Source of the DNA: Reichenbachiella faecimaris
GTDB taxonomy: Bacteria; Bacteroidota; Bacteroidia; Cytophagales; Cyclobacteriaceae
Assembly (NCBI RefSeq): GCF_900176375.1
Contig: NZ_FWYF01000001.1
Coordinates: 806,001 to 870,000, forward strand
Direction: 5' to 3'
DNA: 64,000 nucleotides
The translations under genes and the position numbers were made by a program. Below are positions 1 through 64,000 of this stretch, in pieces; position 1 is the first letter of the stretch; the number at the start of each line of letters is the position of its first letter. Under the pieces are notes generated by a model, which searched no databases, was not told the DNA's origin, and saw only the letters and a program-made list of their open reading frames with translations.

Positions 1-442
1 CTGAATAGCCTACCATGCCTTTTACTGGATTTTTGCCTGCTATAGAGCCAATATTAATAATATGGCCTCTGTCTAGTTCTTTCATTTTTGGGATGACAGC
101 ATTCGACACAAAGTAGATACCATGCACATTGACGTCAAACATCTGCTTCCATTGTTCAAAGGGCATCTCATCCATCATACCATAATGTCCTACTCCTGCA
201 TTATTGACCAGAATATCCACGTCTTCACCAAGCATTTCAGTAGTTTGATTATACGCATGAGCCACACTCTCTGGGTCACTCACATCTACTGATATGAAAA
301 GGTAATTTGGATCAGTCACATCATTATCTGTTCGACTCCAGCCTGCTACTTTCACTCCCTTATGAAGGAGAAGTTTCACGATTTCGAGTCCTATACCTTT
401 ACTGGCTCCAGTAACGATGGCTACTCTCCCTTCTAAACTCAT
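1..442 (-). CDS. SDR family NAD(P)-dependent oxidoreductase (C-terminus cut by window edge)
   Basis: Classical short-chain dehydrogenase/reductase. The frame opens at an ATG on the minus strand (440-442) and runs off the left edge after about 147 codons. Seen: the Rossmann glycine motif TGASKGIG at residues 11-18, the NNAG motif near residue 83, the active-site Ser region NIGSIAG, and at the very edge GYS, whose Tyr should be the catalytic Tyr of YxxxK; the Lys lies outside. The substrate cannot be told. It lies 33 nt upstream of, and on the same strand as, the purine nucleoside phosphorylase gene, so the two may be co-transcribed. Confidence 0.9.
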   Translation of the reverse strand, partial: MSLEGRVAIVTGASKGIGLEIVKLLLHKGVKVAGWSRTDNDVTDPNYLFISVDVSDPESVAHAYNQTTEMLGEDVDILVNNAGVGHYGMMDEMPFEQWKQMFDVNVHGIYFVSNAVIPKMKELDRGHIINIGSIAGKNPVKGMVGYS

Positions 443-475
443 GTTGTTATATACTATTTTCAATCTTTCTAATTC

Positions 476-1294
476 TTAAGCCTCTGCAATCACCCTTCTG
501 ATAAGTTTGGTCAAATTGGGTTCTGCCTTCATTGCCGCAGCAATCACCTCTTCTACGGATATTTTTTGTAAGTGACCAGGATAGCATAAATCTGTAAGCA
601 CAGAAACTGCAAAAACTGGCATATCCATTTGTCTGGCCACAATATTCTCAGGAACTGTAGACATGCCTACTGCATCTGCCCCAATTACCCTAAGCATCTG
701 GTACTCTGCTTTCGTCTCCAAATTCGGGCCATTTACTCCTACATAAACGCCTTGATGCAAAGTTATATTTTCTTCCTTACCAATTCTAATAGCTGTATCA
801 ATCATAGATTGATCGTATGGCTCACTCATGTCTGGAAATCTCACCCCCAATTCATCAAGATTTTTTCCAGTCAGCGGGTTTTCGGTTTGTAGATTGATGT
901 GATCGTTGATCACCATCAATTCGCTCTTCCGGTAATCTGGATTTAGTGCTCCAGATGCATTGGAAATGATGAGCTTTTTGACACCAAGCAACTTCATCAC
1001 CCGAACAGGAAAAGTAACCTCTTTCATGTTGTAGCCTTCATAGTAGTGAAAGCGCCCTTTCATCACAACAACTGTTTTATCACTCAGGTAGCCAAATATC
1101 AACTTACCTGAATGTGATTCCACTGTGGATAACGGAAAGTGAGGTATGTCTTCATAATTGATTTCACTGACAACCTTCACCTCATTGACTAGCGCACCCA
1201 AACCCGTACCCAAAACGATTCCAAAGTCAGGTTCAAAATCAGTTTGCTTTCTGATGAAAGCAACAGCTTCCTTGATTTGTAATAGATAATCCAT
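476..1294 (-). CDS. punA: Purine nucleoside phosphorylase (PNP-I, trimeric type)
   Basis: Cleaves purine (deoxy)nucleosides with phosphate to a free base and (deoxy)ribose-1-phosphate; cytoplasmic purine salvage. The 272-aa length is normal for the family. Seen: GTGLG at 29-33 (phosphate loop), RFHYYEG with His83/Glu86, SNASG at 111-115, GPNLETKAE at 189-197 (base-binding Glu) and GMST at 210-213. The residue expected to match human Asn243 is Asp235 in the string LTDLC. Asp there is known to shift mammalian PNP toward 6-aminopurines, but it may simply be usual in this clade. The start is the only upstream ATG giving the family N-terminus. Confidence 0.93.
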   Translation of the reverse strand: MDYLLQIKEAVAFIRKQTDFEPDFGIVLGTGLGALVNEVKVVSEINYEDIPHFPLSTVESHSGKLIFGYLSDKTVVVMKGRFHYYEGYNMKEVTFPVRVMKLLGVKKLIISNASGALNPDYRKSELMVINDHINLQTENPLTGKNLDELGVRFPDMSEPYDQSMIDTAIRIGKEENITLHQGVYVGVNGPNLETKAEYQMLRVIGADAVGMSTVPENIVARQMDMPVFAVSVLTDLCYPGHLQKISVEEVIAAAMKAEPNLTKLIRRVIAEA

Positions 1295-1529
1295 ATTTCA
1301 ATCTTGCACTTCGCCGCTAAGATAGTATGGGGCAATCAAAAAAAGGCCGAAAAACACAGATTGTCTAGTTGCATATCCTGTACGGAACAAACAAAACTTA
1401 TTACGATCCCAAGAATTGCCTTCTTTAGAAAAATTTACTCTAGTCATTCGTCGAATAGCGGTTCTTTGGTTGCTGGATTTTCAAATTAATTCATGTATTT
1501 TTAAACGCAGCAATCATCAAATTTCATCT

Positions 1530-1895
1530 ATGATTAATCTAAGTCTTAACAAAAATAAAGGCTACGCAATTCTTTTGGTAACAGGTCCTATTTCAGTTTT
1601 TGATATAGAAAATCTGACCACTGAAGTAGATCAATACATCGAAGAATTTGGACAGCTATCTGGCCTGATCATCAAAGTAGAACAGTTTCCTGGGTGGGAT
1701 AATTTGGATAGTTTTTTTCACCATTTGAAATTCATTAAAGACCATCACAAGGTGATAGGTAAAGTTGGGTTCATGACTGAGAACAATTTGATTTCATCCT
1801 TTCCAGGCCTTGCTGGCCACTTTGTGAAAGCAGAACTTAAACGTTTTGATTATGGTCAGATGGACGAAGCTGTAGAATGGATTTGTAGCAACTAA
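1530..1895 (+). CDS. STAS/SpoIIAA-like protein
   Basis: A 121-aa soluble protein resembling the SpoIIAA-like (DUF3478) STAS-fold family. Visible features are an N-terminal beta-hairpin (AILLVTGPIS), the string GLIIKVEQFPGWDNLDSFFHHLKF typical of these proteins in segments, and a C-terminal stretch FDYGQMDEAVEWI. Members are often stress-linked or of unknown role and have no enzymatic motif. I chose ATG 1530 because the open frame upstream (to 1416) encodes non-homologous residues. No membrane segment or signal peptide. It is followed after 10 nt by the FGE-fold pair on the same strand, so co-transcription is possible. Confidence 0.75.
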   Translation: MINLSLNKNKGYAILLVTGPISVFDIENLTTEVDQYIEEFGQLSGLIIKVEQFPGWDNLDSFFHHLKFIKDHHKVIGKVGFMTENNLISSFPGLAGHFVKAELKRFDYGQMDEAVEWICSN

Positions 1896-1905
1896 AAACA
1901 CAATA

Positions 1906-2934
1906 TTGAAGTCGTTTATATATTCAGCGGTACTCGTCTCTGCCTGTCTTTATTTAAGCAGAGAGGCATCATTTGCTCAAAATAAAAAGCACCCAGAAGC
2001 CAATTCGCCAGGACCCGTTTCTGAAGTTACGGATCGTGAGATTTACACTTATAACCGTGTTTATGAAATCGATCATTTATTCTTAGGCGAGGCGAACGAA
2101 TATTCTGAACAATCCATTTTCTATGATGGTTATTTTGATGCATGGAAACAAAAGGAAAACAAAAGCAATGCACTATATTATCAACTATACATTGTGCCAC
2201 CTCACTCCATTCCACTATTCAAGAAAACTTATATAGATGCCACAGAGGTCGCCAATATTCACTATCAGGAGTTCTTGCACTTTGTAGAAAGAGATTCAGG
2301 ACAGGATATTCATGACTCTTACCTGCCAGTACTTGATGAGAAGTACATGAAAAACTATTACAACAACCCTGAGTTTTACTTCTTTCCAGTAATAGGGATC
2401 AACCCTAAGGGTGCGAAAACCTATTGCGACTGGAGGGCACAAAACCTCAATGAAGGATTGCAGGTGTTTCTAGAGAACGAAAGTCCTTATAAGAAATATA
2501 AATATGTGGGGCGCTTACCTACTGAACATGAGTGGAAAAGAGCTGCTGGTCATAGCACCAAAGAAATAGAAGACAGAACTTATGAAATAAGTAAAAAAGG
2601 GTTGGAGTTTCTCAAAAACGATGTGGTAGATAATGGCTTTGCTGATAAGAAAATATTGGAATCTGAAACTGTCTATGGATACAATGTAAATCTAGATCAT
2701 GGAACTGATTTTGCCATTAATAAGGAAATCCCTTTTTACATCTATGGATTTGAGCCAAGAACCTCTGGCACTTATAATATGTATGGAAATGTGAAAGAAA
2801 TTGTAAATGAAGGTTACGCCATAGGAGGTAGTTATAAATCAAAAAACACACATGTTGAACTGCACGAACATACAGAAACTTTCGACTACCAAACTGATAT
2901 TGGATTTAGGTGCATAACAAAAATTGTCCGCTAA
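1906..2934 (+). CDS. Secreted FGE/SUMF1-fold protein, paralogue 1 (TTG start)
   Basis: A 342-aa protein with a Sec signal peptide (cleavage probably after SFAQ, residue 25) and a formylglycine-generating-enzyme-sulfatase fold. Seen: DATEVANIHYQEFLHF, GRLPTEHEWKRAAG, YGNVKEIVNEGYAIGGSY and TDIGFRC, which are landmarks of the FGE/GldJ/GldK superfamily. The Cys pair of true FGE (in the GGSYxCHxxYC region) is absent: here the string after IGGSY is KSKNTHVELHEH. Oxygen-dependent formylglycine formation is therefore unlikely and a structural or binding role is inferred. The only usable start is TTG 1906; the next in-frame Met is far downstream, past the signal peptide. The next gene is a diverged tandem copy. 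Confidence 0.8.
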   Translation: MKSFIYSAVLVSACLYLSREASFAQNKKHPEANSPGPVSEVTDREIYTYNRVYEIDHLFLGEANEYSEQSIFYDGYFDAWKQKENKSNALYYQLYIVPPHSIPLFKKTYIDATEVANIHYQEFLHFVERDSGQDIHDSYLPVLDEKYMKNYYNNPEFYFFPVIGINPKGAKTYCDWRAQNLNEGLQVFLENESPYKKYKYVGRLPTEHEWKRAAGHSTKEIEDRTYEISKKGLEFLKNDVVDNGFADKKILESETVYGYNVNLDHGTDFAINKEIPFYIYGFEPRTSGTYNMYGNVKEIVNEGYAIGGSYKSKNTHVELHEHTETFDYQTDIGFRCITKIVR

Positions 2935-2951
2935 TTGCTAGATACCTTATT

Positions 2952-3947
2952 ATGAAAAAAATATTACTCTTTTTGTTTTTTCCTGCGCTCACTTTGGCAC
3001 AGGATTTACATCCAGTGAGTTTTGCGCCAGGCTGCTGTAGTGAACGAACTGGCATTCCTATCTATACCTATAACCCTGATGAGTCAGGTGAAATGATGCA
3101 GGTCTATGTGGCTAATAAATATTCGGAAAAGTCCATTTTTTATAATGGCAAATACGACCCATGGAAAGATTCAGAATACAAAGATTCAGAACTTTATAAT
3201 CAGAGATATATTGTGCCACCTGGTACTCTCCCAATAGCTAAAGGTAAATTCCTAGACCAGACTGAAGTAGCCAATATCCATTTTGAGGAGTTCTTGTTCT
3301 TTATGGTCAGAGACTCTGGTAGGTATAAGGACAGAACTTACATACCCAAGCAGGAAAATAAATATGTGCTAAACTATTACAAAAACTCAGAATTTTCTTT
3401 TTTCCCTGTACTAGCTGTGTCATTTGAAACTGCAGAAACGTATTGTAAATGGCGTGCAGAACAGTTGAATGTTGGTCTGAAAGAAATGCTGATGGACGAG
3501 CCCAATAAATACAAATTCATTGGCAGACTCCCAACGAAAGAAGAATGGCTGGTTGCAGCAGGTTCTCCTATTGACGAAATTAGAATTGCTCCCCACGAAG
3601 TGACAAAAAAGGGCAGTCAATTTCTTGAAGAAGATATCATCAAAAAAAGGTTTGCAACAGAATCAATGCTTCTCAAGGCATCTTTTATCAGTTATAATGT
3701 AAATCTGAAGTACGAAAATCAAGGCATCCCAATTGAAATGCCTCAATACATCTATAGTTTCGAGCCAAATAAGAGAGGTTTTTACAACCTTTATGGCAAT
3801 GTAAAAGAGCTAGTTGCTGAAGGATACTCCATTGGAGGCAGCTATCTGACTTCAAATACGGAAGAAGCTCTCTTCGAAGAAGATTATACACAGTCATATA
3901 AAACTGATGTGGGCTTCAGATGCCTCGTGGAAGTAGCAAAAAGATAA
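2952..3947 (+). CDS. Secreted FGE/SUMF1-fold protein, paralogue 2
   Basis: 331 aa with signal peptide MKKILLFLFFPALTLAQ. It aligns along its whole length with the preceding gene: ANKYSEKSIFYNGKYDPWK against ANEYSEQSIFYDGYFDAWK, QRYIVPP, TEVANIH, GRLPTKEEWLVAAG, YGNVKELVAEGYSIGGSY and TDVGFRC. It also lacks the two FGE catalytic cysteines. It carries an extra Cys pair near the mature N-terminus (GCCSE) that the first copy does not have. There are 17 nt between the genes, so they form a tandem duplication and probable operon. A role in the cell envelope, by analogy with gliding proteins GldJ/GldK, is inference only. Confidence 0.8.
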   Translation: MKKILLFLFFPALTLAQDLHPVSFAPGCCSERTGIPIYTYNPDESGEMMQVYVANKYSEKSIFYNGKYDPWKDSEYKDSELYNQRYIVPPGTLPIAKGKFLDQTEVANIHFEEFLFFMVRDSGRYKDRTYIPKQENKYVLNYYKNSEFSFFPVLAVSFETAETYCKWRAEQLNVGLKEMLMDEPNKYKFIGRLPTKEEWLVAAGSPIDEIRIAPHEVTKKGSQFLEEDIIKKRFATESMLLKASFISYNVNLKYENQGIPIEMPQYIYSFEPNKRGFYNLYGNVKELVAEGYSIGGSYLTSNTEEALFEEDYTQSYKTDVGFRCLVEVAKR

Positions 3948-3960
3948 ATGGATTTTGGAA

Positions 3961-5625
3961 TTAATTAGGATATCTAATATGCTCCACCATATCCTGTACT
4001 TCTTGAGGTGGGGCTGGAGATAAGTGCGAAATTATACCAGAAACCAAGAAGTTCAATATCATCCCCAGCGTACCAATACCCTCAGGTGAAATCCCAAACC
4101 ACCAATTCTCATCTGTATTGAGTTCAGGGCTTATGAACTTAAAAAAGACAATATAAGAGGCTGTAAACAGCATCCCTATTACCATACCAGCCACAGCACC
4201 TTCTCGATTGATTCTCTTGCTGAAAATTCCCATGATAATGGCTGGAAAGAAAGATGAGGCTGCCAATCCAAATGCGAAAGCTACCACCTGAGCCACAAAA
4301 CCTGGCGGATATATTCCGAAAATACCAGCGATTACAACTGCCACAGCTGCAGCTCCCCTGGCCACCACCAATTCTCCCTTATCAGAAATATTTGGATTGA
4401 TCTGTTTTTTTACCAAATCATGCGCAATGGATGTAGAGATGACTAACAGCAATCCAGCTGCAGTAGACAAGGCTGCTGCCAGTCCTCCTGCTGCCACTAG
4501 TGCAATCACCCAATCAGGCAAGTTGGCAATCTCAGGATTGGCTAATACCATGATATCTCTATCAATGGTCAATTCATTTTTTTCTACGTCTCCTACATAT
4601 TGAACTCGTCCATCTTGATTTTTGTCTTCAAACTTGATCAGGCCAGTTTCCTCCCATTTGCCAAACCATTCTGGTAAGGCCTTGTACTCTTGATTGCTGA
4701 CAGTGTTGATCAGATTTGTCCGGGCAAAAGCTGCAATGGCCGGAGCAGTAGTGTATAATATAGCAATCAGTAAGAGTGCATATCCTCCAGAGACTCTTGC
4801 ATCACGGACTTTAGGCACTGTAAAAAACCTTACAATTACATGGGGCAATCCTGCTGTACCTACCATAAGTGCAGCCGTGATAAAGAATATATCTATGGTG
4901 CTTTTCTTTCCAATGGTATAGGCAGCAAATCCTAGCTCTTCGTGTAGACCGTCCAACTTGTCCAGCAAATAAGTTCCATCACTGAGTGTGCTCCCAAAAC
5001 CCAATTGCGGTATGGCATGGCCTGTCATCATGATAGAGATGAATATGGCTGGTACCATAAACGCAAATATTAACACACAAAATTGAGCTACCTGAGTATA
5101 AGTGATCCCCTTCATTCCACCAAGCACGGCATAAAAAAACACAATCACCATGCCTATAATCACACCTGTCGTCACATCTACTTCCAGAAATCTGGAAAAG
5201 ACCACGCCCACACCTCGCATTTGACCTGCCACGTACGTGAATGACACAAATATGGCACAAAACACGGCTACAGATCTGGCCGTCTGCGAATAGTATCTAT
5301 CACCTACAAAATCTGGAACAGTAAATTTCCCAAACTTTCTGAGATAAGGTGCTAGTAACAGCGCAAGCAGCACGTAGCCCCCTGTCCATCCCAACAGATA
5401 AACGGCTCCATCATATCCCATAAAAGAGATCAACCCTGCCATTGAAATAAAAGAAGCAGCTGACATCCAATCAGCAGCTGTAGCCATCCCATTGGCTAGA
5501 GGAGAGACATCCCCTCCTGCTACATAAAAGTCTTTGGTAGAGCCTGCACGTGACCAAATGGCTATTCCGATATATAGGACGAAGGTGACTCCAACGATTA
5601 GATAAGTCCAGATTTGTACATTCAT
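3961..5625 (-). CDS. Sodium:solute symporter, large subunit (acetate/lactate-type SSS family)
   Basis: A 554-aa inner-membrane transporter of the solute:sodium symporter family, with about 13 hydrophobic segments. Seen: the N-terminal RAGSTKDFYVAGGDVSPLANGMATAADWMSAASF region (in parts), which is typical of ActP/VC_2705-type members, and GTAGLPHVIVRFFTVP. It has the hydrophilic loop with a calcium-like DKNQDGRVQY stretch seen in the DUF4212-linked subgroup. The upstream gene is the DUF4212 small subunit, 56 nt away, which supports a two-component symporter for a short monocarboxylate such as acetate; the substrate is not proven. Confidence 0.9.
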   Translation of the reverse strand: MNVQIWTYLIVGVTFVLYIGIAIWSRAGSTKDFYVAGGDVSPLANGMATAADWMSAASFISMAGLISFMGYDGAVYLLGWTGGYVLLALLLAPYLRKFGKFTVPDFVGDRYYSQTARSVAVFCAIFVSFTYVAGQMRGVGVVFSRFLEVDVTTGVIIGMVIVFFYAVLGGMKGITYTQVAQFCVLIFAFMVPAIFISIMMTGHAIPQLGFGSTLSDGTYLLDKLDGLHEELGFAAYTIGKKSTIDIFFITAALMVGTAGLPHVIVRFFTVPKVRDARVSGGYALLLIAILYTTAPAIAAFARTNLINTVSNQEYKALPEWFGKWEETGLIKFEDKNQDGRVQYVGDVEKNELTIDRDIMVLANPEIANLPDWVIALVAAGGLAAALSTAAGLLLVISTSIAHDLVKKQINPNISDKGELVVARGAAAVAVVIAGIFGIYPPGFVAQVVAFAFGLAASSFFPAIIMGIFSKRINREGAVAGMVIGMLFTASYIVFFKFISPELNTDENWWFGISPEGIGTLGMILNFLVSGIISHLSPAPPQEVQDMVEHIRYPN

Positions 5626-5681
5626 GATATATAGTATTGCGTTTTGTAATTGTACTCTTGGGGTAATGTTGCAATACTTGG

Positions 5682-5936
5682 CTATTCTTCTACACCATGG
5701 GTCTTATCCAATTTATTCATAAGGTAGACGTAGATGAAAATGATAATTATAAAAACATAAATAGCCCCTTGCTGAGCAAACCAAAACCCAAGTTTGAATC
5801 CGCCAATTCTTATTTCATTGAGCTGATCTACGAATAGGATACCACATCCAAAAGAAACCAAAAACCAAATACTCAGCAGTACAGCTAAGTATTTCAAGTT
5901 TTTATTCCAATAAGATTTATGATTTTGATCGATCAT
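5682..5936 (-). CDS. DUF4212 symporter small subunit
   Basis: An 84-aa membrane protein with two transmembrane segments (about residues 13-33 and 50-70) and the family hallmark strings YWNKNLKYLAVLLSIWF, SFGCGILFVDQLN and GFWFAQQGAIYVF. DUF4212 proteins are the small partner of sodium:solute symporters, and this one sits directly upstream of that gene in the same orientation. Both subunits are expected in the inner membrane. Reading starts at the ATG next to MIDQNHK. Confidence 0.9.
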   Translation of the reverse strand: MIDQNHKSYWNKNLKYLAVLLSIWFLVSFGCGILFVDQLNEIRIGGFKLGFWFAQQGAIYVFIIIIFIYVYLMNKLDKTHGVEE

Positions 5937-6003
5937 GAGATTTAAGTTTAACTACCAATTAAACAAATAAAACTGACATACTAAAATTCAAACCCCTATC
6001 AAA

Positions 6004-6033
6004 CAAAAAAGGCTGACTCTAATGAGCCAGCCT
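6004..6033 (-). terminator. Rho-independent terminator of the LVIVD lipoprotein operon
   Basis: Arms AGGCTGACTC and GAGCCAGCCT around a TAAT loop (one internal mismatch), followed on the minus strand by a run of six T. It lies 25 nt past the stop of the minus-strand lipoprotein gene. Confidence 0.75.
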
Positions 6034-6057
6034 CTACTAATCAAATAAACCGAATCA

Positions 6058-7338
6058 TTAAAAGTTGATCGTGCTGATATAAGTAAATAGATCATTACAA
6101 TCGTATTGGTACTGATGCAGCCCATCATTACCAATCATGAACAAAACATCATCCAAAGGAATGACATCCAAAGCATGTATCTCTTTGTGATGGGCGGTCA
6201 AATTTTCTCCAATTTTCAATGGATCAGCCGCATTAAAGACCTTCAGTCCATATTCCCCTTCTGCGATAAATAAACAGTCTCCTCTGATGCCCAGACCATG
6301 CGGATTATCCATGTCATGCGAAATGACCAATTCAGGATTGCTCACGTCCGAAATATCAATGACATCCAATTGGTTAGTAAAAGTTTCGCACTCAGTCCCT
6401 GATCGAAGTGTTACGTAAGCCAAGTCATTTTGAACCACTACTGGATCACAGGTATTGATATGCTCATAAGTAGAAATAAATACTGGCTCGGCAGGATTTG
6501 AATTATCATAGATATGCATGCCAGATCGTGCGCCAAAAAACAGCTTGTCGCCATAGGGGAAAATGGTTTCTATTCCCCATCCCAAATCCACACTATTGCC
6601 TTCTATGGGGCTGTCTGTCACAGTAATATCAAATAGCTTAAGACGGTATTCATTGACGGTATACAGGAAATTATCTGTAATTGTGAACCGCGCCAAAGAC
6701 CCTCCTATTCCTGCTCCTGAACTGTTTCGTGCCAAATTTGATTCTGCACTAGCAAACACCAAGTCATCTGTATAATACATCCAGTCTTCATTATCACAAT
6801 CAATTTCTATTTCCTCTTGCACTTCTGTATAGGAGATGAGCATGCCGTCTGCTTCCGTGTAATAGTAATAAGCGTCAAAAACACCTTCAATTCTATTGAC
6901 CTCAGTAATATTGGTTTTGTCACTGATGTCCAATACCACCAAATCAGTATAGTTATCAGCATATAAGAAATTGCCTTTAGCAGCTAAATCCTTATTCCCT
7001 GGCAATACCACAAATCCAATTTCAACAGGATTTGACCTGTCCCTGTTATCTATGACATGTATCCCTTGATCTATCTCATTGATAAACAAATACTCATCCT
7101 TGTAGTAGATTTTTCCAGGATTCTCTATCAGCTGTGGAGCTGCAAACTCTGCATCCTTCACCACTTCCGACCTTGGGACAAAAACTGGTTCGTAATAAGT
7201 GATCATCTCCGTATCACACGCTTTGTCGTCACAACTCCCCAGAATGAAAAGCATGAGTAAATACAATATACCTGAAGCAATAAGCCTACTTAGGGCTTTT
7301 AGACTATTAGTCGTCATTCGATTTGTACGCATGTTCAT
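6058..7338 (-). CDS. LVIVD-repeat lipoprotein
   Basis: 426 aa. A lipobox (LFILGSC, Cys near residue 35) follows a hydrophobic segment, so this is a predicted lipoprotein. The rest consists of beta-propeller-like repeats with strings such as GIHVIDNRDRSNPVEIG, LVVLDISDKTNI, LDVIDISDVSNPELV and GLKVFNAADPLKI, matching the LVIVD repeat family. No catalytic motif. It is the third gene of the sigma factor / beta-barrel operon, only 5 nt from the barrel gene stop/start junction. The start may instead be Met3 or Met8, which would shorten an unusually long n-region. Its function is unknown; surface display or a scaffold role is a guess. Confidence 0.85.
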   Translation of the reverse strand: MNMRTNRMTTNSLKALSRLIASGILYLLMLFILGSCDDKACDTEMITYYEPVFVPRSEVVKDAEFAAPQLIENPGKIYYKDEYLFINEIDQGIHVIDNRDRSNPVEIGFVVLPGNKDLAAKGNFLYADNYTDLVVLDISDKTNITEVNRIEGVFDAYYYYTEADGMLISYTEVQEEIEIDCDNEDWMYYTDDLVFASAESNLARNSSGAGIGGSLARFTITDNFLYTVNEYRLKLFDITVTDSPIEGNSVDLGWGIETIFPYGDKLFFGARSGMHIYDNSNPAEPVFISTYEHINTCDPVVVQNDLAYVTLRSGTECETFTNQLDVIDISDVSNPELVISHDMDNPHGLGIRGDCLFIAEGEYGLKVFNAADPLKIGENLTAHHKEIHALDVIPLDDVLFMIGNDGLHQYQYDCNDLFTYISTINF

Positions 7339-7343
7339 TTGGT

Positions 7344-8711
7344 TTAGAAATTATATCTGAATCCTATGGCTATTCCCAGGTTTTTGGGTTTTGCTTTATC
7401 CGTATGGTTTGCATTGGTAAATTCTGTCAATGCCTGATTGTAGTTAGGCTCAAGTAAAAGCTGATAATGACGTTTGAATATGTATCCGAATTCGACGCTG
7501 GTCAGGAAATTGAAATAAACGCTTTCATAACTGCCTGAAGTACTAAAGTCGTTATTCAAATTCTGAGCATCACTTTCTGACACCAGTTTTGAATCGACCA
7601 AAATATTACTGGATAATCCTGTATTGAGTGTAATATTGAACTTGTTATCCAACAGTACATAACCAGCTTTGATTGGTATGGTCAGATACTGATATTCATT
7701 AGCAAGCTGAACCTGTTGGCCTTCATATCTCAAATTTCCATCAGACAGGGCGCTCTCCAGATTACTGTCATTTCTCTCATTAGTCAATGCATAAGTGTTG
7801 TCCTGCTGATCAGAAACCAGCTGACTAGAGCTAGACCCAGTATTAAAAGCACTGTAGTGCAACCCACTGCTTATAACAATACGGTTGGCAAACTTTTTAC
7901 CCAAATTCAGACCGCCTGCAACAGACTGGCCACTAGCATAAACAGGATTGGCCGTTTGGCTACGAACAAAACTATCATTGGAAATTCCCTCCTGACTCGC
8001 AAAAGCCATGTCCCCTCCTGAACTCTTGCCAAACCCAGGATCAAATGAGCCAGTAGAAAAGCTCACTCCTGCCCATAGTGGACTCACTACTTTGCTAGGT
8101 GCAATGGTCTCCCATGTTCTTGCCACACCAAACAAATGTTCTGCTTCCCAAGGCTCTATTGCAGATGCCAGTTCAACTGACTTAGCTGACAGGGCATTAA
8201 ACACCGTCTGATGGGTTGCTGCATATCTGCTCAGGGATTTAACTTGTTTAGTGCCAGTTGAAGGAATAAATGCTGGTTCTGTTTGTGTCAACACTGGGGT
8301 ACTTATTCTTTTAGCAGAAGCATTTACCAAAGTAGGCTGTACGTTTTCAATTGCCTGATCTAATTCTTTCAACTCTACCTTATCTTCTTCCTCCAAGATT
8401 AAGGCTTTTGAGGAAGAAAAAGCGTTTTCCTCTAGTGATGGCCTGGAAACAGATCTATCTTCATTCTTAGCTAAATCAGATGGAATCTCTGAGGTGTCGT
8501 TCATCCAGAAAAAAGCTCCTCCAAGCGTAATCAAAAACAAACAAGCAGCAGCAACCCAACGATAAAAATCTGCTTGTTTTTTATAAACCAGGGCTTGCTC
8601 ATTGGCGAGGTGGCCATCTATCGCCACCCAAACTTGCTCTGGCGGAGTCACTTCAGCATTGGCTAAAGACTGGCTCCACTGTTCCTCAAATGTCGAATTA
8701 GCCTTTTCCAT
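7344..8711 (-). CDS. Trans-envelope protein: cytoplasmic/one-TM N-terminus fused to outer-membrane beta-barrel (putative anti-sigma)
   Basis: 455 aa. Residues 1-68 are soluble and begin with FEEQWSQSLANAEVTPPEQVW, like the N-termini of proteins encoded next to ECF sigma factors. One TM helix lies at about 70-90 (WVAAACLFLITLGGAFFW). Residues 90-200 are a low-complexity, Ser/Glu/Lys-rich linker. From about 205 to the end there are amphipathic strands ending in GIAIGFRYNF, typical of the Bacteroidota outer-membrane beta-barrel domain (PF13568-like). The start overlaps the 3' end of the sigma gene by 14 nt, so translation is probably coupled. The anti-sigma role is inferred from position and topology; no zinc anti-sigma motif is visible. 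Confidence 0.78.
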   Translation of the reverse strand: MEKANSTFEEQWSQSLANAEVTPPEQVWVAIDGHLANEQALVYKKQADFYRWVAAACLFLITLGGAFFWMNDTSEIPSDLAKNEDRSVSRPSLEENAFSSSKALILEEEDKVELKELDQAIENVQPTLVNASAKRISTPVLTQTEPAFIPSTGTKQVKSLSRYAATHQTVFNALSAKSVELASAIEPWEAEHLFGVARTWETIAPSKVVSPLWAGVSFSTGSFDPGFGKSSGGDMAFASQEGISNDSFVRSQTANPVYASGQSVAGGLNLGKKFANRIVISSGLHYSAFNTGSSSSQLVSDQQDNTYALTNERNDSNLESALSDGNLRYEGQQVQLANEYQYLTIPIKAGYVLLDNKFNITLNTGLSSNILVDSKLVSESDAQNLNNDFSTSGSYESVYFNFLTSVEFGYIFKRHYQLLLEPNYNQALTEFTNANHTDKAKPKNLGIAIGFRYNF

Positions 8712-9246
8712 AATTCTTCTTATTTTCCTTCATTCGCTCTCTTAGCAAATATTTTGCTCTAGAATACTGTGATTTTGAGGTACCTACTGATACACCTAGC
8801 ATCTCAGCTATCTCCTGATGCTTATAACCCTCTATGGCATACAGGTTAAAAATAACCTGACTACTGCCCGGCAAAGCCTGCACCATGGCCATCAATTCGT
8901 TCATGGTATAGTCAGAGACTTCTTGCTGTTGTCCCTGAGACTCTTTCAGATCATCTACATCCACCATTGGATACAAATACAGCTTACCTCTCTGTGAGTT
9001 AAGTGCCGTGTTGATCACAATTCGCTTGATCCAAAACACTAAAGGGGCATCTCCCTTATAGTTTTTTATTTGTTTGAAAACTTTGATAAACGACTCTTGC
9101 AACACATCCTCAGCTTCCTGCTGTGCTTTTGTATATCTGAGACAAATAGCAAACATGCTCGACGAAAATTGCCGATACAGCTGCTCTTGAGCTTTTCGAT
9201 CTCCTCGGACACAACCTTTGATAAGTTTATTTTCGTCTATCGCCAT
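8698..9246 (-). CDS. RNA polymerase ECF sigma factor (sigma-70 family)
   Basis: 182 aa. Region 2 is at about 20-90 (FAICLRYTKAQQEAEDVLQESFIKVFKQI), and the region 4 helix-turn-helix is at about 125-170 (EGYKHQEIAEMLGVSVGTSKSQYSRAKYLL). No C-terminal SnoaL or other extension. It overlaps the next gene (one-TM/beta-barrel protein) by 14 nt, the usual arrangement of an ECF sigma and its regulator. A candidate ECF-type promoter lies just upstream, suggesting autoregulation. The divergent neighbour is the type IX secretion plug gene. In Porphyromonas an ECF sigma (SigP) controls T9SS genes; a similar link here is inference. Confidence 0.92.
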   Translation of the reverse strand: MAIDENKLIKGCVRGDRKAQEQLYRQFSSSMFAICLRYTKAQQEAEDVLQESFIKVFKQIKNYKGDAPLVFWIKRIVINTALNSQRGKLYLYPMVDVDDLKESQGQQQEVSDYTMNELMAMVQALPGSSQVIFNLYAIEGYKHQEIAEMLGVSVGTSKSQYSRAKYLLRERMKENKKNYGKG

Positions 9247-9280
9247 TCTCCAGGAATGAAAATTTGTTTTGGTTTGCTGT

Positions 9281-9309
9281 TAAGACACGACCCCCATGCA
9301 AAGGGTTGG
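9281..9309 (-). promoter_or_regulatory. Candidate ECF-type promoter of the sigma factor operon
   Basis: On the minus strand, AACC (complement of 9304-9307) and GTCTTA (complement of 9281-9286) are separated by 17 nt. This resembles the AAC-rich -35 and GTC-type -10 elements of ECF-dependent promoters. It lies 35 nt upstream of the sigma gene start, as expected for an autoregulated ECF gene. Confidence 0.4.
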
Positions 9310-9376
9310 AATGAAAATTATTTTTATTCAAAATAATCCAATGTACTTTCGTTGATACCTTTATTGATTCCAGTTT

Positions 9377-10645
9377 ATGAAATTTAGCCTTAGCCTTTTC
9401 ATTGTTACCATTCTACTAGCAAAAATTAGCCCTATTTGCATCGCTCAGCAAAAAGAAATTGTATACGAGAACAAAAAATATGAGCCATTTGTCGGAGTGG
9501 TACAGCTCTATCCCATTACAAACAACCCTGATCAAGAACTAGGAGCACCCATTGTCCCCAGAAGCAAAGTGGAATCTCTGCTACTGCAATTTGATCTGCT
9601 ATTAGAAGAATACATTGATGTGCAGGCCAAAATCGTTCACTGTAATGCTGACTGGACTAAATCTGTACTGAACGATATCGAGTTTTTGTACGACTACAAC
9701 AGCTTTGATCTCCGCGACTTTGAGTATTCTATAAATGCCAAAACACTGTATGTCAACTATTGGTTTAAAATACCAAGAGTGAAAGTAACTGGCAATTACA
9801 TCATTCAAGTCTATCAAAATAATGACGAAGAAGATGTGCTATTCACAAGAAGGTATATTGTATTTGACCACAACGTCAGCATCCAACCCAACGTCAGAAT
9901 ATCAACTGGAGTCATGCAAAGAGACTTTAATCAGCAGATAGATTTTGATATTATTCATAGTAGAATCAAAGCCTCAAACCCTCGCACTGAATTCAAAATT
10001 GTGATCAGGCAAAATCAAAGATGGGACAATACCTTGGAGGGATTGCAACCTACTGCCATCAGAAGAGATAAGTCACTTCTTGAATACAGGCATTTCAATA
10101 TGGAAAACAATTTCAAAGGAGGTAATGAGTTCAGAATGGCCGATTTGAGAAGCTATAGCTATAGAGGAGCTTATGTTTCACACATCAACCCAGACGCAAA
10201 TCCTAGAGAAGCTACCGTCAATATGGGTAAAAGCCGCAAACAAGAGGCTTACTCACAGACGCAAGACAAAAATGGAGGATTCATCATTGCATCAACTGAA
10301 GCTATGGGAGATTACCTTGCTTGCGATTACCTACTGACCAAGTTTCAGGTAAAATCAGCCCCACTACCAGATCCTGTATATGTGCTAGGTGGCTTCAATG
10401 ATTACCAAAAAGATGATAAAAGTTTATTGAGATACAATACTGAAACGCAAGTCTACAGTTCTAAGGTACTGCTGAAGCAAGGATTGTATGACTACATCTA
10501 TTGGGTAGATGGTGATGATCCCTATGATTTACAAGGTTCTTTTTATCAGACTGAAAACAATTATGACATCATTGTTTATCACAAATCATTTAGCGATTTG
10601 GCGGATAAAGTAGTAGGGTATTATTCATTCCGAACCAAATTTTGA
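9377..10645 (+). CDS. Type IX secretion system plug protein (DUF5103)
   Basis: 422 aa with signal peptide ending at CIAQQ (about residue 24). Seen: the N-terminal plug-domain hallmarks GVVQLYPITNNPDQELGAPIV, LLLQFDLL, KIVHCNADW, FLYDYNSFDLRDFEYSINAKTLYVNYWF (in parts) and GNYIIQVYQNNDEEDVLFTRRYIVFD. In the type IX secretion system the plug protein closes the SprA translocon on the periplasmic side. A C-terminal E-set-like region (PVYVLGGFNDY, GLYDYIYW) follows, as in the family. The gene is divergent from the ECF sigma gene and its last 21 nt overlap the convergent hydroxylase gene. Confidence 0.88.
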   Translation: MKFSLSLFIVTILLAKISPICIAQQKEIVYENKKYEPFVGVVQLYPITNNPDQELGAPIVPRSKVESLLLQFDLLLEEYIDVQAKIVHCNADWTKSVLNDIEFLYDYNSFDLRDFEYSINAKTLYVNYWFKIPRVKVTGNYIIQVYQNNDEEDVLFTRRYIVFDHNVSIQPNVRISTGVMQRDFNQQIDFDIIHSRIKASNPRTEFKIVIRQNQRWDNTLEGLQPTAIRRDKSLLEYRHFNMENNFKGGNEFRMADLRSYSYRGAYVSHINPDANPREATVNMGKSRKQEAYSQTQDKNGGFIIASTEAMGDYLACDYLLTKFQVKSAPLPDPVYVLGGFNDYQKDDKSLLRYNTETQVYSSKVLLKQGLYDYIYWVDGDDPYDLQGSFYQTENNYDIIVYHKSFSDLADKVVGYYSFRTKF

Positions 10646-11467
10646 TTCTGGTGGTACTCTGTATTTTTGAAACGGAATAGCCAATAGGTTCCCCAACTCT
10701 GCATGTTCTTCAGGTTTTATATGCGTATCTATACCATATTTAACCTCACTCATATCATCTACATATTGAAAGGTGCCAAATATTCTATCCCACACAGAAA
10801 AGATATTTCCGTAATTGGTATCCGTCCAAGGCTGGGTGAAATGATGATGCACTTTGTGCATGTTGGGTGTCACAACCACATACGACATGACCCTATCCCA
10901 CTTTCCAAATAGCGAGCTATTCGCATGAGTCAAGTGTGCAAAAAGCACTGACAAGCTTTGGTACAACATGATGATGCCCATGGGCGCTCCTATGACAATC
11001 ACTGCCATAATGGTGAAAAGTATGCGAAACACTGTTTCACCAGGGTGGTGCCTGAGTCCAGAGGTAACATCAATGGTGGTATCTGTATGGTGCACCAGAT
11101 GAAATTTCCACATCCATTTTACTTTGTGCTCTACCCAATGGATAAGGTAAGCACCAATCAAATCCAACAATAACACACCTACAACAACTTGAAGCCACAG
11201 TGGCATATCTATCAGATACAACAGTCCAAATTCATTATTGGCCACAGCATCAGAGGCAAGCAACAACAAACTGGCCATTCCAAACCCAATCACCATAGTA
11301 GTCATGGTAAAGAATAGATTAATGCCAGCATGTTTCACCTTTTTATATTGAAACCTAAAAAGGGGAATGACACCTTCCAGAATCCAAAAAACAACCAGCC
11401 CTCCTATCAAAATTGTAGCTCGAAACCAAAGGGGAACATTTGTAAAAAAATCAATGAATTTTTCCAT
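10625..11467 (-). CDS. Sterol desaturase / fatty acid hydroxylase superfamily membrane protein
   Basis: 280 aa from ATG 11467 (MEKFIDFF); an ATG at 11485 would add six residues. Four or more TM segments carry the tripartite His motif of non-haem di-iron enzymes: HWVEHKVKWMWKFHLVHHTD, LRHHPGE and MHKVHHHF. Members hydroxylate or desaturate lipids using O2; the lipid substrate is unknown. The last 21 nt overlap the 3' end of the convergent plug gene, so there is no space for a terminator between them. Confidence 0.88.
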   Translation of the reverse strand: MEKFIDFFTNVPLWFRATILIGGLVVFWILEGVIPLFRFQYKKVKHAGINLFFTMTTMVIGFGMASLLLLASDAVANNEFGLLYLIDMPLWLQVVVGVLLLDLIGAYLIHWVEHKVKWMWKFHLVHHTDTTIDVTSGLRHHPGETVFRILFTIMAVIVIGAPMGIIMLYQSLSVLFAHLTHANSSLFGKWDRVMSYVVVTPNMHKVHHHFTQPWTDTNYGNIFSVWDRIFGTFQYVDDMSEVKYGIDTHIKPEEHAELGNLLAIPFQKYRVPPESKFGSE

Positions 11468-11605
11468 TTTGATGCATAATTTCAATATTAAGGTAAGTAA
11501 AAATACCGATCATTCGCCCTTCAAGTACACAAAATCATCTATACACTTGGCACGTCCAAGCTAAAGTCTTAAATTCAAAGTAGATCAAGCCAAACACAAA
11601 ATAAC

Positions 11606-13249
11606 ATGACCAAAGCTTCTGATTTATTTGTACAAGCACTCGAAAACGAAGGAGTAGAATACATTTTCGGGATTCCTGGAGAAGAAAACCTAGACTTACT
11701 GAATTCATTAAAGGATTCTAAAATTAGACTCCTATTGACCCGACACGAGCAGGGTGCCGGATTTATGGCAGCTACCTACGGACGATTGACGGGTAAACCA
11801 GGAGTATGCTTATCTACACTAGGTCCTGGCGCTACTAATTTGGTAACACCTGCTGCCTATGCGCAATTAGGTGCTATGCCTATGCTGATGATTACAGGCC
11901 AGAAGCCCATCAAAAAAAGCAAACAAGGTAGGTTCCAAATTCTTGATGTCGTAGATATGATGCGACCCATTACAAAATACACTAGGCAAGTAGTAAGTGC
12001 CAACAACATCCCATCAATCATCAGAGAGGCTTTTCGTTTGGCTTCCGAGGAACGACCAGGAGCGGCTCATATCGAATTACCAGAAGACGTGGCAGCAGAA
12101 ACAGCCGAAGAACCTTTGTTTGATGTACCTCAGGTACGCCGACCAGCACCTGACCCAAAGGCTATCAAGGAGGCCATACAAATGATAGAGGCGGCAAAAA
12201 TGCCACTTATTCTCATTGGTGCGGGTGCCAACAGAAAAAGAACTGGCAACGCACTTTTGAAACTAATCGAAAAAACTGGCATCTATTTCTTCGATACCCA
12301 AATGGGAAAAGGTGTAGTTGACAATAGGCACGACCAGCACCTGGGTACGGCCGCACTCTCGTCCAATGATTACCTACACTATGCCATTGACAGAGCAGAC
12401 CTGATCATCAATGTAGGACATGATGTGATAGAGAAACCTCCGTTTTTCATGGAGCATGGTGGAAAGAAGGTCATCCATATCAACTTCTTCTCTGCCGAGG
12501 TAGATCAGGTTTACTTTCCAGATCTAGATGTGCTGGGTGATATTGCTGCATCCGTTTGGGATATTATGGAAGGAATCACCAGGCAAAGCCACTGGGATTT
12601 TAGCTTCTTCAAGAAAGTAGATGAGGAGGTCGAGTCTCATATTTCTAAGTATTTTGAAGACGAAAGGTATCCTATGCTGCCTCAGCGCATTGTCAATGAA
12701 ATCCGAAATATCATGCCGTCAGATGGTATTGTGACACTTGACAATGGGGTTTATAAAATTTGGTTTGCACGAAACTATAAATGCTACGAACCTAACACTT
12801 TGCTTCTCGACAACGCACTGGCAACTATGGGTGCCGGATTGCCTTCAGCAATGGCCGCCAAGCTCATCCATCCAGACAAGAAAGTAATTGCTGTATGTGG
12901 TGATGGCGGATTTATGATGAATTCACAGGAATTAGAAACTGCTGTGAGAGAAAAACTCCATGTAGTAGTGATCATTCTGAATGACAATGCCTATGGCATG
13001 ATCAAATGGAAGCAAGAAGGCATGGGATTCGACAATTTTGGGCTGGATTATACCAATCCTGATTTCGTGAAATATGCTGAAAGTTATGGCGCCTTTGGTC
13101 ACCGAATCACAAGTGACGCAGACTTTAGCAAAACACTGGATCATTGCCTAAATACGGAAGGCGTTCACGTGATTGATTGCCCAGTAGACTACTCTCTCAA
13201 TCATGCCATCCTCAATGTCAAAATCAAAGAAAAAGCAAAAGCACTCTAA
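11606..13249 (+). CDS. Acetolactate synthase large-subunit-like thiamine-diphosphate enzyme
   Basis: 547 aa with all three ThDP-enzyme domains. Seen: IFGIPGEENLDLL and the catalytic Glu48 in TRHEQGAGFMA, LGPGATNLVTP, the PELPEDVAAE-like domain boundary (HIELPEDV), and the ThDP motif CGDGGFMMN starting near residue 431 through NDNAYGMI. The C-terminal VIDCPVDYSLNH resembles catabolic AlsS. No ACT regulatory subunit is nearby. Instead an aldehyde dehydrogenase follows after 23 nt, so the pair may make and oxidise an aldehyde. Which 2-oxo acid it uses is not clear; a decarboxylase or carboligase other than AlsS is possible. Confidence 0.82.
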   Translation: MTKASDLFVQALENEGVEYIFGIPGEENLDLLNSLKDSKIRLLLTRHEQGAGFMAATYGRLTGKPGVCLSTLGPGATNLVTPAAYAQLGAMPMLMITGQKPIKKSKQGRFQILDVVDMMRPITKYTRQVVSANNIPSIIREAFRLASEERPGAAHIELPEDVAAETAEEPLFDVPQVRRPAPDPKAIKEAIQMIEAAKMPLILIGAGANRKRTGNALLKLIEKTGIYFFDTQMGKGVVDNRHDQHLGTAALSSNDYLHYAIDRADLIINVGHDVIEKPPFFMEHGGKKVIHINFFSAEVDQVYFPDLDVLGDIAASVWDIMEGITRQSHWDFSFFKKVDEEVESHISKYFEDERYPMLPQRIVNEIRNIMPSDGIVTLDNGVYKIWFARNYKCYEPNTLLLDNALATMGAGLPSAMAAKLIHPDKKVIAVCGDGGFMMNSQELETAVREKLHVVVIILNDNAYGMIKWKQEGMGFDNFGLDYTNPDFVKYAESYGAFGHRITSDADFSKTLDHCLNTEGVHVIDCPVDYSLNHAILNVKIKEKAKAL

Positions 13250-13272
13250 GCCAATTTATCAATTCTAGCACC

Positions 13273-14664
13273 ATGTCAACACTATCTGTATACGCCCCAT
13301 TCGATCAATCTTTAATCAAAGAAATCCCGCTGGCTACCAGTAAAGAAATGAGCAATGCCATTGACAGAGCGCTTGGCTTATTTCTGGATCAATCCAAATG
13401 GCTTCCAAAGTATAAAAGGGTGGAAATTCTTGAAAACATTGCCTTTCTGATGGAAGAACGAAGTGAGGAAATCATTCAAATTTCAGCTATGGAAGGTGGA
13501 AAACCTTGGATGGATACAGAAGTAGAAATGAAACGAGCAATCAATGGGGTCAAGCTGGCTATAGAAAATATGGGACACTTGAAAGGCGAAGAAGTAGCCA
13601 TGGGTCACACCGTGTCGTCAGCCAATAGACTGGCCTACACCATGCGAGAGCCCATTGGTGTGGTAGCTTCAGTAAGCGCCTTTAATCATCCCATCAACTT
13701 AATCATACATCAGACTATTCCGGCTATTGCTGTAGGTAGTCCCGTCATTATCAAACCTGCCCCCACTACACCATTGACCTGCCTACTATTAGTGGAAATA
13801 TTTGAGTCGGCAGGCCTCCCAGAAGGCTGGTGCACAGCCATGCCATGTGATAATGATGTAGCAGAACAGTTGGTCACAAGCCCAAAGGTCAACTTCTTTT
13901 CTTTCATTGGTTCTGCCAAGGTGGGCTGGTATCTGAGATCCAAACTTGCTCCAGGTACTCGATGTGCCTTAGAGCATGGAGGTTCTGCTCCTGTCATTAT
14001 TGAGCCTGATGCTGAAATCAAATCTATGATTCCTGCTTTGGTCAAAGGAGGTTTTTATCATGCAGGTCAAGTCTGCGTGTCTGTACAGCGTATTTTCGTC
14101 CATGAATCAATCGTAGATGAAGTAGTAGAAGAAATGGATACACAAGTTCGTGCATTAATATCTGGAAATCCATTAAAAAAAGAGACTGAAGTGGGGCCTC
14201 TCATCCTACCAAGAGAGGTAGACCGCGTCCATGAGTGGGTTGCTGAAGCCAAAGAAGCTGGTGCGAAGGTTATTTGTGGTGGGCAAAAAATATCAAACAC
14301 TTTCTATGAACCCACCATTCTGCTTAATCCCTCAGACGATTGCAAGGTGTCCACACAAGAAATATTCGGCCCTGTGGTTTGTGTCTATTCTTATACTGAT
14401 CGACAAGAGGCTATCAATAAAGCAAATGCACTAGAGTTTGCTTTTCAATCATCCATATTTACCAAAAACATAGATGTCGCACTAGATACCGTAAGAAAAC
14501 TCAACGCTACAGCGGTAATGGTCAACGACCACACGGCATTCAGAGTGGACTGGATGCCTTTTGGAGGAAGAGATGCCTCTGGACTTGGGTTAGGAAGTAT
14601 CCCTCACTCTATGCACGATATGACACGCGAAAAACTCATGGTCATTAAAAGCGAAGTATTATAA
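13273..14664 (+). CDS. NAD(P)+-dependent aldehyde dehydrogenase
   Basis: 463 aa from ATG 13273; the open frame extends upstream into the previous gene but with unrelated residues. Catalytic Cys268 lies in GQVCVSVQR and the general base Glu234 in ALEHGGSAPVI. Also seen: the NAD-binding SFIGSAKVGWYLR and KPAPTTPLT, and the C-terminal PFGGRDASGLG. Soluble and slightly shorter than the usual 480-500 aa. It is transcribed with the thiamine-diphosphate enzyme upstream. The pairing suggests that an aldehyde made by decarboxylation is oxidised to an acid, but the substrate is not identified. Confidence 0.88.
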   Translation: MSTLSVYAPFDQSLIKEIPLATSKEMSNAIDRALGLFLDQSKWLPKYKRVEILENIAFLMEERSEEIIQISAMEGGKPWMDTEVEMKRAINGVKLAIENMGHLKGEEVAMGHTVSSANRLAYTMREPIGVVASVSAFNHPINLIIHQTIPAIAVGSPVIIKPAPTTPLTCLLLVEIFESAGLPEGWCTAMPCDNDVAEQLVTSPKVNFFSFIGSAKVGWYLRSKLAPGTRCALEHGGSAPVIIEPDAEIKSMIPALVKGGFYHAGQVCVSVQRIFVHESIVDEVVEEMDTQVRALISGNPLKKETEVGPLILPREVDRVHEWVAEAKEAGAKVICGGQKISNTFYEPTILLNPSDDCKVSTQEIFGPVVCVYSYTDRQEAINKANALEFAFQSSIFTKNIDVALDTVRKLNATAVMVNDHTAFRVDWMPFGGRDASGLGLGSIPHSMHDMTREKLMVIKSEVL

Positions 14665-15006
14665 TGAACTAAATTCCTTTTCTCATTAGTTGGTTTGTTG
14701 AATCAGATGCGGGAGTTATCTATAGCTACTTGTCCATTCAGCTACATTTTAAAGACGCTGATATACTCAACTACCCCATTAAGACTCGAAACAGGTTTTT
14801 TACCTATCTGTACCTACATATATCTATCCGTATATTCTCCTATTTCAAAATTGAGTAGTTCCGCTTATTGTCTTACTCAACGACACCATTGTACTTTTGT
14901 AAAAGTTATTTCTCAAATACACTTTGTTTGAAGAGAATTAGCAATTATAAACTCAGTTTGTTTCGATTTTAGTAACTTAAAGTTGGTACAAAACAGAACC
15001 AAAACA
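14665..15006 (+). other. Intergenic leader of the chemoreceptor operon
   Basis: 342 nt between the aldehyde dehydrogenase and chemoreceptor genes. It holds one good promoter (listed separately) about 100 nt before the start, giving a long untranslated leader. I see no open frame with a believable product and no clear hairpin-plus-T terminator. Confidence 0.5.
14868..14899 (+). promoter_or_regulatory. Bacteroidota-type promoter for the chemoreceptor operon
   Basis: A -33 TTG at 14868-14870 and a perfect -7 element TACTTTTG (TAnnTTTG consensus) at 14892-14899, 21 nt apart. This fits the primary sigma consensus known from Bacteroides. The predicted start of transcription is near 14906, about 100 nt before the ATG. 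Confidence 0.55.
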
Positions 15007-17154
15007 ATGATGGAGCTTAGGCATCTGATTACATTCAACTTTACAATCGGAAGAAAAATCCGAATTAGCTTTTACGTTCTTATAGGCGTAATCATACTCA
15101 ATGGCCTCTACACCTACAGTACGCTGAACAATAGCATAGATTTGCTTAACAAGGTATCAAAAGATGTCTATCCCACACTCAACACGTATGGTGATTTTCG
15201 TAACCTTATAAAAGACAGCAAAGCCTACTCCACCAACTGGGTATATGTGAGTCGATACGAAAAAGACAAAGAAAAATTAAGGATTATACACAATGAAACC
15301 TATCCAATAATTAAAAAAAGGCTTCAAGCAATCATTACCACAACCCATCCGGAGGAAGCAGAAGTAATTGGTTCCATTTTAGAAACATTCGAAGGCATAT
15401 TAAGTGATCAAAAAACGGTTATGGAAAGTCTTAATACTGCGCTGGCTTATGAAGATGCCATGACACTGTTTGTGTGTGAGGATTTAGTAGAGGGCAATAT
15501 CATTCCTATCTGTGATGAGTTAATAGAAAAACTAGACGCCACTATGGCTCTAAAATCAGCTGAAACTAGCACTATCAGTGCAACTATGGAGGAGTCTTTT
15601 TCTAGTCTCAGTGTAGCCATTTTTATCCTTGGCCTCATGGGGGCAGTGTTTGGCTTAGTGATCTCAGGTTGGTTGTCAAGAAATATCACCAAACCGGTAA
15701 AAGCCCTGCAGGTAAAAATAGGTCAAATAAGACGAGGTGTTATTCCTGAATCTATAACAGCGATGAACAATGATGAAATTGGAGAAATGAGTCATGGAAT
15801 CAATTCATTGATACTGGGGTTTAAGTCCTCCTCCGAATTCGCAAGTGAAATAGGACAAGGAAATCTTGAAGCACATTTTGAAGCATTGAGTGAAGATGAT
15901 GTACTGGGACATGCCTTATTATCTATGAGAACCAATCTCAAAAAGGTAATCAACGAAACCAATGAAGTTGTTAAAGCCGCGGGAGAAGATGGTCGCCTGG
16001 ATACACGCATATCCACTGAAGCAAAAGCAGGTGCATGGCTTGAATTGAGCGAAACGATCAATCACCTCTTGCACTCAATAGCTACCCCAATTCTTGAGGT
16101 AAACAAAATCGTAACAGCATTAGCCGATGGCGATTTGACGCACAAGTATTTATTGGACTCAAAAGGAGACATCTATACATTGGTCAGTAACTTGAACAAA
16201 GCCACCTCCAATTTGAATGACCTCCTACTAAAAATATCAGATAGTGCAGTAGTAGTAGAAGAGGCTTCTACAGAAATGCTCAACGCCAGTGAGGAAATGT
16301 CGTCAAACACTGGTGAAATTGCCTCAGCCATAAGTCAAATGAGTGCAGGGGCACAAAACCAAGTGGTAAAAGTGGATGAAGCATCCAACCTTGTAGAAGG
16401 CATCAGAAACTCTTCCAATGAAATGGGAAGTAAAGCTTCCAACATCAATGAAGCAGCTAAGTCAGGCGTAGAGAGTAGCAAAAAGGGTAAGGAAATGGTA
16501 GACAACGTGGCTACCAGTATGGAAGAAATCTCTGTTTACTCAGTGAAAACCAATGACTCTATTAAGGTCTTAACACAGAGGTCAGAAGAAATCACACGGG
16601 TACTGGGAGTGATTACGGAAATTGCTTCACAGACCAATCTATTAGCATTGAATGCGGCCATTGAAGCTGCTCAGGCTGGAGATGCCGGCAGAGGATTTGC
16701 AGTGGTGGCCGAAGAAATTCGTAAGTTGGCAGAAGACTCAAGAAGTTCCGCTAGAGAAATTGAAACACTTGTAGCCGACGTGCAGAAAGATACTGAACAA
16801 GCGGCTCAGGTAATGGAAACCATGAATCAAAGCGTAAAAGTGGGTGGACAAGCCTCTACTGAAGCGTCAGAAGTATTTAAAGAGATAGCTGATTCGACCA
16901 GTCGCACCCTATCCTACTCAGAAGAAATTGTAAACGCTACTCAATTCCAACAAACCGATATTGGGAAGGTAGTTTCTATCACGGAATCAGTAGTGGTCAT
17001 AGCAGAGCAAACCGCAGCAGGTACGGAAGAAGTTGCCAGTTCGGCAACAGAACTCTCTTCTGGAATGGAAAATTACAATCAAAAATCCGAACAATTGACT
17101 CATGTGGCAACAGCCCTTAAGGACAGTGTGAGTAAGTTCAAATTAGCAAAGTAA
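15007..17154 (+). CDS. Methyl-accepting chemotaxis protein-like transducer
   Basis: 715 aa from ATG 15007 (a TTG at 14983 would add eight residues). TM1 at about 20-40, a periplasmic helical domain at about 40-195, TM2 at about 198-222, HAMP ([19 protein letters not shown]) and a long cytoplasmic coiled coil. The conserved signalling tip is present: [21 protein letters not shown], then [18 protein letters not shown]. No CheW, CheA or CheR gene is in the window. It is followed after 36 nt by the YfiR-like gene and then by a TonB-dependent receptor, so it may relay an envelope signal rather than steer flagella. Motile Cytophagales usually glide. Confidence 0.9.
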
Positions 17155-17190
17155 GAGATCAAGATTAAGAAAGACTTAAAACTAAACTCA

Positions 17191-17688
17191 ATGAAGCATA
17201 ATAAAATTGTATTTGGATTAGCACTTATACTTGGGATTCTTTCTTCTTTTCAGAGTCAGGCACAGGAGAGCAAATTCAAAGCACTATTTATTTACAAGTT
17301 TGCAGAATACATCGAATGGCCATCTGGCAAAAAAAATGTGACGGTTGGTGTAGCAGGCAAATCAGACGTATCCAAGGAGTTGTCCAATTTTGCTGCTTCC
17401 AAAGGCAATATGACCGTTTTGGATATAGCGGGCCCTGGCGATGTCAATAAATGCGACATCGTTTTTCTACCTAAGTCAATTGACAATCAAGTAAGTGCTT
17501 ATAATTCGGCAATAGGTGGCAAGAGCGTCTTGGTGGTATCTGAAAATAGTGACCTCACCGGAAAAGGCTCAGACATTGGTTTCTATCTGGAAAGTGGGAA
17601 ACTAAGATTCCTTATTAGCGAAAAAAGTATCAGAGACAAAAAAATGATACCTAGTTCTAAATTATTGGCATTGGGTAAAACCATCTAA
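17191..17688 (+). CDS. YfiR-family (DUF4154) periplasmic protein, copy 1
   Basis: 165 aa with a signal peptide ending near SQAQ (residue 25). Hallmarks: FKALFIYKFAEYIEWP, DIVFLP, SVLVVSENSDLTGKGSDIGFYLESGKLRFLI (in segments) and the C-terminal IPSSKLLALGK. In Pseudomonas YfiR is a periplasmic repressor of a membrane signalling protein. Related proteins are often encoded beside TonB-dependent receptors and sensor proteins, as here. It lies in the middle of the chemoreceptor-YfiR-receptor operon, so it may modulate the periplasmic domain of the transducer (inference). A second copy lies at 20624. Confidence 0.88.
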   Translation: MKHNKIVFGLALILGILSSFQSQAQESKFKALFIYKFAEYIEWPSGKKNVTVGVAGKSDVSKELSNFAASKGNMTVLDIAGPGDVNKCDIVFLPKSIDNQVSAYNSAIGGKSVLVVSENSDLTGKGSDIGFYLESGKLRFLISEKSIRDKKMIPSSKLLALGKTI

Positions 17689-17767
17689 CCAAAGAAAAAC
17701 CCTTAGACTGTTGAATTTCAAGCTTTCGGAAGATCGCATGAACGAACACACCCCAAACAAAAATATC

Positions 17768-19756
17768 ATGAAGCAATTAACAAACATTTTTTTCTACAGC
17801 GTACTAGGTTTATCTACGCTAGTGAGCTCAAATCTCTTTGGGCAGGTTGCAGACGAGGACATTTTTGAAATGTCGCTAGAAGAGCTGATGAATATGGAAG
17901 TAACTGTTGCATCTACACAAGCATTGACCTCCAGAGAGTCTCCAGGCATTATTTCCTTAATCACAAGTTCGGACATTCAAAAATCAGGAGCCCGGGATCT
18001 GATAGATGTCTTAAGAACCATACCAGGATTTGAGTTTGGCGTTGATGTGCAAGGTGTAGTTGGTATTGGACTGAGAGGCAATTGGGGTCATGAGGGTAAA
18101 ATCTTAATTCTAGTAGATGGTCAGGAAATGAATGAAAGAAGCTATGCTACCTCACAAATTGGCAATCACTTCCCCCTGGAACAAATTGACAGAATTGAAA
18201 TCATAAGAGGCCCAGGGTCTGCTACCTATGGCGGCTATGCCGAACTTGGCGTAATCAATATTCATACGAAAAAAGGAAAAGACCTCAATGGAGGTAGTTT
18301 GGCTTTGAAATATGGACAAATGCAAAACACTTTCGGTAGAAGAGAAGCTGATGTCATGTTTGGTCAAGCCAAAGAAGACCTTAGTTATGATATTAAGTTC
18401 CATATAGGAGATGGTAATAGAAGCGATAGAATTTACACAGACCTTTACGGAGATGCCTACGACATGAAAGATAACTCTGGACTTAGAACTACCATGATCA
18501 ATGCAGGAATCAAAAAGAACAACTTGAGTACTCGATTCATTTTTGAGGATTATAATTTGGAACAACGCGATTTGTACGATGCGATCCTCCCTGTGACTAC
18601 GGATATAAAGTTTCAGGGTATCTATGGCGAAGTAAAATACGATGCGAAAATTTCAGAAAAATTAACTGTAACCCCTAAGATCCAATACAAGTCTCAAAAG
18701 CCTTGGGTTCAAAATGATCAAACTGCCAGAGACTTGGATATATACTATGACAAAACGATTAACCAAATTTTAGGCGAAGTTGTATTGAATAGTCAAATCA
18801 GTGAAAAGACGAATTTGATTGGTGGTATGCAATACTACAATGACAAAGCAGAAAGTCAAACTGGCTATGAATTTGCCAGTAACAACAGTACGTCACTCTC
18901 TTTTTACAACTTCAGTGCATTTGCTCAGGGCCTATTCAAAACCAACTTTGCACTAATCACAGTAGGTGCCAGATACAATAAGCACGAGCAGTTTGGATCT
19001 GCCTTCGTACCAAGAATTGGTATTACCAAAGTGATTGATAAATTTCATGGAAAGCTTTTACTCAGCCAGGCATTCAGAGCGCCAAGTATAGAAAACATAG
19101 ATGCCAATTTGGACATCAAAGCTGAAACAACTACTGTTTTTGAATTGGAAGCTGGATATCAGATGACTCAAAACATGCTGCTAACTGCTAATTTTTACAA
19201 CATTCTGATCAATGATCCAATAGTCTATTTCTATGACGTAGCCACAGATGAAGAGGGATACACAAATTATGACAAAACAGGAACCAGAGGTATTGAAGTA
19301 GATTACCAATACAGAGGAGACTGGGGATCTGTCGGTTTCAACTATAGCTTTTACACTGCTGCAGGCAACAATAAGGTGGCCTCCTATTCCGTAGATGGAA
19401 ACGATGATGAGCTACTAGGTTTTGGTCAAAACAAGGCCAATCTGCTGGCAAGCATTAAAGTCACAGATCAGTTTAGTATTAATCCTACCATCACCTACTT
19501 AGGCGAAAGACATGGATACGCTACGGCAGATGCGAGTGACGATCCAGTTCTTCAAAACTTTGATGCTGAAACCTTTTTAAACCTATATATGCTCTATAAG
19601 GATTTATTTATTCCTGGTCTTCAAATAGGCGCTGGCGTTTACAATCTGACAAATAATGATTATGCATTTATCCAACCGTACAACAGTAGTCATGCGCCAT
19701 TACCAGCCGCTAGCCGCGAATTTATAATCAAAGCTAAATACAGCTTTACAAAGTAA
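17768..19756 (+). CDS. TonB-dependent outer-membrane receptor
   Basis: 662 aa from ATG 17768 with signal peptide ending at LFGQ. The N-terminus carries the EMSLEELMNMEVTVAS motif seen in receptors linked to YfiR-type genes. A plug domain follows (SPGIISLITSSDIQKSGARDLIDVLRTIPGFEF in parts; GLRGNWGHEGKILILVDGQEMN; IEIIRGPGSATYGG), then a 22-strand-type barrel ending in EFIIKAKYSF. There is no carboxypeptidase-like extension and no SusD partner, so it is not a SusC-type glycan importer. The ligand is unknown; a sensing or small-molecule role fits the neighbours. Confidence 0.9.
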   Translation: MKQLTNIFFYSVLGLSTLVSSNLFGQVADEDIFEMSLEELMNMEVTVASTQALTSRESPGIISLITSSDIQKSGARDLIDVLRTIPGFEFGVDVQGVVGIGLRGNWGHEGKILILVDGQEMNERSYATSQIGNHFPLEQIDRIEIIRGPGSATYGGYAELGVINIHTKKGKDLNGGSLALKYGQMQNTFGRREADVMFGQAKEDLSYDIKFHIGDGNRSDRIYTDLYGDAYDMKDNSGLRTTMINAGIKKNNLSTRFIFEDYNLEQRDLYDAILPVTTDIKFQGIYGEVKYDAKISEKLTVTPKIQYKSQKPWVQNDQTARDLDIYYDKTINQILGEVVLNSQISEKTNLIGGMQYYNDKAESQTGYEFASNNSTSLSFYNFSAFAQGLFKTNFALITVGARYNKHEQFGSAFVPRIGITKVIDKFHGKLLLSQAFRAPSIENIDANLDIKAETTTVFELEAGYQMTQNMLLTANFYNILINDPIVYFYDVATDEEGYTNYDKTGTRGIEVDYQYRGDWGSVGFNYSFYTAAGNNKVASYSVDGNDDELLGFGQNKANLLASIKVTDQFSINPTITYLGERHGYATADASDDPVLQNFDAETFLNLYMLYKDLFIPGLQIGAGVYNLTNNDYAFIQPYNSSHAPLPAASREFIIKAKYSFTK

Positions 19757-19837
19757 TTTGGCTTTATAGGAATCCAGATTTAATAAAACGGCCATAAACA
19801 TATTTTGAAAATATAAAGCAGGGGTGAATTGAGGGGT

Positions 19838-19866
19838 AAAAGCCATTGCATTGCGGTGGCTTTTTA
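19838..19866 (+). terminator. Terminator after the TonB-dependent receptor
   Basis: AAAAGCCA and TGGCTTTT arms around an 11-nt loop, running into a T-rich end; about 80 nt after the receptor stop. Confidence 0.6.
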
Positions 19867-19918
19867 TATTAGTAATCTCCATCCGAACGATTAATTTAGC
19901 GGCTTTGATAAGTTACCT

Positions 19919-20500
19919 ATGCAAAAAGCCACCAAAGCCGACGAAGCCCTGGTCATAGACATCATTGCTGAGTCCTTTCCTTACAATCCCAGCGTGCTGT
20001 CTGTCATTAAAAACGACAAACATGAACCCCAAAGAATGCGCTGGCTGGCACGATACGTATTCAAAACAGCACTCAGAAGAAATGCCATTTTCATCTCCTC
20101 TGACCGTACTGGCGTGGCCGTTTGCTACAGATTCAATAGTCATAAAGAAAATTTGATGGACTACTGGAATCAGGCAGTTCTGGCTTTTACTGCCATTGGA
20201 ATCGAACGCATTTTTAAAGTACTCCAAAGGGACAGCTACGTAAAGAAGCAAAGACCCAAATCTGGAGACTTTATGTACTTCTGGTTTTTTGGTGTGAGTG
20301 ATGAGGGAAAAGGGCAAGGTGCAGCACATGAACTTCAAAAGGCCGTTTTTGCAGAAGCAGAAAAAGAAAACCTACCTATTTATCTGGAAACTTCCATAGC
20401 CAAAAACAAAAGGGTGTACGAGCGCTTTGGCTTTGAAGTGTATCATACCTGGGATTATAAGAGCGAAGGGATTACTCTTTGGTTTATGCGTAGTACCTAA
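19919..20500 (+). CDS. GNAT-family N-acetyltransferase
   Basis: 193 aa, soluble. The acetyl-CoA-binding region reads GVSDEGKGQGAAHELQKAV at about 120-140, matching the Q/RxxGxG/A motif. The C-terminal ETSIAKNKRVYERFGFEVYHTW (in segments) is typical of GNAT motif B. The acceptor is unknown. The start is the ATG at 19919. A TAATTTAG element at 19892-19899, one base off the -7 consensus, may be its promoter. It lies between the receptor and the second YfiR-like gene but looks like a separate unit because of the terminator upstream. Confidence 0.85.
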   Translation: MQKATKADEALVIDIIAESFPYNPSVLSVIKNDKHEPQRMRWLARYVFKTALRRNAIFISSDRTGVAVCYRFNSHKENLMDYWNQAVLAFTAIGIERIFKVLQRDSYVKKQRPKSGDFMYFWFFGVSDEGKGQGAAHELQKAVFAEAEKENLPIYLETSIAKNKRVYERFGFEVYHTWDYKSEGITLWFMRST

Positions 20501-20538
20501 TTTACGCATATACCCTATGAAATTCGGAGAATACCCTA

Positions 20539-20569
20539 TTGATAGGTGTTACTTATCTCTTCATCTTTG
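20539..20569 (+). promoter_or_regulatory. Candidate promoter for the second YfiR-like gene
   Basis: TTG at 20539-20541, then 20 nt, then CATCTTTG at 20562-20569 (one mismatch to TAnnTTTG); 54 nt before the ATG. Confidence 0.4.
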
Positions 20570-20623
20570 CAAAGTAGAAATTGGTAAATCAACTGATTTC
20601 TGTCAACCGCTAAAAATCAGAAG

Positions 20624-21109
20624 ATGAAATCATTTGTAGTTGCAGTACTTTGTATGATCTTGAGTTTTTCCGCCTTCTCAGAAGATTCGGACAAGTTCAA
20701 GGCATTACTTGTATACAAGTTTACCGAATATATTGTTTGGCCCAATAGTCCTTCTGTAATCAAAGTTGGTGTGATGGGTAATTCGCCCATTTACAATGAA
20801 CTGGTACGATTTGCTTCTCGCAAAGAAAACCTTGAAGTTGTAAAATTGAACAACACCAATGAAGCCGCCAGTTGTCATTTGGTTTATCTATCAAAAGCGC
20901 AAGGTGGTTTGATCAAACCACTTTATGCCAGCTTATACGAGAAAAGTATTCTGCTAGTAAGCGAGGAGAAAGCACACATACAAAAAGGCGCCAATGCCGT
21001 AGTGTACATCTCTGAAGGTAAACTCAAATATATAATGAACGAGCAGTCTATCTCAATCAAAGGTATGATTCCAAGCAAGCGCTTGGCTTCATTAGGAGAG
21101 TCGCTCTGA
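20624..21109 (+). CDS. YfiR-family (DUF4154) periplasmic protein, copy 2
   Basis: 161 aa with a signal peptide (about residues 1-20). It carries the same hallmarks as copy 1: FKALLVYKFTEYIVWP, ILLVSEEKAHIQKGANAVVYISEGKLKYIM (in segments) and IPSKRLASLGESL. Both copies share the length and the Tyr-Lys-Phe core, so they are paralogues. This one has its own likely promoter and ends at a strong terminator. It may bind the same partner as copy 1 under different conditions (inference). Confidence 0.85.
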   Translation: MKSFVVAVLCMILSFSAFSEDSDKFKALLVYKFTEYIVWPNSPSVIKVGVMGNSPIYNELVRFASRKENLEVVKLNNTNEAASCHLVYLSKAQGGLIKPLYASLYEKSILLVSEEKAHIQKGANAVVYISEGKLKYIMNEQSISIKGMIPSKRLASLGESL

Positions 21110-21134
21110 GTCAGTAGCAAATAGAAAAATGTAT

Positions 21135-21167
21135 AAGTGAAGTAGTTTCGACTACTTCACTTTTTTT
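21135..21167. terminator. Bidirectional terminator between YfiR copy 2 and the DUF1579 gene
   Basis: Perfect 12-bp arms AAGTGAAGTAGT / ACTACTTCACTT around a TTCG tetraloop, followed by T7 on the plus strand. The stop codon of the convergent minus-strand gene (21152-21154) lies inside the stem. Confidence 0.85.
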
Positions 21168-21676
21168 GCTTCAAAGCTTGAGAAGTTAACCAACCAGGTC
21201 TTCCCTCCGTCATACGACCTATCCATTTTGAAAGAGTAGCTATTGGGTTCAATATTGTAATATTCAAAGCGCTCAAGAAACTCTCCATTACCATCGTAGC
21301 CCTTTCCTGTAGTTACCAATTTCCCATTGGACATCACGCCTGAAATATCAGTAATCCCAGTCATTCCGGGCATCACCCACACGATCTGATATTTACCACT
21401 TTGGCGATTGAAACTTCGGATGCTGGTGCCTCTGAAAACTATCTTGTCGTTGGCATCAAGAGCGAAGAAATCGTCCTGAATGGCAGATTGGTCTAAGATA
21501 TAATAAGCCTTTGTCCGCGCTTTGCCCATCATCACTGAGCCATCTGGTCGACTGGCCTTGGTGGTCAGCTCCCATTCGCCTATAAAGAAATCTATTTTTT
21601 TGAGGCCTTCATTTTGAGCAAACAGATTGAGTGTTGCCATAAATGAAACACAAGTCATTAAAAGCAATCTTTTCAT
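21152..21676 (-). CDS. DUF1579-family secreted protein
   Basis: 174 aa with a signal peptide ending at LFAQ. A beta-rich lipocalin-like body shows DFFIGEWELTTKA, ILDQSAIQDDF, GTSIRSFN, KYQIVWVMPG, LERFEYYNIEPNSYSF and SYDGGKTW. These are typical of DUF1579 and heme-binding-like lipocalin domains of unknown function. Monocistronic; its terminator stem overlaps the stop codon. Confidence 0.75.
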   Translation of the reverse strand: MKRLLLMTCVSFMATLNLFAQNEGLKKIDFFIGEWELTTKASRPDGSVMMGKARTKAYYILDQSAIQDDFFALDANDKIVFRGTSIRSFNRQSGKYQIVWVMPGMTGITDISGVMSNGKLVTTGKGYDGNGEFLERFEYYNIEPNSYSFKMDRSYDGGKTWLVNFSSFEAKKVK

Positions 21677-21817
21677 GGTTCTGAGTTTTTGATTCTGAAT
21701 AGGAACAGTCAGACAGCTATTCTCCCTTAGAGTTTCTGCCTTTATATAAACGCTTTAGATTACCCTTTCGAATGAAAAACTGCAAGTATAAATGCAGCAG
21801 CTAAATACAATTATCCA

Positions 21818-22540
21818 TCAAGCTTCCACTACAGTTTCCTTTACCTTCCTCACCTCCTTATTGATTTCATCGCTCTCAATTAAGCCATCTCGTAAACGAA
21901 TCACACGATGTGCATATTGGGCAATGTCTTCTTCATGTGTGACCATAATGATGGTATTACCTTGCGCATGCAGCTGTTCAAAAAGCTCCATGATGTCATA
22001 AGAGGTTTTGGTATCCAGGTTTCCTGTAGGTTCATCCGCCAGGATGATGCTAGGGTTGTTTACTAGGGCTCTGGCAATGGCTACACGTTGTCTTTGACCA
22101 CCCGAGAGTTCATTGGGTTTGTGTAGTGCACGATCTGCTAGGCCAACTCCTTCAAGCACTTCATGCGCTCGCTCTTCCCTATCTGATTTGCCCATTCCAG
22201 CATACACCAGCGGCAAGGCCACATTTTCTAATGCTGTAGATCTAGGCAATAAGTTGAAAGTCTGGAAGACAAATCCAATTTCCTTATTCCGAATTTCCGC
22301 CAGCTCGTTTTCATCCAGGTCAGATACATCCTGGGTGTTGAGGATATAAGCACCAGAGCTGGGTGTGTCTAAGCAGCCAATGATGTTCATCAAAGTAGAT
22401 TTGCCAGAGCCAGACGGTCCCATAAATGCCACATACTCACCTTTGTTGATAGAAATACTGATAGATTTGAGCGCGTGAATGGTCTCAGCACCCATCACAT
22501 ATTTTCTGGAAATTTCTGTGGTCTTAATTATTTCAGGCAT
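21818..22540 (-). CDS. ABC transporter ATP-binding protein (LolD/MacB type)
   Basis: 240 aa. Walker [11 protein letters not shown]-loop [22 protein letters not shown], signature [15 protein letters not shown], Walker [10 protein letters not shown], and the H-loop in MVTHEEDIA. The sequence is typical of the MacB/LolD subfamily that powers FtsX-type permeases for lipoprotein release or export. No permease is adjacent; a lone FtsX-type permease lies at 41092. It is 40 nt downstream of the AAA+ gene on the same strand, so transcription may be shared. Confidence 0.92.
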
Positions 22541-22580
22541 ATTCGTTTATTTCTGTTAGGACGGTTGACTTCACGTTCCG

Positions 22581-24113
22581 TTACGGCTGATCATCAATAT
22601 CTTCTCCAGGATCAGTAAATCCTGAAATCATACTCCCTAGTAAATCATCTATTCTCATTCCATTTTCGAGTGGATGCTTGCTTAAGTAGCTGTATTCCAC
22701 CAACCCAAATAGCACAAATTCCATCAGAAACAGTTTGAAGTTTTCATCCTTGTTGCCCTTGATTTGATCCTTCACCAATTCAGTCAAACCAGGCACTTTT
22801 TTCAATTCGTTTTTATATTCCTTTTGGGAATAATCATGCAGCATATCAATCATATTGCTGTCTCCAAACCAATCAGCAATAGGCTTGTAAGGATCTTTCA
22901 TCTCACGATTCTTCCTTACTTGATCAGGATCCGTGAAATAATCTACAAACAAAGTTCTGATGGCCTTCCCAATCAAATTTTGAGCAACTATACCTGCCCC
23001 TTCCTGTTCGCCTTCATACACTAACTCAATCTTCCCAGTGATAGAAGGTATAATCCCAATAAAATCTGCAATTCGCACGTATCCATCAGATTCCTTGTTC
23101 TTCAGCATTCTTCGTTCTACTGCACTCACCAGGTTCTCATAACTGGAAATCGTCAATCGAGCAGAAACACCACTCTTCACATCCACATACTCACTGCTCC
23201 TGGCCTCTATGGCGATTTGTTCTATGAGTAGCTTCGCTAATTCATTTATTACAATGTTGCCAGAAGTATTTTTGGCAATAGCTGCTTCTTGTTGAGTGAT
23301 TTTCAAACCAGTCTCTACTGTCTTTGGATAGTGCGTGATGATTTGGCTGCCCAGACGATCCTTTAGTGGCGTTACAATGCTTCCCCTATTGGTATAATCT
23401 TCAGGATTGGCTGTAAATACAAACTGAATATCCAACGGCAGTCTGAGCTTAAATCCTCTGATTTGAATATCTCCTTCCTGGAGAATGTTAAATAGGGCCA
23501 CTTGAATCCTTGGCTGCAAATCTGGCAACTCATTGATGACGAAAATGCCACGATGCGAACGGGGCACCAAACCATAATGAATCACCCTTTCATCAGAATA
23601 AGGCAATTTCAATGTCGCGGCTTTGATGGGGTCTACATCCCCAATCAAATCGGCAATGGATACATCTGGCGTGGCCAGCTTCTCTGTAAAGCGATCATTA
23701 CGATTCAGCCAGTTGACTGGTGTATCATCTCCCTTCTCCGCAACCAAATCAATCGCATATCTGGACAAAGGCTGTAGTGGATCATCATTCAAATCACTGC
23801 CATGTACAAAAGGCACCCACTCGTCCAACAGACCAACCATCAAACGAGCAATTCTTGTCTTAGCCTGCCCACGAAGTCCCAGCAAATTGATATTGTGTCT
23901 GGATAGAATGGCCCGCTCAATGTCGGGAATTACTGTATCCTCATATCCCCATATACCTTCAAATACATGGTCTCCAGATTGAATGGCAGAAATTAAATTG
24001 GTTCTCAACTCGTCTTTGATAGATTGCGGTTCGTAACCTGCCGCTTTCAGTTGACCCAGTGTAGTAATAGCCAATTTTTCATCGGCACTCAGGCCTGCGT
24101 ATGCATTCGTCAT
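22581..24113 (-). CDS. Magnesium-chelatase subunit I-like AAA+ ATPase
   Basis: 510 aa. Walker A GLRGQAKT near residue 77 and Walker B region GIFVINELPDL, where Asn replaces the usual Asp. An arginine-finger-type stretch LKDRLGSQI follows NPEDYTNRGSIVTPL. The helical C-terminal half is of ChlI/BchI type. There is no chlorophyll pathway here, so it is one of the ChlI-like/MoxR-like ATPases that act with VWA partners in assembly or metal insertion. Its ATG directly abuts the stop of the VWA gene (TAA then ATG), which indicates coupled translation of a two-protein unit. Confidence 0.87.
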   Translation of the reverse strand: MTNAYAGLSADEKLAITTLGQLKAAGYEPQSIKDELRTNLISAIQSGDHVFEGIWGYEDTVIPDIERAILSRHNINLLGLRGQAKTRIARLMVGLLDEWVPFVHGSDLNDDPLQPLSRYAIDLVAEKGDDTPVNWLNRNDRFTEKLATPDVSIADLIGDVDPIKAATLKLPYSDERVIHYGLVPRSHRGIFVINELPDLQPRIQVALFNILQEGDIQIRGFKLRLPLDIQFVFTANPEDYTNRGSIVTPLKDRLGSQIITHYPKTVETGLKITQQEAAIAKNTSGNIVINELAKLLIEQIAIEARSSEYVDVKSGVSARLTISSYENLVSAVERRMLKNKESDGYVRIADFIGIIPSITGKIELVYEGEQEGAGIVAQNLIGKAIRTLFVDYFTDPDQVRKNREMKDPYKPIADWFGDSNMIDMLHDYSQKEYKNELKKVPGLTELVKDQIKGNKDENFKLFLMEFVLFGLVEYSYLSKHPLENGMRIDDLLGSMISGFTDPGEDIDDQP

Positions 24114-25211
24114 TTATAAATTCTTTCTTCTATTTTTCTTAAAATCTTCAAACACTAAATGACCCAAACCTTGTAAATCACTATAGTAGGCGTTGCCATT
24201 ATTTACGGCTGTAAATTCCTTTACAAATTGTTTCAGGTATGGATCAGAGGCAATCATAAAAGTGGTGATAGGAATATTTAATCTGCGGCAAGCTGCGCCC
24301 AGATTCATAGTCTTTTTCAATATCTTAGGATCAAGCCCAAAGCTATTTTTATAATACTTGATGCCTACTTTCATGCAAGTAGGCTTTCCATCAGTAATCA
24401 TAAAGATCTGCTTGTTCTGGTTTTTTCGCTTGCGCAAAATATCCATGGCCAACTCTAGTCCAGCTACAGTATTGGTATGATAAGGTCCCACACTTAAGTA
24501 AGGCAGGTCTTTGATACTGATCTGCCAGGCATCATTGCCAAATACAATGACATCCAATGTATCCTTTTTGTATTTGCTTAATATAAGTTCAGAAAGTGCC
24601 ATAGCCACTTTCTTGGCAGGTGTGATTCGATCCTCGCCATACAATATCATGGAATGACTGATGTCAATCATCAGCACAGTGGAGGTTTGGGTTTTGTACT
24701 CATTGTCTACTACCTCCAGGTCATCTTCAGTGAGCATGAACTCTCCAAATCCATGATTGATTTGAGCGTTCCTCAAACTATCAGTTACAGATATGTTGTC
24801 AGGAGAATCACCAAATTGAAAATCTCGAATATCTGCTCCTTTTTCTTCTCCTCTACCCGAAATGAAGGTGTTGTGATCCCCCTTTCCTGATTTTCTTAGT
24901 TTGCCAAAAATCTCCTCTAGGGCATTCTTACGAAAATCATTTTCTGTTTTTGCAGTGATTTTTAGTTTGCCAGTTTGTCGCTCTTCGTCCAGATATCCTT
25001 TTTCTCTAAGCTCATCAATGAAGTCTCCTATTCCATAATTTTCACTGGTGATATTGTACTGTTTGTCAAGATTAGTCAACCAACTCAAAGCTTCGTTTGG
25101 ATCGCCAGAGGTGATCAGTAGCAACTCCCTGAAAATGTTCCATAGATTATCAAAGGTGTCGCTCGACTCCTTTTTTTCAGGAATAAATTCAGTAAAACGG
25201 TAGCCTATCAT
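24114..25211 (-). CDS. VWA-domain protein, partner of the ChlI-like ATPase
   Basis: 365 aa, no signal peptide. The N-terminal helical part (1-150) is followed by a von Willebrand A domain: MIDAS motif DISHS near residue 180, Thr in YHTNTVAG, and MITDGKPT as the third loop. The intact MIDAS suggests divalent-metal binding. The gene is immediately upstream of, and abutting, the AAA+ gene, the arrangement of ChlI/ChlD-like or MoxR/VWA chaperone systems. The client protein is unknown. Confidence 0.87.
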   Translation of the reverse strand: MIGYRFTEFIPEKKESSDTFDNLWNIFRELLLITSGDPNEALSWLTNLDKQYNITSENYGIGDFIDELREKGYLDEERQTGKLKITAKTENDFRKNALEEIFGKLRKSGKGDHNTFISGRGEEKGADIRDFQFGDSPDNISVTDSLRNAQINHGFGEFMLTEDDLEVVDNEYKTQTSTVLMIDISHSMILYGEDRITPAKKVAMALSELILSKYKKDTLDVIVFGNDAWQISIKDLPYLSVGPYHTNTVAGLELAMDILRKRKNQNKQIFMITDGKPTCMKVGIKYYKNSFGLDPKILKKTMNLGAACRRLNIPITTFMIASDPYLKQFVKEFTAVNNGNAYYSDLQGLGHLVFEDFKKNRRKNL

Positions 25212-25325
25212 CCTCTTCTTTTCTTATTAAAACTCGTAACATTAAACTGGATTAACCACTTAATGTTGGTATAATTTTAATAAATTTAATGAGGCTAGTT
25301 ACCAACTAAAAATTAGCAAACGCAA

Positions 25326-25454
25326 ATGGCAGGACGTAGACCCATATTCGCCACTCTGGTGCAGGACACTATTCTCTTTATCAGAGATACTACGTTCAAA
25401 ATGATTCTAGAGCCAAAGCCTAAAAAACCCAAGAAAGATAAAAAGGAAAAATAA
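25326..25454 (+). CDS. Basic 42-aa miniprotein, unknown
   Basis: A short frame from ATG 25326 to TAA 25454. The N-terminal half is amphipathic or hydrophobic (RRPIFATLVQDTILFIRD). The C-terminal tail is almost all Lys and Pro (KPKKPKKDKKEK). No known family recognised. It stands alone in the 345-nt gap between the divergent VWA gene and the secreted helical protein gene, and I see no other gene in that gap. Lys/Pro tails occur on small membrane- or nucleic-acid-associated proteins, but no function should be assumed. Confidence 0.45.
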   Translation: MAGRRPIFATLVQDTILFIRDTTFKMILEPKPKKPKKDKKEK

Positions 25455-25556
25455 CCACTGTATTGATCTAACTTTTAGTACTTCGTTCTGAATTTTATTT
25501 GTCCCCAATAAATTCTAACTTTCTATCAATAATCATATTAACAAACAAACACAACC

Positions 25557-26063
25557 ATGAAAACTTTAAACTTATTCGCACTTTTAACTGTAATACTGTG
25601 CTTTTCCCTTAGCGCACAAGACTTGGCTGAGCCCAAGGATATTGGCGTCTCAGAATATGATAATTTCAAAAAGTCCTCTTTCGACATTATGAAAGAATCT
25701 GCCACACTGAAAGAAAGTGCAACTACAGTAGACAATGAAGTAAAAACCTACTCTGGAGCAATGAATACCATTGGTATAGACAAACTAAAACAAAACTACA
25801 AAGCACTTAAAGAAGGAACTGAGGCTGTAGGTACACTTTCCAAGGAGCTGGCAGAACTGAATGGTAAAAGTCAGGATGTACTCAGCAACGCCAAGGGTAT
25901 CAAACCAAAAATGAAATCTGTAGGTGCAGTAAAAAACACCAACAAGTCCATTCAGGCACTTGACGCATCCAAAGCTGATCTGTCTGCCACCAAAGAGTTA
26001 TTGAGCAATAACCTAAAACTCATTGGAGATGAATTAAAATCACGTGGAGAAATTATTGAATAA
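25557..26063 (+). CDS. Secreted helical protein of unknown function
   Basis: 168 aa with a clear signal peptide (MKTLNLFALLTVILCFSLSAQ). The mature part is rich in Lys, Glu, Ala, Ser and Leu, with no Cys or Trp, and looks helical or coiled-coil (KQNYKALKEGTEAVGTLSKELAELN and similar). It may act as a periplasmic adaptor or surface protein. No family recognised. It is followed by a strong terminator, so it is probably expressed separately from the TPR-CHAT gene 77 nt downstream. Confidence 0.65.
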   Translation: MKTLNLFALLTVILCFSLSAQDLAEPKDIGVSEYDNFKKSSFDIMKESATLKESATTVDNEVKTYSGAMNTIGIDKLKQNYKALKEGTEAVGTLSKELAELNGKSQDVLSNAKGIKPKMKSVGAVKNTNKSIQALDASKADLSATKELLSNNLKLIGDELKSRGEIIE

Positions 26064-26082
26064 TCATTGACATTATATCCAC

Positions 26083-26128
26083 AAGAGTTAGCCACAAGAA
26101 ACAAACTATCTTGTAGCTAACTCTTTTT
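26083..26128 (+). terminator. Terminator after the secreted helical protein gene
   Basis: Arms AAGAGTTAGCCACAAG and CTTGTAGCTAACTCTT (complementary apart from a small internal bulge) followed by a T-rich end. It lies just before the TPR-CHAT gene start. Confidence 0.75.
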
Positions 26129-26140
26129 ATTTTGAACACC

Positions 26141-28948
26141 ATGTACCTGAAAAAAATCCTTCCGCTCTTCCTCATCATTAGTGCTACACAGTTGCAAGCA
26201 CAAAACTTCTTAAAACAATTAGGTGAATTAGCTACTGACAAAATTGGCGAAAAAGGCACTGACATGAGAGGTTCAATTGATTCTATTGACTTCCAATTTG
26301 CCATTTCCATCAATCAAGGTGCTGGTTTTTTTGATATTGAACAAAAGGGAGAAACCTTTTCAAAGGTACTCTATGGATTTAAAGAACAAGAGGACAAAAC
26401 ACCTTTGGATCTGGCTAGAGATTCTCTTGAAATTGCCATAGGCTTGTACAATATCAGAAGGTACGAAATGTCCGAATACCAAACCAAAAGGACTTTGGAG
26501 TATATGGAATCTTCGTCTCTTGAAGACGAAGTTGTCTACCTTAGAGTGATATCCAACCTAGGTTTAATCAATCTTACTCAAGGAAAAATAGCTGAAGCTA
26601 CAGCATATATCAATCAAGCACTCTCAAAAGCAGAAGAGCAGCTGGGGTCTAAAAGTATGGCCTATCTGGCCAACCTGAATAATCTTGCTAAAAAAGAACA
26701 GCTGCTGGGAGAATACACCAAAGCTGAAAAAATGTTTGACGAAGCACTAGAGCTCTCAAAGGAAAATTATGATGGAAGTATGCAGCAGGCTATCATCCTC
26801 AACAACAAGGCCATGCTCTATCAAACCATTGGTCAATATGAGCGTGCCATTGATTTAATGAAACAAGCCAATAACCTTTCCAATCAAGCCATTAAAAAGC
26901 CATTGCAAGGGGAACGTTCATTTGACAACAGAAAGTTTCAAGCCAATCTAGCATTTGTCTACCAGGCAGCTAAACAGTACCAGAAAGCCGAGGCCATCCT
27001 GCTCGAACTTAAAAAAATAGCAGAAAACAGACGACAAACCAAAAACGCTGAATATGCAGCACTGGTTAATCAGCTCGGTATTTTGTACATCCAAATGAAT
27101 AGGTACGAAAAAGTTCGTGGTCTTTTCGTAGAAGCCTTGAACGTTTACAAGAAACGCTGGGGTGAAAACAACATCTACTTTGCCAAAACCGCAATGGATT
27201 TGGGTAATTTTCATAGGATCCAAGGACAGTATGAGGATGCCCAAAATTGGCTTACCAAGTCATTCGACATTCGAAAATCACTTCTGAACAATACCCACCC
27301 AGCATACGTAGAGTCGCAAGAAAGCCTGGCTATCCTTTATTGGAAAATGAATCAACCAGAAAGGGCTTATCCCCTGTACCAAGAAGTGATGGATCAAACA
27401 ATGACTTTATTGCACAACTTTTTTCCTGCTATGAGTGAGGCCGAAAAGACACACTATTGGGATATCACTTCTCCACGATTTCAACGATTTTACAATTTTG
27501 CCATCTCTTATTTAGAACAAAAGCCAGAGCTGACAAAAACAATATTCGAATACAATCTGGATACCAAAGGCATATTACTAAGCAATGCCACCAAAATAAG
27601 AAATCAAATATTAGCTAGTAATAATGAGGGGCTCATAGCTGACTATCTGGCTTGGCAAGATCAAAAAGACCAACTAGCCAGACTTTATTCCTATTCAAAG
27701 GCCAAACTAAAATCTCAAAAAATTGATTTGAAACAGCTGGAAGCTGAAGCCAATCAATTGGAAAAAAGTATCTCCGAGCGCTCTGCTAATTTCGCAGGAA
27801 CTTCTCCAGTTGAAATAGACCTTGCAGGCTTTAAAAGTAAATTAAACCCTCAAGAGGCTATTGTAGACATGATAAGGGTGAATAAATATGACCAAGACTT
27901 TACAGGAGAAAGCACCTATCTGGCATTGATACTAGATGCCACCTCCACACGTCCGATCTTAATTGAAATTCCAGATGGAAATTTGCTTGAAGGAAAATCC
28001 TTACTGCGATATAGAAATAGCATTAAACATAAAATTGAAGACACTCACTCCTATGCCAACTTTTGGGGAGCAATAGAGCCTCATATAATTGGGAAGAGCA
28101 AAATTTACTTTTCGCCTGATGGCGTCTATAATCAAGTAAATATCAATACCCTGCAAACTCAAAATGATCAATACCTAATTGACAAATACAACATTGTCAT
28201 GGTCGGAAATGCAAAAGATATCATCCAAAATCAACAGAAATCCACACTTACAAAAAATGCATTCTTACTAGGCTATCCTGACTACCAAACGGACGAAGTG
28301 ACCCCACTTCCAGGCACGCAGGTAGAGATTGAGTCTATCTCGAAGCTTCTTGCAAACAATGGTTTCAAACTATCCAAAAACCTGTCGGAATCTGCTACTG
28401 AAGACAATCTTAAAAAGATCGATAATCCTGGAGTAGTGCACATTGCCACGCACGGATATTTTCAACCAGACGAAGAGGTGAGCAATGAGTCGTCTTTTGG
28501 GGTGCATTACGATAATGCAAAAAACAACCCATTGCTTAGATCTGGGCTATTACTGGCCAATGTAGGACAGTCCTTAATTGACACTGTCTCCACTGACATA
28601 ACCGTACAAAACAATGGCATTCTCACAGCCTACGAGGCCATCAACCTTGATCTTACCCATACAGAGTTGGTGGTGCTTAGTGCATGTGAAACTGGATTGG
28701 GCGAAATCAAAGCTGGCGAAGGTGTGTATGGATTGCAACGTGCCTTCCAAATAGCTGGAGCAAACTCACTGATCATGAGCCTATGGAAAGTAAATGATGA
28801 GGCCACTCAAAAGCTCATGTCCGCTTTCTATACCAACTGGATGTCAGGCATGAAAAAGCATCAGGCTTTCCACCAAGCACAGCTAAAACTTAAAAAGGAA
28901 TTTAAAAACCCTTATAACTGGGGGGCATTCGTAATGATAGGAGAATGA
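26141..28948 (+). CDS. Secreted TPR-CHAT protein (caspase-like peptidase homologue)
   Basis: 935 aa from ATG 26141, with signal peptide ending at LQAQ. About 100-420 holds tetratricopeptide repeats (ALSKAEEQLG, LANLNNLAKKEQLLGEYTKAEKMFDEAL in segments). A linker helix bundle follows, then a C-terminal CHAT domain from about 600. The catalytic dyad is intact: His771 in HIATHGYF and Cys849 in LSACETGLG, plus AFQIAGANSLIMSLW. CHAT domains are cysteine peptidases of the caspase/separase clan. A secreted form differs from cytoplasmic CRISPR-linked Craspase. The target protein is unknown; a site-specific envelope protease or scaffold is inferred. Confidence 0.85.
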   Translation: MYLKKILPLFLIISATQLQAQNFLKQLGELATDKIGEKGTDMRGSIDSIDFQFAISINQGAGFFDIEQKGETFSKVLYGFKEQEDKTPLDLARDSLEIAIGLYNIRRYEMSEYQTKRTLEYMESSSLEDEVVYLRVISNLGLINLTQGKIAEATAYINQALSKAEEQLGSKSMAYLANLNNLAKKEQLLGEYTKAEKMFDEALELSKENYDGSMQQAIILNNKAMLYQTIGQYERAIDLMKQANNLSNQAIKKPLQGERSFDNRKFQANLAFVYQAAKQYQKAEAILLELKKIAENRRQTKNAEYAALVNQLGILYIQMNRYEKVRGLFVEALNVYKKRWGENNIYFAKTAMDLGNFHRIQGQYEDAQNWLTKSFDIRKSLLNNTHPAYVESQESLAILYWKMNQPERAYPLYQEVMDQTMTLLHNFFPAMSEAEKTHYWDITSPRFQRFYNFAISYLEQKPELTKTIFEYNLDTKGILLSNATKIRNQILASNNEGLIADYLAWQDQKDQLARLYSYSKAKLKSQKIDLKQLEAEANQLEKSISERSANFAGTSPVEIDLAGFKSKLNPQEAIVDMIRVNKYDQDFTGESTYLALILDATSTRPILIEIPDGNLLEGKSLLRYRNSIKHKIEDTHSYANFWGAIEPHIIGKSKIYFSPDGVYNQVNINTLQTQNDQYLIDKYNIVMVGNAKDIIQNQQKSTLTKNAFLLGYPDYQTDEVTPLPGTQVEIESISKLLANNGFKLSKNLSESATEDNLKKIDNPGVVHIATHGYFQPDEEVSNESSFGVHYDNAKNNPLLRSGLLLANVGQSLIDTVSTDITVQNNGILTAYEAINLDLTHTELVVLSACETGLGEIKAGEGVYGLQRAFQIAGANSLIMSLWKVNDEATQKLMSAFYTNWMSGMKKHQAFHQAQLKLKKEFKNPYNWGAFVMIGE

Positions 28949-28960
28949 TCAATTGACCAA

Positions 28961-29569
28961 TCACTTATTGGGCATCGTCCGGAATACCAAATCCCAAATG
29001 GGAGTAGTAACCCCAAACGCACGCTCAGGCTGCTTATAGTGATGTATCCCGTGGTGCACCCAGAAAAATTTGAAGAAATTTTTTGGTGGTTGAAACGCAT
29101 GAATCATGAAATGAATCCAAAGGTATCCTGCATAGCCCATCAAAAATCCTGGGAGAAACCCCCAGACTAATTCACCCATTGCAAATCTGAACAACCAGAA
29201 AAATAAAAACGAAATAGTCAGACTTAACGGTACGGGCATCGCCAGTCTGTCCCTGTCCTTAGGATGATCATGATGAACGCCATGCATGGTATATACGACT
29301 TTCTTTCTTGCAGGCGTGGTTTCTGGCATGTGAAACAAAAATCTGTGCATCAGGTATTCTACAAACGTGAAAGCTAACATCCCTGCCAAAAATAAAAGAA
29401 CAAGGGTGATTGCATTCAAGCCATATTCGGAGGCTCCAGTATATATCAAATAGGAAGAGACTACTGAAAAAGCAATCAATGGCATTGAAATATGGGTCCT
29501 GGTTAGTTTTTCTAAGATTGGATTCTTAAAAACTCTTCCGGTTCCAGAATTTTTGGCTTTGTTTTCCAT
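28961..29569 (-). CDS. Fatty acid hydroxylase superfamily protein (FA2H-like)
   Basis: 202 aa with about four TM segments and the di-iron His motifs EYLMHRFLFHMP, HGVHHDHPKDRDRLAMP and HHGIHHYKQPERAFG. The pattern is close to fatty acid 2-hydroxylase (Scs7 type). This suggests 2-hydroxylation of acyl chains in sphingolipids or sulfonolipids, lipids known in Bacteroidota (inference). The gene has its own promoter and is convergent with the TPR-CHAT gene, 12 nt apart. Confidence 0.82.
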   Translation of the reverse strand: MENKAKNSGTGRVFKNPILEKLTRTHISMPLIAFSVVSSYLIYTGASEYGLNAITLVLLFLAGMLAFTFVEYLMHRFLFHMPETTPARKKVVYTMHGVHHDHPKDRDRLAMPVPLSLTISFLFFWLFRFAMGELVWGFLPGFLMGYAGYLWIHFMIHAFQPPKNFFKFFWVHHGIHHYKQPERAFGVTTPIWDLVFRTMPNK

Positions 29570-29608
29570 GAAACAATAATACTAACAATTAAATCAAGTT
29601 TTGAACTG

Positions 29609-29640
29609 CAAACATATCTATAAACCTAAAACAAATGCAA
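29609..29640 (-). promoter_or_regulatory. Promoter of the FA2H-like gene
   Basis: On the minus strand, TTG (complement of 29638-29640) and a perfect TATGTTTG (complement of 29609-29616), 21 nt apart. It matches the Bacteroidota TAnnTTTG promoter and lies 40 nt before the ATG. Confidence 0.55.
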
Positions 29641-29679
29641 TAACAAGCAATTCATTTTAATATGACAAATGTCACTAGA

Positions 29680-30825
29680 TTATTTGACAACAATATTTTC
29701 TTTGAATTCGGAGACTACCTCTTGATAAAAGTTTTCATACATAGGTAGAATATTGGAGAGTTCGAACTCTTTAGCTCTTTTGAGTGCGGCAGTTTTAAAA
29801 CGCGGCAAGTTATCTTTGTCAAGAACCTGCAATGCTTTCGCAGCCATATCCTCAATGTCTCCTACATTACACAAAAAGCCCGTTTCTCCATCCACATTGA
29901 GCTCTGGCAACCCGCCTGCATTAGTGGAAATCAAAGGTACTTCACACGCCATAGCTTCCAGCGCTGCCAAACCAAAGCTTTCTTTTTCTGAAGTCATCAA
30001 AAACAAATCGGAGACACTTAAAACTTCTTCTACGGCTTCCAACTTGCCTAAAAACCTCACGTCATCCATGCTGCAAGACTGCTCTGCTAATTTTTCAATA
30101 ACCGACCGCTCTGGCCCGTCCCCAACAAGTAATAGTTTGGCGGGGACTGTTTTCCTCACTTCATTAAATACTTTGACTACGTCCTGTACTCTTTTCACTT
30201 TTCTAAAGTTGGAAGTATGTACAATGAGCATCTCGCCATTTGGGCAAATGGCTTTTTTGAAATGATCCTTTTTTTGTTTTTTAAACCTGTCGAGATCAAT
30301 AAAGTTAGGAATTACTTTAATCTCTTTGGTGATTTTAAAATGATCATAAGTATCCTTGCTCAAATCACTAGACACGGCTGTGATCCCATCGGACTGATTA
30401 ATAGAAAATGTCACAACTGGCTCTAAGGAAGCATCCTTACCTACAATTGTTATATCAGTACCATGAAGTGTCGTGATAAACGGCACATGCAAATCCTCCA
30501 TTTTCAAAATCTCCCGAGCCATATAGGCAGCAGAGGCATGAGGCACAGCATAGTGCACATGAAATAAATCTAGCTTTTCTTTTTTAGCTACATCAACCAT
30601 TTTGCTGGCCAGGGCAATTTCATAAGGGGGATATTGAAAAAGAGGGTAAGGTTTGATATCTACCTCGTGGTAAAATAGGTTCTCGTTGAAGAAATCAAGT
30701 CGCGTAGGTTGAGAGTAGGTGATAAAATGAACCTTATGCCCCTCTGCTGCCATAGCCTTGCCTAATTCAGTGGCAACTACTCCAGATCCTCCATAAGTCG
30801 GATAACAAACAACTCCTATATTCAT
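29680..30825 (-). CDS. bshA: N-acetyl-alpha-D-glucosaminyl L-malate synthase, bacillithiol biosynthesis
   Basis: 381 aa, GT4 family, cytoplasmic. It joins GlcNAc from UDP-GlcNAc to L-malate, the first step of the low-molecular-weight thiol bacillithiol. Seen: the near-diagnostic N-terminus MNIGVVCYPTYGGSGVVATE, HVHYAVPHASAAY, TLHGTDITIVG, IPNFIDLDRF, and the EX7E-type ESFGLAALEAMACEVPLI. Length and motif order match the family closely. No bshB or bshC in the window. Confidence 0.93.
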   Translation of the reverse strand: MNIGVVCYPTYGGSGVVATELGKAMAAEGHKVHFITYSQPTRLDFFNENLFYHEVDIKPYPLFQYPPYEIALASKMVDVAKKEKLDLFHVHYAVPHASAAYMAREILKMEDLHVPFITTLHGTDITIVGKDASLEPVVTFSINQSDGITAVSSDLSKDTYDHFKITKEIKVIPNFIDLDRFKKQKKDHFKKAICPNGEMLIVHTSNFRKVKRVQDVVKVFNEVRKTVPAKLLLVGDGPERSVIEKLAEQSCSMDDVRFLGKLEAVEEVLSVSDLFLMTSEKESFGLAALEAMACEVPLISTNAGGLPELNVDGETGFLCNVGDIEDMAAKALQVLDKDNLPRFKTAALKRAKEFELSNILPMYENFYQEVVSEFKENIVVK

Positions 30826-30913
30826 GTATTGCTTAAAATTTTATTCACGTTTAGGCTTGGATGCTGCGAAATTAGGTTGCTAACCATTACTAAACTCACA
30901 TCCTAACATAATA

Positions 30914-33616
30914 TTAGCTTCCTGGGTTCGATTCCTTTTCTAAGTTTAAAAACGATTCATACATCAGGTCGTGGATTTTAGTACGAGTATTACTTTCTAT
31001 AAGTTTATAATTCTGAGGATCGGGGTATATTCGATTTGAAAGGAAAATATAAACCAAGTTGTATTTAGGATCAGCCCAGATCAGTGTACCCGTAAAACCT
31101 GAGTGTCCAAAAGACTGCTTTGAAGCATATTTAGATGCATTGCCTACAGATTGATAAGGTTTGTCCCACCCCATGGCTCTTCGATCATTTTCATTCTTTT
31201 TGGAAGTAAAAATCTGAACTACAGAGTCAGAAAAGTACCTTACCCCACCATAATATCCGCCTTGTATCAGCATCTGCATATACTTAGCCAAATCATTGGC
31301 ATTCGAAAACAAGCCTGCATGGCCACTTACACCACCCAATAAAGCAGCATTCTTATCGTGCACGATACCTTGCAATAGTTCAGATCGGAAATACTTATCT
31401 TCTTCAGTGGGCGCTATTTGTTCCTTGGGAATTTTATTCAATGGGTTGAAAAATGTGTAATCCATCCCTAATGGACGATAGATCAACTCATCTAATGATT
31501 GATCAAAATCGCAGGCACAGTTTTCCTCTACGAGATCTTTCATGAGCATAAAGCCTAAGTCACTATATAGATAACGGTAAGTGCCATCCTTGTTAGACAA
31601 ACTGTTGTAAGATGAACGAGCAATCCAGGACTGTATGGAGTCACCCCAATTAATTGCATGATAGGAGTATTTTCTTCGCCATTTGCGTTCTTTATATAGG
31701 AAGCTAGCACTATCAGAAAAGTATTTGGCATTCCGCCAAAAGGGAATGTAGGATTTCAAACCTGATTGATGAGTTAAAATATCATCCACTGACAGTTGCG
31801 CCTTGGTAGAATCCAGATTCGAGATATAATCCCCTACATGTGCACTCAAAGTCATTTTCCCTTGTTGCATTCTATGCATCAGTGCTGGAACTGTTGCTAC
31901 CGTTTTGGTAACAGAAGCAATATCATATACATGATCCCATTGCACTGGGGTCAAACTGTCATAAGTCAAATACCCGAAATTTTTATCGTAAACTACCTGC
32001 CCATCCTTCACCATCATAATCTGACAGCCAGGCATCATCTCTTCGCGAATCGCCTGAGCTATCAATGTATCTATTCGACTCAAGATTTGTCGATCCACCT
32101 TACTTTCATCATTTTGAAAATATTTTAATCGTCCAATTGACTGGGAACTTAGACCTCTTCTACTCAAATCATCTTGAAAATAACCTGGTAATGCTCCCGA
32201 GATACTTCGAGCGCCAAAGGCCATTTCCACAAGTATTTCTAGTTTTGAATGCGAATCATCTGGATTCCAAATCACAGTGGCATTCAGATTTTCGGCCAGC
32301 ATTCTTTTATCTTCTCCCTCAAGGAACACCACAACTGACCTGTGCGAACTTAAAGAATCACAAAATGCACGAGCCAATACCAAATCAGAAAGGGTCGTCA
32401 AATCAATAAGAAATAATGCATCAGTAGAGGTCTTGCTTATCAAGGAATCAACACCTTGAATCATACTGGACAGTGGCCAATGTATTCCTGTCAGATATCT
32501 ATCAACATGTTGTTCAAATGCTATTTGATCAGAAATAGTATGAATTTTCCAACCTTCTAGATGGCCAATTGGCACCAAATCATTCAAATGCTGAGTTAAT
32601 ATGACATCCCTACATTTGAATAGGTTTTTTATTTGATCCCAATCTGTTGAAATATCTGATGGCTCTTGAAGCACTTGCTCTACCTGATGAAGCAACCCAA
32701 AATATTTTCTCACTTGATGCCTGTAATAACCCTTGGATGGAATACCCTCAATCAAAATAGCATTGATGAAGCTTTGTGGTTTTGATGATTGGTGCATGGT
32801 CATGATTCCAACTCCTCGCTCCATTTGTTTTACGGAAGTTTCCACATTAGCCAGCTCCCCTAGCACAATTCTTTTTTCTTTGGTTTCCTTTCTATATTTC
32901 TTGAGCGTTGTCTTATCTAGCACTCCATCTGGTTTAATCTGACTGGCATCCAGAATCCTGAGTTTACTTTGATCAAAAAATGAATGTTTTGAAAATACAG
33001 CCATTGGTTTCTTGGTTAAGAAATAGTCTATCCCTCCAGCATTCAGCCCATCTAGGTATTTGGCCACCTTCTTAAATTCATGCTGAGAATAATAAGCTGG
33101 TAATTCTTTGATTTGAATTAGCCCAAAACCCATTTCGCGCAAATCATTGGCATGAGCCTGCCCAAGCCAATAAACCAGACTATCATTGGTAAAGCACTCT
33201 ACTGAAAGTTGGCTTGGATAATTAGATGATTCATTAAATGGCAATTCAAATATGTCATGGATGGCAGCTATATGGAGTAGCGGCTCTGATCGCCATTTTC
33301 GATTGTTGACTATCCATGTTTTCACTTCGTCAGAATTGCCATTCGGTACAATAACCCCTCCAATGCCATACATACGAATAAGGCTCTCTGCTTCCACTCG
33401 ATCCGCAAAATCATTAAAATCAATGAGTTCGTAAAATAGTGTGGGAAGTGTAGATTTACTCTTCGCCCATTGAGCAAAAAGGCTATCCTTCTCTATTGGG
33501 TCTGGCGAAATGCGATTTGCTCCAAACGAGCAAAAACTAATCCCTATCAGGTAAAAAAGAAGACCAACTCTACCTGTAATTGTCCGTAATAAAATAGAAA
33601 CTAAGTAAGTTTGCAT
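30914..33616 (-). CDS. Secreted fusion: degenerate GH3-like domain plus serine hydrolase (beta-lactamase fold)
   Basis: 900 aa with an N-terminal hydrophobic signal segment. Residues about 40-500 follow the layout of GH3 (NagZ-type) plus C-terminal GH3 sandwich: LPTLFYELIDFNDF, GIGGVIVPNGN, HANDLREMGFGLI. The usual KHFPGHG and DSH-type catalytic motifs are missing. Residues about 540-890 are a class C beta-lactamase-like domain: SxxK Ser568/Lys571 in DIASVTKT, YSD in YLYSDLGFML, HSG in FGHSGFTGT. In Bacteroidota such fusions are thought to act on peptidoglycan-derived muropeptides; here only the hydrolase half looks active. Confidence 0.82.
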   Translation of the reverse strand: MQTYLVSILLRTITGRVGLLFYLIGISFCSFGANRISPDPIEKDSLFAQWAKSKSTLPTLFYELIDFNDFADRVEAESLIRMYGIGGVIVPNGNSDEVKTWIVNNRKWRSEPLLHIAAIHDIFELPFNESSNYPSQLSVECFTNDSLVYWLGQAHANDLREMGFGLIQIKELPAYYSQHEFKKVAKYLDGLNAGGIDYFLTKKPMAVFSKHSFFDQSKLRILDASQIKPDGVLDKTTLKKYRKETKEKRIVLGELANVETSVKQMERGVGIMTMHQSSKPQSFINAILIEGIPSKGYYRHQVRKYFGLLHQVEQVLQEPSDISTDWDQIKNLFKCRDVILTQHLNDLVPIGHLEGWKIHTISDQIAFEQHVDRYLTGIHWPLSSMIQGVDSLISKTSTDALFLIDLTTLSDLVLARAFCDSLSSHRSVVVFLEGEDKRMLAENLNATVIWNPDDSHSKLEILVEMAFGARSISGALPGYFQDDLSRRGLSSQSIGRLKYFQNDESKVDRQILSRIDTLIAQAIREEMMPGCQIMMVKDGQVVYDKNFGYLTYDSLTPVQWDHVYDIASVTKTVATVPALMHRMQQGKMTLSAHVGDYISNLDSTKAQLSVDDILTHQSGLKSYIPFWRNAKYFSDSASFLYKERKWRRKYSYHAINWGDSIQSWIARSSYNSLSNKDGTYRYLYSDLGFMLMKDLVEENCACDFDQSLDELIYRPLGMDYTFFNPLNKIPKEQIAPTEEDKYFRSELLQGIVHDKNAALLGGVSGHAGLFSNANDLAKYMQMLIQGGYYGGVRYFSDSVVQIFTSKKNENDRRAMGWDKPYQSVGNASKYASKQSFGHSGFTGTLIWADPKYNLVYIFLSNRIYPDPQNYKLIESNTRTKIHDLMYESFLNLEKESNPGS

Positions 33617-33775
33617 ACAGAATAATCAAAGTATTACTACAGGTGGATGGAAGTAGTTAGGCTGAAAATTATTCATATAATAATTAACCAACGAACGCCT
33701 TGCATAAAGAGTGCCATTTTTTTCCATCAATGGTAATTTATGATTTGATTTGTTGAGAATAAAGAATATTGCTTT

Positions 33776-34126
33776 ATGAAATTCCCTTCATTAATCCGTA
33801 CGAGTAAATTCAGCCAGTTTCACTACGAGCCTCGCTACTACGACCCCATCAAAGAGGAGATTGAGGGGAAACTCAAAGCTGCTCGTGCCAATAAAGACAC
33901 GGAGAATCCTTCTACTCAATATGCCTCTAGTATAAGTGCTGCCTTTAGAAAAAGAGAACGCAAGTCGAGCCAAGCGTCAGTGGTTCAAATGCTAATCGCA
34001 GCAGCTATGCTGGTTACATTTGTAGGTTGGGTATTTTATGGCAACGACGTCTTTTATATCTATTTATTACTTTCTCCTCTCTATTTCTATTTTAGACTAA
34101 AAGGAAGAAATAAATCCAAAAATTAA
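33776..34126 (+). CDS. Small membrane protein upstream of mutL
   Basis: 116 aa. The N-terminal soluble part is rich in Arg, Lys and Tyr (FHYEPRYYDPIKEEIEGKL). Two TM helices lie near 71-88 and 92-108, with a basic C-terminus. It is read into mutL with one shared base (TAATG), so translation is coupled. Unknown function. Similar small proteins appear to precede mutL in related bacteria (from memory, not checked). Confidence 0.75.
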   Translation: MKFPSLIRTSKFSQFHYEPRYYDPIKEEIEGKLKAARANKDTENPSTQYASSISAAFRKRERKSSQASVVQMLIAAAMLVTFVGWVFYGNDVFYIYLLLSPLYFYFRLKGRNKSKN

Positions 34127-35973
34127 TGCCAGACATTATTAATCTACTACCGGATGCTATCGCTAACCAAATAGCAGCAGGCGAAGTAGTACAGCGACCC
34201 GCTTCTGTAGTCAAAGAATTGCTTGAAAATAGTGTAGATGCTGGCGCGACTCATATTGAATTGATTATCAATGATGCCGGGAAAGTCCTGATTCAGGTCA
34301 TTGATAATGGTTTAGGTATGTCTGAAACTGATGCTCGCATGTGCTTTGAGCGGCACGCCACTTCTAAAATTTCTACTTCAGAAGACCTTTTCAAAATTAA
34401 AACCATGGGCTTTCGTGGTGAAGCATTGGCTTCCATTGCTGCTGTCGCTCGTGTAGAACTGAAGTCTAAAACAGGTGAGGCCGAACTCGGAACTTTCATC
34501 CATATTGAAGCCTCAGAGACCAAAAAACAACAACCTGTCTCCACTAATCAAGGTACATCTATTGCCGTTAAGAACTTATTTTACAACGTACCTGCCAGAC
34601 GAAATTTTCTCAAAAGTAATCCTGTAGAAATGCGTCACATCCTGGATGAATTTCATCGTGTGGCGTTATCCAACCCAGCTATTGGCTTTTCACTGACCCA
34701 AAACGACAAAGAAATCTATCTGCTACCAGCAGGCAAGCTGAGTCAAAGAATCGTTTCTCTATTTGGGAAAAATTATCAGAAGCAACTCATTACTTGTCAG
34801 GAGGAAACTCACTGGCTGGAGGTGCATGGCTATATTGGTACTCCTGAGTTTTGTAAAAAGACTCGAGGCGAGCAGTTCTTCTTTATCAACAACAGGTTCA
34901 TCAAAAGCAGTTATCTCAATCATGCAGTTCAGGGTGCTTATGAAGGCATGATTCAGGAAGGCCAGTTTCCATTTTACGCCTTATTTATTGAAATGAATCC
35001 CGTGCATATTGACATCAACGTACACCCTACCAAAACAGAGGTTAAGTTTGATGATGAACGCAGCGTCTACGGCATTATCAAAGCAGCTGTCAAACAAGCC
35101 TTGGGTACTCACAATGTGACGCCAAGTTTGGATTTTGGATCTGACGTGAACTTCAAGAATTTGGCGATAGATAATTCTCATTTTAATGCCCCTACTAAGT
35201 CAGAGGGAAACTATGGCAGTTTTAAATCTTTGGATAAACAAGGCAAAAGCACACGATGGGACGAAATGTACGAACAGGCCATTGACGAGTCCAGACCTTC
35301 TCCTGCTGAAATCAGACAAGAAGAATTGGCTGGGTTGGATACACCCCAGATGATATTCCAAAGCGAAGTAAATACACAGCAGTCAGCTGATCTTGAAGTT
35401 GAAGAGTCCAATGCCAAGCCCGTTTTGATGCATGAGAAGTATGTGCTCAAACAGGTGAAAAAAGGTGTGATGGTCGTGGATGTGATATTAGCCCATGAGC
35501 GCATACTATATGAAAAGTATCTGGAAACACTTCATAAAAAATCAGGTACATCTCAACGCAGTTTGTTTCCAGTGACCTTTGAAATGAATCCAGCAGACTA
35601 TTCTCTCGTCATGGAACTGAAAGAAGAAATCAGTGCTTTGGGTTTTGAGTTTGAAGAATTTGGCAAAAATACCATAGCCATCAATGGTGTTCCAGCTGAC
35701 ATCAAAAACATCAATGAAAAGGAACTTTTCGAAGGATTATTGGAGCAATTCAAATTCAATAAATCAGAGCTTTCGCTGAGTACTCAAGAAAATATGGCTC
35801 GATCTATTGCAAAAAGGTCAGCCAGCAAAACAAAAATTTCAAATGACAGTATAGAGTTAAGGACTTTGATCGACAGGCTATTTGCTTGTCACCAACCCAA
35901 CTATACGCCAAACGGCACCCCAACATTTATTATATTGGGACTTGAGAAAATTGCAGAATTTTTTAATCAATAG
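34126..35973 (+). CDS. mutL: DNA mismatch repair protein MutL
   Basis: 615 aa. GHKL ATPase: ELLENSVDAGA, DNGLGM, TMGFRGEALASIAAVA. The middle S5 domain has NVHPTKTEVKFDDE, and a linker and C-terminal dimerisation domain follow. MutL couples MutS mismatch recognition to strand cleavage. Odd: the nuclease motif usually read as DQHRAHER in this phylum is D452-V-I-L-A-H-E-R here, so Q and the metal-site His are replaced while the two Glu remain. No CPHGRP motif at the end (CHQPNYTPNGTPTF instead). Nuclease activity is therefore uncertain, while the ATPase looks intact. Confidence 0.95.
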   Translation: MPDIINLLPDAIANQIAAGEVVQRPASVVKELLENSVDAGATHIELIINDAGKVLIQVIDNGLGMSETDARMCFERHATSKISTSEDLFKIKTMGFRGEALASIAAVARVELKSKTGEAELGTFIHIEASETKKQQPVSTNQGTSIAVKNLFYNVPARRNFLKSNPVEMRHILDEFHRVALSNPAIGFSLTQNDKEIYLLPAGKLSQRIVSLFGKNYQKQLITCQEETHWLEVHGYIGTPEFCKKTRGEQFFFINNRFIKSSYLNHAVQGAYEGMIQEGQFPFYALFIEMNPVHIDINVHPTKTEVKFDDERSVYGIIKAAVKQALGTHNVTPSLDFGSDVNFKNLAIDNSHFNAPTKSEGNYGSFKSLDKQGKSTRWDEMYEQAIDESRPSPAEIRQEELAGLDTPQMIFQSEVNTQQSADLEVEESNAKPVLMHEKYVLKQVKKGVMVVDVILAHERILYEKYLETLHKKSGTSQRSLFPVTFEMNPADYSLVMELKEEISALGFEFEEFGKNTIAINGVPADIKNINEKELFEGLLEQFKFNKSELSLSTQENMARSIAKRSASKTKISNDSIELRTLIDRLFACHQPNYTPNGTPTFIILGLEKIAEFFNQ

Positions 35974-35976
35974 CGC

Positions 35977-36762
35977 ATGTTTCAACTGACACCTATCGTC
36001 AAGAATATACTTATCATCAATGCCGTGCTTTTGGCATTAGAAACGTTTCTGAATGTAAATCTTGCCCCCATTTTCGGGGTTCACTATGTATTCTCAGAAC
36101 ATTTCTTCATTTTTCAATATGTGACCTATATGTGGCTGCATGGTGGATTTTGGCACTTACTGAGTAACATGTTCGCTGTCCTGGTCTTTGGACCCATGCT
36201 GGAGCGAGTTTGGGGTTCTAAGCGATTCCTGACTTTCTACTTGATTACAGGTATTGGTGCTGGTGTTTTATATGGAGTAGTAGATACGATTGGCAAAGGA
36301 AATTTGAGTGAGGATACCGAAAACTTCATAGCCAACCCTAATCCTGATGATTTCTATATCTACACCCATACTTATAAATCCAGAAGGTTCGACATGCTCA
36401 GAATTGAAGATTTCAATGACAAGTATTATGACAACCCAAGCTATACCAGTCAGGCTGTAGATGTGGTAAACACCATTTATAATGACATTAGCAATATCCC
36501 AATGATTGGTGCTTCTGGAGCTGTATTTGGCGTGCTGCTGGCCTTTGCCATGCTCTTCCCTAATACAGAACTGATGCTGCTGTTTCCTCCTATCCCAATC
36601 AAAGCCAAGTATCTTGTATTTTTCTATGGCGCATACGAACTCTATTCTGAAATCAATAGAACAGGAGGCGATAACGTGGCGCACTTTACGCATCTGAGTG
36701 GTATGCTCATTGCTTTTATTATTCTAAAATATTGGCAGAAACAGCGCGGAAATTTTTATTAA
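35977..36762 (+). CDS. Rhomboid-family intramembrane serine protease 1
   Basis: 261 aa with about six TM segments. Seen: YMWLHGGFWHLLSNMFAVLVFG (in part; HxxxN helix), nucleophile Ser180 in GASGAVFG, and catalytic His239 in AHFTHLSG. A hydrophilic, acidic loop of about 75 residues (roughly 95-175) interrupts the core between TM3 and TM4, which is longer than usual. It begins 3 nt after the mutL stop, the second step of a tight cluster that continues to a second rhomboid. Confidence 0.88.
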   Translation: MFQLTPIVKNILIINAVLLALETFLNVNLAPIFGVHYVFSEHFFIFQYVTYMWLHGGFWHLLSNMFAVLVFGPMLERVWGSKRFLTFYLITGIGAGVLYGVVDTIGKGNLSEDTENFIANPNPDDFYIYTHTYKSRRFDMLRIEDFNDKYYDNPSYTSQAVDVVNTIYNDISNIPMIGASGAVFGVLLAFAMLFPNTELMLLFPPIPIKAKYLVFFYGAYELYSEINRTGGDNVAHFTHLSGMLIAFIILKYWQKQRGNFY

Positions 36763-36764
36763 GA

Positions 36765-37094
36765 ATGAAGACGATAAGTGTAATCAATTCTTTGATAGTA
36801 CCAGAAGGCTGGGAAGAAATAGCAATTAATATTCGAAATGAATATGTAAAGTATTTTCAAAGCAAGCCTGGTTTTTTAAGCTCTACCTTCTATAAATCCA
36901 TTAACTCAGAAAACAAATTTAATTTTGTCAATATTGTAGTTTGGGATTGCAAGGAGTCTTTTGACCGTGTGGTGAATGAGGGATTTCAGAATGAGGATGG
37001 TCTGAACACTGATCAGATGAAAGTACTGGGCAAAGGGTTTCCTGAACCTATTGAAGTATCTCCCGGGCAATTTGAAACCATAGAAAGTAATTGA
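36765..37094 (+). CDS. ABM-like (dimeric alpha/beta barrel) small protein
   Basis: 109 aa from ATG 36765; the frame extends further upstream but overlaps the rhomboid. The pattern INSLIVPEGWEEIAINIRNEYVKYFQSKPGFLSSTFYKS (in segments) and FVNIVVWDCKESFDRVV fits the antibiotic biosynthesis monooxygenase-like fold, often a heme- or quinone-related or substrate-sensing small protein. No catalytic residues are obvious. It lies between two rhomboid genes. Confidence 0.6.
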   Translation: MKTISVINSLIVPEGWEEIAINIRNEYVKYFQSKPGFLSSTFYKSINSENKFNFVNIVVWDCKESFDRVVNEGFQNEDGLNTDQMKVLGKGFPEPIEVSPGQFETIESN

Positions 37095-37141
37095 AGTATA
37101 AATCAGAAGTTGTAAATTAAACGCTTAATTCTGCAGTATAT

Positions 37142-38065
37142 ATGATGGACAATTTTTTACATGAGTTTAAAGATGCCTGGCGCAGGCCCAACAACGCCCT
37201 ACCACAGATTATCATCATCAATGTGGTGGTATTTTTGGTGCTGGCTGTACTCAATGTATTCGGTAAGATTTTCGGTTTTTCGATAATATCCGACTTCGTA
37301 TATGACCAATTTTCAATTCCTCCTCTGTTTGCAGATTTCATTCTGAGGCCTTGGACCTTAATCACCTATGCTTTTGCCCATAGCCTCCAAAGCATTTTCC
37401 ATATCCTATTTAATATGTTGGTGTTTTATTGGTTTGGAAAACTCATTGTTGAGTATTTAGGTAATCAGAAGTTGATTAACCTTTATGTCATGGGTGCACT
37501 GGCTGGAGGACTTTTGTATTTGTTCGTATATAATTTTGTACCCTTCTATGCAGAGAATTCAAACTTCCATGGCATGGTAGGTGCTTCTGCTGCTGTCTAT
37601 GCCATCACTGTGGCGGCAGCCACTCTTGTGCCCAACTATACTTTCTTTCTATTGTTTTTTGGTCCTGTCAAAATCAAATATATCGCAGGTTTCTATATCG
37701 TTATTTCCTTTTTAGGTTCTGTAGGAGGCAATGCTGGTGGTAATATTGCGCACTTGGGTGGTGCGCTCATGGGATTCGTGTACATCAAACAACTCCAATC
37801 AGGAACAGACTGGGGCGCTTGGGTTGGTGGAGTGATGCGCTTTGTCAAAAGTTTCTTTGTATCTCAACCTAAAATGAAGGTAAGCAGCAATCAGAAAAGA
37901 ACCAAAACCTATTCGACAACCAACACTTCTAAATCATCAACTGCCAGCAATATTGCTGATCAGGCAGAAATTGATAAAATTCTGGACAAAATTTCCCAAT
38001 CGGGTTATGAAAGCCTGAGCAAAGAGGAAAAGCAGAAACTGTTCAATGCCAGCAAGAAAGGATGA
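37142..38065 (+). CDS. Rhomboid-family intramembrane serine protease 2 with C-terminal extension
   Basis: 307 aa. Six TM segments, HSLQSIFHILFNMLVFYWFG (HxxxN), nucleophile Ser149 in GASAAVYAI, and His204 in IAHLGGALMGFVYIKQ. The tail (about 235-307) is basic and ends in a helical stretch EIDKILDKISQSGYESLS, as in the DUF6576 extension common in this phylum. The two rhomboids differ in sequence and loop size, so they probably cut different substrates. The stop overlaps the next ATG by 4 nt (ATGA). Confidence 0.88.
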   Translation: MMDNFLHEFKDAWRRPNNALPQIIIINVVVFLVLAVLNVFGKIFGFSIISDFVYDQFSIPPLFADFILRPWTLITYAFAHSLQSIFHILFNMLVFYWFGKLIVEYLGNQKLINLYVMGALAGGLLYLFVYNFVPFYAENSNFHGMVGASAAVYAITVAAATLVPNYTFFLLFFGPVKIKYIAGFYIVISFLGSVGGNAGGNIAHLGGALMGFVYIKQLQSGTDWGAWVGGVMRFVKSFFVSQPKMKVSSNQKRTKTYSTTNTSKSSTASNIADQAEIDKILDKISQSGYESLSKEEKQKLFNASKKG

Positions 38066-38820
38066 GATTAGGATTCAAAATTCAAGATTTGAAATTTAAG
38101 ATTCTCTTTTGCCTAATTGTCCAATTGTTTATCAGTAGTTGCAAGTCGGATGGAGATTTGGTCTTTCACGACAGCTTTGAATTTTATGATATTGGGACTG
38201 CTCCACTTGGTCCATGGAGCACGGCAGGGAATGGCCTCGTAAAAGTTGACACCACCAAAAGTCATTCAGGGAAACAGTCTGTTTATTTTGAATCTGGGGA
38301 GGGATTCGCCAATCGGGCGTTTCTAAGACTTGAAGGAACTCCATTATTCCCTTTTATGTACAACAGAATAACTGGATCATTTTATATCTGGTTGGAAGAA
38401 GCCTCACCTGACGGCATTCATTGGACAATGGTGCAAGGGACTGGGCCTGTTAGAGATCAGGATTACAGCAGTGAAGTGCGATATGGAGGTCAGCACAACA
38501 AAAAACTCATGGCCAACTACGACACCCAGAGGAAAAAATCAGACTGCTGGCAGCATTCTGCCACTGGCATACCAGAAAAAGAATGGGTGAAGATTGGCTG
38601 GCAATTTGACGGCAATAATCAGCTGATGAAATTCTGGTTAAATGATGAATTGATAGAAGACCTAACCGTTATTGGAAAAGGTCAGGGCTGTGTCTCTGAT
38701 GATCTTGATGAAAAATGGGTCTTCCCAGTTTTTGAAGAGCTCATGATTGGCTGGGTGGACTACCAGACAGGTGGCGGCACACGTCGATTCTGGATCGACG
38801 ATGTGATGTTTTACCAGTGA
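38062..38820 (+). CDS. Lipoprotein with concanavalin-like jelly-roll domain
   Basis: 252 aa. An N-terminal hydrophobic segment ends in the lipobox LFISSC. A beta-sandwich body follows: DLVFHDSFEFYDIGTAP, VYFESGEGFANRAFLRLEG, GSFYIWLEEAS, WVKIGWQFDGNNQLMKFWLND (in segments) and RRFWIDDVMFY. This looks like Cip1/polysaccharide-lyase-type jelly rolls that bind or act on glycans. No catalytic residues can be assigned. It overlaps the upstream rhomboid by 4 nt, and its last 10 nt overlap the convergent kinase gene. Confidence 0.65.
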   Translation: MRLGFKIQDLKFKILFCLIVQLFISSCKSDGDLVFHDSFEFYDIGTAPLGPWSTAGNGLVKVDTTKSHSGKQSVYFESGEGFANRAFLRLEGTPLFPFMYNRITGSFYIWLEEASPDGIHWTMVQGTGPVRDQDYSSEVRYGGQHNKKLMANYDTQRKKSDCWQHSATGIPEKEWVKIGWQFDGNNQLMKFWLNDELIEDLTVIGKGQGCVSDDLDEKWVFPVFEELMIGWVDYQTGGGTRRFWIDDVMFYQ

Positions 38821-40196
38821 ACCTTGGGTTTTATCCTGACGGTAAATGTAAACTTAGTCCCCTGACCAAGCTCTGAATCTACCCAAATGTTGCCTCCAGC
38901 TTCATTGATGATTTTCTTCACTGTCGCTAAACCAACACCAGAACTATCCTTTGTTTCATCTTTATTCACTTTGTTGAAAAGCTTGAACATATCTTCCTGA
39001 AATTCTTTGGCAACTCCCGGCCCGTTGTCTGATATGCTGATATGGTAATAGTGATCATCCATTCTGCTGGCAAACTCAATCACACATTGATCTTTATCAT
39101 TGAACTTAATCGCATTGCTCATCAGGTTTGAAATGACTTGCTTCAATACTGTTTCGTTGTAGCTGATTTCAGGTAGCGTATTTCTGAATATCAGCTTCGC
39201 TTTGCCTTTTTCAGTCAATGTGTTGGCCACTTCTTTAATAAATGGTTCAAGCAGGATTCTATCCAATTTGGCGTCTCTACCACTGGCTTTAGAATATTGC
39301 AATATGCCGTCAATCAAAGATCGCATTTTGTCATTCGTCTGATTGAGCAGGGAAAGATATTCTTTAACCTCAGGTGGCTGATCCTCACCAAGGGAGGCTT
39401 CTATTATCGACACCAGACCTTTCGCATTATTCAGTGGAGATTTTAAATCATGAGAGACGGTATGTGCAAAATCTTCAAGGTTTTTATTGATACTTTCGAG
39501 TTGCAAATGGTACTCCTTGGCTTCCTCCTCTTGTAGTTTTCTTTTGGTAATGTCGTGCCCCATGGACAAATAGCTTACGATTTCACCTTTACTATTGAAG
39601 AAAGGTACGATCGTGGTGTCTACCCAGTATCCAATCCCTTCCTTATTGAGGTTCATGATTTCGTTATGCCAGATATTTCCCTGGCTGATGATCTGCCACA
39701 TGCCATCCCAGAAAATTCTTTTGTGCTGATCTGACTTTAGAATATTGTGATTTTTACCAATGAGCTCTTCCTTTTCATACCCAGAAAGTTGACAGAATAG
39801 ATCGTTGACATAAACAATGTTTCCGTTCTCATCTCCAATACTCACAATGGAAGAAATATCCAGTGCAGACTGGTAGCGACTCACTTCCTGCAAAGAAAGT
39901 AGTAGTTCCTTATTGGTCTCTTTAAGATTATCTATTTCGGATTGTCTGTCTTCTAGCGCGACAGTAACAATATTAAGTGCATCTACTATGGAAGCGCTGG
40001 CATCTCCTTCGTCATATTCGGGCAACTCCTTCTGAGCCCTTACGACTTCCATATTGACGATAATATCAAATACTTCTTTGATCGTCTCCTCACTCATTAA
40101 TTCTGCATAGTTGATTGAAAATTCACATCCAAATTGGGACAGGCGGATAGTAAATTTTTTACGGCCACAAGTACTACAATTTTCAATTGCTTTCAA
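38811..40196 (-). CDS. PAS-domain sensor histidine kinase
   Basis: 461 aa, soluble. The N-terminus has Cys7, Cys10 and Cys24 (CxxC-x13-C), a possible metal or redox site. A coiled helix precedes a PAS domain (about 110-225; YVNDLFCQLSGYEKEELIG, NILKSDQH, GHDITKRKLQEEE). The phosphoacceptor is His249 in HTVSHDLKSPL. The ATPase motifs are NLMSNAIKFN, DNGPGV, SSGVGLATVKKI and GQGTKFTF. No receiver domain and no adjacent response regulator. It probably senses a cytoplasmic cue. Confidence 0.9.
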   Translation of the reverse strand: MKAIENCSTCGRKKFTIRLSQFGCEFSINYAELMSEETIKEVFDIIVNMEVVRAQKELPEYDEGDASASIVDALNIVTVALEDRQSEIDNLKETNKELLLSLQEVSRYQSALDISSIVSIGDENGNIVYVNDLFCQLSGYEKEELIGKNHNILKSDQHKRIFWDGMWQIISQGNIWHNEIMNLNKEGIGYWVDTTIVPFFNSKGEIVSYLSMGHDITKRKLQEEEAKEYHLQLESINKNLEDFAHTVSHDLKSPLNNAKGLVSIIEASLGEDQPPEVKEYLSLLNQTNDKMRSLIDGILQYSKASGRDAKLDRILLEPFIKEVANTLTEKGKAKLIFRNTLPEISYNETVLKQVISNLMSNAIKFNDKDQCVIEFASRMDDHYYHISISDNGPGVAKEFQEDMFKLFNKVNKDETKDSSGVGLATVKKIINEAGGNIWVDSELGQGTKFTFTVRIKPKVHW

Positions 40197-40213
40197 AAAT
40201 AAAACGAGAGAAG

Positions 40214-40924
40214 TTATCCCCCATTTTCATTTTCTTTCCAATAAGCCAAAGCGTATCTCTTGATGTTTAACCCAAGGGTAAATTGTATCCATATCCAAGT
40301 GTCCTTTAAAAACACGCTAAAGATATTGCCTTGCTCGAATCTACGGGTCGAAGTAATGATAGGAACCTTAATCAAAGCGAGTTGCCCTAGCTTTCGTAAG
40401 GCCTTACACAAATATGCGGCTTCCATAATGGGCTGATTTGGATAGCCTCCTACCTGCTCAAAAACCTTCTGGCTACAAAAAATACCCTGATCTCCAAAGT
40501 ACCTTTTATCCACACGATAGCGGATTCTATTGACCCATTGGATCATGCGATAAATTATGCCTTTTCTATCAAAACCAAACTCGAAGGCACCTCCTACCAC
40601 GCCATGCTGACTTAGTGCTTCCTCTACATACTTATCAAAATTTGGTGGCAAAAACGTATCGGCATCCAAAAAAAGAAGAACAGCTCCTTTGGCCAATTTG
40701 GCACCCTGATTCAGGGACTTATATTTAGCTCCAGCTAATGATGAATCCTCGTAAACCTGATTCACCTTCTGGGTAACCAATCCTACAGTATCATCCCTAC
40801 TTCCTGCATCTACGACAATGATCTCAATATCTGATTTTTTGGACTGATTGGCTCGAATCCTGTCAATGGTTTGAGAGATGTAGTTGGCTTCATTTAGTGT
40901 CGGGATGATGATGCTGATATTCAT
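40214..40924 (-). CDS. Family 2 glycosyltransferase (TIGR04283-like)
   Basis: 236 aa. GT-A motifs: IIIPTLNEANYI, VVDAGSRDDT, AKGAVLLFLDADTFLPPNF (in part) and GGAFEFGFD. Ends near a basic region with one hydrophobic stretch. It transfers a sugar from a nucleotide donor to an unknown acceptor. It lies 17 nt upstream of the kinase gene on the same strand. Confidence 0.85.
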   Translation of the reverse strand: MNISIIIPTLNEANYISQTIDRIRANQSKKSDIEIIVVDAGSRDDTVGLVTQKVNQVYEDSSLAGAKYKSLNQGAKLAKGAVLLFLDADTFLPPNFDKYVEEALSQHGVVGGAFEFGFDRKGIIYRMIQWVNRIRYRVDKRYFGDQGIFCSQKVFEQVGGYPNQPIMEAAYLCKALRKLGQLALIKVPIITSTRRFEQGNIFSVFLKDTWIWIQFTLGLNIKRYALAYWKENENGG

Positions 40925-41091
40925 AGGTCAAATATAGTAGACGTTTATGTCTGTCCATAATTGACACAAGTTGTATCAGAATCGAACATATCCCATAGAC
41001 TCAAACCATGTCTATTAACCAAAATCATTGATTTTTGTTTTGGCATCAAACTTGGCGAAATTGACTTAATCAAAACGTAAACCTTTTTACC

Positions 41092-43482
41092 ATGCTTTAC
41101 CAATTCCTTCTAGTCAGCCTGCGTAGATTTAAAAAGGACAGGTTCTTCACACTCCTCAATATTCTGGGTCTTTCACTTGGCATAGCCACCACCATTGTGA
41201 TTCTCTCTTTTGTTTTATTCGAATTAAGTTTTGATGATTTTCATTCAAAAAAGAATCAAATCTATCGCGTATTGACACACTGGTCGGGTGGTGATCGCAT
41301 GGAAAAGTTGGTAGTCACTGGAACTAAGGTTTCACATATTGCAGACAATGAAATTCCTGAAGTTCAAGAAGTTGCTAAATATTTTCCAATAGGATCGAGA
41401 GTCCCTTTTTCGCTGAAGGTAGAAGACAAAGTGTTTCAGGAAACAGATTTTGCTTATGCAGATCCTTCTTTCCTTAAAATTTTCGACTTCGAGCTCAAAT
41501 CTGGCAACCCTGAAACTGCTTTGGACGAACCCAATACGATCATCTTGACTGAACAACTGGCCTCGAAGTATTTTGGTACAGCAGACCCCATGGGTAAATC
41601 CGTAACCGTAAATGGTGACACTGAGCTGATCGTAACTGGAGTCATGATCAATCCTCCTAAAAACTCCTCCCTTCCAATTGGCGCACTGGCTTCTTTCAAA
41701 CGGATCGAGAAACGCTATGGGATAGAATGGTTTCCAATGAATTTTATGACGTTCATACTAGTTTCTGACCAGGCAGACACCAGAAAAATTTCAGAAGTAT
41801 TTTTGAAAAAGGTAGAAACAGAGTTTACGGGAGAATTAGCCACAGAGGTAGCCAATATAAATTTTAGTTTACAGCCCTTATCAGAGATTCATTTGCAGGA
41901 CGGCATAGCCGCTGACGTAGGAAATCGTGGAGATAGAAAAAATACACTTGCATTTGTATTTATTGGGCTCTTTATATTACTCATTGCTTGTATCAATTAT
42001 ATCAATCTCTCTACAGCGCAGTCAGAGAAAAAGTCCAAAGAAGTAGGCATCAGAAAAGTACTAGGCAGTAGCAGACAGGCACTCATCAAAAGCTATTTGG
42101 GAGAAACTGCTGTACTCACCTACCTCTCTATAGTTTTAGCAGTCGTTTTTGCTGAAATATCAACACCTTACATCAATCAAATCATAGGCTCTGACATCCC
42201 ATTTGATATTACCAGTAGTTGGCAATGGCCAATATTTTTATTAAGTCTGGGAGTCATAATAACAGCCTTGGCTGGAAGCTATCCCGCCTTATTTCTTTCC
42301 TCATTCAAACCAGTGTCTGTCCTGAAGGGCACGTTTTTATCCGCCCAGTCTGGTGATAAGTTTAGAAAAGCATTAGTTGTATTTCAATTCTCTATTTCAA
42401 TATTTTTAATTCTGGGAACTATAATTATCTACAAACAAGTCATGTATGGTAGCGAAAAGAAACTCGGATTTGACCAAGAGCAGATTATAGTTATTCCATT
42501 AGCCGACCAAGCTACTTTTGACAAGCTAGATGCCATAGAAGCTGAACTGGGCAATCATCCTGCCATTCAAAAAACCGCAAAGGCTTCGGAGGTTCTTGGC
42601 AACGTGCGAGCTGGCTATGGTTATGATGCGGAAGGTCTCATCAACAAAGAAAATAACAGCTGTACAGGTTTTTCTATAGACAGAAATGGAATTGCCACCA
42701 TGGGACTCCAATTGATTGCGGGATCAGACTTCACTAAAACGTCAGAAAATGACTCCGTATGGCACTACATTGTTAACCGTAAATTAATTAACAAATTGGG
42801 TTGGACTCCAGAAGAAGCGATTGGCAAAGATTTCAGTATGCTACCCATGCCTGAGGGTAAATTGATTGGAGTGGTCGAAGATTTTCACTTCACTTCTCTC
42901 CATCAAAAAATCGGGCCTGTGGTACTCACTTATATTGATCATGAAATCAGCAATTTGTACGTAAGAGTCAACAAAAATCAATCACCTGAAGCTATGGCCC
43001 ACATCCAAGCCACTTTCAAGCAAATCGTGCCTGGAAGTTCTATTGAGCCTACTTTTTTGGTTAATGAATTGGATCGACTGTATCAGAGTGAAAAACGCAC
43101 GGCAGATTTATTGGTGCTTTTTACAGGCCTTAGTATCGTCATTGGATGTTTAGGACTGCTTGGGCTTACTGCCTTTTTGGTGGAAAGAAAATATAAGGAA
43201 ATTGGTATTCGTAAAATCTTGGGCGCAGACATTATGCAAATTGTCAGAAGCCTTTCCTGGAAATTTGTGCGTCTTATATTGATCGCCAACCTCATCATTG
43301 CACCTTTTGCATTTGTCATATTGAGCAGCTGGCTCGACAACTATGCCTATTCGATCAGCATTGGCTGGGATATTTTTCTCTTCACAGGATTAGGAGCTAT
43401 GGCGGTTGGATTCATTACCGTGTTCTATCACAGCTTTCAGGCTGCTATTGCTAATCCTGTGGATGCGATTAGGAGTGAGTGA
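41092..43482 (+). CDS. FtsX/MacB-type ABC transporter permease
   Basis: 796 aa. A first TM near residue 20-40 is followed by a large periplasmic domain (MacB_PCD), then two sets of three TM segments with a second periplasmic domain between them. Landmark strings are NYINLSTAQSEKKSKEVGIRKVLGSSR and GLTAFLVERKYKEIGIRKILGAD. These permeases work with an ATPase such as the one at 21818 to move lipoproteins or drugs. No ATPase is adjacent, so the pairing is a guess. Confidence 0.88.
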   Translation: MLYQFLLVSLRRFKKDRFFTLLNILGLSLGIATTIVILSFVLFELSFDDFHSKKNQIYRVLTHWSGGDRMEKLVVTGTKVSHIADNEIPEVQEVAKYFPIGSRVPFSLKVEDKVFQETDFAYADPSFLKIFDFELKSGNPETALDEPNTIILTEQLASKYFGTADPMGKSVTVNGDTELIVTGVMINPPKNSSLPIGALASFKRIEKRYGIEWFPMNFMTFILVSDQADTRKISEVFLKKVETEFTGELATEVANINFSLQPLSEIHLQDGIAADVGNRGDRKNTLAFVFIGLFILLIACINYINLSTAQSEKKSKEVGIRKVLGSSRQALIKSYLGETAVLTYLSIVLAVVFAEISTPYINQIIGSDIPFDITSSWQWPIFLLSLGVIITALAGSYPALFLSSFKPVSVLKGTFLSAQSGDKFRKALVVFQFSISIFLILGTIIIYKQVMYGSEKKLGFDQEQIIVIPLADQATFDKLDAIEAELGNHPAIQKTAKASEVLGNVRAGYGYDAEGLINKENNSCTGFSIDRNGIATMGLQLIAGSDFTKTSENDSVWHYIVNRKLINKLGWTPEEAIGKDFSMLPMPEGKLIGVVEDFHFTSLHQKIGPVVLTYIDHEISNLYVRVNKNQSPEAMAHIQATFKQIVPGSSIEPTFLVNELDRLYQSEKRTADLLVLFTGLSIVIGCLGLLGLTAFLVERKYKEIGIRKILGADIMQIVRSLSWKFVRLILIANLIIAPFAFVILSSWLDNYAYSISIGWDIFLFTGLGAMAVGFITVFYHSFQAAIANPVDAIRSE

Positions 43483-43484
43483 GG

Positions 43485-44096
43485 TTATTTAACAGCTACA
43501 ATGCGTATGATTGAGGGGTCTTCGTCTTTGTAGACTGCAAGACCTTTCGATTCGATGGAATAGTCTATCTTAAAACCAATAGCCTTGAGTTCTTCTAGCA
43601 TCTCATCTATTCTGATGAATCTTCGATAATGATCAGTAACGAAAGCATCTTTTTCCACCTCAGTTCCCTGACCAAAGAGTTCGTCTTTTATACTTCGAAC
43701 CTCAATACAGAACTTCCCTCCTTCGTTGAGCGATTGAAATGCCCATACCAAGGTCTGCGTGGCCTGTTCTTTCGAGACTGAATGAAGTGTAAATCTGGAA
43801 TAGACATTGTCGAATTGTCCTAAGCCGTCCAGAGTGGTGAAATCACGAACCTCAAATTTGGCATTGGATCGGCTTAGTTTGTTCAATCTTGAAATTGTCG
43901 TTTCGCACTGATCGATCCCATACACACTAATTCCTCTCTCAGAAAAAAACAAACTGTCTCTACCATTGCCGCAGCCCAACTCAATTAAAGTGCCTGCCAG
44001 TCCTATTTCATCAAATACAAATGTGGCAAAGGGAGAAGGCTCCAATGTGCCCTTTTTCTTCGAATAAAAGTCTTCCCAAAATTCTTTATCACTCAT
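43485..44096 (-). CDS. Class I SAM-dependent methyltransferase
   Basis: 203 aa. Motif I ELGCGNGRDSLFFSERG, DQCE after strand 2, motif II-like FDNVYSRFTLHSVS, and a C-terminal substrate part. The acceptor is unknown; the sequence resembles small-molecule (for example thiopurine or tellurite) methyltransferases. It is convergent with the permease gene, 2 nt apart. Confidence 0.82.
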   Translation of the reverse strand: MSDKEFWEDFYSKKKGTLEPSPFATFVFDEIGLAGTLIELGCGNGRDSLFFSERGISVYGIDQCETTISRLNKLSRSNAKFEVRDFTTLDGLGQFDNVYSRFTLHSVSKEQATQTLVWAFQSLNEGGKFCIEVRSIKDELFGQGTEVEKDAFVTDHYRRFIRIDEMLEELKAIGFKIDYSIESKGLAVYKDEDPSIIRIVAVK

Positions 44097-44215
44097 AGAT
44101 CAATAATTCAAGTGGCGAAGATATCAATCTATTAGTTATTACATAAGTCAATTTCTATCTTTGACATCCATTAATCAAAAGATGTCAGTCACTTCCTTAT
44201 TTTATATCTGAATAT

Positions 44216-45412
44216 ATGAGTCCAGTCAGTTGGTTTAGAAAGCCTGTCATTGGTTATTTTTTGAGGACTTTCATGGCTCTCCTACAAGGATTGGCTGGAT
44301 TACTTATAAAAAAAAATCACTCCATTTTCATTGCCGCTCCACAAGGGTTTCGGTTTGCTGATAATTCGAGTTTTTTGTTCCGCTATCTATATGAAAATGA
44401 AGTTAATTGCTTCTACACGGTCAATCGAAAAGAAGATTACATTCATCTATCCAAGACCTATGGCTACCATATTCTATATGCCTATTCGTACCGTGCCTTT
44501 ATCCAGTTTGTAAAATCCAAGTGCCTGGTTTATGCTTATGCTGATTGGGATTTTCATCCCTTTCAGGTCAGTGGCAACAAGCTTGTAATCAATCTGTGGC
44601 ATAGCATATCCATCAAAAAACTTGGCCTTGCCGCAGGCCTGAGCAAAATCCATGCACTGAAGCTAAAAAAGGAAATGCAATTGATTGACGCATTTGTTGC
44701 CAGTTCTAAAAAGGAAGCCGATTCGCTCTATGATTGTTTCGGACTTTCTTCAGAGAAAATTTTGGTATCGGGCACACCCAGAAACGACTATTTACTCAAT
44801 AAACAACCCAATGATGATTTAGTCACTAGAAATCCTGAACTGGCCAAAAGAACAATTCTTTACTGCCCCACTTTTAGAAATAACGGTATCACCAACCTTC
44901 TGCCATTCAATGACTTTGACTTGAAAGAACTGGATGCCTTTTTGGCAGCGAATGACACCAACTTATTGGTAAGAAAGCACCACAGGGAATGGTATTACCA
45001 AAAAGCGATGGGGTACGATGAACTGGCAGAATGTACGCACATATTCAAGGCCGGACAAAGCGAATTTGAGGAAGTACAGGAGCTTTTGCCTCATGTCGAT
45101 ATTTTGATGACAGATTACTCAGGTATTTATTTTGATTTCTTGCTTTTGGACAGACCCATGGTTTTTGCTCCTTACGACATGGATCAATTTTGTGTTAAGC
45201 CAGGATTTTTATTCGACTATGAGAAAAACACACCTGGCGCTAAAGTGTATGATACGGCGCAGTTCAAAGTGGAACTATCTAACATCTTTAGTGGGATAGA
45301 CAAGTATTCAAACGAACGTGAATCAATAAGGGATCAATTTCACCTATATCAGGATGGAAAGTCCTCCCAAAGAATATTAGATTACATCCAATCTCACAAA
45401 AAATTCAATTAA
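44216..45412 (+). CDS. CDP-glycerol glycerophosphotransferase-like glycosyl/phosphotransferase
   Basis: 398 aa. Seen: SGTPRNDYLL, TILYCPTFRNNG, NLWHSISIKKLG, and DILMTDYSGIYFDFLLLDRPMVFAPYD (in part), which are the core motifs of the Glyphos_transf (TagB/TagF/SpsB) family. In Gram-positive bacteria these enzymes build teichoic acids; in Gram-negative bacteria they build capsule or LPS glycerol/ribitol phosphates. A TATCTTTG element at 44156-44163 fits the -7 consensus. A GT4 glycosyltransferase follows after 22 nt, so the two probably add parts of a surface polymer. Confidence 0.85.
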   Translation: MSPVSWFRKPVIGYFLRTFMALLQGLAGLLIKKNHSIFIAAPQGFRFADNSSFLFRYLYENEVNCFYTVNRKEDYIHLSKTYGYHILYAYSYRAFIQFVKSKCLVYAYADWDFHPFQVSGNKLVINLWHSISIKKLGLAAGLSKIHALKLKKEMQLIDAFVASSKKEADSLYDCFGLSSEKILVSGTPRNDYLLNKQPNDDLVTRNPELAKRTILYCPTFRNNGITNLLPFNDFDLKELDAFLAANDTNLLVRKHHREWYYQKAMGYDELAECTHIFKAGQSEFEEVQELLPHVDILMTDYSGIYFDFLLLDRPMVFAPYDMDQFCVKPGFLFDYEKNTPGAKVYDTAQFKVELSNIFSGIDKYSNERESIRDQFHLYQDGKSSQRILDYIQSHKKFN

Positions 45413-45434
45413 GGTAGTACTGAGTAACCTGGAT

Positions 45435-46634
45435 ATGCAAAAGACAATCATTGGAATGATTTTTCATGGCGAGTACCCTACTCATCCCAGGATAGAAAAT
45501 CAGGCGCTACATCTGATCTCAGAGGGTGCAGAAATCCATCTTTTCTGTGTCACTTATCAAAAAAAGAAAGCTGGCATGGTTGTGCACAAGGGCATCAATG
45601 TGCATCGCACCTATCTACCTAACTGGATGTACAAGCTGTCTGCACTTGCCTATACTTTCCCGCTTTACCATCGTCTGATGAGCTCACACCTCAAGCAATT
45701 TATACAGAACAGTAAAGCGCAGACATTACACCTTCACAATATGAATTTGGCTCAACCAGTTTTTGACATCAACCAATCCGCAAAACTGCCTATCGTACTG
45801 GATCTGCATGAAAATGTACCTGAAATCATGAAGCTCTATCCACATCTACAAAAAGGGCTAGGTAAATTTCTAATCAATCCAGTCGTTTGGAAAAAGAAAG
45901 AGCAAGAATTTATCAAACGATCAGCTGCTATCATTGTGGTGACAAATGAAGCCAAGGAAGAGGTCTTGTCCCGTGTGGAAATAGATGATAGCAAAATACT
46001 TGTACTCCCCAATTTCACAGATGATTCCTTCATCAAACCCGAATACGACAAATCTCTTGCTGCTAGATTCAAGAGTAAATTCAATATGCTCTATATCGGA
46101 GATACAGGAGTCAGAAGAGGATTAGAATCAGTTATGAAAGCCATCCCGCTATTGATCAATGACATTTCAAACCTCAACTTGATCATTGTGGGGTCCAGCA
46201 GCAATGACGAAAACCTTAGAGTTTTAATGCAAAAAGAAGGCGTTGAAAATTTCGTCTCTGTAGAAGGCTGGCAATCTGAAAATCTTTTAGCCGATTATGT
46301 AAATGTCGCACATGTAGGCCTCTGCCCTATCCTTAGAAATTTACACCACGACACCACGTATGCTAACAAATTATTTCAATATGCCAGACTTGGAAAACCA
46401 ATACTGGCAAGCAATAGTACTGCTCAGAAAAATCTAATAGAAAGTGAATCATGGGGCCTTATTCACGAGGCCAATGATCCAGAAGACTTCGCTAAGCAAC
46501 TCAAAAAATTGTATTTAGATGAAACTTTACGAACTCAACTGGGGCAAAACGCAGCCAAATCCATTCGCAAAAAATTCAACTATTCATCCAGTGAATTTGG
46601 TATAGAATTTTACCAAGAATTAAACCTGAGGTAG
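45435..46634 (+). CDS. Family 4 glycosyltransferase
   Basis: 399 aa, GT-B fold. Seen: LHLHNMNLAQPVF, LDLHENVPEI, LVLPNFTDDSF-like motif, LYIGDTGVRRGLESVMKAI, NLIIVGSSSNDE and CPILRNLHHDTTYANKLFQYARLGKPILASNS (in parts). It is missing the strict EX7E Glu pair (ANKLFQYARLGKP). It probably adds a sugar to a surface glycan with the preceding CDP-glycerol transferase-like protein. The last 15 nt overlap the convergent YfhO gene. Confidence 0.85.
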   Translation: MQKTIIGMIFHGEYPTHPRIENQALHLISEGAEIHLFCVTYQKKKAGMVVHKGINVHRTYLPNWMYKLSALAYTFPLYHRLMSSHLKQFIQNSKAQTLHLHNMNLAQPVFDINQSAKLPIVLDLHENVPEIMKLYPHLQKGLGKFLINPVVWKKKEQEFIKRSAAIIVVTNEAKEEVLSRVEIDDSKILVLPNFTDDSFIKPEYDKSLAARFKSKFNMLYIGDTGVRRGLESVMKAIPLLINDISNLNLIIVGSSSNDENLRVLMQKEGVENFVSVEGWQSENLLADYVNVAHVGLCPILRNLHHDTTYANKLFQYARLGKPILASNSTAQKNLIESESWGLIHEANDPEDFAKQLKKLYLDETLRTQLGQNAAKSIRKKFNYSSSEFGIEFYQELNLR

Positions 46635-49079
46635 TACTTCCTTTTTAACAAAAGAATACCCAATAGCACCTATCAACAATAGAATCAATAGACTGCTGGA
46701 TACTAAAGTGACCGTATTTCCTATAGTATAGGATGCTGGTTCAAATCTAAACTCAATCACATGCTCACCTTCCGGTATTTCCAAAGCTCTTAATATATAA
46801 TTGACTCTTAAGATTCCAGCCTCTTCCCCATCAATTGTGGCTATCCAACCTTCAGGGTAAAAGACTTCTGAAAAAACACCAATTCCATAGCTCGAATTGC
46901 TAGCAGAGTATTTTAGATAGTTTGGTTTGTATTCCAGCAATTTAATTTGGCCATCAGCAGAAGGTACTTGATCTGAAATAGAAAATTTAGATTCATCTAT
47001 AACAGCAGATTTTTTTGTGTCAATCTGCCCTACTGCATTGATCTCTTCGTCTGCACTAGTGACTTCGATAATATCTTGAACAAACCAAGCATTCCCGTTA
47101 GCTGTAGAGTTAGGTAAAACAGCGTTTGCGGAAGCCCCTGCAATGAAGTATTTCGTATTCAGCATATTAAGAACGCCAATCTCGCCAAAATCAAAAGACC
47201 CACTTTGCAAAGCTGAAATGATCTGAGACTGCTCTGGTGCTATGGCCCTTTCTATCAACTCTTGATAACGCCCTAGCTTTGCTCCGTGATAGCCGCCAAT
47301 GGACTTATGATGATAGGAGGTTTTTGCGTCATTGAATGGATTGAGCAAATTCATTACTCTATAGTCAGTATCTTTATCCTGCAAAATCTTTTTATCAGCC
47401 TCAGTCAACTGAAATTCTGACTGGCGAGACTTTCTTACGAATGTATCTGAGTTGATGAAACGCTTGGATATGCCAAACATATCAACGAAAACAAAAAGGA
47501 TAAGCAAGGTGTACGCTATTCCTTTGGATAACTTTTCTTTAAGCAATGCCAAAATCACACCAGCAAATAGTAGTACAAAGATCAAACTGCGCAAAGCATC
47601 CATTCTGAGCAAAGAAGCCCTATCTGCTCGCAAGGCATTCAGATACCAATCTGGGTAATTCGCCAATTGTGCATCTACAGCTCCTCTGTAACTTCCCATA
47701 CCTGCAAATAAGACGCATAGCAATGCAAAACCAGCTACACCTCCAATGGCCATGAGTAATTTCTTCTGAGTTTGTTTATTGAAGTCAGATGACAACAATT
47801 TTTCCAATCCCAAGAATCCTCCCAAAATCATGGCAAACACTGCAATGATAATCGCAAAAGTCACTGATCTAAACTTGCTGTACCCTGGGAGGTAATCAAA
47901 TATGAAATAATTCAAACTGAAATTACTTCCCCAGCTCAATACAAGTGCAAAAATGACCAATCCCCCTAACCAAATTCTGTACTTAGCCTCTAGCAAAATC
48001 ATCCCTAGAACGAACAAAAACACCACAATGGCTCCTGCATAATAAGGAGCAGTGAGTGGTTGATCACCCCAATAGGCTGGTGCGGCCGAAACTTGCTGTT
48101 TGATCTGCTGTCTATTAGCTCCATTCTTTTTTAGCGCTTCCTCCAGATTAGAATTCTTACCTAAATCCTCTCTGGCAGATCCTCCATAAAAATTGGGGAT
48201 GAATAGAAACAATGGCTCAAAAATGCCATTGCTGTATTGAAAGGCATAGTCTGTATCCAGGCCAGCTTTAGCTTCAACCCCTCCTACTTCTGTCAATTCA
48301 GATTTACCACGAATCGAATACTTACTATATTCCATGGTGGTAATCAATGATCCAAAATTGGCTCCAACTGCTAAAAGTGCAGCCACAACTAATATGACAC
48401 TGGTCTTCGCAAAATCAGGAAACGTCTTTTCTTTTATGGCAGAGACCAGCTGCATGATCCCATAGGCAAGCACGATGAGCAATAGATAGTAGGTGATTTG
48501 AAGGTGATTAGGACGAAGGTGTATGGCCAGTCCTATGGAAGTAACCACAAATCCCCAAATTCTATTGCCTTTGAAGGCCAAATGAATCCCTGCCATCACC
48601 AATGGCATAGTAGACACAGCAGAGATTTTGGAGTTGTGTCCGGCCATTAGGCCAATAATAGAAAAGGCTGTAAATCCATAGGCCAGCCCTCCTGCAATCG
48701 CCAACCATGATCGCACGCCCATGACCAACAACAATAGGTAACACGAAAGGCAACTCACGAAAATTGTTGACATTGGGTAGGTCAAAAATAGCCCATACAG
48801 TCGATGTACATACTTCATTAAATCACCTGAAAACCTGACATTAATGAGATACCCAGGCATTCCACTAAACATGGAATTGGTCCAGAGACCTTCTTCTCCT
48901 GTCTTTTCTCTATAATCAATCAGTTCCTTAGCTCCTCCCTCCCATTGTGTAATGTCGTGTTGTGGCAGCGTTTTTCCTTCAAAAAATACTGGAGCGAAAA
49001 ACAAAACGGTGGCTAAACAAAAAATAGCAATAGCTACTGCATGTGGCAAAAGGTCTTTCTTAAAATTGAGATTTAGCAT
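46620..49079 (-). CDS. YfhO-family polytopic membrane protein
   Basis: 819 aa with a signal/first TM near residues 12-32 and about 12-14 more TM segments. It has the loop strings FFEGKTLPQHDITQWEGGAKELIDYRE (in parts), MNLLNPFNDAKTSYHHKSIGGYHGAK and EVFYPEGWIATIDGEEA. The C-terminal beta domain and last TM match the YfhO family, GT-C-like proteins that can add sugars to surface or membrane polymers using lipid-linked donors. The acceptor is unknown. It is convergent with the GT4 gene. Confidence 0.85.
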   Translation of the reverse strand: MLNLNFKKDLLPHAVAIAIFCLATVLFFAPVFFEGKTLPQHDITQWEGGAKELIDYREKTGEEGLWTNSMFSGMPGYLINVRFSGDLMKYVHRLYGLFLTYPMSTIFVSCLSCYLLLLVMGVRSWLAIAGGLAYGFTAFSIIGLMAGHNSKISAVSTMPLVMAGIHLAFKGNRIWGFVVTSIGLAIHLRPNHLQITYYLLLIVLAYGIMQLVSAIKEKTFPDFAKTSVILVVAALLAVGANFGSLITTMEYSKYSIRGKSELTEVGGVEAKAGLDTDYAFQYSNGIFEPLFLFIPNFYGGSAREDLGKNSNLEEALKKNGANRQQIKQQVSAAPAYWGDQPLTAPYYAGAIVVFLFVLGMILLEAKYRIWLGGLVIFALVLSWGSNFSLNYFIFDYLPGYSKFRSVTFAIIIAVFAMILGGFLGLEKLLSSDFNKQTQKKLLMAIGGVAGFALLCVLFAGMGSYRGAVDAQLANYPDWYLNALRADRASLLRMDALRSLIFVLLFAGVILALLKEKLSKGIAYTLLILFVFVDMFGISKRFINSDTFVRKSRQSEFQLTEADKKILQDKDTDYRVMNLLNPFNDAKTSYHHKSIGGYHGAKLGRYQELIERAIAPEQSQIISALQSGSFDFGEIGVLNMLNTKYFIAGASANAVLPNSTANGNAWFVQDIIEVTSADEEINAVGQIDTKKSAVIDESKFSISDQVPSADGQIKLLEYKPNYLKYSASNSSYGIGVFSEVFYPEGWIATIDGEEAGILRVNYILRALEIPEGEHVIEFRFEPASYTIGNTVTLVSSSLLILLLIGAIGYSFVKKEVLPQV

Positions 49080-49144
49080 AAATCTAATGAAGTGCTGGGT
49101 TCTAAATATTCTAAAGGTAATATTAGCTCAAATGAATCTAAATA

Positions 49145-50236
49145 CTATTTCAAGGCTTGAATTAATCGTTCAATATCCTTTTCATTGTTGTAAAAATAAA
49201 TACCCAAACGGATCAACCCGTGGCGATGCGTGAAAGCTACATTCGCAGCACGAAGTGCCTTTACTCGCGCTTCACTACCCTCAATCATTAAAATGTTTGA
49301 ACTCATAGGAGTGGGTGTGATTAGTTCAATATCAATACGAGACAATTCATCAACCAAGCACGCATGCAACTCCTTGGTTCTTGTTTGAATATTTTCAAAA
49401 CCTATTTCCAACAACTCATGAAGTGACTGATGCAAGGCGAAAACCTGTTGCGTTTTGACATGACCCAACTCGAAACGTCTGACCCCAGAAACATAATTAT
49501 CAACGTCTTTCACATCCTCTTTCCCATCAACTATTGAACAGTGGCCTGCCACTTCAAATGGGTATTTTTCCTCGAAGTGTTGCCTGGCGATAGCTACTCC
49601 AGTGCCATATCCCGCCAACAACCACTTGTAGCAGGTAGCCAAAAATACATCTATATAAACCTCACTTAAATCAAGCTCATGCGGGCCTAAGCCCTGGGTT
49701 CCATCCACTATAAAAATCGCCCCATACTTTTTGCACATGTCTCCTATGACTTTCAAGTCAAAGATCAGCCCAGAGTTGTACATTACCCAACTCAAGACCA
49801 GCACTTCAGCCCCACGCTTGAGTTGCTCTTCAATTTTGTCTAATGGATAATTATATCCTTCTCGCGCGATCCATTCAATGTTACATTTTCGCCCAACCCA
49901 AGGGGCGGTTACAGAAGGAAAATCCTGATCCAACAGCACAATTTTTTTATCTGACAATCTATCAGCCAAATGTACCATTGCCGTACTGACATCCCCAATT
50001 AGTGCAGCATGATGATGCTTTGCATTGGTCACCTCCAATATCTTTTCTCGAATATCTTCTGACTTCTCAATAGTCTCAGCATACAGGGTATTGCCCTGAG
50101 TTTGAAGACTTTTTATGCAATCCATTTGTTTCTCCACAGTAGCATCTGACATTGCCCCAAAATAGGGTGTTTCAAAAAATACTTTTTCGTTGGGTAGTTG
50201 ATAGTTAGCCCTAATCTGATTCCAGTCTACTCTCAT
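49145..50236 (-). CDS. PLP-dependent class V aminotransferase / cysteine desulfurase-like enzyme
   Basis: 363 aa, cytoplasmic. PLP-binding Lys in CYKWLLAGYGTG, DGTQGLGPHELDL for the cofactor Asp and ring stacking, and VLSWVMYNSGLIFDL. The C-terminus ends in IRLGIYFYNNEKDIERLI, as in NifS/kynureninase-like members. There is no catalytic Cys loop typical of NifS, so desulfurase activity is unlikely. The substrate is not known. Confidence 0.85.
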   Translation of the reverse strand: MRVDWNQIRANYQLPNEKVFFETPYFGAMSDATVEKQMDCIKSLQTQGNTLYAETIEKSEDIREKILEVTNAKHHHAALIGDVSTAMVHLADRLSDKKIVLLDQDFPSVTAPWVGRKCNIEWIAREGYNYPLDKIEEQLKRGAEVLVLSWVMYNSGLIFDLKVIGDMCKKYGAIFIVDGTQGLGPHELDLSEVYIDVFLATCYKWLLAGYGTGVAIARQHFEEKYPFEVAGHCSIVDGKEDVKDVDNYVSGVRRFELGHVKTQQVFALHQSLHELLEIGFENIQTRTKELHACLVDELSRIDIELITPTPMSSNILMIEGSEARVKALRAANVAFTHRHGLIRLGIYFYNNEKDIERLIQALK

Positions 50237-50372
50237 GATCTCTGCTTGTAATTTAAAGGTGGTTTATTGCCGTTGATATGGCCATTGTGGTTGTCCATCA
50301 CGAAGAAATAAATATAGCTGCTCTTTTTCTTATATTTATAATGATAAATATTAATCATCTAGATCAATAAAC

Positions 50373-50789
50373 TTGGACATCAGACTCAAAAAAAATGTGC
50401 TCGGACTGCTTGTAGCTATACTCATTTCTTGTCCACCCGTATCTCAGGTCATGGCTCAATCTTCGCTTGAAAGCAGTATGACCAGAGGCAAACTCATTTA
50501 TCGGAATGAATGCATGATTTGTCATGCGGGAAATGGAGAAGGACTGGTGAGAGCTTTTCCTCCTTTGGCCAATTCAGACTACTTTGAAGACGATATATCT
50601 AAGGCTGTAGAAGCAATATCAAACGGACTGGAAGGTGAGATTGTAGTAAATAATGAAACCTATTATGGTTTGATGGATCCAATAAAGTTATCTAATCAAG
50701 AACTAGCTGATGTACTAAACTACATTCGAAATAGCTGGGGCGGAAAGGCCACAGAATTGACGGCGAATGATATTGAAAAAATGAGATGA
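50373..50789 (+). CDS. Periplasmic cytochrome c (TTG start)
   Basis: 138 aa with a signal peptide (ends near VMAQ) and one c-type heme motif Cys47-Met-Ile-Cys50-His51. A distal Met lies in YYGLMDPIKLS, followed by LADVLNYIRNSWGG as in class I cytochromes. The only usable start is TTG 50373. The stop overlaps the XdhC gene by 4 nt (ATGA). Such cytochromes often accept electrons from xanthine-dehydrogenase-family (isoquinoline oxidoreductase type) molybdenum hydroxylases. Confidence 0.83.
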   Translation: MDIRLKKNVLGLLVAILISCPPVSQVMAQSSLESSMTRGKLIYRNECMICHAGNGEGLVRAFPPLANSDYFEDDISKAVEAISNGLEGEIVVNNETYYGLMDPIKLSNQELADVLNYIRNSWGGKATELTANDIEKMR

Positions 50790-51973
50790 AAGAATTCAAA
50801 ACCATACTAGAAGCATACCACAAAATAGATTTTAACGAACGCAAGGTGGCATTGGCGACTGTCGTTCAAGTGAAAGGTTCATCTTATCGCAGTCCTGGTG
50901 CGCGAATGCTGATGCTGGACAATGGAAGATGGGTAGGCTCTATCAGTGGTGGTTGCCTGGAAGGGGATGCGCTCAGAAAAGCTCGTCAGGTCATACTAAG
51001 TGGTGAGCCAAGAACAGTTACCTACGATACATCCAATGATGATGATAATCAGTTGGGAATCGGATTAGGCTGCAATGGTATCATAGATATTATCATAGAA
51101 CCCATTGATCCAAATCAAGAATCCAACCCCATCACGAATCTTGAGACTTTCCTAAACTATGGAGGTCTGGGAGCCAGTGCAACTGTCTTTGAATCGAGCA
51201 CTGAAAATATTCCTGTAGGCTCAAAAGTTGACCTGAATGACAAACAAGAACTGTCAGGCGCTTCAAATGAGCTGCAGCAGTTACTAATCGCAGATTTGCA
51301 TGCAGTGGTAGAAAATCAAAAACCAGAAATCAAAAGCTTTGAAATTCAAGGTGAGAAAATCAAAGTCTTTTTTGAACTGATCCAACCTGGAATAGACCTC
51401 TTGATTTTTGGAGGCGGGTTTGACGCAAAGCCTGTTACCGAACTGGCCCATGTGCTTGGCTGGAATGTGAGAGTGACCGACGAATGCGTAGCTCACTTGG
51501 TTCCAATCAACTTCCCTCTCGCTAATCAGTTGCAATCTTGCAAAAGGGAGTTTGTACAAAAAGAAATCAAAATCACACCCTTTACAGCTGTGGTTCTCAT
51601 GTCGCACAATCTGAAATATGATGAAGAAGTGATGCGCCAGATCATCAATAGTGATGCGCCATACATTGGCATTCTTGGGCCTAAGAAAAGAGCGGAAAAA
51701 ATATTCAAGACACTCAAAGACAAATATGAAATCGACATTACATCTCACCAGCTGGACAAAATCCATGCACCTATTGGATTAGACATTGGTGCTGAGACAC
51801 CAGATGAAATCGCAGTATCCATCATCAGCGAAATTCAAGCCAAATTTTCTAATCGATCTGGGGGATTCATCAAATATAGAACAGGGCCTATTCATCACAG
51901 AGATGGAAAAGAGGATCAGGTTTTTAGACAAGTATATCTTAAAAATTTCTTCCCTAAACAAAAATCCAATTAG
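50786..51973 (+). CDS. XdhC/CoxI-family molybdenum hydroxylase maturation protein
   Basis: 395 aa. The N-terminal XdhC_CoxI domain (VKGSSYRSPGARMLMLD; GSISGGCLEGD; GCNGIIDI) is followed by a C-terminal XdhC Rossmann domain (DLLIFGGGFDAKPVTELAHVLGWNVRV in parts; VLMSHNLKYDEEV; YIGILGPKKRAEK). These proteins load or sulfurate the molybdenum cofactor for xanthine-dehydrogenase-type enzymes. It lies between cytochrome c and the MobA-like gene, with a 4-nt overlap upstream. Confidence 0.9.
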   Translation: MKEFKTILEAYHKIDFNERKVALATVVQVKGSSYRSPGARMLMLDNGRWVGSISGGCLEGDALRKARQVILSGEPRTVTYDTSNDDDNQLGIGLGCNGIIDIIIEPIDPNQESNPITNLETFLNYGGLGASATVFESSTENIPVGSKVDLNDKQELSGASNELQQLLIADLHAVVENQKPEIKSFEIQGEKIKVFFELIQPGIDLLIFGGGFDAKPVTELAHVLGWNVRVTDECVAHLVPINFPLANQLQSCKREFVQKEIKITPFTAVVLMSHNLKYDEEVMRQIINSDAPYIGILGPKKRAEKIFKTLKDKYEIDITSHQLDKIHAPIGLDIGAETPDEIAVSIISEIQAKFSNRSGGFIKYRTGPIHHRDGKEDQVFRQVYLKNFFPKQKSN

Positions 51974-52553
51974 CACCTCTCCTACCATATTGATCTTGGC
52001 TGCAGGCAGCTCCAGTCGATTGGGACAACCTAAACAACTCTTGCACTTCAAAGGCAAAACACTAATCGAGAACGTGGTGAAAACAGCTTCCAGTCTATCG
52101 AATGAAGTTTTTGTAATACTTGGCAGCAGTCACGAAAAAATTGCGCCCATGGTTCCACATGCCTCTGCCAAAATAACCTACTTTGAAGAATGGCAACAAG
52201 GCATGGGCAGTACGATTTCCTTTGGTGTGCAGCAGATTCTAAACCAAGATAGATACACAAAAAATATCCTCATATTGCTTTGCGACCAGCTACATGTAAC
52301 AGAGCAAATACTTACGGAGTTGATTTTTTTTCATGAAGAATCAGATCATTTAATCACAGCCTGTGGATATGACAAATCCTATGGTGCACCTGCCATTTTC
52401 AATAGAAAAACATTTTTGGACTTGCTCAACCTCCACGGTGAGCAAGGCGCCAAGAAAGTCATTCAAAAACACTTCAAAAGCACACAAATTATCTCCTATC
52501 CAGAAGCACAGGTGGATATTGATACACCTCAGGATTTGGCACTTTTGAAATAA
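51903..52553 (+). CDS. MobA/MocA-like molybdenum cofactor nucleotidyltransferase
   Basis: 216 aa from ATG 51903, which overlaps XdhC by about 71 nt. The next good frame signal is ILILAAGSSSRLGQPKQLLHF, the nucleotide-binding start of the family; GMGSTISFGVQQIL, LLCDQLHVTEQ, GYDKSYGAPAIFNR and DIDTPQDLALL follow. It adds CMP or GMP to molybdopterin, the last cofactor step before insertion by XdhC. The true start may be a little later, as no ATG lies between 51903 and the conserved part. Confidence 0.83.
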   Translation: MEKRIRFLDKYILKISSLNKNPISTSPTILILAAGSSSRLGQPKQLLHFKGKTLIENVVKTASSLSNEVFVILGSSHEKIAPMVPHASAKITYFEEWQQGMGSTISFGVQQILNQDRYTKNILILLCDQLHVTEQILTELIFFHEESDHLITACGYDKSYGAPAIFNRKTFLDLLNLHGEQGAKKVIQKHFKSTQIISYPEAQVDIDTPQDLALLK

Positions 52554-52613
52554 AACATTTCAGTTTTACATTTTTCTTTAAATTCGATACCAAATTCTAA
52601 TAAACCCATAAAC

Positions 52614-53159
52614 ATGCGTTGGAATAGTGAAAAAGTATTAAGTCTTTCAGCACTTGTAATCAGTTTGGCAACTCTCATTACGCTGATGTACCAATCCAAA
52701 ATCATGCGTGAGCATGAAGAAAATTCTTCTTTCCCTAAGCTCGAACTTTGGAATAATAACCTGGATACTAAATACCAATTAGAACTAAAAAATACAGGAT
52801 TAGGTCCAGGGATACTTGAAGATATCAAAGTCGCATACAAAGATTCGATCTATGATCTTGACCCCAGAGGATTTGCTCGTCTTTATTTGGATACAGTAAA
52901 ATTCCCTTATTCTTTAGGAACTTCTACATTGGGCAAAGGACGAATCGTGCAACCAGGAGAAAAAATATGGCCTCTTCAAATCCTAAAAGATTCATCTTAC
53001 AAACATCCATTGATAGAAATTTTTGGTAGTGGAGAAGCAAATGTCATTATCAACTACTCATCAGTCTACAGACAACATTGGCAGATCAAAGGAATCGGCA
53101 GTATTCCTGTCTTGCTAGAAGAAGAGCCACAGGTCATCAATGAAATGTTGAAACCTTAG
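52614..53159 (+). CDS. Single-pass membrane protein of unknown function
   Basis: 181 aa. One N-terminal TM (about 10-26: LSLSALVISLATLITLMY) is followed by a beta-rich outer part (KYQLELKNTGLGPGILEDIKVAYKD). No catalytic motif and no family recognised. The last 4 nt overlap the convergent TauE-like gene. Confidence 0.7.
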   Translation: MRWNSEKVLSLSALVISLATLITLMYQSKIMREHEENSSFPKLELWNNNLDTKYQLELKNTGLGPGILEDIKVAYKDSIYDLDPRGFARLYLDTVKFPYSLGTSTLGKGRIVQPGEKIWPLQILKDSSYKHPLIEIFGSGEANVIINYSSVYRQHWQIKGIGSIPVLLEEEPQVINEMLKP

Positions 53160-53905
53160 AAAAACCAAAGTTTCACGGCCATAATCGAAACTGTCACAAT
53201 CAAGAAATAGCGAATCCATTTGTCTCCCTTGTCTACTGACCATCTGCTAGCAAACCACCCACCAATAGAAGTACCCGCAGCCAAAGTCAACCCAAGCACC
53301 CAATCCACCTGACCTTCCCAAGTGAATACTGCCAGAGCAAAAAGGGTGTAGATCAATGCCACAAAAACTTTAATGCTGTTGGTTTTCACCAAAGACAAAT
53401 GATTGATACCAGTCAGTGCAGCAATAATAATAAACCCTACTCCTGCCTGAATAAATCCACCATATATGCCTACAAAGAAAAAGGCAATGATACTCACTGT
53501 TTGACGCCCCTTGCTCATGAGCTCAACACCCTCCTCACTTTTTTTCTTAGGTTTAAATACGGTAATTGCAATGACCATCATCATAACAATAGCCAAAATC
53601 CGATTGAACAATTCGCCGCTAATATCCACAGCTATTTTTGCTCCGAGTATAGCCCCAATCAGAGCAGAAATAGATAACCAGATGGAAAAACGAAAAGAAG
53701 AAACGCCTTTGCTTTTGAACCCTCCAACAGCAAATATGTTTTGAAGAAAAATGCCTACACGATTCGTACCATTGGCCATAGCTGGAGGCAAGCCCAAAAA
53801 AATAAGTATGGGTAGTGTAAGCAGTGAACCACCACCAGCCACTACATTGATAAAACCGGCGATCAACCCAGAACCAAAGATCAATAGGTATTCATAATAC
53901 TCCAT
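53156..53905 (-). CDS. TauE/SafE-family (sulfite/sulfonate exporter-type) permease
   Basis: 249 aa, 7-8 TM segments. Family hallmarks: GFINVVAGGGSLLTLPILIFLGLPPAMANGTNRVGI (in parts) and GGFIQAGVGFIIIAAL. The substrate is not known for most members; sulfite, sulfonates or organic acids are possible. It lies 2 nt from folK on the same strand. Confidence 0.9.
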   Translation of the reverse strand: MEYYEYLLIFGSGLIAGFINVVAGGGSLLTLPILIFLGLPPAMANGTNRVGIFLQNIFAVGGFKSKGVSSFRFSIWLSISALIGAILGAKIAVDISGELFNRILAIVMMMVIAITVFKPKKKSEEGVELMSKGRQTVSIIAFFFVGIYGGFIQAGVGFIIIAALTGINHLSLVKTNSIKVFVALIYTLFALAVFTWEGQVDWVLGLTLAAGTSIGGWFASRWSVDKGDKWIRYFLIVTVSIMAVKLWFF

Positions 53906-53907
53906 GT

Positions 53908-54390
53908 CTATTCGATTTTAACCACTTCCAGTGGATCAGTACAAAGCCCCAACAAGTCCTTGTTGGTTTGGTTCATTTTTGGGTGTTTGTATTCTGGTGC
54001 TATCTCTACCAATGGCACCAAGGTAAATCTTCTATTTTGAATTTCAGGATGCGGCACAGTTAGACGCTGGCTGGTGATGACTTGATCTCCGTAATAAAGT
54101 ATGTCAATATCAATCAGGCGTTCGCCCCAATGTTCAAACCTCACTCTACCCAGATCCTTTTCTATATCCAGACATTTGCCGAGTAAAACTTCAGGACTCT
54201 GTTCGGTTTCAATAGCCAATACCTGATTCAGAAAATCATCCTGATCTTCCTTGCCCCAGGCAGAGGTTTGATAGATGGCCGACGGTTTGATGATTTTACC
54301 AATACGCGCTATTATCAATTCCCTTGCTTGTAATAAATTGTGCTTTTTGTCACCTATGTTGGTACCTAAAAGCAAGTGGCATTGGCTCAT
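53908..54390 (-). CDS. folK: 2-amino-4-hydroxy-6-hydroxymethyldihydropteridine pyrophosphokinase
   Basis: 160 aa, the usual size. HPPK motifs: LLGTNIGDKKHNL, AIYQTSAWGKEDQDDFLNQVLAIET (in parts), and the DLGRVRFEHWGERLIDIDILYYGD stretch (in parts) with the Mg-binding Asp pair, then PHPEIQNRRFTLVPLVEIAP. Transfers pyrophosphate from ATP to the pterin in folate synthesis; cytoplasmic. Confidence 0.93.
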   Translation of the reverse strand: MSQCHLLLGTNIGDKKHNLLQARELIIARIGKIIKPSAIYQTSAWGKEDQDDFLNQVLAIETEQSPEVLLGKCLDIEKDLGRVRFEHWGERLIDIDILYYGDQVITSQRLTVPHPEIQNRRFTLVPLVEIAPEYKHPKMNQTNKDLLGLCTDPLEVVKIE

Positions 54391-54431
54391 AAAATAAATT
54401 TGAATCTGAGTCAGCCTATAGCTGAAATTTA

Positions 54432-54439
54432 TAGTTTTG
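54432..54439 (+). promoter_or_regulatory. Candidate -7 element of sppA
   Basis: TAGTTTTG matches TAnnTTTG 31 nt before the ATG. No TTG lies at the right distance upstream, so the call is weak. Confidence 0.3.
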
Positions 54440-54470
54440 CAATAATAGAAAATAAAAGAAATCTAAGTCT

Positions 54471-56228
54471 ATGTCCTTCTTTAAATCTGTCTTATCGACA
54501 ATCACTGCACTGATTATCTTCTGTGTTATCTTTTTGTTCATTTTCATTCCCGCCATCATTGGAGTATTGGCTGCTATGGGTTCAGAAGACGCACCAGTGG
54601 TAGAAGAAAACTCTATGCTCTACATCAATCTCAGTGGTATAATTTCCGAGCGAGTGGCAGAAGATCCATTTGCTGAAATATTTCCAGATGAAGGAGATAC
54701 ACAATTACCACTACTAAAAACACTTGCCTCTATCGAGGCAGCTAAGTACGATAGCAACATTGAAGGCATCTATATGGAGCACGGCTACATCAGTGGTGGT
54801 TATGCTGCCTTAGACGAAATCAGACTGGCGCTCGAAGACTTTAAAAGCTCAGGTAAATTTATCTATAGTTATGGTGAGTTTATCTCAGAAGGAAACTACT
54901 ATGTGGCGTCTGTTGCAGATGAGATCGTTTTGAATCCTATTGGATCACTGGAGTTTAATGGATTAAATGCAAGTGTGACTTTCTTCAAGGGGCTATTCGA
55001 AAAACTGGATATTGAAGCTCAGATTTTCCGAGTAGGCACTTACAAAAGTGCCGTAGAGCCCTTCTTCAGAAAAGACATGAGTGAGGCCAACAAGGAGCAG
55101 ATGACTTCTTTCGTCAATGACATTTATGACAATATTCTCAAAAATGTAAGTACCTCAAGAAACATTGAATTGAACGAGTTGAAGAGAATTTCAGATCAGA
55201 TGTTGGTGAGAAAAGCAGAAGATGCAGCTGAGTTTGGTTTGATCACCAAGGTAGCCTATGAGAATCAGGTGAAAGATATGATTAGGACCAGACTGGACTT
55301 AGCTCAAAAGGACAAAATCAAGTTTGTCAGTCTGAGAAATTATATGAAAACCATAGATTCTGACTACTCATCCAACAAAGTAGCAGTGATCGTGGCTGAT
55401 GGTGAGATCGTATCAGGCAATGGCGATTTGGAATCAGTAGGTTCAGAAAAATTCATGAAAGCCATCCGCAAAGCAAGAGAAAGCAAGAGAGTAAAAGCCG
55501 TGGTGATTCGTATCAACTCTCCTGGTGGATCTATGGTAGCTTCAGACGTGATGTGGAATGAAATCATGCTAACAAAAAAGGAAAAACCTGTGATTGCCTC
55601 CATGTCCAACATGGCAGCTTCTGGTGGCTACTACATGGCCATGCCTTGCGACACCATTGTGGCACAGCCCATGACTATTACTGGTTCTATCGGGATTTTT
55701 GGTATGATTCCTAATCTGGGTGGTTTCTTGGAAAACAAGCTTGGCATCACCAATGATGGGGTGAGTACTGGACAATATTCTGATCTATATAGGGTATCAA
55801 GCGCTCTCAATCCACAAGAAAAAGCTATCATACAAACCTCAGTAGAGCGCGGCTATGAAACCTTTACCAGCAAAGCAGCAGAAGGCAGAGGCATGACCCA
55901 AGACGCGATCAAAGCAGTAGCCTCTGGTAGAGTATGGACAGGAAGCCAGGCCAAAGAAAGAGGCCTAGTAGACATCCTGGGCACCTACCATGATGCCGTA
56001 GAACTAGCCGCAGAAAAAGCAGGTATATCAGACGACTATGCTGTGAAGTACTATCCTGATTTGAAATCCAAGTGGGAAGAAATCTTCAGCACAGTGCTGG
56101 AAGAGACAGAAACCCGAATCTTCCATGCTAACTATGGAGAAATGGCCAAATATATAGACGCCATCAAGGAGCTGGAAAAATATCAGGGGGTACAAGCCAG
56201 GATGCCTTTTGAGGTGGAGTTGAAATGA
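54471..56228 (+). CDS. sppA: Signal peptide peptidase SppA, long (67K) type
   Basis: 585 aa. An N-terminal TM anchor (about 5-35) is followed by two tandem ClpP-like crotonase-fold domains. Seen: general-base Lys192 in VGTYKSAVEPFFRKDMS and nucleophile Ser384 in NMAASGGYYMA, plus RINSPGGSMVASDVMW. It degrades cleaved signal peptides in the inner membrane. It overlaps the DUF2007 gene by 4 nt. Length is close to the 618-aa E. coli form. Confidence 0.95.
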   Translation: MSFFKSVLSTITALIIFCVIFLFIFIPAIIGVLAAMGSEDAPVVEENSMLYINLSGIISERVAEDPFAEIFPDEGDTQLPLLKTLASIEAAKYDSNIEGIYMEHGYISGGYAALDEIRLALEDFKSSGKFIYSYGEFISEGNYYVASVADEIVLNPIGSLEFNGLNASVTFFKGLFEKLDIEAQIFRVGTYKSAVEPFFRKDMSEANKEQMTSFVNDIYDNILKNVSTSRNIELNELKRISDQMLVRKAEDAAEFGLITKVAYENQVKDMIRTRLDLAQKDKIKFVSLRNYMKTIDSDYSSNKVAVIVADGEIVSGNGDLESVGSEKFMKAIRKARESKRVKAVVIRINSPGGSMVASDVMWNEIMLTKKEKPVIASMSNMAASGGYYMAMPCDTIVAQPMTITGSIGIFGMIPNLGGFLENKLGITNDGVSTGQYSDLYRVSSALNPQEKAIIQTSVERGYETFTSKAAEGRGMTQDAIKAVASGRVWTGSQAKERGLVDILGTYHDAVELAAEKAGISDDYAVKYYPDLKSKWEEIFSTVLEETETRIFHANYGEMAKYIDAIKELEKYQGVQARMPFEVELK

Positions 56229-56605
56229 AACTAGTTTTACTTACTACATGCGATAATTCAATTGATGCCAACTTAATCAGAACGAAACTTGAGCACGAGG
56301 GTATTCCTTGCTTTTTGAACAATGAAAACTTTACCAATCTCATGCCTCATTATTACAACCTGCTTGGCAGTGGTGTTCGAGTGATGATTTCCGATGAACT
56401 TCTAGATCAAGCCAAAGAAATAATTCAATTGCCAGATGGACGATTAAAGTGTCCAAACTGTAACTCAAAGAATATTTCAAACAAGGCCAAACCAATTCTC
56501 GAAAGATTAAAAATTATATTCATTGGAATTTTTTTGGTAGCACCAGTGGGAAATTTGATTACAAATTTCAAATGTGAGGATTGCCAAACAGAGTTTAAAC
56601 AATAA
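56225..56605 (+). CDS. DUF2007-family protein with zinc-ribbon tail
   Basis: 126 aa. The N-terminal half has the DUF2007 pattern (LEHEGIPCFLNNENF, GVRVMISDELLDQAKEII). The C-terminal half has two CxxC pairs (CPNCNSKN and CEDCQTEF) that could bind one zinc ion, with a hydrophobic segment between them (IIFIGIFLVAPVGNLI). The stop-start overlap with sppA (ATGA) suggests coupled translation. Family members are called putative signal transducers, but no activity is proven. Confidence 0.8.
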   Translation: MKLVLLTTCDNSIDANLIRTKLEHEGIPCFLNNENFTNLMPHYYNLLGSGVRVMISDELLDQAKEIIQLPDGRLKCPNCNSKNISNKAKPILERLKIIFIGIFLVAPVGNLITNFKCEDCQTEFKQ

Positions 56606-56719
56606 ACCTATACCATGCTCACCACTCAGAGTCACCCGAAAGAACGCTGTTTAGATTGGCTTTTAATCAGAACTCTCTATCGAGTAACTCTGGTGGAGAA
56701 GGGGAAATATTATCAGTCT

Positions 56720-57418
56720 ATGAAACCAATCTTCACATCCCTCCTTCTCATCAGCCTTCTAAGCTGCAACAAGCCTTTAAAAAACAAATCAAGCAGATAT
56801 TCCAGTTGCAACCAATTAATTGGTGTTTGTTCGGATTCCAATGGAGCATATTGCCTAAATGGTTATAAATGGGGTGAAGGAAATCCTTTGAACAGCAAAG
56901 GGTTGAATGCTGAGGGCCCTCAATTGGGAGTTCAGCACATCACTTTCAGTTTTCAAGAAAGTAATGGACTCGTAAATACCCATGCTCAAATCGATTTGCC
57001 AAGCTTATCCTTGATTTCACTTCCTGATTGTGCCAAAACACAATTCAGGAAAGCTTTTGATACGTGGGCTGATGTAGCCAACATTGGATTTAAAGAACTG
57101 GTTGAGAATAGTGAGGCAGCTATCAAAATAGCTGTGGCAGATATTCATGTGAGTGGTATAGGATTTCCTAATTATCCAGAGTCACCATGCGACCAACTCG
57201 CAGGAAACATCATAATCAAAGCCAATACTAAAGCCGACAACAACTGTCAAAGGTTTTACATTTTTGCACTTCATGAAATAGGACATGTCCTGGGACTGGG
57301 GCATGTATCGTCTGAAAACATCATGAATCCTGGCGTTGAAAAATACAACTACAAGGGTCTGCAAGAAGGAGATAAACAAGGCATCACTCAACTATATGGA
57401 GCACGTCTACTTTTCTAA
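56720..57418 (+). CDS. Matrixin-type metalloprotease lipoprotein
   Basis: 232 aa from ATG 56720; the open frame upstream (from 56615) encodes unrelated residues. The lipobox LSLLSC (Cys near 16) marks a lipoprotein. Zinc motif His185-Glu186-x-x-His189-x5-His195 (HEIGHVLGLGH), followed by ENIMNP with the Met-turn. An N-terminal pro-like region with FRKAFDTWADVANIGF is as in matrixins. A matrix-metalloprotease-like peptidase, probably on the cell surface; its target is unknown. Confidence 0.85.
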   Translation: MKPIFTSLLLISLLSCNKPLKNKSSRYSSCNQLIGVCSDSNGAYCLNGYKWGEGNPLNSKGLNAEGPQLGVQHITFSFQESNGLVNTHAQIDLPSLSLISLPDCAKTQFRKAFDTWADVANIGFKELVENSEAAIKIAVADIHVSGIGFPNYPESPCDQLAGNIIIKANTKADNNCQRFYIFALHEIGHVLGLGHVSSENIMNPGVEKYNYKGLQEGDKQGITQLYGARLLF

Positions 57419-57480
57419 CAATCTCTTCTATTTCCTTGTGTCTCACAGGATTCTATTGGGCAGTCAGACGCCCCTTCAAA

Positions 57481-58287
57481 TCAATGAATCGGCAAAGTAC
57501 GATCTTTGTGCTCGCGATGTTTGTCGAGATGGAGATCCAAATGGTGATAAAGGCTCAGTCTGAATATATGGCGGTTTTCATAAACATTGGGAGCCCCAAA
57601 GTGCCGGAAGGTGTACATGTAACCTGCTTGTACTTGTAGCTGATCCATGAGATTATAGCCCAATCCTAAAAATGTGCGATTGTCCTCGAAATAATTATAG
57701 ACAACAGACTTCCCAGCCTGTATAAAAATTTCATTATACGCACTCAAAAACAAAGTGTGGTTTTCAAAAGCGGGCTTATTGAGGGGTACGTACAAAGTCA
57801 GTTTGTATCTAAATCTATGCGTCAGTTTAAAATCCGATCCCTTTTCGTAGCCTCTCTTGTAACGCTGTTCTATTCGAATTTGATGAAATAGTTTGATATG
57901 ATCAAATGGTGTAGCAAATACCATCTGCTCCCAAGTTCTGAACTGTGGCACGACCTTATCCAAATTGGGATCATCCTGATCTGGAGCCCAATAATAGGGA
58001 TTTACAACTCCGACAGTCACATCCACATATTTGGACAATGAATAAGTAGCTCCAAATCTCAAATAGACTTGTGCCATGTCATTGAAACCATCTCGCTTTC
58101 GAAGGTGATACTCTCCATAATAGGCCCACTTGTCATTAAAATGATATTTAGTGTAAAAGCCTAGCCATACTCCTGTGCTAGTCACCTGATGTTTTTCTGC
58201 TGGCGGTACTCCGTTTTGTGCTTGAACAGATCCCAAAAAATTACATAACAAAAGGCAGACAATCGCAGGTTTAAAGAGATAGTACAT
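57481..58287 (-). CDS. DUF2490-family outer-membrane-type protein
   Basis: 268 aa with a signal peptide ending at VQAQ. Strand-rich mature part with GVWLGFYTKYHFNDKWAYYGEYHLRKRDG (in parts), RFGATYSLSKYVDVTVGV, FATPFDHIKLFHQIRIEQRY, HRFRYKLTLYVPLN and IFRLSLYHHLDLH. This matches DUF2490, a beta-barrel-like family of unknown role. Convergent with the matrixin gene. Confidence 0.75.
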   Translation of the reverse strand: MYYLFKPAIVCLLLCNFLGSVQAQNGVPPAEKHQVTSTGVWLGFYTKYHFNDKWAYYGEYHLRKRDGFNDMAQVYLRFGATYSLSKYVDVTVGVVNPYYWAPDQDDPNLDKVVPQFRTWEQMVFATPFDHIKLFHQIRIEQRYKRGYEKGSDFKLTHRFRYKLTLYVPLNKPAFENHTLFLSAYNEIFIQAGKSVVYNYFEDNRTFLGLGYNLMDQLQVQAGYMYTFRHFGAPNVYENRHIFRLSLYHHLDLHLDKHREHKDRTLPIH

Positions 58288-58541
58288 TTATAGCGATTGA
58301 AATATTTAGAGAATATTTTGAATTATTTTGAGCAAATATGTAAATAAATCTTTCATTAGAAAATTTTTCAGTCATTATGTGATCAGGTACAGATAGAATC
58401 CAGGTAGTGTCCAATTTAAAATAACAAAAAGCACGCACGCTCCTAATTATAGACATCTTACCATCACCACGGTAAAATCATTTCAGACTTGGAAAAGGAC
58501 TACTCTAATCCTTCAAGTTGAATAACTCATCTTGCTAAAAT

Positions 58542-59561
58542 CTATCTACTGATATTACCAGCTCCTCCACGCTTTAGTAGGTCATTGATATCGTCTACTG
58601 ACACGAGATTGAAATCTCCTGAAATGGTGTGCTTGATTCCAGAAGCTGCAGTGGCAAAATCAATAGTTTGCTGTGGGTCATTGTATTTGGCCCGACCGTA
58701 AATCAGTCCTGCCATGAATGCATCCCCACCTCCCACTCGGTCTATCAATGGGTACAAATCATATTCGACCGACTGATACAATTTGGTGCCATCATATATA
58801 ACACCCATCCAGCGATGATGTGTATCATTCACGATTGTTCTGAGTGAGGTTGCAATCCATTTCAAATTTGGGAATTTAGAAAAAACCGTGTCATAATAGG
58901 CCGAAAGTTTATCTAGTTCCTCTTTGATGTCTCCCGCAAACGGATTCTTGATGCCCGTCATGATTTCCAGTGATCTGGGATCTCCAAGCATGAGTGAAGT
59001 ATGCTCCAATAATTCGGGCATAATTTCTCCGGCCTGCTTGCCATATCCCCAAAGTGAAGATCTAAAGTTCAAATCTGTAGATATCTCAATTCCTGCCTTA
59101 GCCGCCTGTTTCACGGCCTCTAAAGTCACAGCAGCGCAATTTTGTGAAACGGCAGGGGCTATACCGGACCAATGAAATCTTTCTACTCCGTCGAATACCT
59201 GTTTCCAATCCAGATCATTCGCCTGTAGCCTGGCAAACGAAGAGTTTTCGCGATCATAAATCACTTTGCTGCCACGAATAGAGGAGCCCATTTCCACAAA
59301 GTAAATACCCATCTTCTGCCCTTTGATCTGTACATGATTGGTATCCACTTTATATTTCGATAATTCAAAAATGGCCGCTTTGCCCAATTCGTTATCTGGC
59401 AGCGCAGAAATGAATCGTGTGGGAATTTTAAAATTGGCCAAAGAAATGGCCACATTGGCTTCTGAGCCTCCAAAATTTGCATCATAAGAACCCATCTGCT
59501 GAATCATGCCATGGTCAGGCGGGGTCAACCTCAAAAGTATTTCTCCAAACGTAGCTATCAT
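58542..59561 (-). CDS. PfkB-family sugar kinase (2-keto-3-deoxygluconate kinase-like)
   Basis: 339 aa from ATG 59561 (an extended frame upstream to 59612 lacks family residues). Family strings: IATFGEILLRLTPPDHG, NFGGSEANVAISLANF, DLNFRSSLWG, and the ATP/catalytic motif VGGGDAFMAGLIYG. The N-terminal GEILLRLTPP and the YDREN stretch point to KdgK-type kinases that phosphorylate 2-keto-3-deoxygluconate; other ketoses or fructose are possible. No other sugar acid genes are nearby. Confidence 0.85.
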   Translation of the reverse strand: MIATFGEILLRLTPPDHGMIQQMGSYDANFGGSEANVAISLANFKIPTRFISALPDNELGKAAIFELSKYKVDTNHVQIKGQKMGIYFVEMGSSIRGSKVIYDRENSSFARLQANDLDWKQVFDGVERFHWSGIAPAVSQNCAAVTLEAVKQAAKAGIEISTDLNFRSSLWGYGKQAGEIMPELLEHTSLMLGDPRSLEIMTGIKNPFAGDIKEELDKLSAYYDTVFSKFPNLKWIATSLRTIVNDTHHRWMGVIYDGTKLYQSVEYDLYPLIDRVGGGDAFMAGLIYGRAKYNDPQQTIDFATAASGIKHTISGDFNLVSVDDINDLLKRGGAGNISR

Positions 59562-59711
59562 GGCTGCAAGATATGGATTTTGAAAGAATAGAAGAACTCC
59601 ATGAGGAGACAAATCTTCTCAAGATAACCTACAGGAATAGGACATGAAATAATCAAAATATTCTAATTTAGCGGCTCCATAATATTAATCCTTAACAAAA
59701 GATTTTTGAAC

Positions 59712-60707
59712 ATGATCATTCGAAACGACTGGACGAGAGAAGAGATTACAGAGATATACAACACACCAGTGATGGATTTGGTTTATCGAGCAGCTACCGT
59801 ACATAGAGCCTATCACGACCCTAATGAAGTACAGGTTTGTACTTTGCTTTCTGTAAAAACTGGAGGATGTCCTGAGGATTGTGCTTACTGCCCTCAGGCA
59901 GCCAGATATCACACGGATGTGAAAGTACACAAACTGATGGAAGTAGATGAGGTATTGGATTCTGCAAAGGCAGCTAAAGACAATGGCAGTACGAGATTCT
60001 GTATGGGTGCGGCATGGAGAGAGGTTCGTGACAACAAAGACTTTGACAAAGTACTAGAAATGGTGAAAGGCGTGAATGGCATGGGCATGGAGGTCTGCTG
60101 TACCCTTGGTATGTTGTCTGAAGAACAAGCTGAGAAACTGAAAGATGCTGGCTTGTATGCATACAATCATAACCTAGATACGAGTGAGGAGCATTACGAA
60201 GAAGTGATCTCTACCCGAACGTATGATGACCGTTTGGATACTTTAAACAACGTGAGAAAAGCAAAAATCTCTGTTTGCTCTGGTGGTATCATTGGCATGG
60301 GTGAAAGCCATAACGACCGAGTAGGTATGCTACATACCCTAGCTACGTTGGAAGAGCATCCAGAATCTGTACCAGTAAATGCTCTAGTGCCAGTGGAAGG
60401 CACACCATTGGAAGATCAACCAAGAGTTTCTATCTGGGAGATGATCAGAATGATTGCTACTGCTCGAATCATCATGCCTAATGCAATGGTGAGACTATCT
60501 GCCGGTAGAGTGAGAATGAATATAGAGGAGCAGGCACTTTGCTTCTTAGCTGGAGCCAATTCTATTTTTGCGGGAGACAAATTGCTCACTACGCCTAACC
60601 CAGAAGAGGACATGGACAAGCAAATGTTCCAAACATTGAATTTAAAACCAAGAGCCTCATTTAAAGACAACGAGGCTCCTGTGGAGTTTCAAACCATTCC
60701 TCAGTAA
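59712..60707 (+). CDS. bioB: Biotin synthase
   Basis: 331 aa from ATG 59712 (a TTG at 59706 would add two residues). Radical SAM cluster Cys53-x3-Cys57-x2-Cys60 in [10 protein letters not shown], then [48 protein letters not shown] and GGIIGMGES. These include the residues that bind the second Fe-S cluster, and [12 protein letters not shown]-like [10 protein letters not shown] follows. It inserts sulfur into dethiobiotin. No other bio genes are next to it. Confidence 0.96.
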
Positions 60708-60740
60708 GACTTGAGATAAAACTCCGTCGGAAAAGATCTA

Positions 60741-60772
60741 AAAAAATGCTACTATCCAGTAGCATTTTTTTT
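60741..60772. terminator. Strong terminator after bioB
   Basis: Perfect 13-bp inverted repeat AAAAAATGCTACT / AGTAGCATTTTTT around ATCC, with T8 on the plus strand and A-run on the other side, so it can act in both directions. It serves bioB and probably the decayed gene on the minus strand whose stop lies in the stem. Confidence 0.9.
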
Positions 60773-61006
60773 GCGGATCAATCCGTGTGAATAATAATCC
60801 CACTTCCAATATAGACCTATGGAGCATGGCTGAAAAAAGTCATCATTGCCTCCTGCTGGCACAGCATCAATATAGGCTCCGCCAATTATCCATTCTCCCC
60901 ATGGAAAATCCACTTGACCAGACAGCATGGCCGTGGAACTCATGTCAACATAAGCATCAGGTGGATCCACATAGGCAGCTTCTCCACCTTCAAATAAAAG
61001 ATTGAG
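60752..61006 (-). pseudogene. Probable decayed 3' gene remnant
   Basis: An open minus-strand frame of 84 codons (61006 to the TAG at 60752-60754) with no ATG start and a stop just upstream. The peptide looks like real protein (VDMSSTAMLSGQVDFPWGEW; GGAYIDAVPAGGNDDFFQP; GLYWKWDYYSHGL), rich in aromatics and Gly. Its stop lies inside the terminator stem, as a true 3' end often does. It seems to be the tail of a lost gene; the parent family is not recognised. The rest of the 623-nt gap (61007-61330) shows no gene. Confidence 0.35.
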
Positions 61007-61330
61007 TCAAGCACCCCATTGTGGCTGGACATAGATAATGCTGCGAAAAACCAAAAATCAATACTTTGGAAATAGAATTAACTATTATAAAAGCACTAAA
61101 CATACGTGACTACGTCCAAAAATTGACCTATCGTCTACCTTGCTTCATTTAGAAACATTTGAATCTACTTTGTTCTTTTTTCAGTCAGATTCTGCATTAT
61201 CTCATCTCATTCGACCTAAAATTTGACACAACTATCGAAAGCTCTCTTGATATTTTGACCTGGGCCTTTTTCAAACAGCCAAAATTCTGTACCTTATCTT
61301 CTGTCAATATGTGCACTTTTAAACGCAGCT

Positions 61331-64000
61331 ATGAGAATTGTTTGTTTACTGTTTGGTCTGGCTCTTATATTAACTTTCAAGTCGCTCGGTCAAAGCACTC
61401 CTCAACGCATTGGATTTGATCCGAAATATGCCTTTAAGGATCTTACCATGGATACTTGGACAAATAAGAGTGGCTTAGTTTCCAACAATGTAATCTCAAT
61501 TTATCAGGCAAATAACGACTATCTCTGGGTTACCTCTTACAATGGCCTACAGAGATTTGACGGAAACAAATTTGAAATTTACGATCAAACTAATATCTCA
61601 GAACTCGCTTCCAATACTTTTTATGAATGCACACAGGACAAAAAAGGCGTACTTTGGTTTGGTACTGGAGCCAGTGGGATCATTGGTTATGATGGAAAAG
61701 ATTTTTTTAAATTAGATCTACCAGACACTATACCAAGTTCTATTGTATCAATTTTCTCAGATAGCCAGGGAAGACTATGGATAGGAACTAAAAACAACGG
61801 ATTGTATGTAAAAAACAATAATGGAGTACTCAATAAACAACTAGAAATCCCAAACCTTACGATTCACAATATTTCAGAGGATCTTCATGGAAATATTTGG
61901 GTAGCCACTGACAATAAAGGAGCATTCCGAATAAATACCACGGAGACCAAGCAATTTACCACTCTTGATGGTCTTCAGGGCAATCTAATAAGTACGGTCT
62001 ATCAAAAAAATGACACCACCTATATAGGGACGCTCAATGGACTGAATATAATAATTGGTGATAAAGTAGATAAAATAGAGGCCTTCGACAAAGAAATCAT
62101 CAATGACATCGTAGTAGATGATTATGGCGTGTTATGGGTTGGTACGGAAAGGGGAATTGCAAAATATAGTTCACACCCGCAAAGTTATGAGGTATTTTCT
62201 GAAACAGATGGGCTTCCCAGCAAACGAGTTGTAGACTTAAGTTTTGATAATGAAGGCAGTTTATGGGTTTGTACCTATGAAGGTGGGTTGGTGCGATTTA
62301 AAGCTGGAATAATTAATAACTTAACTATTAAAGATGGACTCACCACAAATCAGGTTCACATCATCAATAGAAAAGATGATCTTTATTATATCGGCACGCA
62401 AGACGGTATGATCAACATATTTGATGGCGAAAACATTCAATATCTTGAGCTATCAGAGGAATTTAGGAAAGATGTAATCAGAGACATACATTTCGAGGAA
62501 GATACCATTTGGGTGGCCAACTATAAAGGGTTGGCAAAAATATCAAATGGGAATCAGCAGTATATCAATGAAAGCAATGGACTTCCCAACAATAACCTGA
62601 GAACAATTTTCAAGGATTCAAATGATCAAATCTGGCTCGGATCAAGAACTGGAGGACTTATCAGGTTTAATGAAAACGGCCAACACAAGGTCTATGATAA
62701 AGACTCTGGCCTCCTGACCAATTACATACTTTCAATAGCAGAAGACAAGCAGGGAAATATTCTCATTGGCACTAATGCTGGTGGGTTGAGTGTGTTATCC
62801 CCTGATGGGACTTTAAACAATTACTCTATCCAAGAGGACGACTCAGGATCACTCATATTTGGCATTCTAACTGATGATCAGGATTTTGTCTGGCTCAGTA
62901 CAAACCTCGGACTCTATCGATTTTTCAATAACAAAATAGAAAAAGTACAGCTTCACCCTTCATTGAAAATGGAAAAATTCTTTGATGTAGTGAATGATAA
63001 GACTGGCAACTTTTGGTTGAGCTCAGCCATTGGCGTAATTCGCATTACAGAAGGTGAACTTTATAATTACTTTGAAGGCAACCAAAATTACGTTGCTTAT
63101 GATTTTTTTGGTGAAGACGACGGCATGGAAAGCCAAGAATGCACAGGCGCCACCAAAAGTTACTTTGATGAAGAAACAGGTAAAATCTGGATACCCACAT
63201 TTGAAGGAGTTGCGATCATAGACCCAAGCCAAAAGGTGATTAATCAAAAAATTCCCAATGTCTATATCACTCAAGTACAAGTGGACAACAGCTCTATTTT
63301 TCCGATACAAGATGGTGTAAAAATTAAACCAGGTACATTCAGGTACTTGTTTGATATTACCTCTCTCAGTTTTCTTGCCCCTTCTAAGGTTCAGTTTATG
63401 TATAAGCTTGAAGGCATTGATGAGCAATGGAATGGCCCGACCAAAAAAAGAAGGATAGAGTACACTAACCTCCCCTATGGCGATTATACTTTATTGGTTA
63501 AAGGATCCAACAATGATGACATTTGGAACGAAACTGGTGCTAAACTTTCTTTCACTGTCATGCCGTTTTATTTTGAAACCCTATGGTTTAGAATTGGACT
63601 ACTCGCCTTTTTTATTGCCTTAGCTTGGGGACTGTACACTTGGCGAGTTTACGACATAAAGAAAACAAATAAGGTACTTCGCAAGATGAATACTGAGCTG
63701 GACCATTTTGTGTATAGTGCATCCCACGACCTTCGCGGACCACTGACTTCTACTATGGGGATTGTAAACCTTGCTCTTGACGAAAAAGACCCAGGTCAGC
63801 GTGATCAGTACTTTGGACTCATTAAGCAGTGCACGGATAAAATGAACCATTTCATCAATGAGTTGATTAATTATTCCAAAAACAAAAATGACAAGATAGA
63901 ATATCGTGAATTTGAACTCAAAGTCGTGATTGACAGCATCTGGGAAGGTCTGAAAGAGCGTGTGACACCACGAGGAATTTCGCTTGAATATGATTTTTCC
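61331..64000 (+). CDS. Periplasmic-propeller sensor histidine kinase (C-terminus cut by window edge)
   Basis: 890 codons in the window, open at the right edge. Start ATG 61331 with a signal peptide ending near SLGQ. The N-terminal propeller of two-component regulator repeats (SIYQANNDYLWVTSYNGLQRFDG, DKKGVLWFGT, DSQGRLWIGT, DLHGNIWVATDNKG) runs to about residue 640. A Y_Y_Y domain follows (FLAPSKVQFMYKLEGID; NLPYGDYTLLVKGSNN), then a TM at about 750-772 and a coiled coil. The HisKA phosphoacceptor is His799 in ASHDLRGPL. The ATPase domain lies beyond the edge. Such kinases sense an outside ligand, often a glycan in Bacteroidota; the ligand here is unknown. Confidence 0.9.
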   Translation, partial: MRIVCLLFGLALILTFKSLGQSTPQRIGFDPKYAFKDLTMDTWTNKSGLVSNNVISIYQANNDYLWVTSYNGLQRFDGNKFEIYDQTNISELASNTFYECTQDKKGVLWFGTGASGIIGYDGKDFFKLDLPDTIPSSIVSIFSDSQGRLWIGTKNNGLYVKNNNGVLNKQLEIPNLTIHNISEDLHGNIWVATDNKGAFRINTTETKQFTTLDGLQGNLISTVYQKNDTTYIGTLNGLNIIIGDKVDKIEAFDKEIINDIVVDDYGVLWVGTERGIAKYSSHPQSYEVFSETDGLPSKRVVDLSFDNEGSLWVCTYEGGLVRFKAGIINNLTIKDGLTTNQVHIINRKDDLYYIGTQDGMINIFDGENIQYLELSEEFRKDVIRDIHFEEDTIWVANYKGLAKISNGNQQYINESNGLPNNNLRTIFKDSNDQIWLGSRTGGLIRFNENGQHKVYDKDSGLLTNYILSIAEDKQGNILIGTNAGGLSVLSPDGTLNNYSIQEDDSGSLIFGILTDDQDFVWLSTNLGLYRFFNNKIEKVQLHPSLKMEKFFDVVNDKTGNFWLSSAIGVIRITEGELYNYFEGNQNYVAYDFFGEDDGMESQECTGATKSYFDEETGKIWIPTFEGVAIIDPSQKVINQKIPNVYITQVQVDNSSIFPIQDGVKIKPGTFRYLFDITSLSFLAPSKVQFMYKLEGIDEQWNGPTKKRRIEYTNLPYGDYTLLVKGSNNDDIWNETGAKLSFTVMPFYFETLWFRIGLLAFFIALAWGLYTWRVYDIKKTNKVLRKMNTELDHFVYSASHDLRGPLTSTMGIVNLALDEKDPGQRDQYFGLIKQCTDKMNHFINELINYSKNKNDKIEYREFELKVVIDSIWEGLKERVTPRGISLEYDFS

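Follow-up and report, generated by a model that had tools for sequence, protein, structure and literature searches.

A predicted Dma/Reo-like sigma and anti-sigma/barrel operon with a putative lipoprotein regulon in Reichenbachiella faecimaris

Introduction

Among the anti-sigma factors described in Bacteroidales, those of the Dma and Reo kind join a cytoplasmic regulator and a barrel in a single chain. Dma2 is composed of an N-terminal anti-sigma domain, a transmembrane (TM) segment, a disordered tether and a C-terminal barrel, and Das1 raises the NigD1 lipoprotein in Bacteroides thetaiotaomicron (PMC13088901). The Reo proteins of Phocaeicola vulgatus and Bacteroides fragilis are anti-sigmas with a barrel that extend from the cytoplasm to the surface; the EcfO-Reo regulon includes three nigD surface lipoproteins, and Reo responds by induction to BcpT and bacteroidetocin A, two toxins that damage the envelope (PMC9308784, PMC13114119). 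The role of the Dma and Reo proteins as anti-sigmas was established by genetics (PMC13088901, PMC9308784). So far as the literature that we surveyed shows, these systems have been studied in gut Bacteroidales only.

Here we describe an operon of Reichenbachiella faecimaris, a member of the Cytophagales, which probably encodes a stress switch of the Dma/Reo kind, running from the outer membrane to the cytoplasm and having lipoproteins as its regulon. It lies in a window of 64,000 nt (contig NZ_FWYF01000001.1, positions 806,001 to 870,000), which is the whole stretch of DNA analysed and to which the coordinates below refer unless a locus is named. This Cytophagales version combines a strongly conserved promoter with a small predicted lipoprotein regulon that has a NigD-like member, and the NigD link, if true, extends across orders. 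It offers a compact, testable regulon and a model from outside the gut, and a reading in terms of lipoproteins and outer-membrane stress replaces the tempting one in terms of the type IX secretion system (T9SS).

Results

The operon and its divergent neighbour

The first gene of the operon (8698..9246, minus strand) encodes an ECF sigma factor of 182 aa, which matches the general ECF models of Pfam (Sigma70_r2 and r4_2) and NCBIfam (TIGR02937) above their cut-offs. It overlaps by 14 nt (8698-8711) the gene for a 455-aa protein (7344..8711, minus strand), a predicted dual-membrane-spanning anti-sigma/barrel protein resembling Dma and Reo according to AlphaFold2, fold matches and family alignments. 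After a gap of 5 nt follows the third gene (6058..7338, minus strand), encoding a lipoprotein with LVIVD repeats (Pfam LVIVD), whose lipobox LGSC is succeeded by acidic residues (DDKACD). On the other strand, the gene for a T9SS plug protein (9377..10645, plus strand) diverges from the operon. The initial annotation had given the divergent plug gene and the 14-nt overlap at coordinates that proved exact, and the identity of the plug is now backed by NCBIfam NF052315 (E 8.8e-95, 318 bits). The LVIVD and plug neighbours were not described in any of the literature searched. Elsewhere in the window, two stretches (2335-2877 and 3348-3866) match GldK below the cut-off (E about 1e-12) and are probably formylglycine-enzyme-type domains.

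Architecture of the 455-aa protein

The initial annotation had proposed a chain crossing the envelope, with a cytoplasmic N-terminus, one TM helix, a linker and a barrel, and this design is borne out, as a prediction, by AlphaFold2 (run on alignment A3, with 33 sequences) and by the fold matches. The model places helices at residues 7-17 and 25-72, the longer of which contains the TM segment (about 52-72, with a hydropathy peak starting at residue 52), so that residues 1-45 make up the predicted cytoplasmic part. The linker (73-207) is modelled as disordered at 73-205, with pLDDT mostly below 50, and its 135 residues include 17 S, 16 E and 16 A, in agreement with its earlier description as long and Ser/Glu-rich. 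The C-terminal part had likewise been expected to be a barrel, and eight strands are indeed predicted with confidence at 212-454 (in-strand pLDDT mostly 90-98). Residues 212-455, ending in ...GFRYNF, correspond to 7344..8078 (minus strand) and form a predicted outer-membrane barrel of the OmpA/OmpW type; with VIA-align, residues 208-455 resemble the solved 8-stranded barrels of OprF (Z 19.4), OmpA (16.7) and OmpW (16.6). Sequence searches were less informative: the Pfam OMP_b-brl_2 match lies below the cut-off, no NCBIfam family matched the protein, and PDB sequence searches with this protein and with the NigD-like protein described below returned nothing useful.

Residues 1-73 (8493..8711, minus strand) comprise the TM helix and a candidate sigma-binding segment, which the AlphaFold2 helices and a conserved motif, FExxW..AF..AE..P..VW..I...L, point to. 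This motif is conserved across the homologues of alignments A1 and A3 (30 and 33, respectively), with W28 invariant and F8, E9, P23 and L35 present in at least 90% of the sequences in one or both sets.

The protein shows the features by which Dma proteins are described, namely adjacency to an ECF sigma gene, an N-terminal domain with one TM segment, a long disordered tether and a C-terminal barrel. Since this four-part layout equals the Dma description, we file it under the Dma/Reo kind, an assignment made by layout, in which the pair is set beside the studied proteins through their descriptions. The likeness holds for both Dma1-Das1 and Dma2-Das2, as it does for the cytoplasm-to-surface design of EcfO-Reo, here predicted. 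In hhalign comparisons of profile A3 with two unstudied Bacteroidales pairs, one aligned over the N-terminus (E 1.3e-6) and the other over the barrel (E 1e-16). Unlike the Dma loci, however, the neighbours here are an LVIVD lipoprotein and a T9SS plug, and, in contrast to the EcfO-Reo hosts, the bearer is a member of the Cytophagales and not a gut anaerobe.

Promoter and predicted regulon

The ECF-type promoter that had been proposed in front of the sigma gene is present as AACC-N17-GTC at 9284..9311 (minus strand), where the window holds an exact match to the predicted promoter TTCCAACC-N15-GTGTC, with its first motif base 65 nt before the ATG of the sigma gene. Its AAC and GTC blocks occur at constant spacing (AACC-N17-GTC) in 30 of the 32 related loci. 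The motif is directional and points towards sigma, which is predicted to regulate itself through its own promoter. In 59 genomes the exact motif matches 47 times and the reversed pattern 5 times; every exact match falls inside the family of the window, with none in 22 genomes of other families. Fifteen of the 47 lie upstream of sigma and the other 32 elsewhere.

The lipoprotein targets of the motif can be read from these 32 non-sigma sites. Under a strict lipobox rule, a lipoprotein start lies 20-150 nt downstream at 17 of them, compared with 30 of 407 nearby genes (7%) under a comparable rule (binomial p 1e-11, from the strict count alone). By eye, lipoprotein or LVIVD genes are found at 24/32 sites, seven beyond the strict 17, and the remaining 8/32 have no lipoprotein close by. 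LVIVD and FKBP lipoproteins recur as targets across the 59 genomes, and the LVIVD gene of relatives bears the motif itself, either when unlinked from the sigma operon or as an internal promoter. Most target lipoproteins carry acidic residues shortly after the cysteine, as reported for the surface-export signal of Bacteroidetes. The predicted targets of sigma are lipoproteins, mostly with surface-export-type signals, and not the neighbouring T9SS genes.

In R. faecimaris itself, the motif precedes the operon, a 171-aa lipoprotein (exact match), and, with one mismatch each, an FKBP lipoprotein and a 161-aa lipoprotein. These three intergenic sites outside the operon, one exact and two with one mismatch, have a lipoprotein start 21-63 nt away and were kept; one-mismatch matches are mostly chance, and sites within coding regions were dropped. 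The FKBP lipoprotein matches the GldI and BamJ models below their cut-offs. The 161-aa lipoprotein, whose start lies 53 nt after its motif, resembles NigD1/NigD2 (NF051862, E 3.6e-5) and NigD_C (E 0.022) in matches that fall short of the cut-offs, and recalls the Dma1-Das1 system, where the raised protein is NigD1. The FKBP and LVIVD members set the predicted regulon apart from those of Dma-Das.

Relatives and plug synteny

A single-sequence search matched 33 of 59 relatives, and the order from sigma to barrel-protein gene is retained in most relatives. The divergent plug stands beside the pair in 21 of the 32 related loci with sigma, including all 8 members of the genus, and start-to-start distances between plug and sigma in the plug-bearing loci are mostly 65-205 nt. 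Among 80 named loci, collected by scanning genomes with sigma alignment A2, 21 have the plug adjacent (for example, Ekhidna, Chryseolinea and Roseivirga). It is absent beside the pair in Flexithrix, Spirosomataceae, Runella, Hymenobacter and other loci, and, among the genomes sampled outside the family, those that have both plug and barrel-protein matches hold them at separate sites. The plug pairing is real and conserved but lineage-limited, because other Cytophagales have the pair without plug and the genomes sampled outside the family keep the two apart. The expected conservation of the divergent pair stands for the genus and for most related loci, and fails in many relatives. The LVIVD gene lies near the pair in 14/32 related loci and was not found near it in 18/32; it accompanies the pair beyond the plug-bearing lineage, Spirosomataceae included.

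Discussion

Under the reading that we favour, the 455-aa protein would use the cytoplasmic helices at its N-terminus to keep the ECF sigma at the inner membrane, while the TM helix and the disordered tether would connect these helices to the 8-stranded barrel in the outer membrane. A disturbance of barrel assembly or of the outer membrane might then alter or cut the tether or the N-terminus and free the sigma, which would transcribe its own operon and a few lipoproteins, mostly with acidic surface-export-type signals. In this genome the regulon would include the LVIVD, the FKBP (GldI/BamJ-like) and the NigD-like lipoproteins, and one more. We infer the signal and the release step with the Bacteroidales systems as model, and the binding of sigma and the surface exposure of the lipoproteins are proposed in the same conditional manner. 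This stress-switch reading does not account for the conserved adjacency of the plug. A wider scheme, in which that adjacency is functional, the barrel senses an outer-membrane state linked to the T9SS or to lipoprotein export, and one chain reports this traffic to sigma with surface lipoproteins as output, seems doubtful to us.

ECF control of T9SS genes has been reported in Porphyromonas gingivalis, where SigP, governed by the two-component system PorXY, targets T9SS promoters (PMC4800418), and it is suspected, with the SM6 motif, in Flavobacterium psychrophilum (PMC9723704); the earlier proposal of T9SS state as a candidate signal was therefore reasonable. As with SigP-PorXY, an ECF sigma is discussed here in connection with T9SS genes, and a barrel that reads T9SS status (e.g., occupancy of the translocon or of the plug), with sigma adjusting T9SS genes in the manner of SigP, would agree with these precedents and with the divergent plug found so often among related and named loci and throughout the genus. 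However, unlike SigP, the system here has a predicted fused barrel anti-sigma, and the motif is missing from the T9SS genes tested. In this genome, no site with three or fewer mismatches precedes sprA or the genes of the porV and gldK families, although so strict a motif may overlook divergent targets, including T9SS genes; on the plug strand the best match has 5 mismatches, and the promoter points towards sigma. Moreover, the motif stands before lipoprotein genes, and many relatives have the pair without plug. Neither T9SS state as the signal nor control of T9SS genes by this sigma is supported. A T9SS regulon was rejected as the main reading, and we regard a T9SS-status sensor as quite improbable, with the plug as a conserved neighbour predicted to lie outside the regulon.

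The lipoprotein targets with acidic residues after the cysteine would also suit a barrel that monitors surface-lipoprotein export, in which the LVIVD or the FKBP protein occupies the barrel or helps it to fold and a shortage of it frees sigma by feedback. This is unlikely, even though the LVIVD gene is kept with the pair more widely than the plug and bears the motif even when unlinked, and the FKBP relatives (below cut-offs) include GldI and the BAM-associated BamJ: stress-sigma regulons often contain lipoproteins that are not the signal, and more than half of the related loci showed no LVIVD gene near the pair. Finally, since many unrelated small barrels look like this one, the 455-aa protein could be imagined as an OmpA-like barrel of the ordinary sort, anchored by its N-terminus and co-transcribed with sigma, but not binding it. 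We hold this to be very improbable, given the conserved N-terminal motif, the conserved operon order after sigma and the genetic evidence on the published Dma and Reo proteins (PMC13088901, PMC9308784). The same genome, moreover, encodes a second ECF sigma (G000:C7:621500-626000, near 623,500) followed by a 251-aa anti-sigma-like protein whose N-terminus is like that of the 455-aa protein and which has no barrel. A separate secreted or outer-membrane-type protein adjoins it, and in this locus the design of the 455-aa protein seems to be divided between two proteins.

Variation among other loci

At one locus (L039, genome G009; barrel-protein start at 8155, minus strand), the N-terminal motif occurs twice in tandem, as AEQAPGPQVWDNI... 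and AEVAPSADVWDKV..., which suggests a putative duplication of the sigma-binding segment. At two further loci (L075 and L109), from two genera, an uncharacterised lipoprotein family with the signature DYIxFGxFYGxCLGExCI bears the exact motif. In Spirosomataceae, the two loci that were read (Arundinibacter, L167, 8152-9384; Larkinella, L215, 8285-9538) have a serpin-like lipoprotein that separates the barrel anti-sigma from the LVIVD lipoprotein, an arrangement that hints at a role in surface protection.
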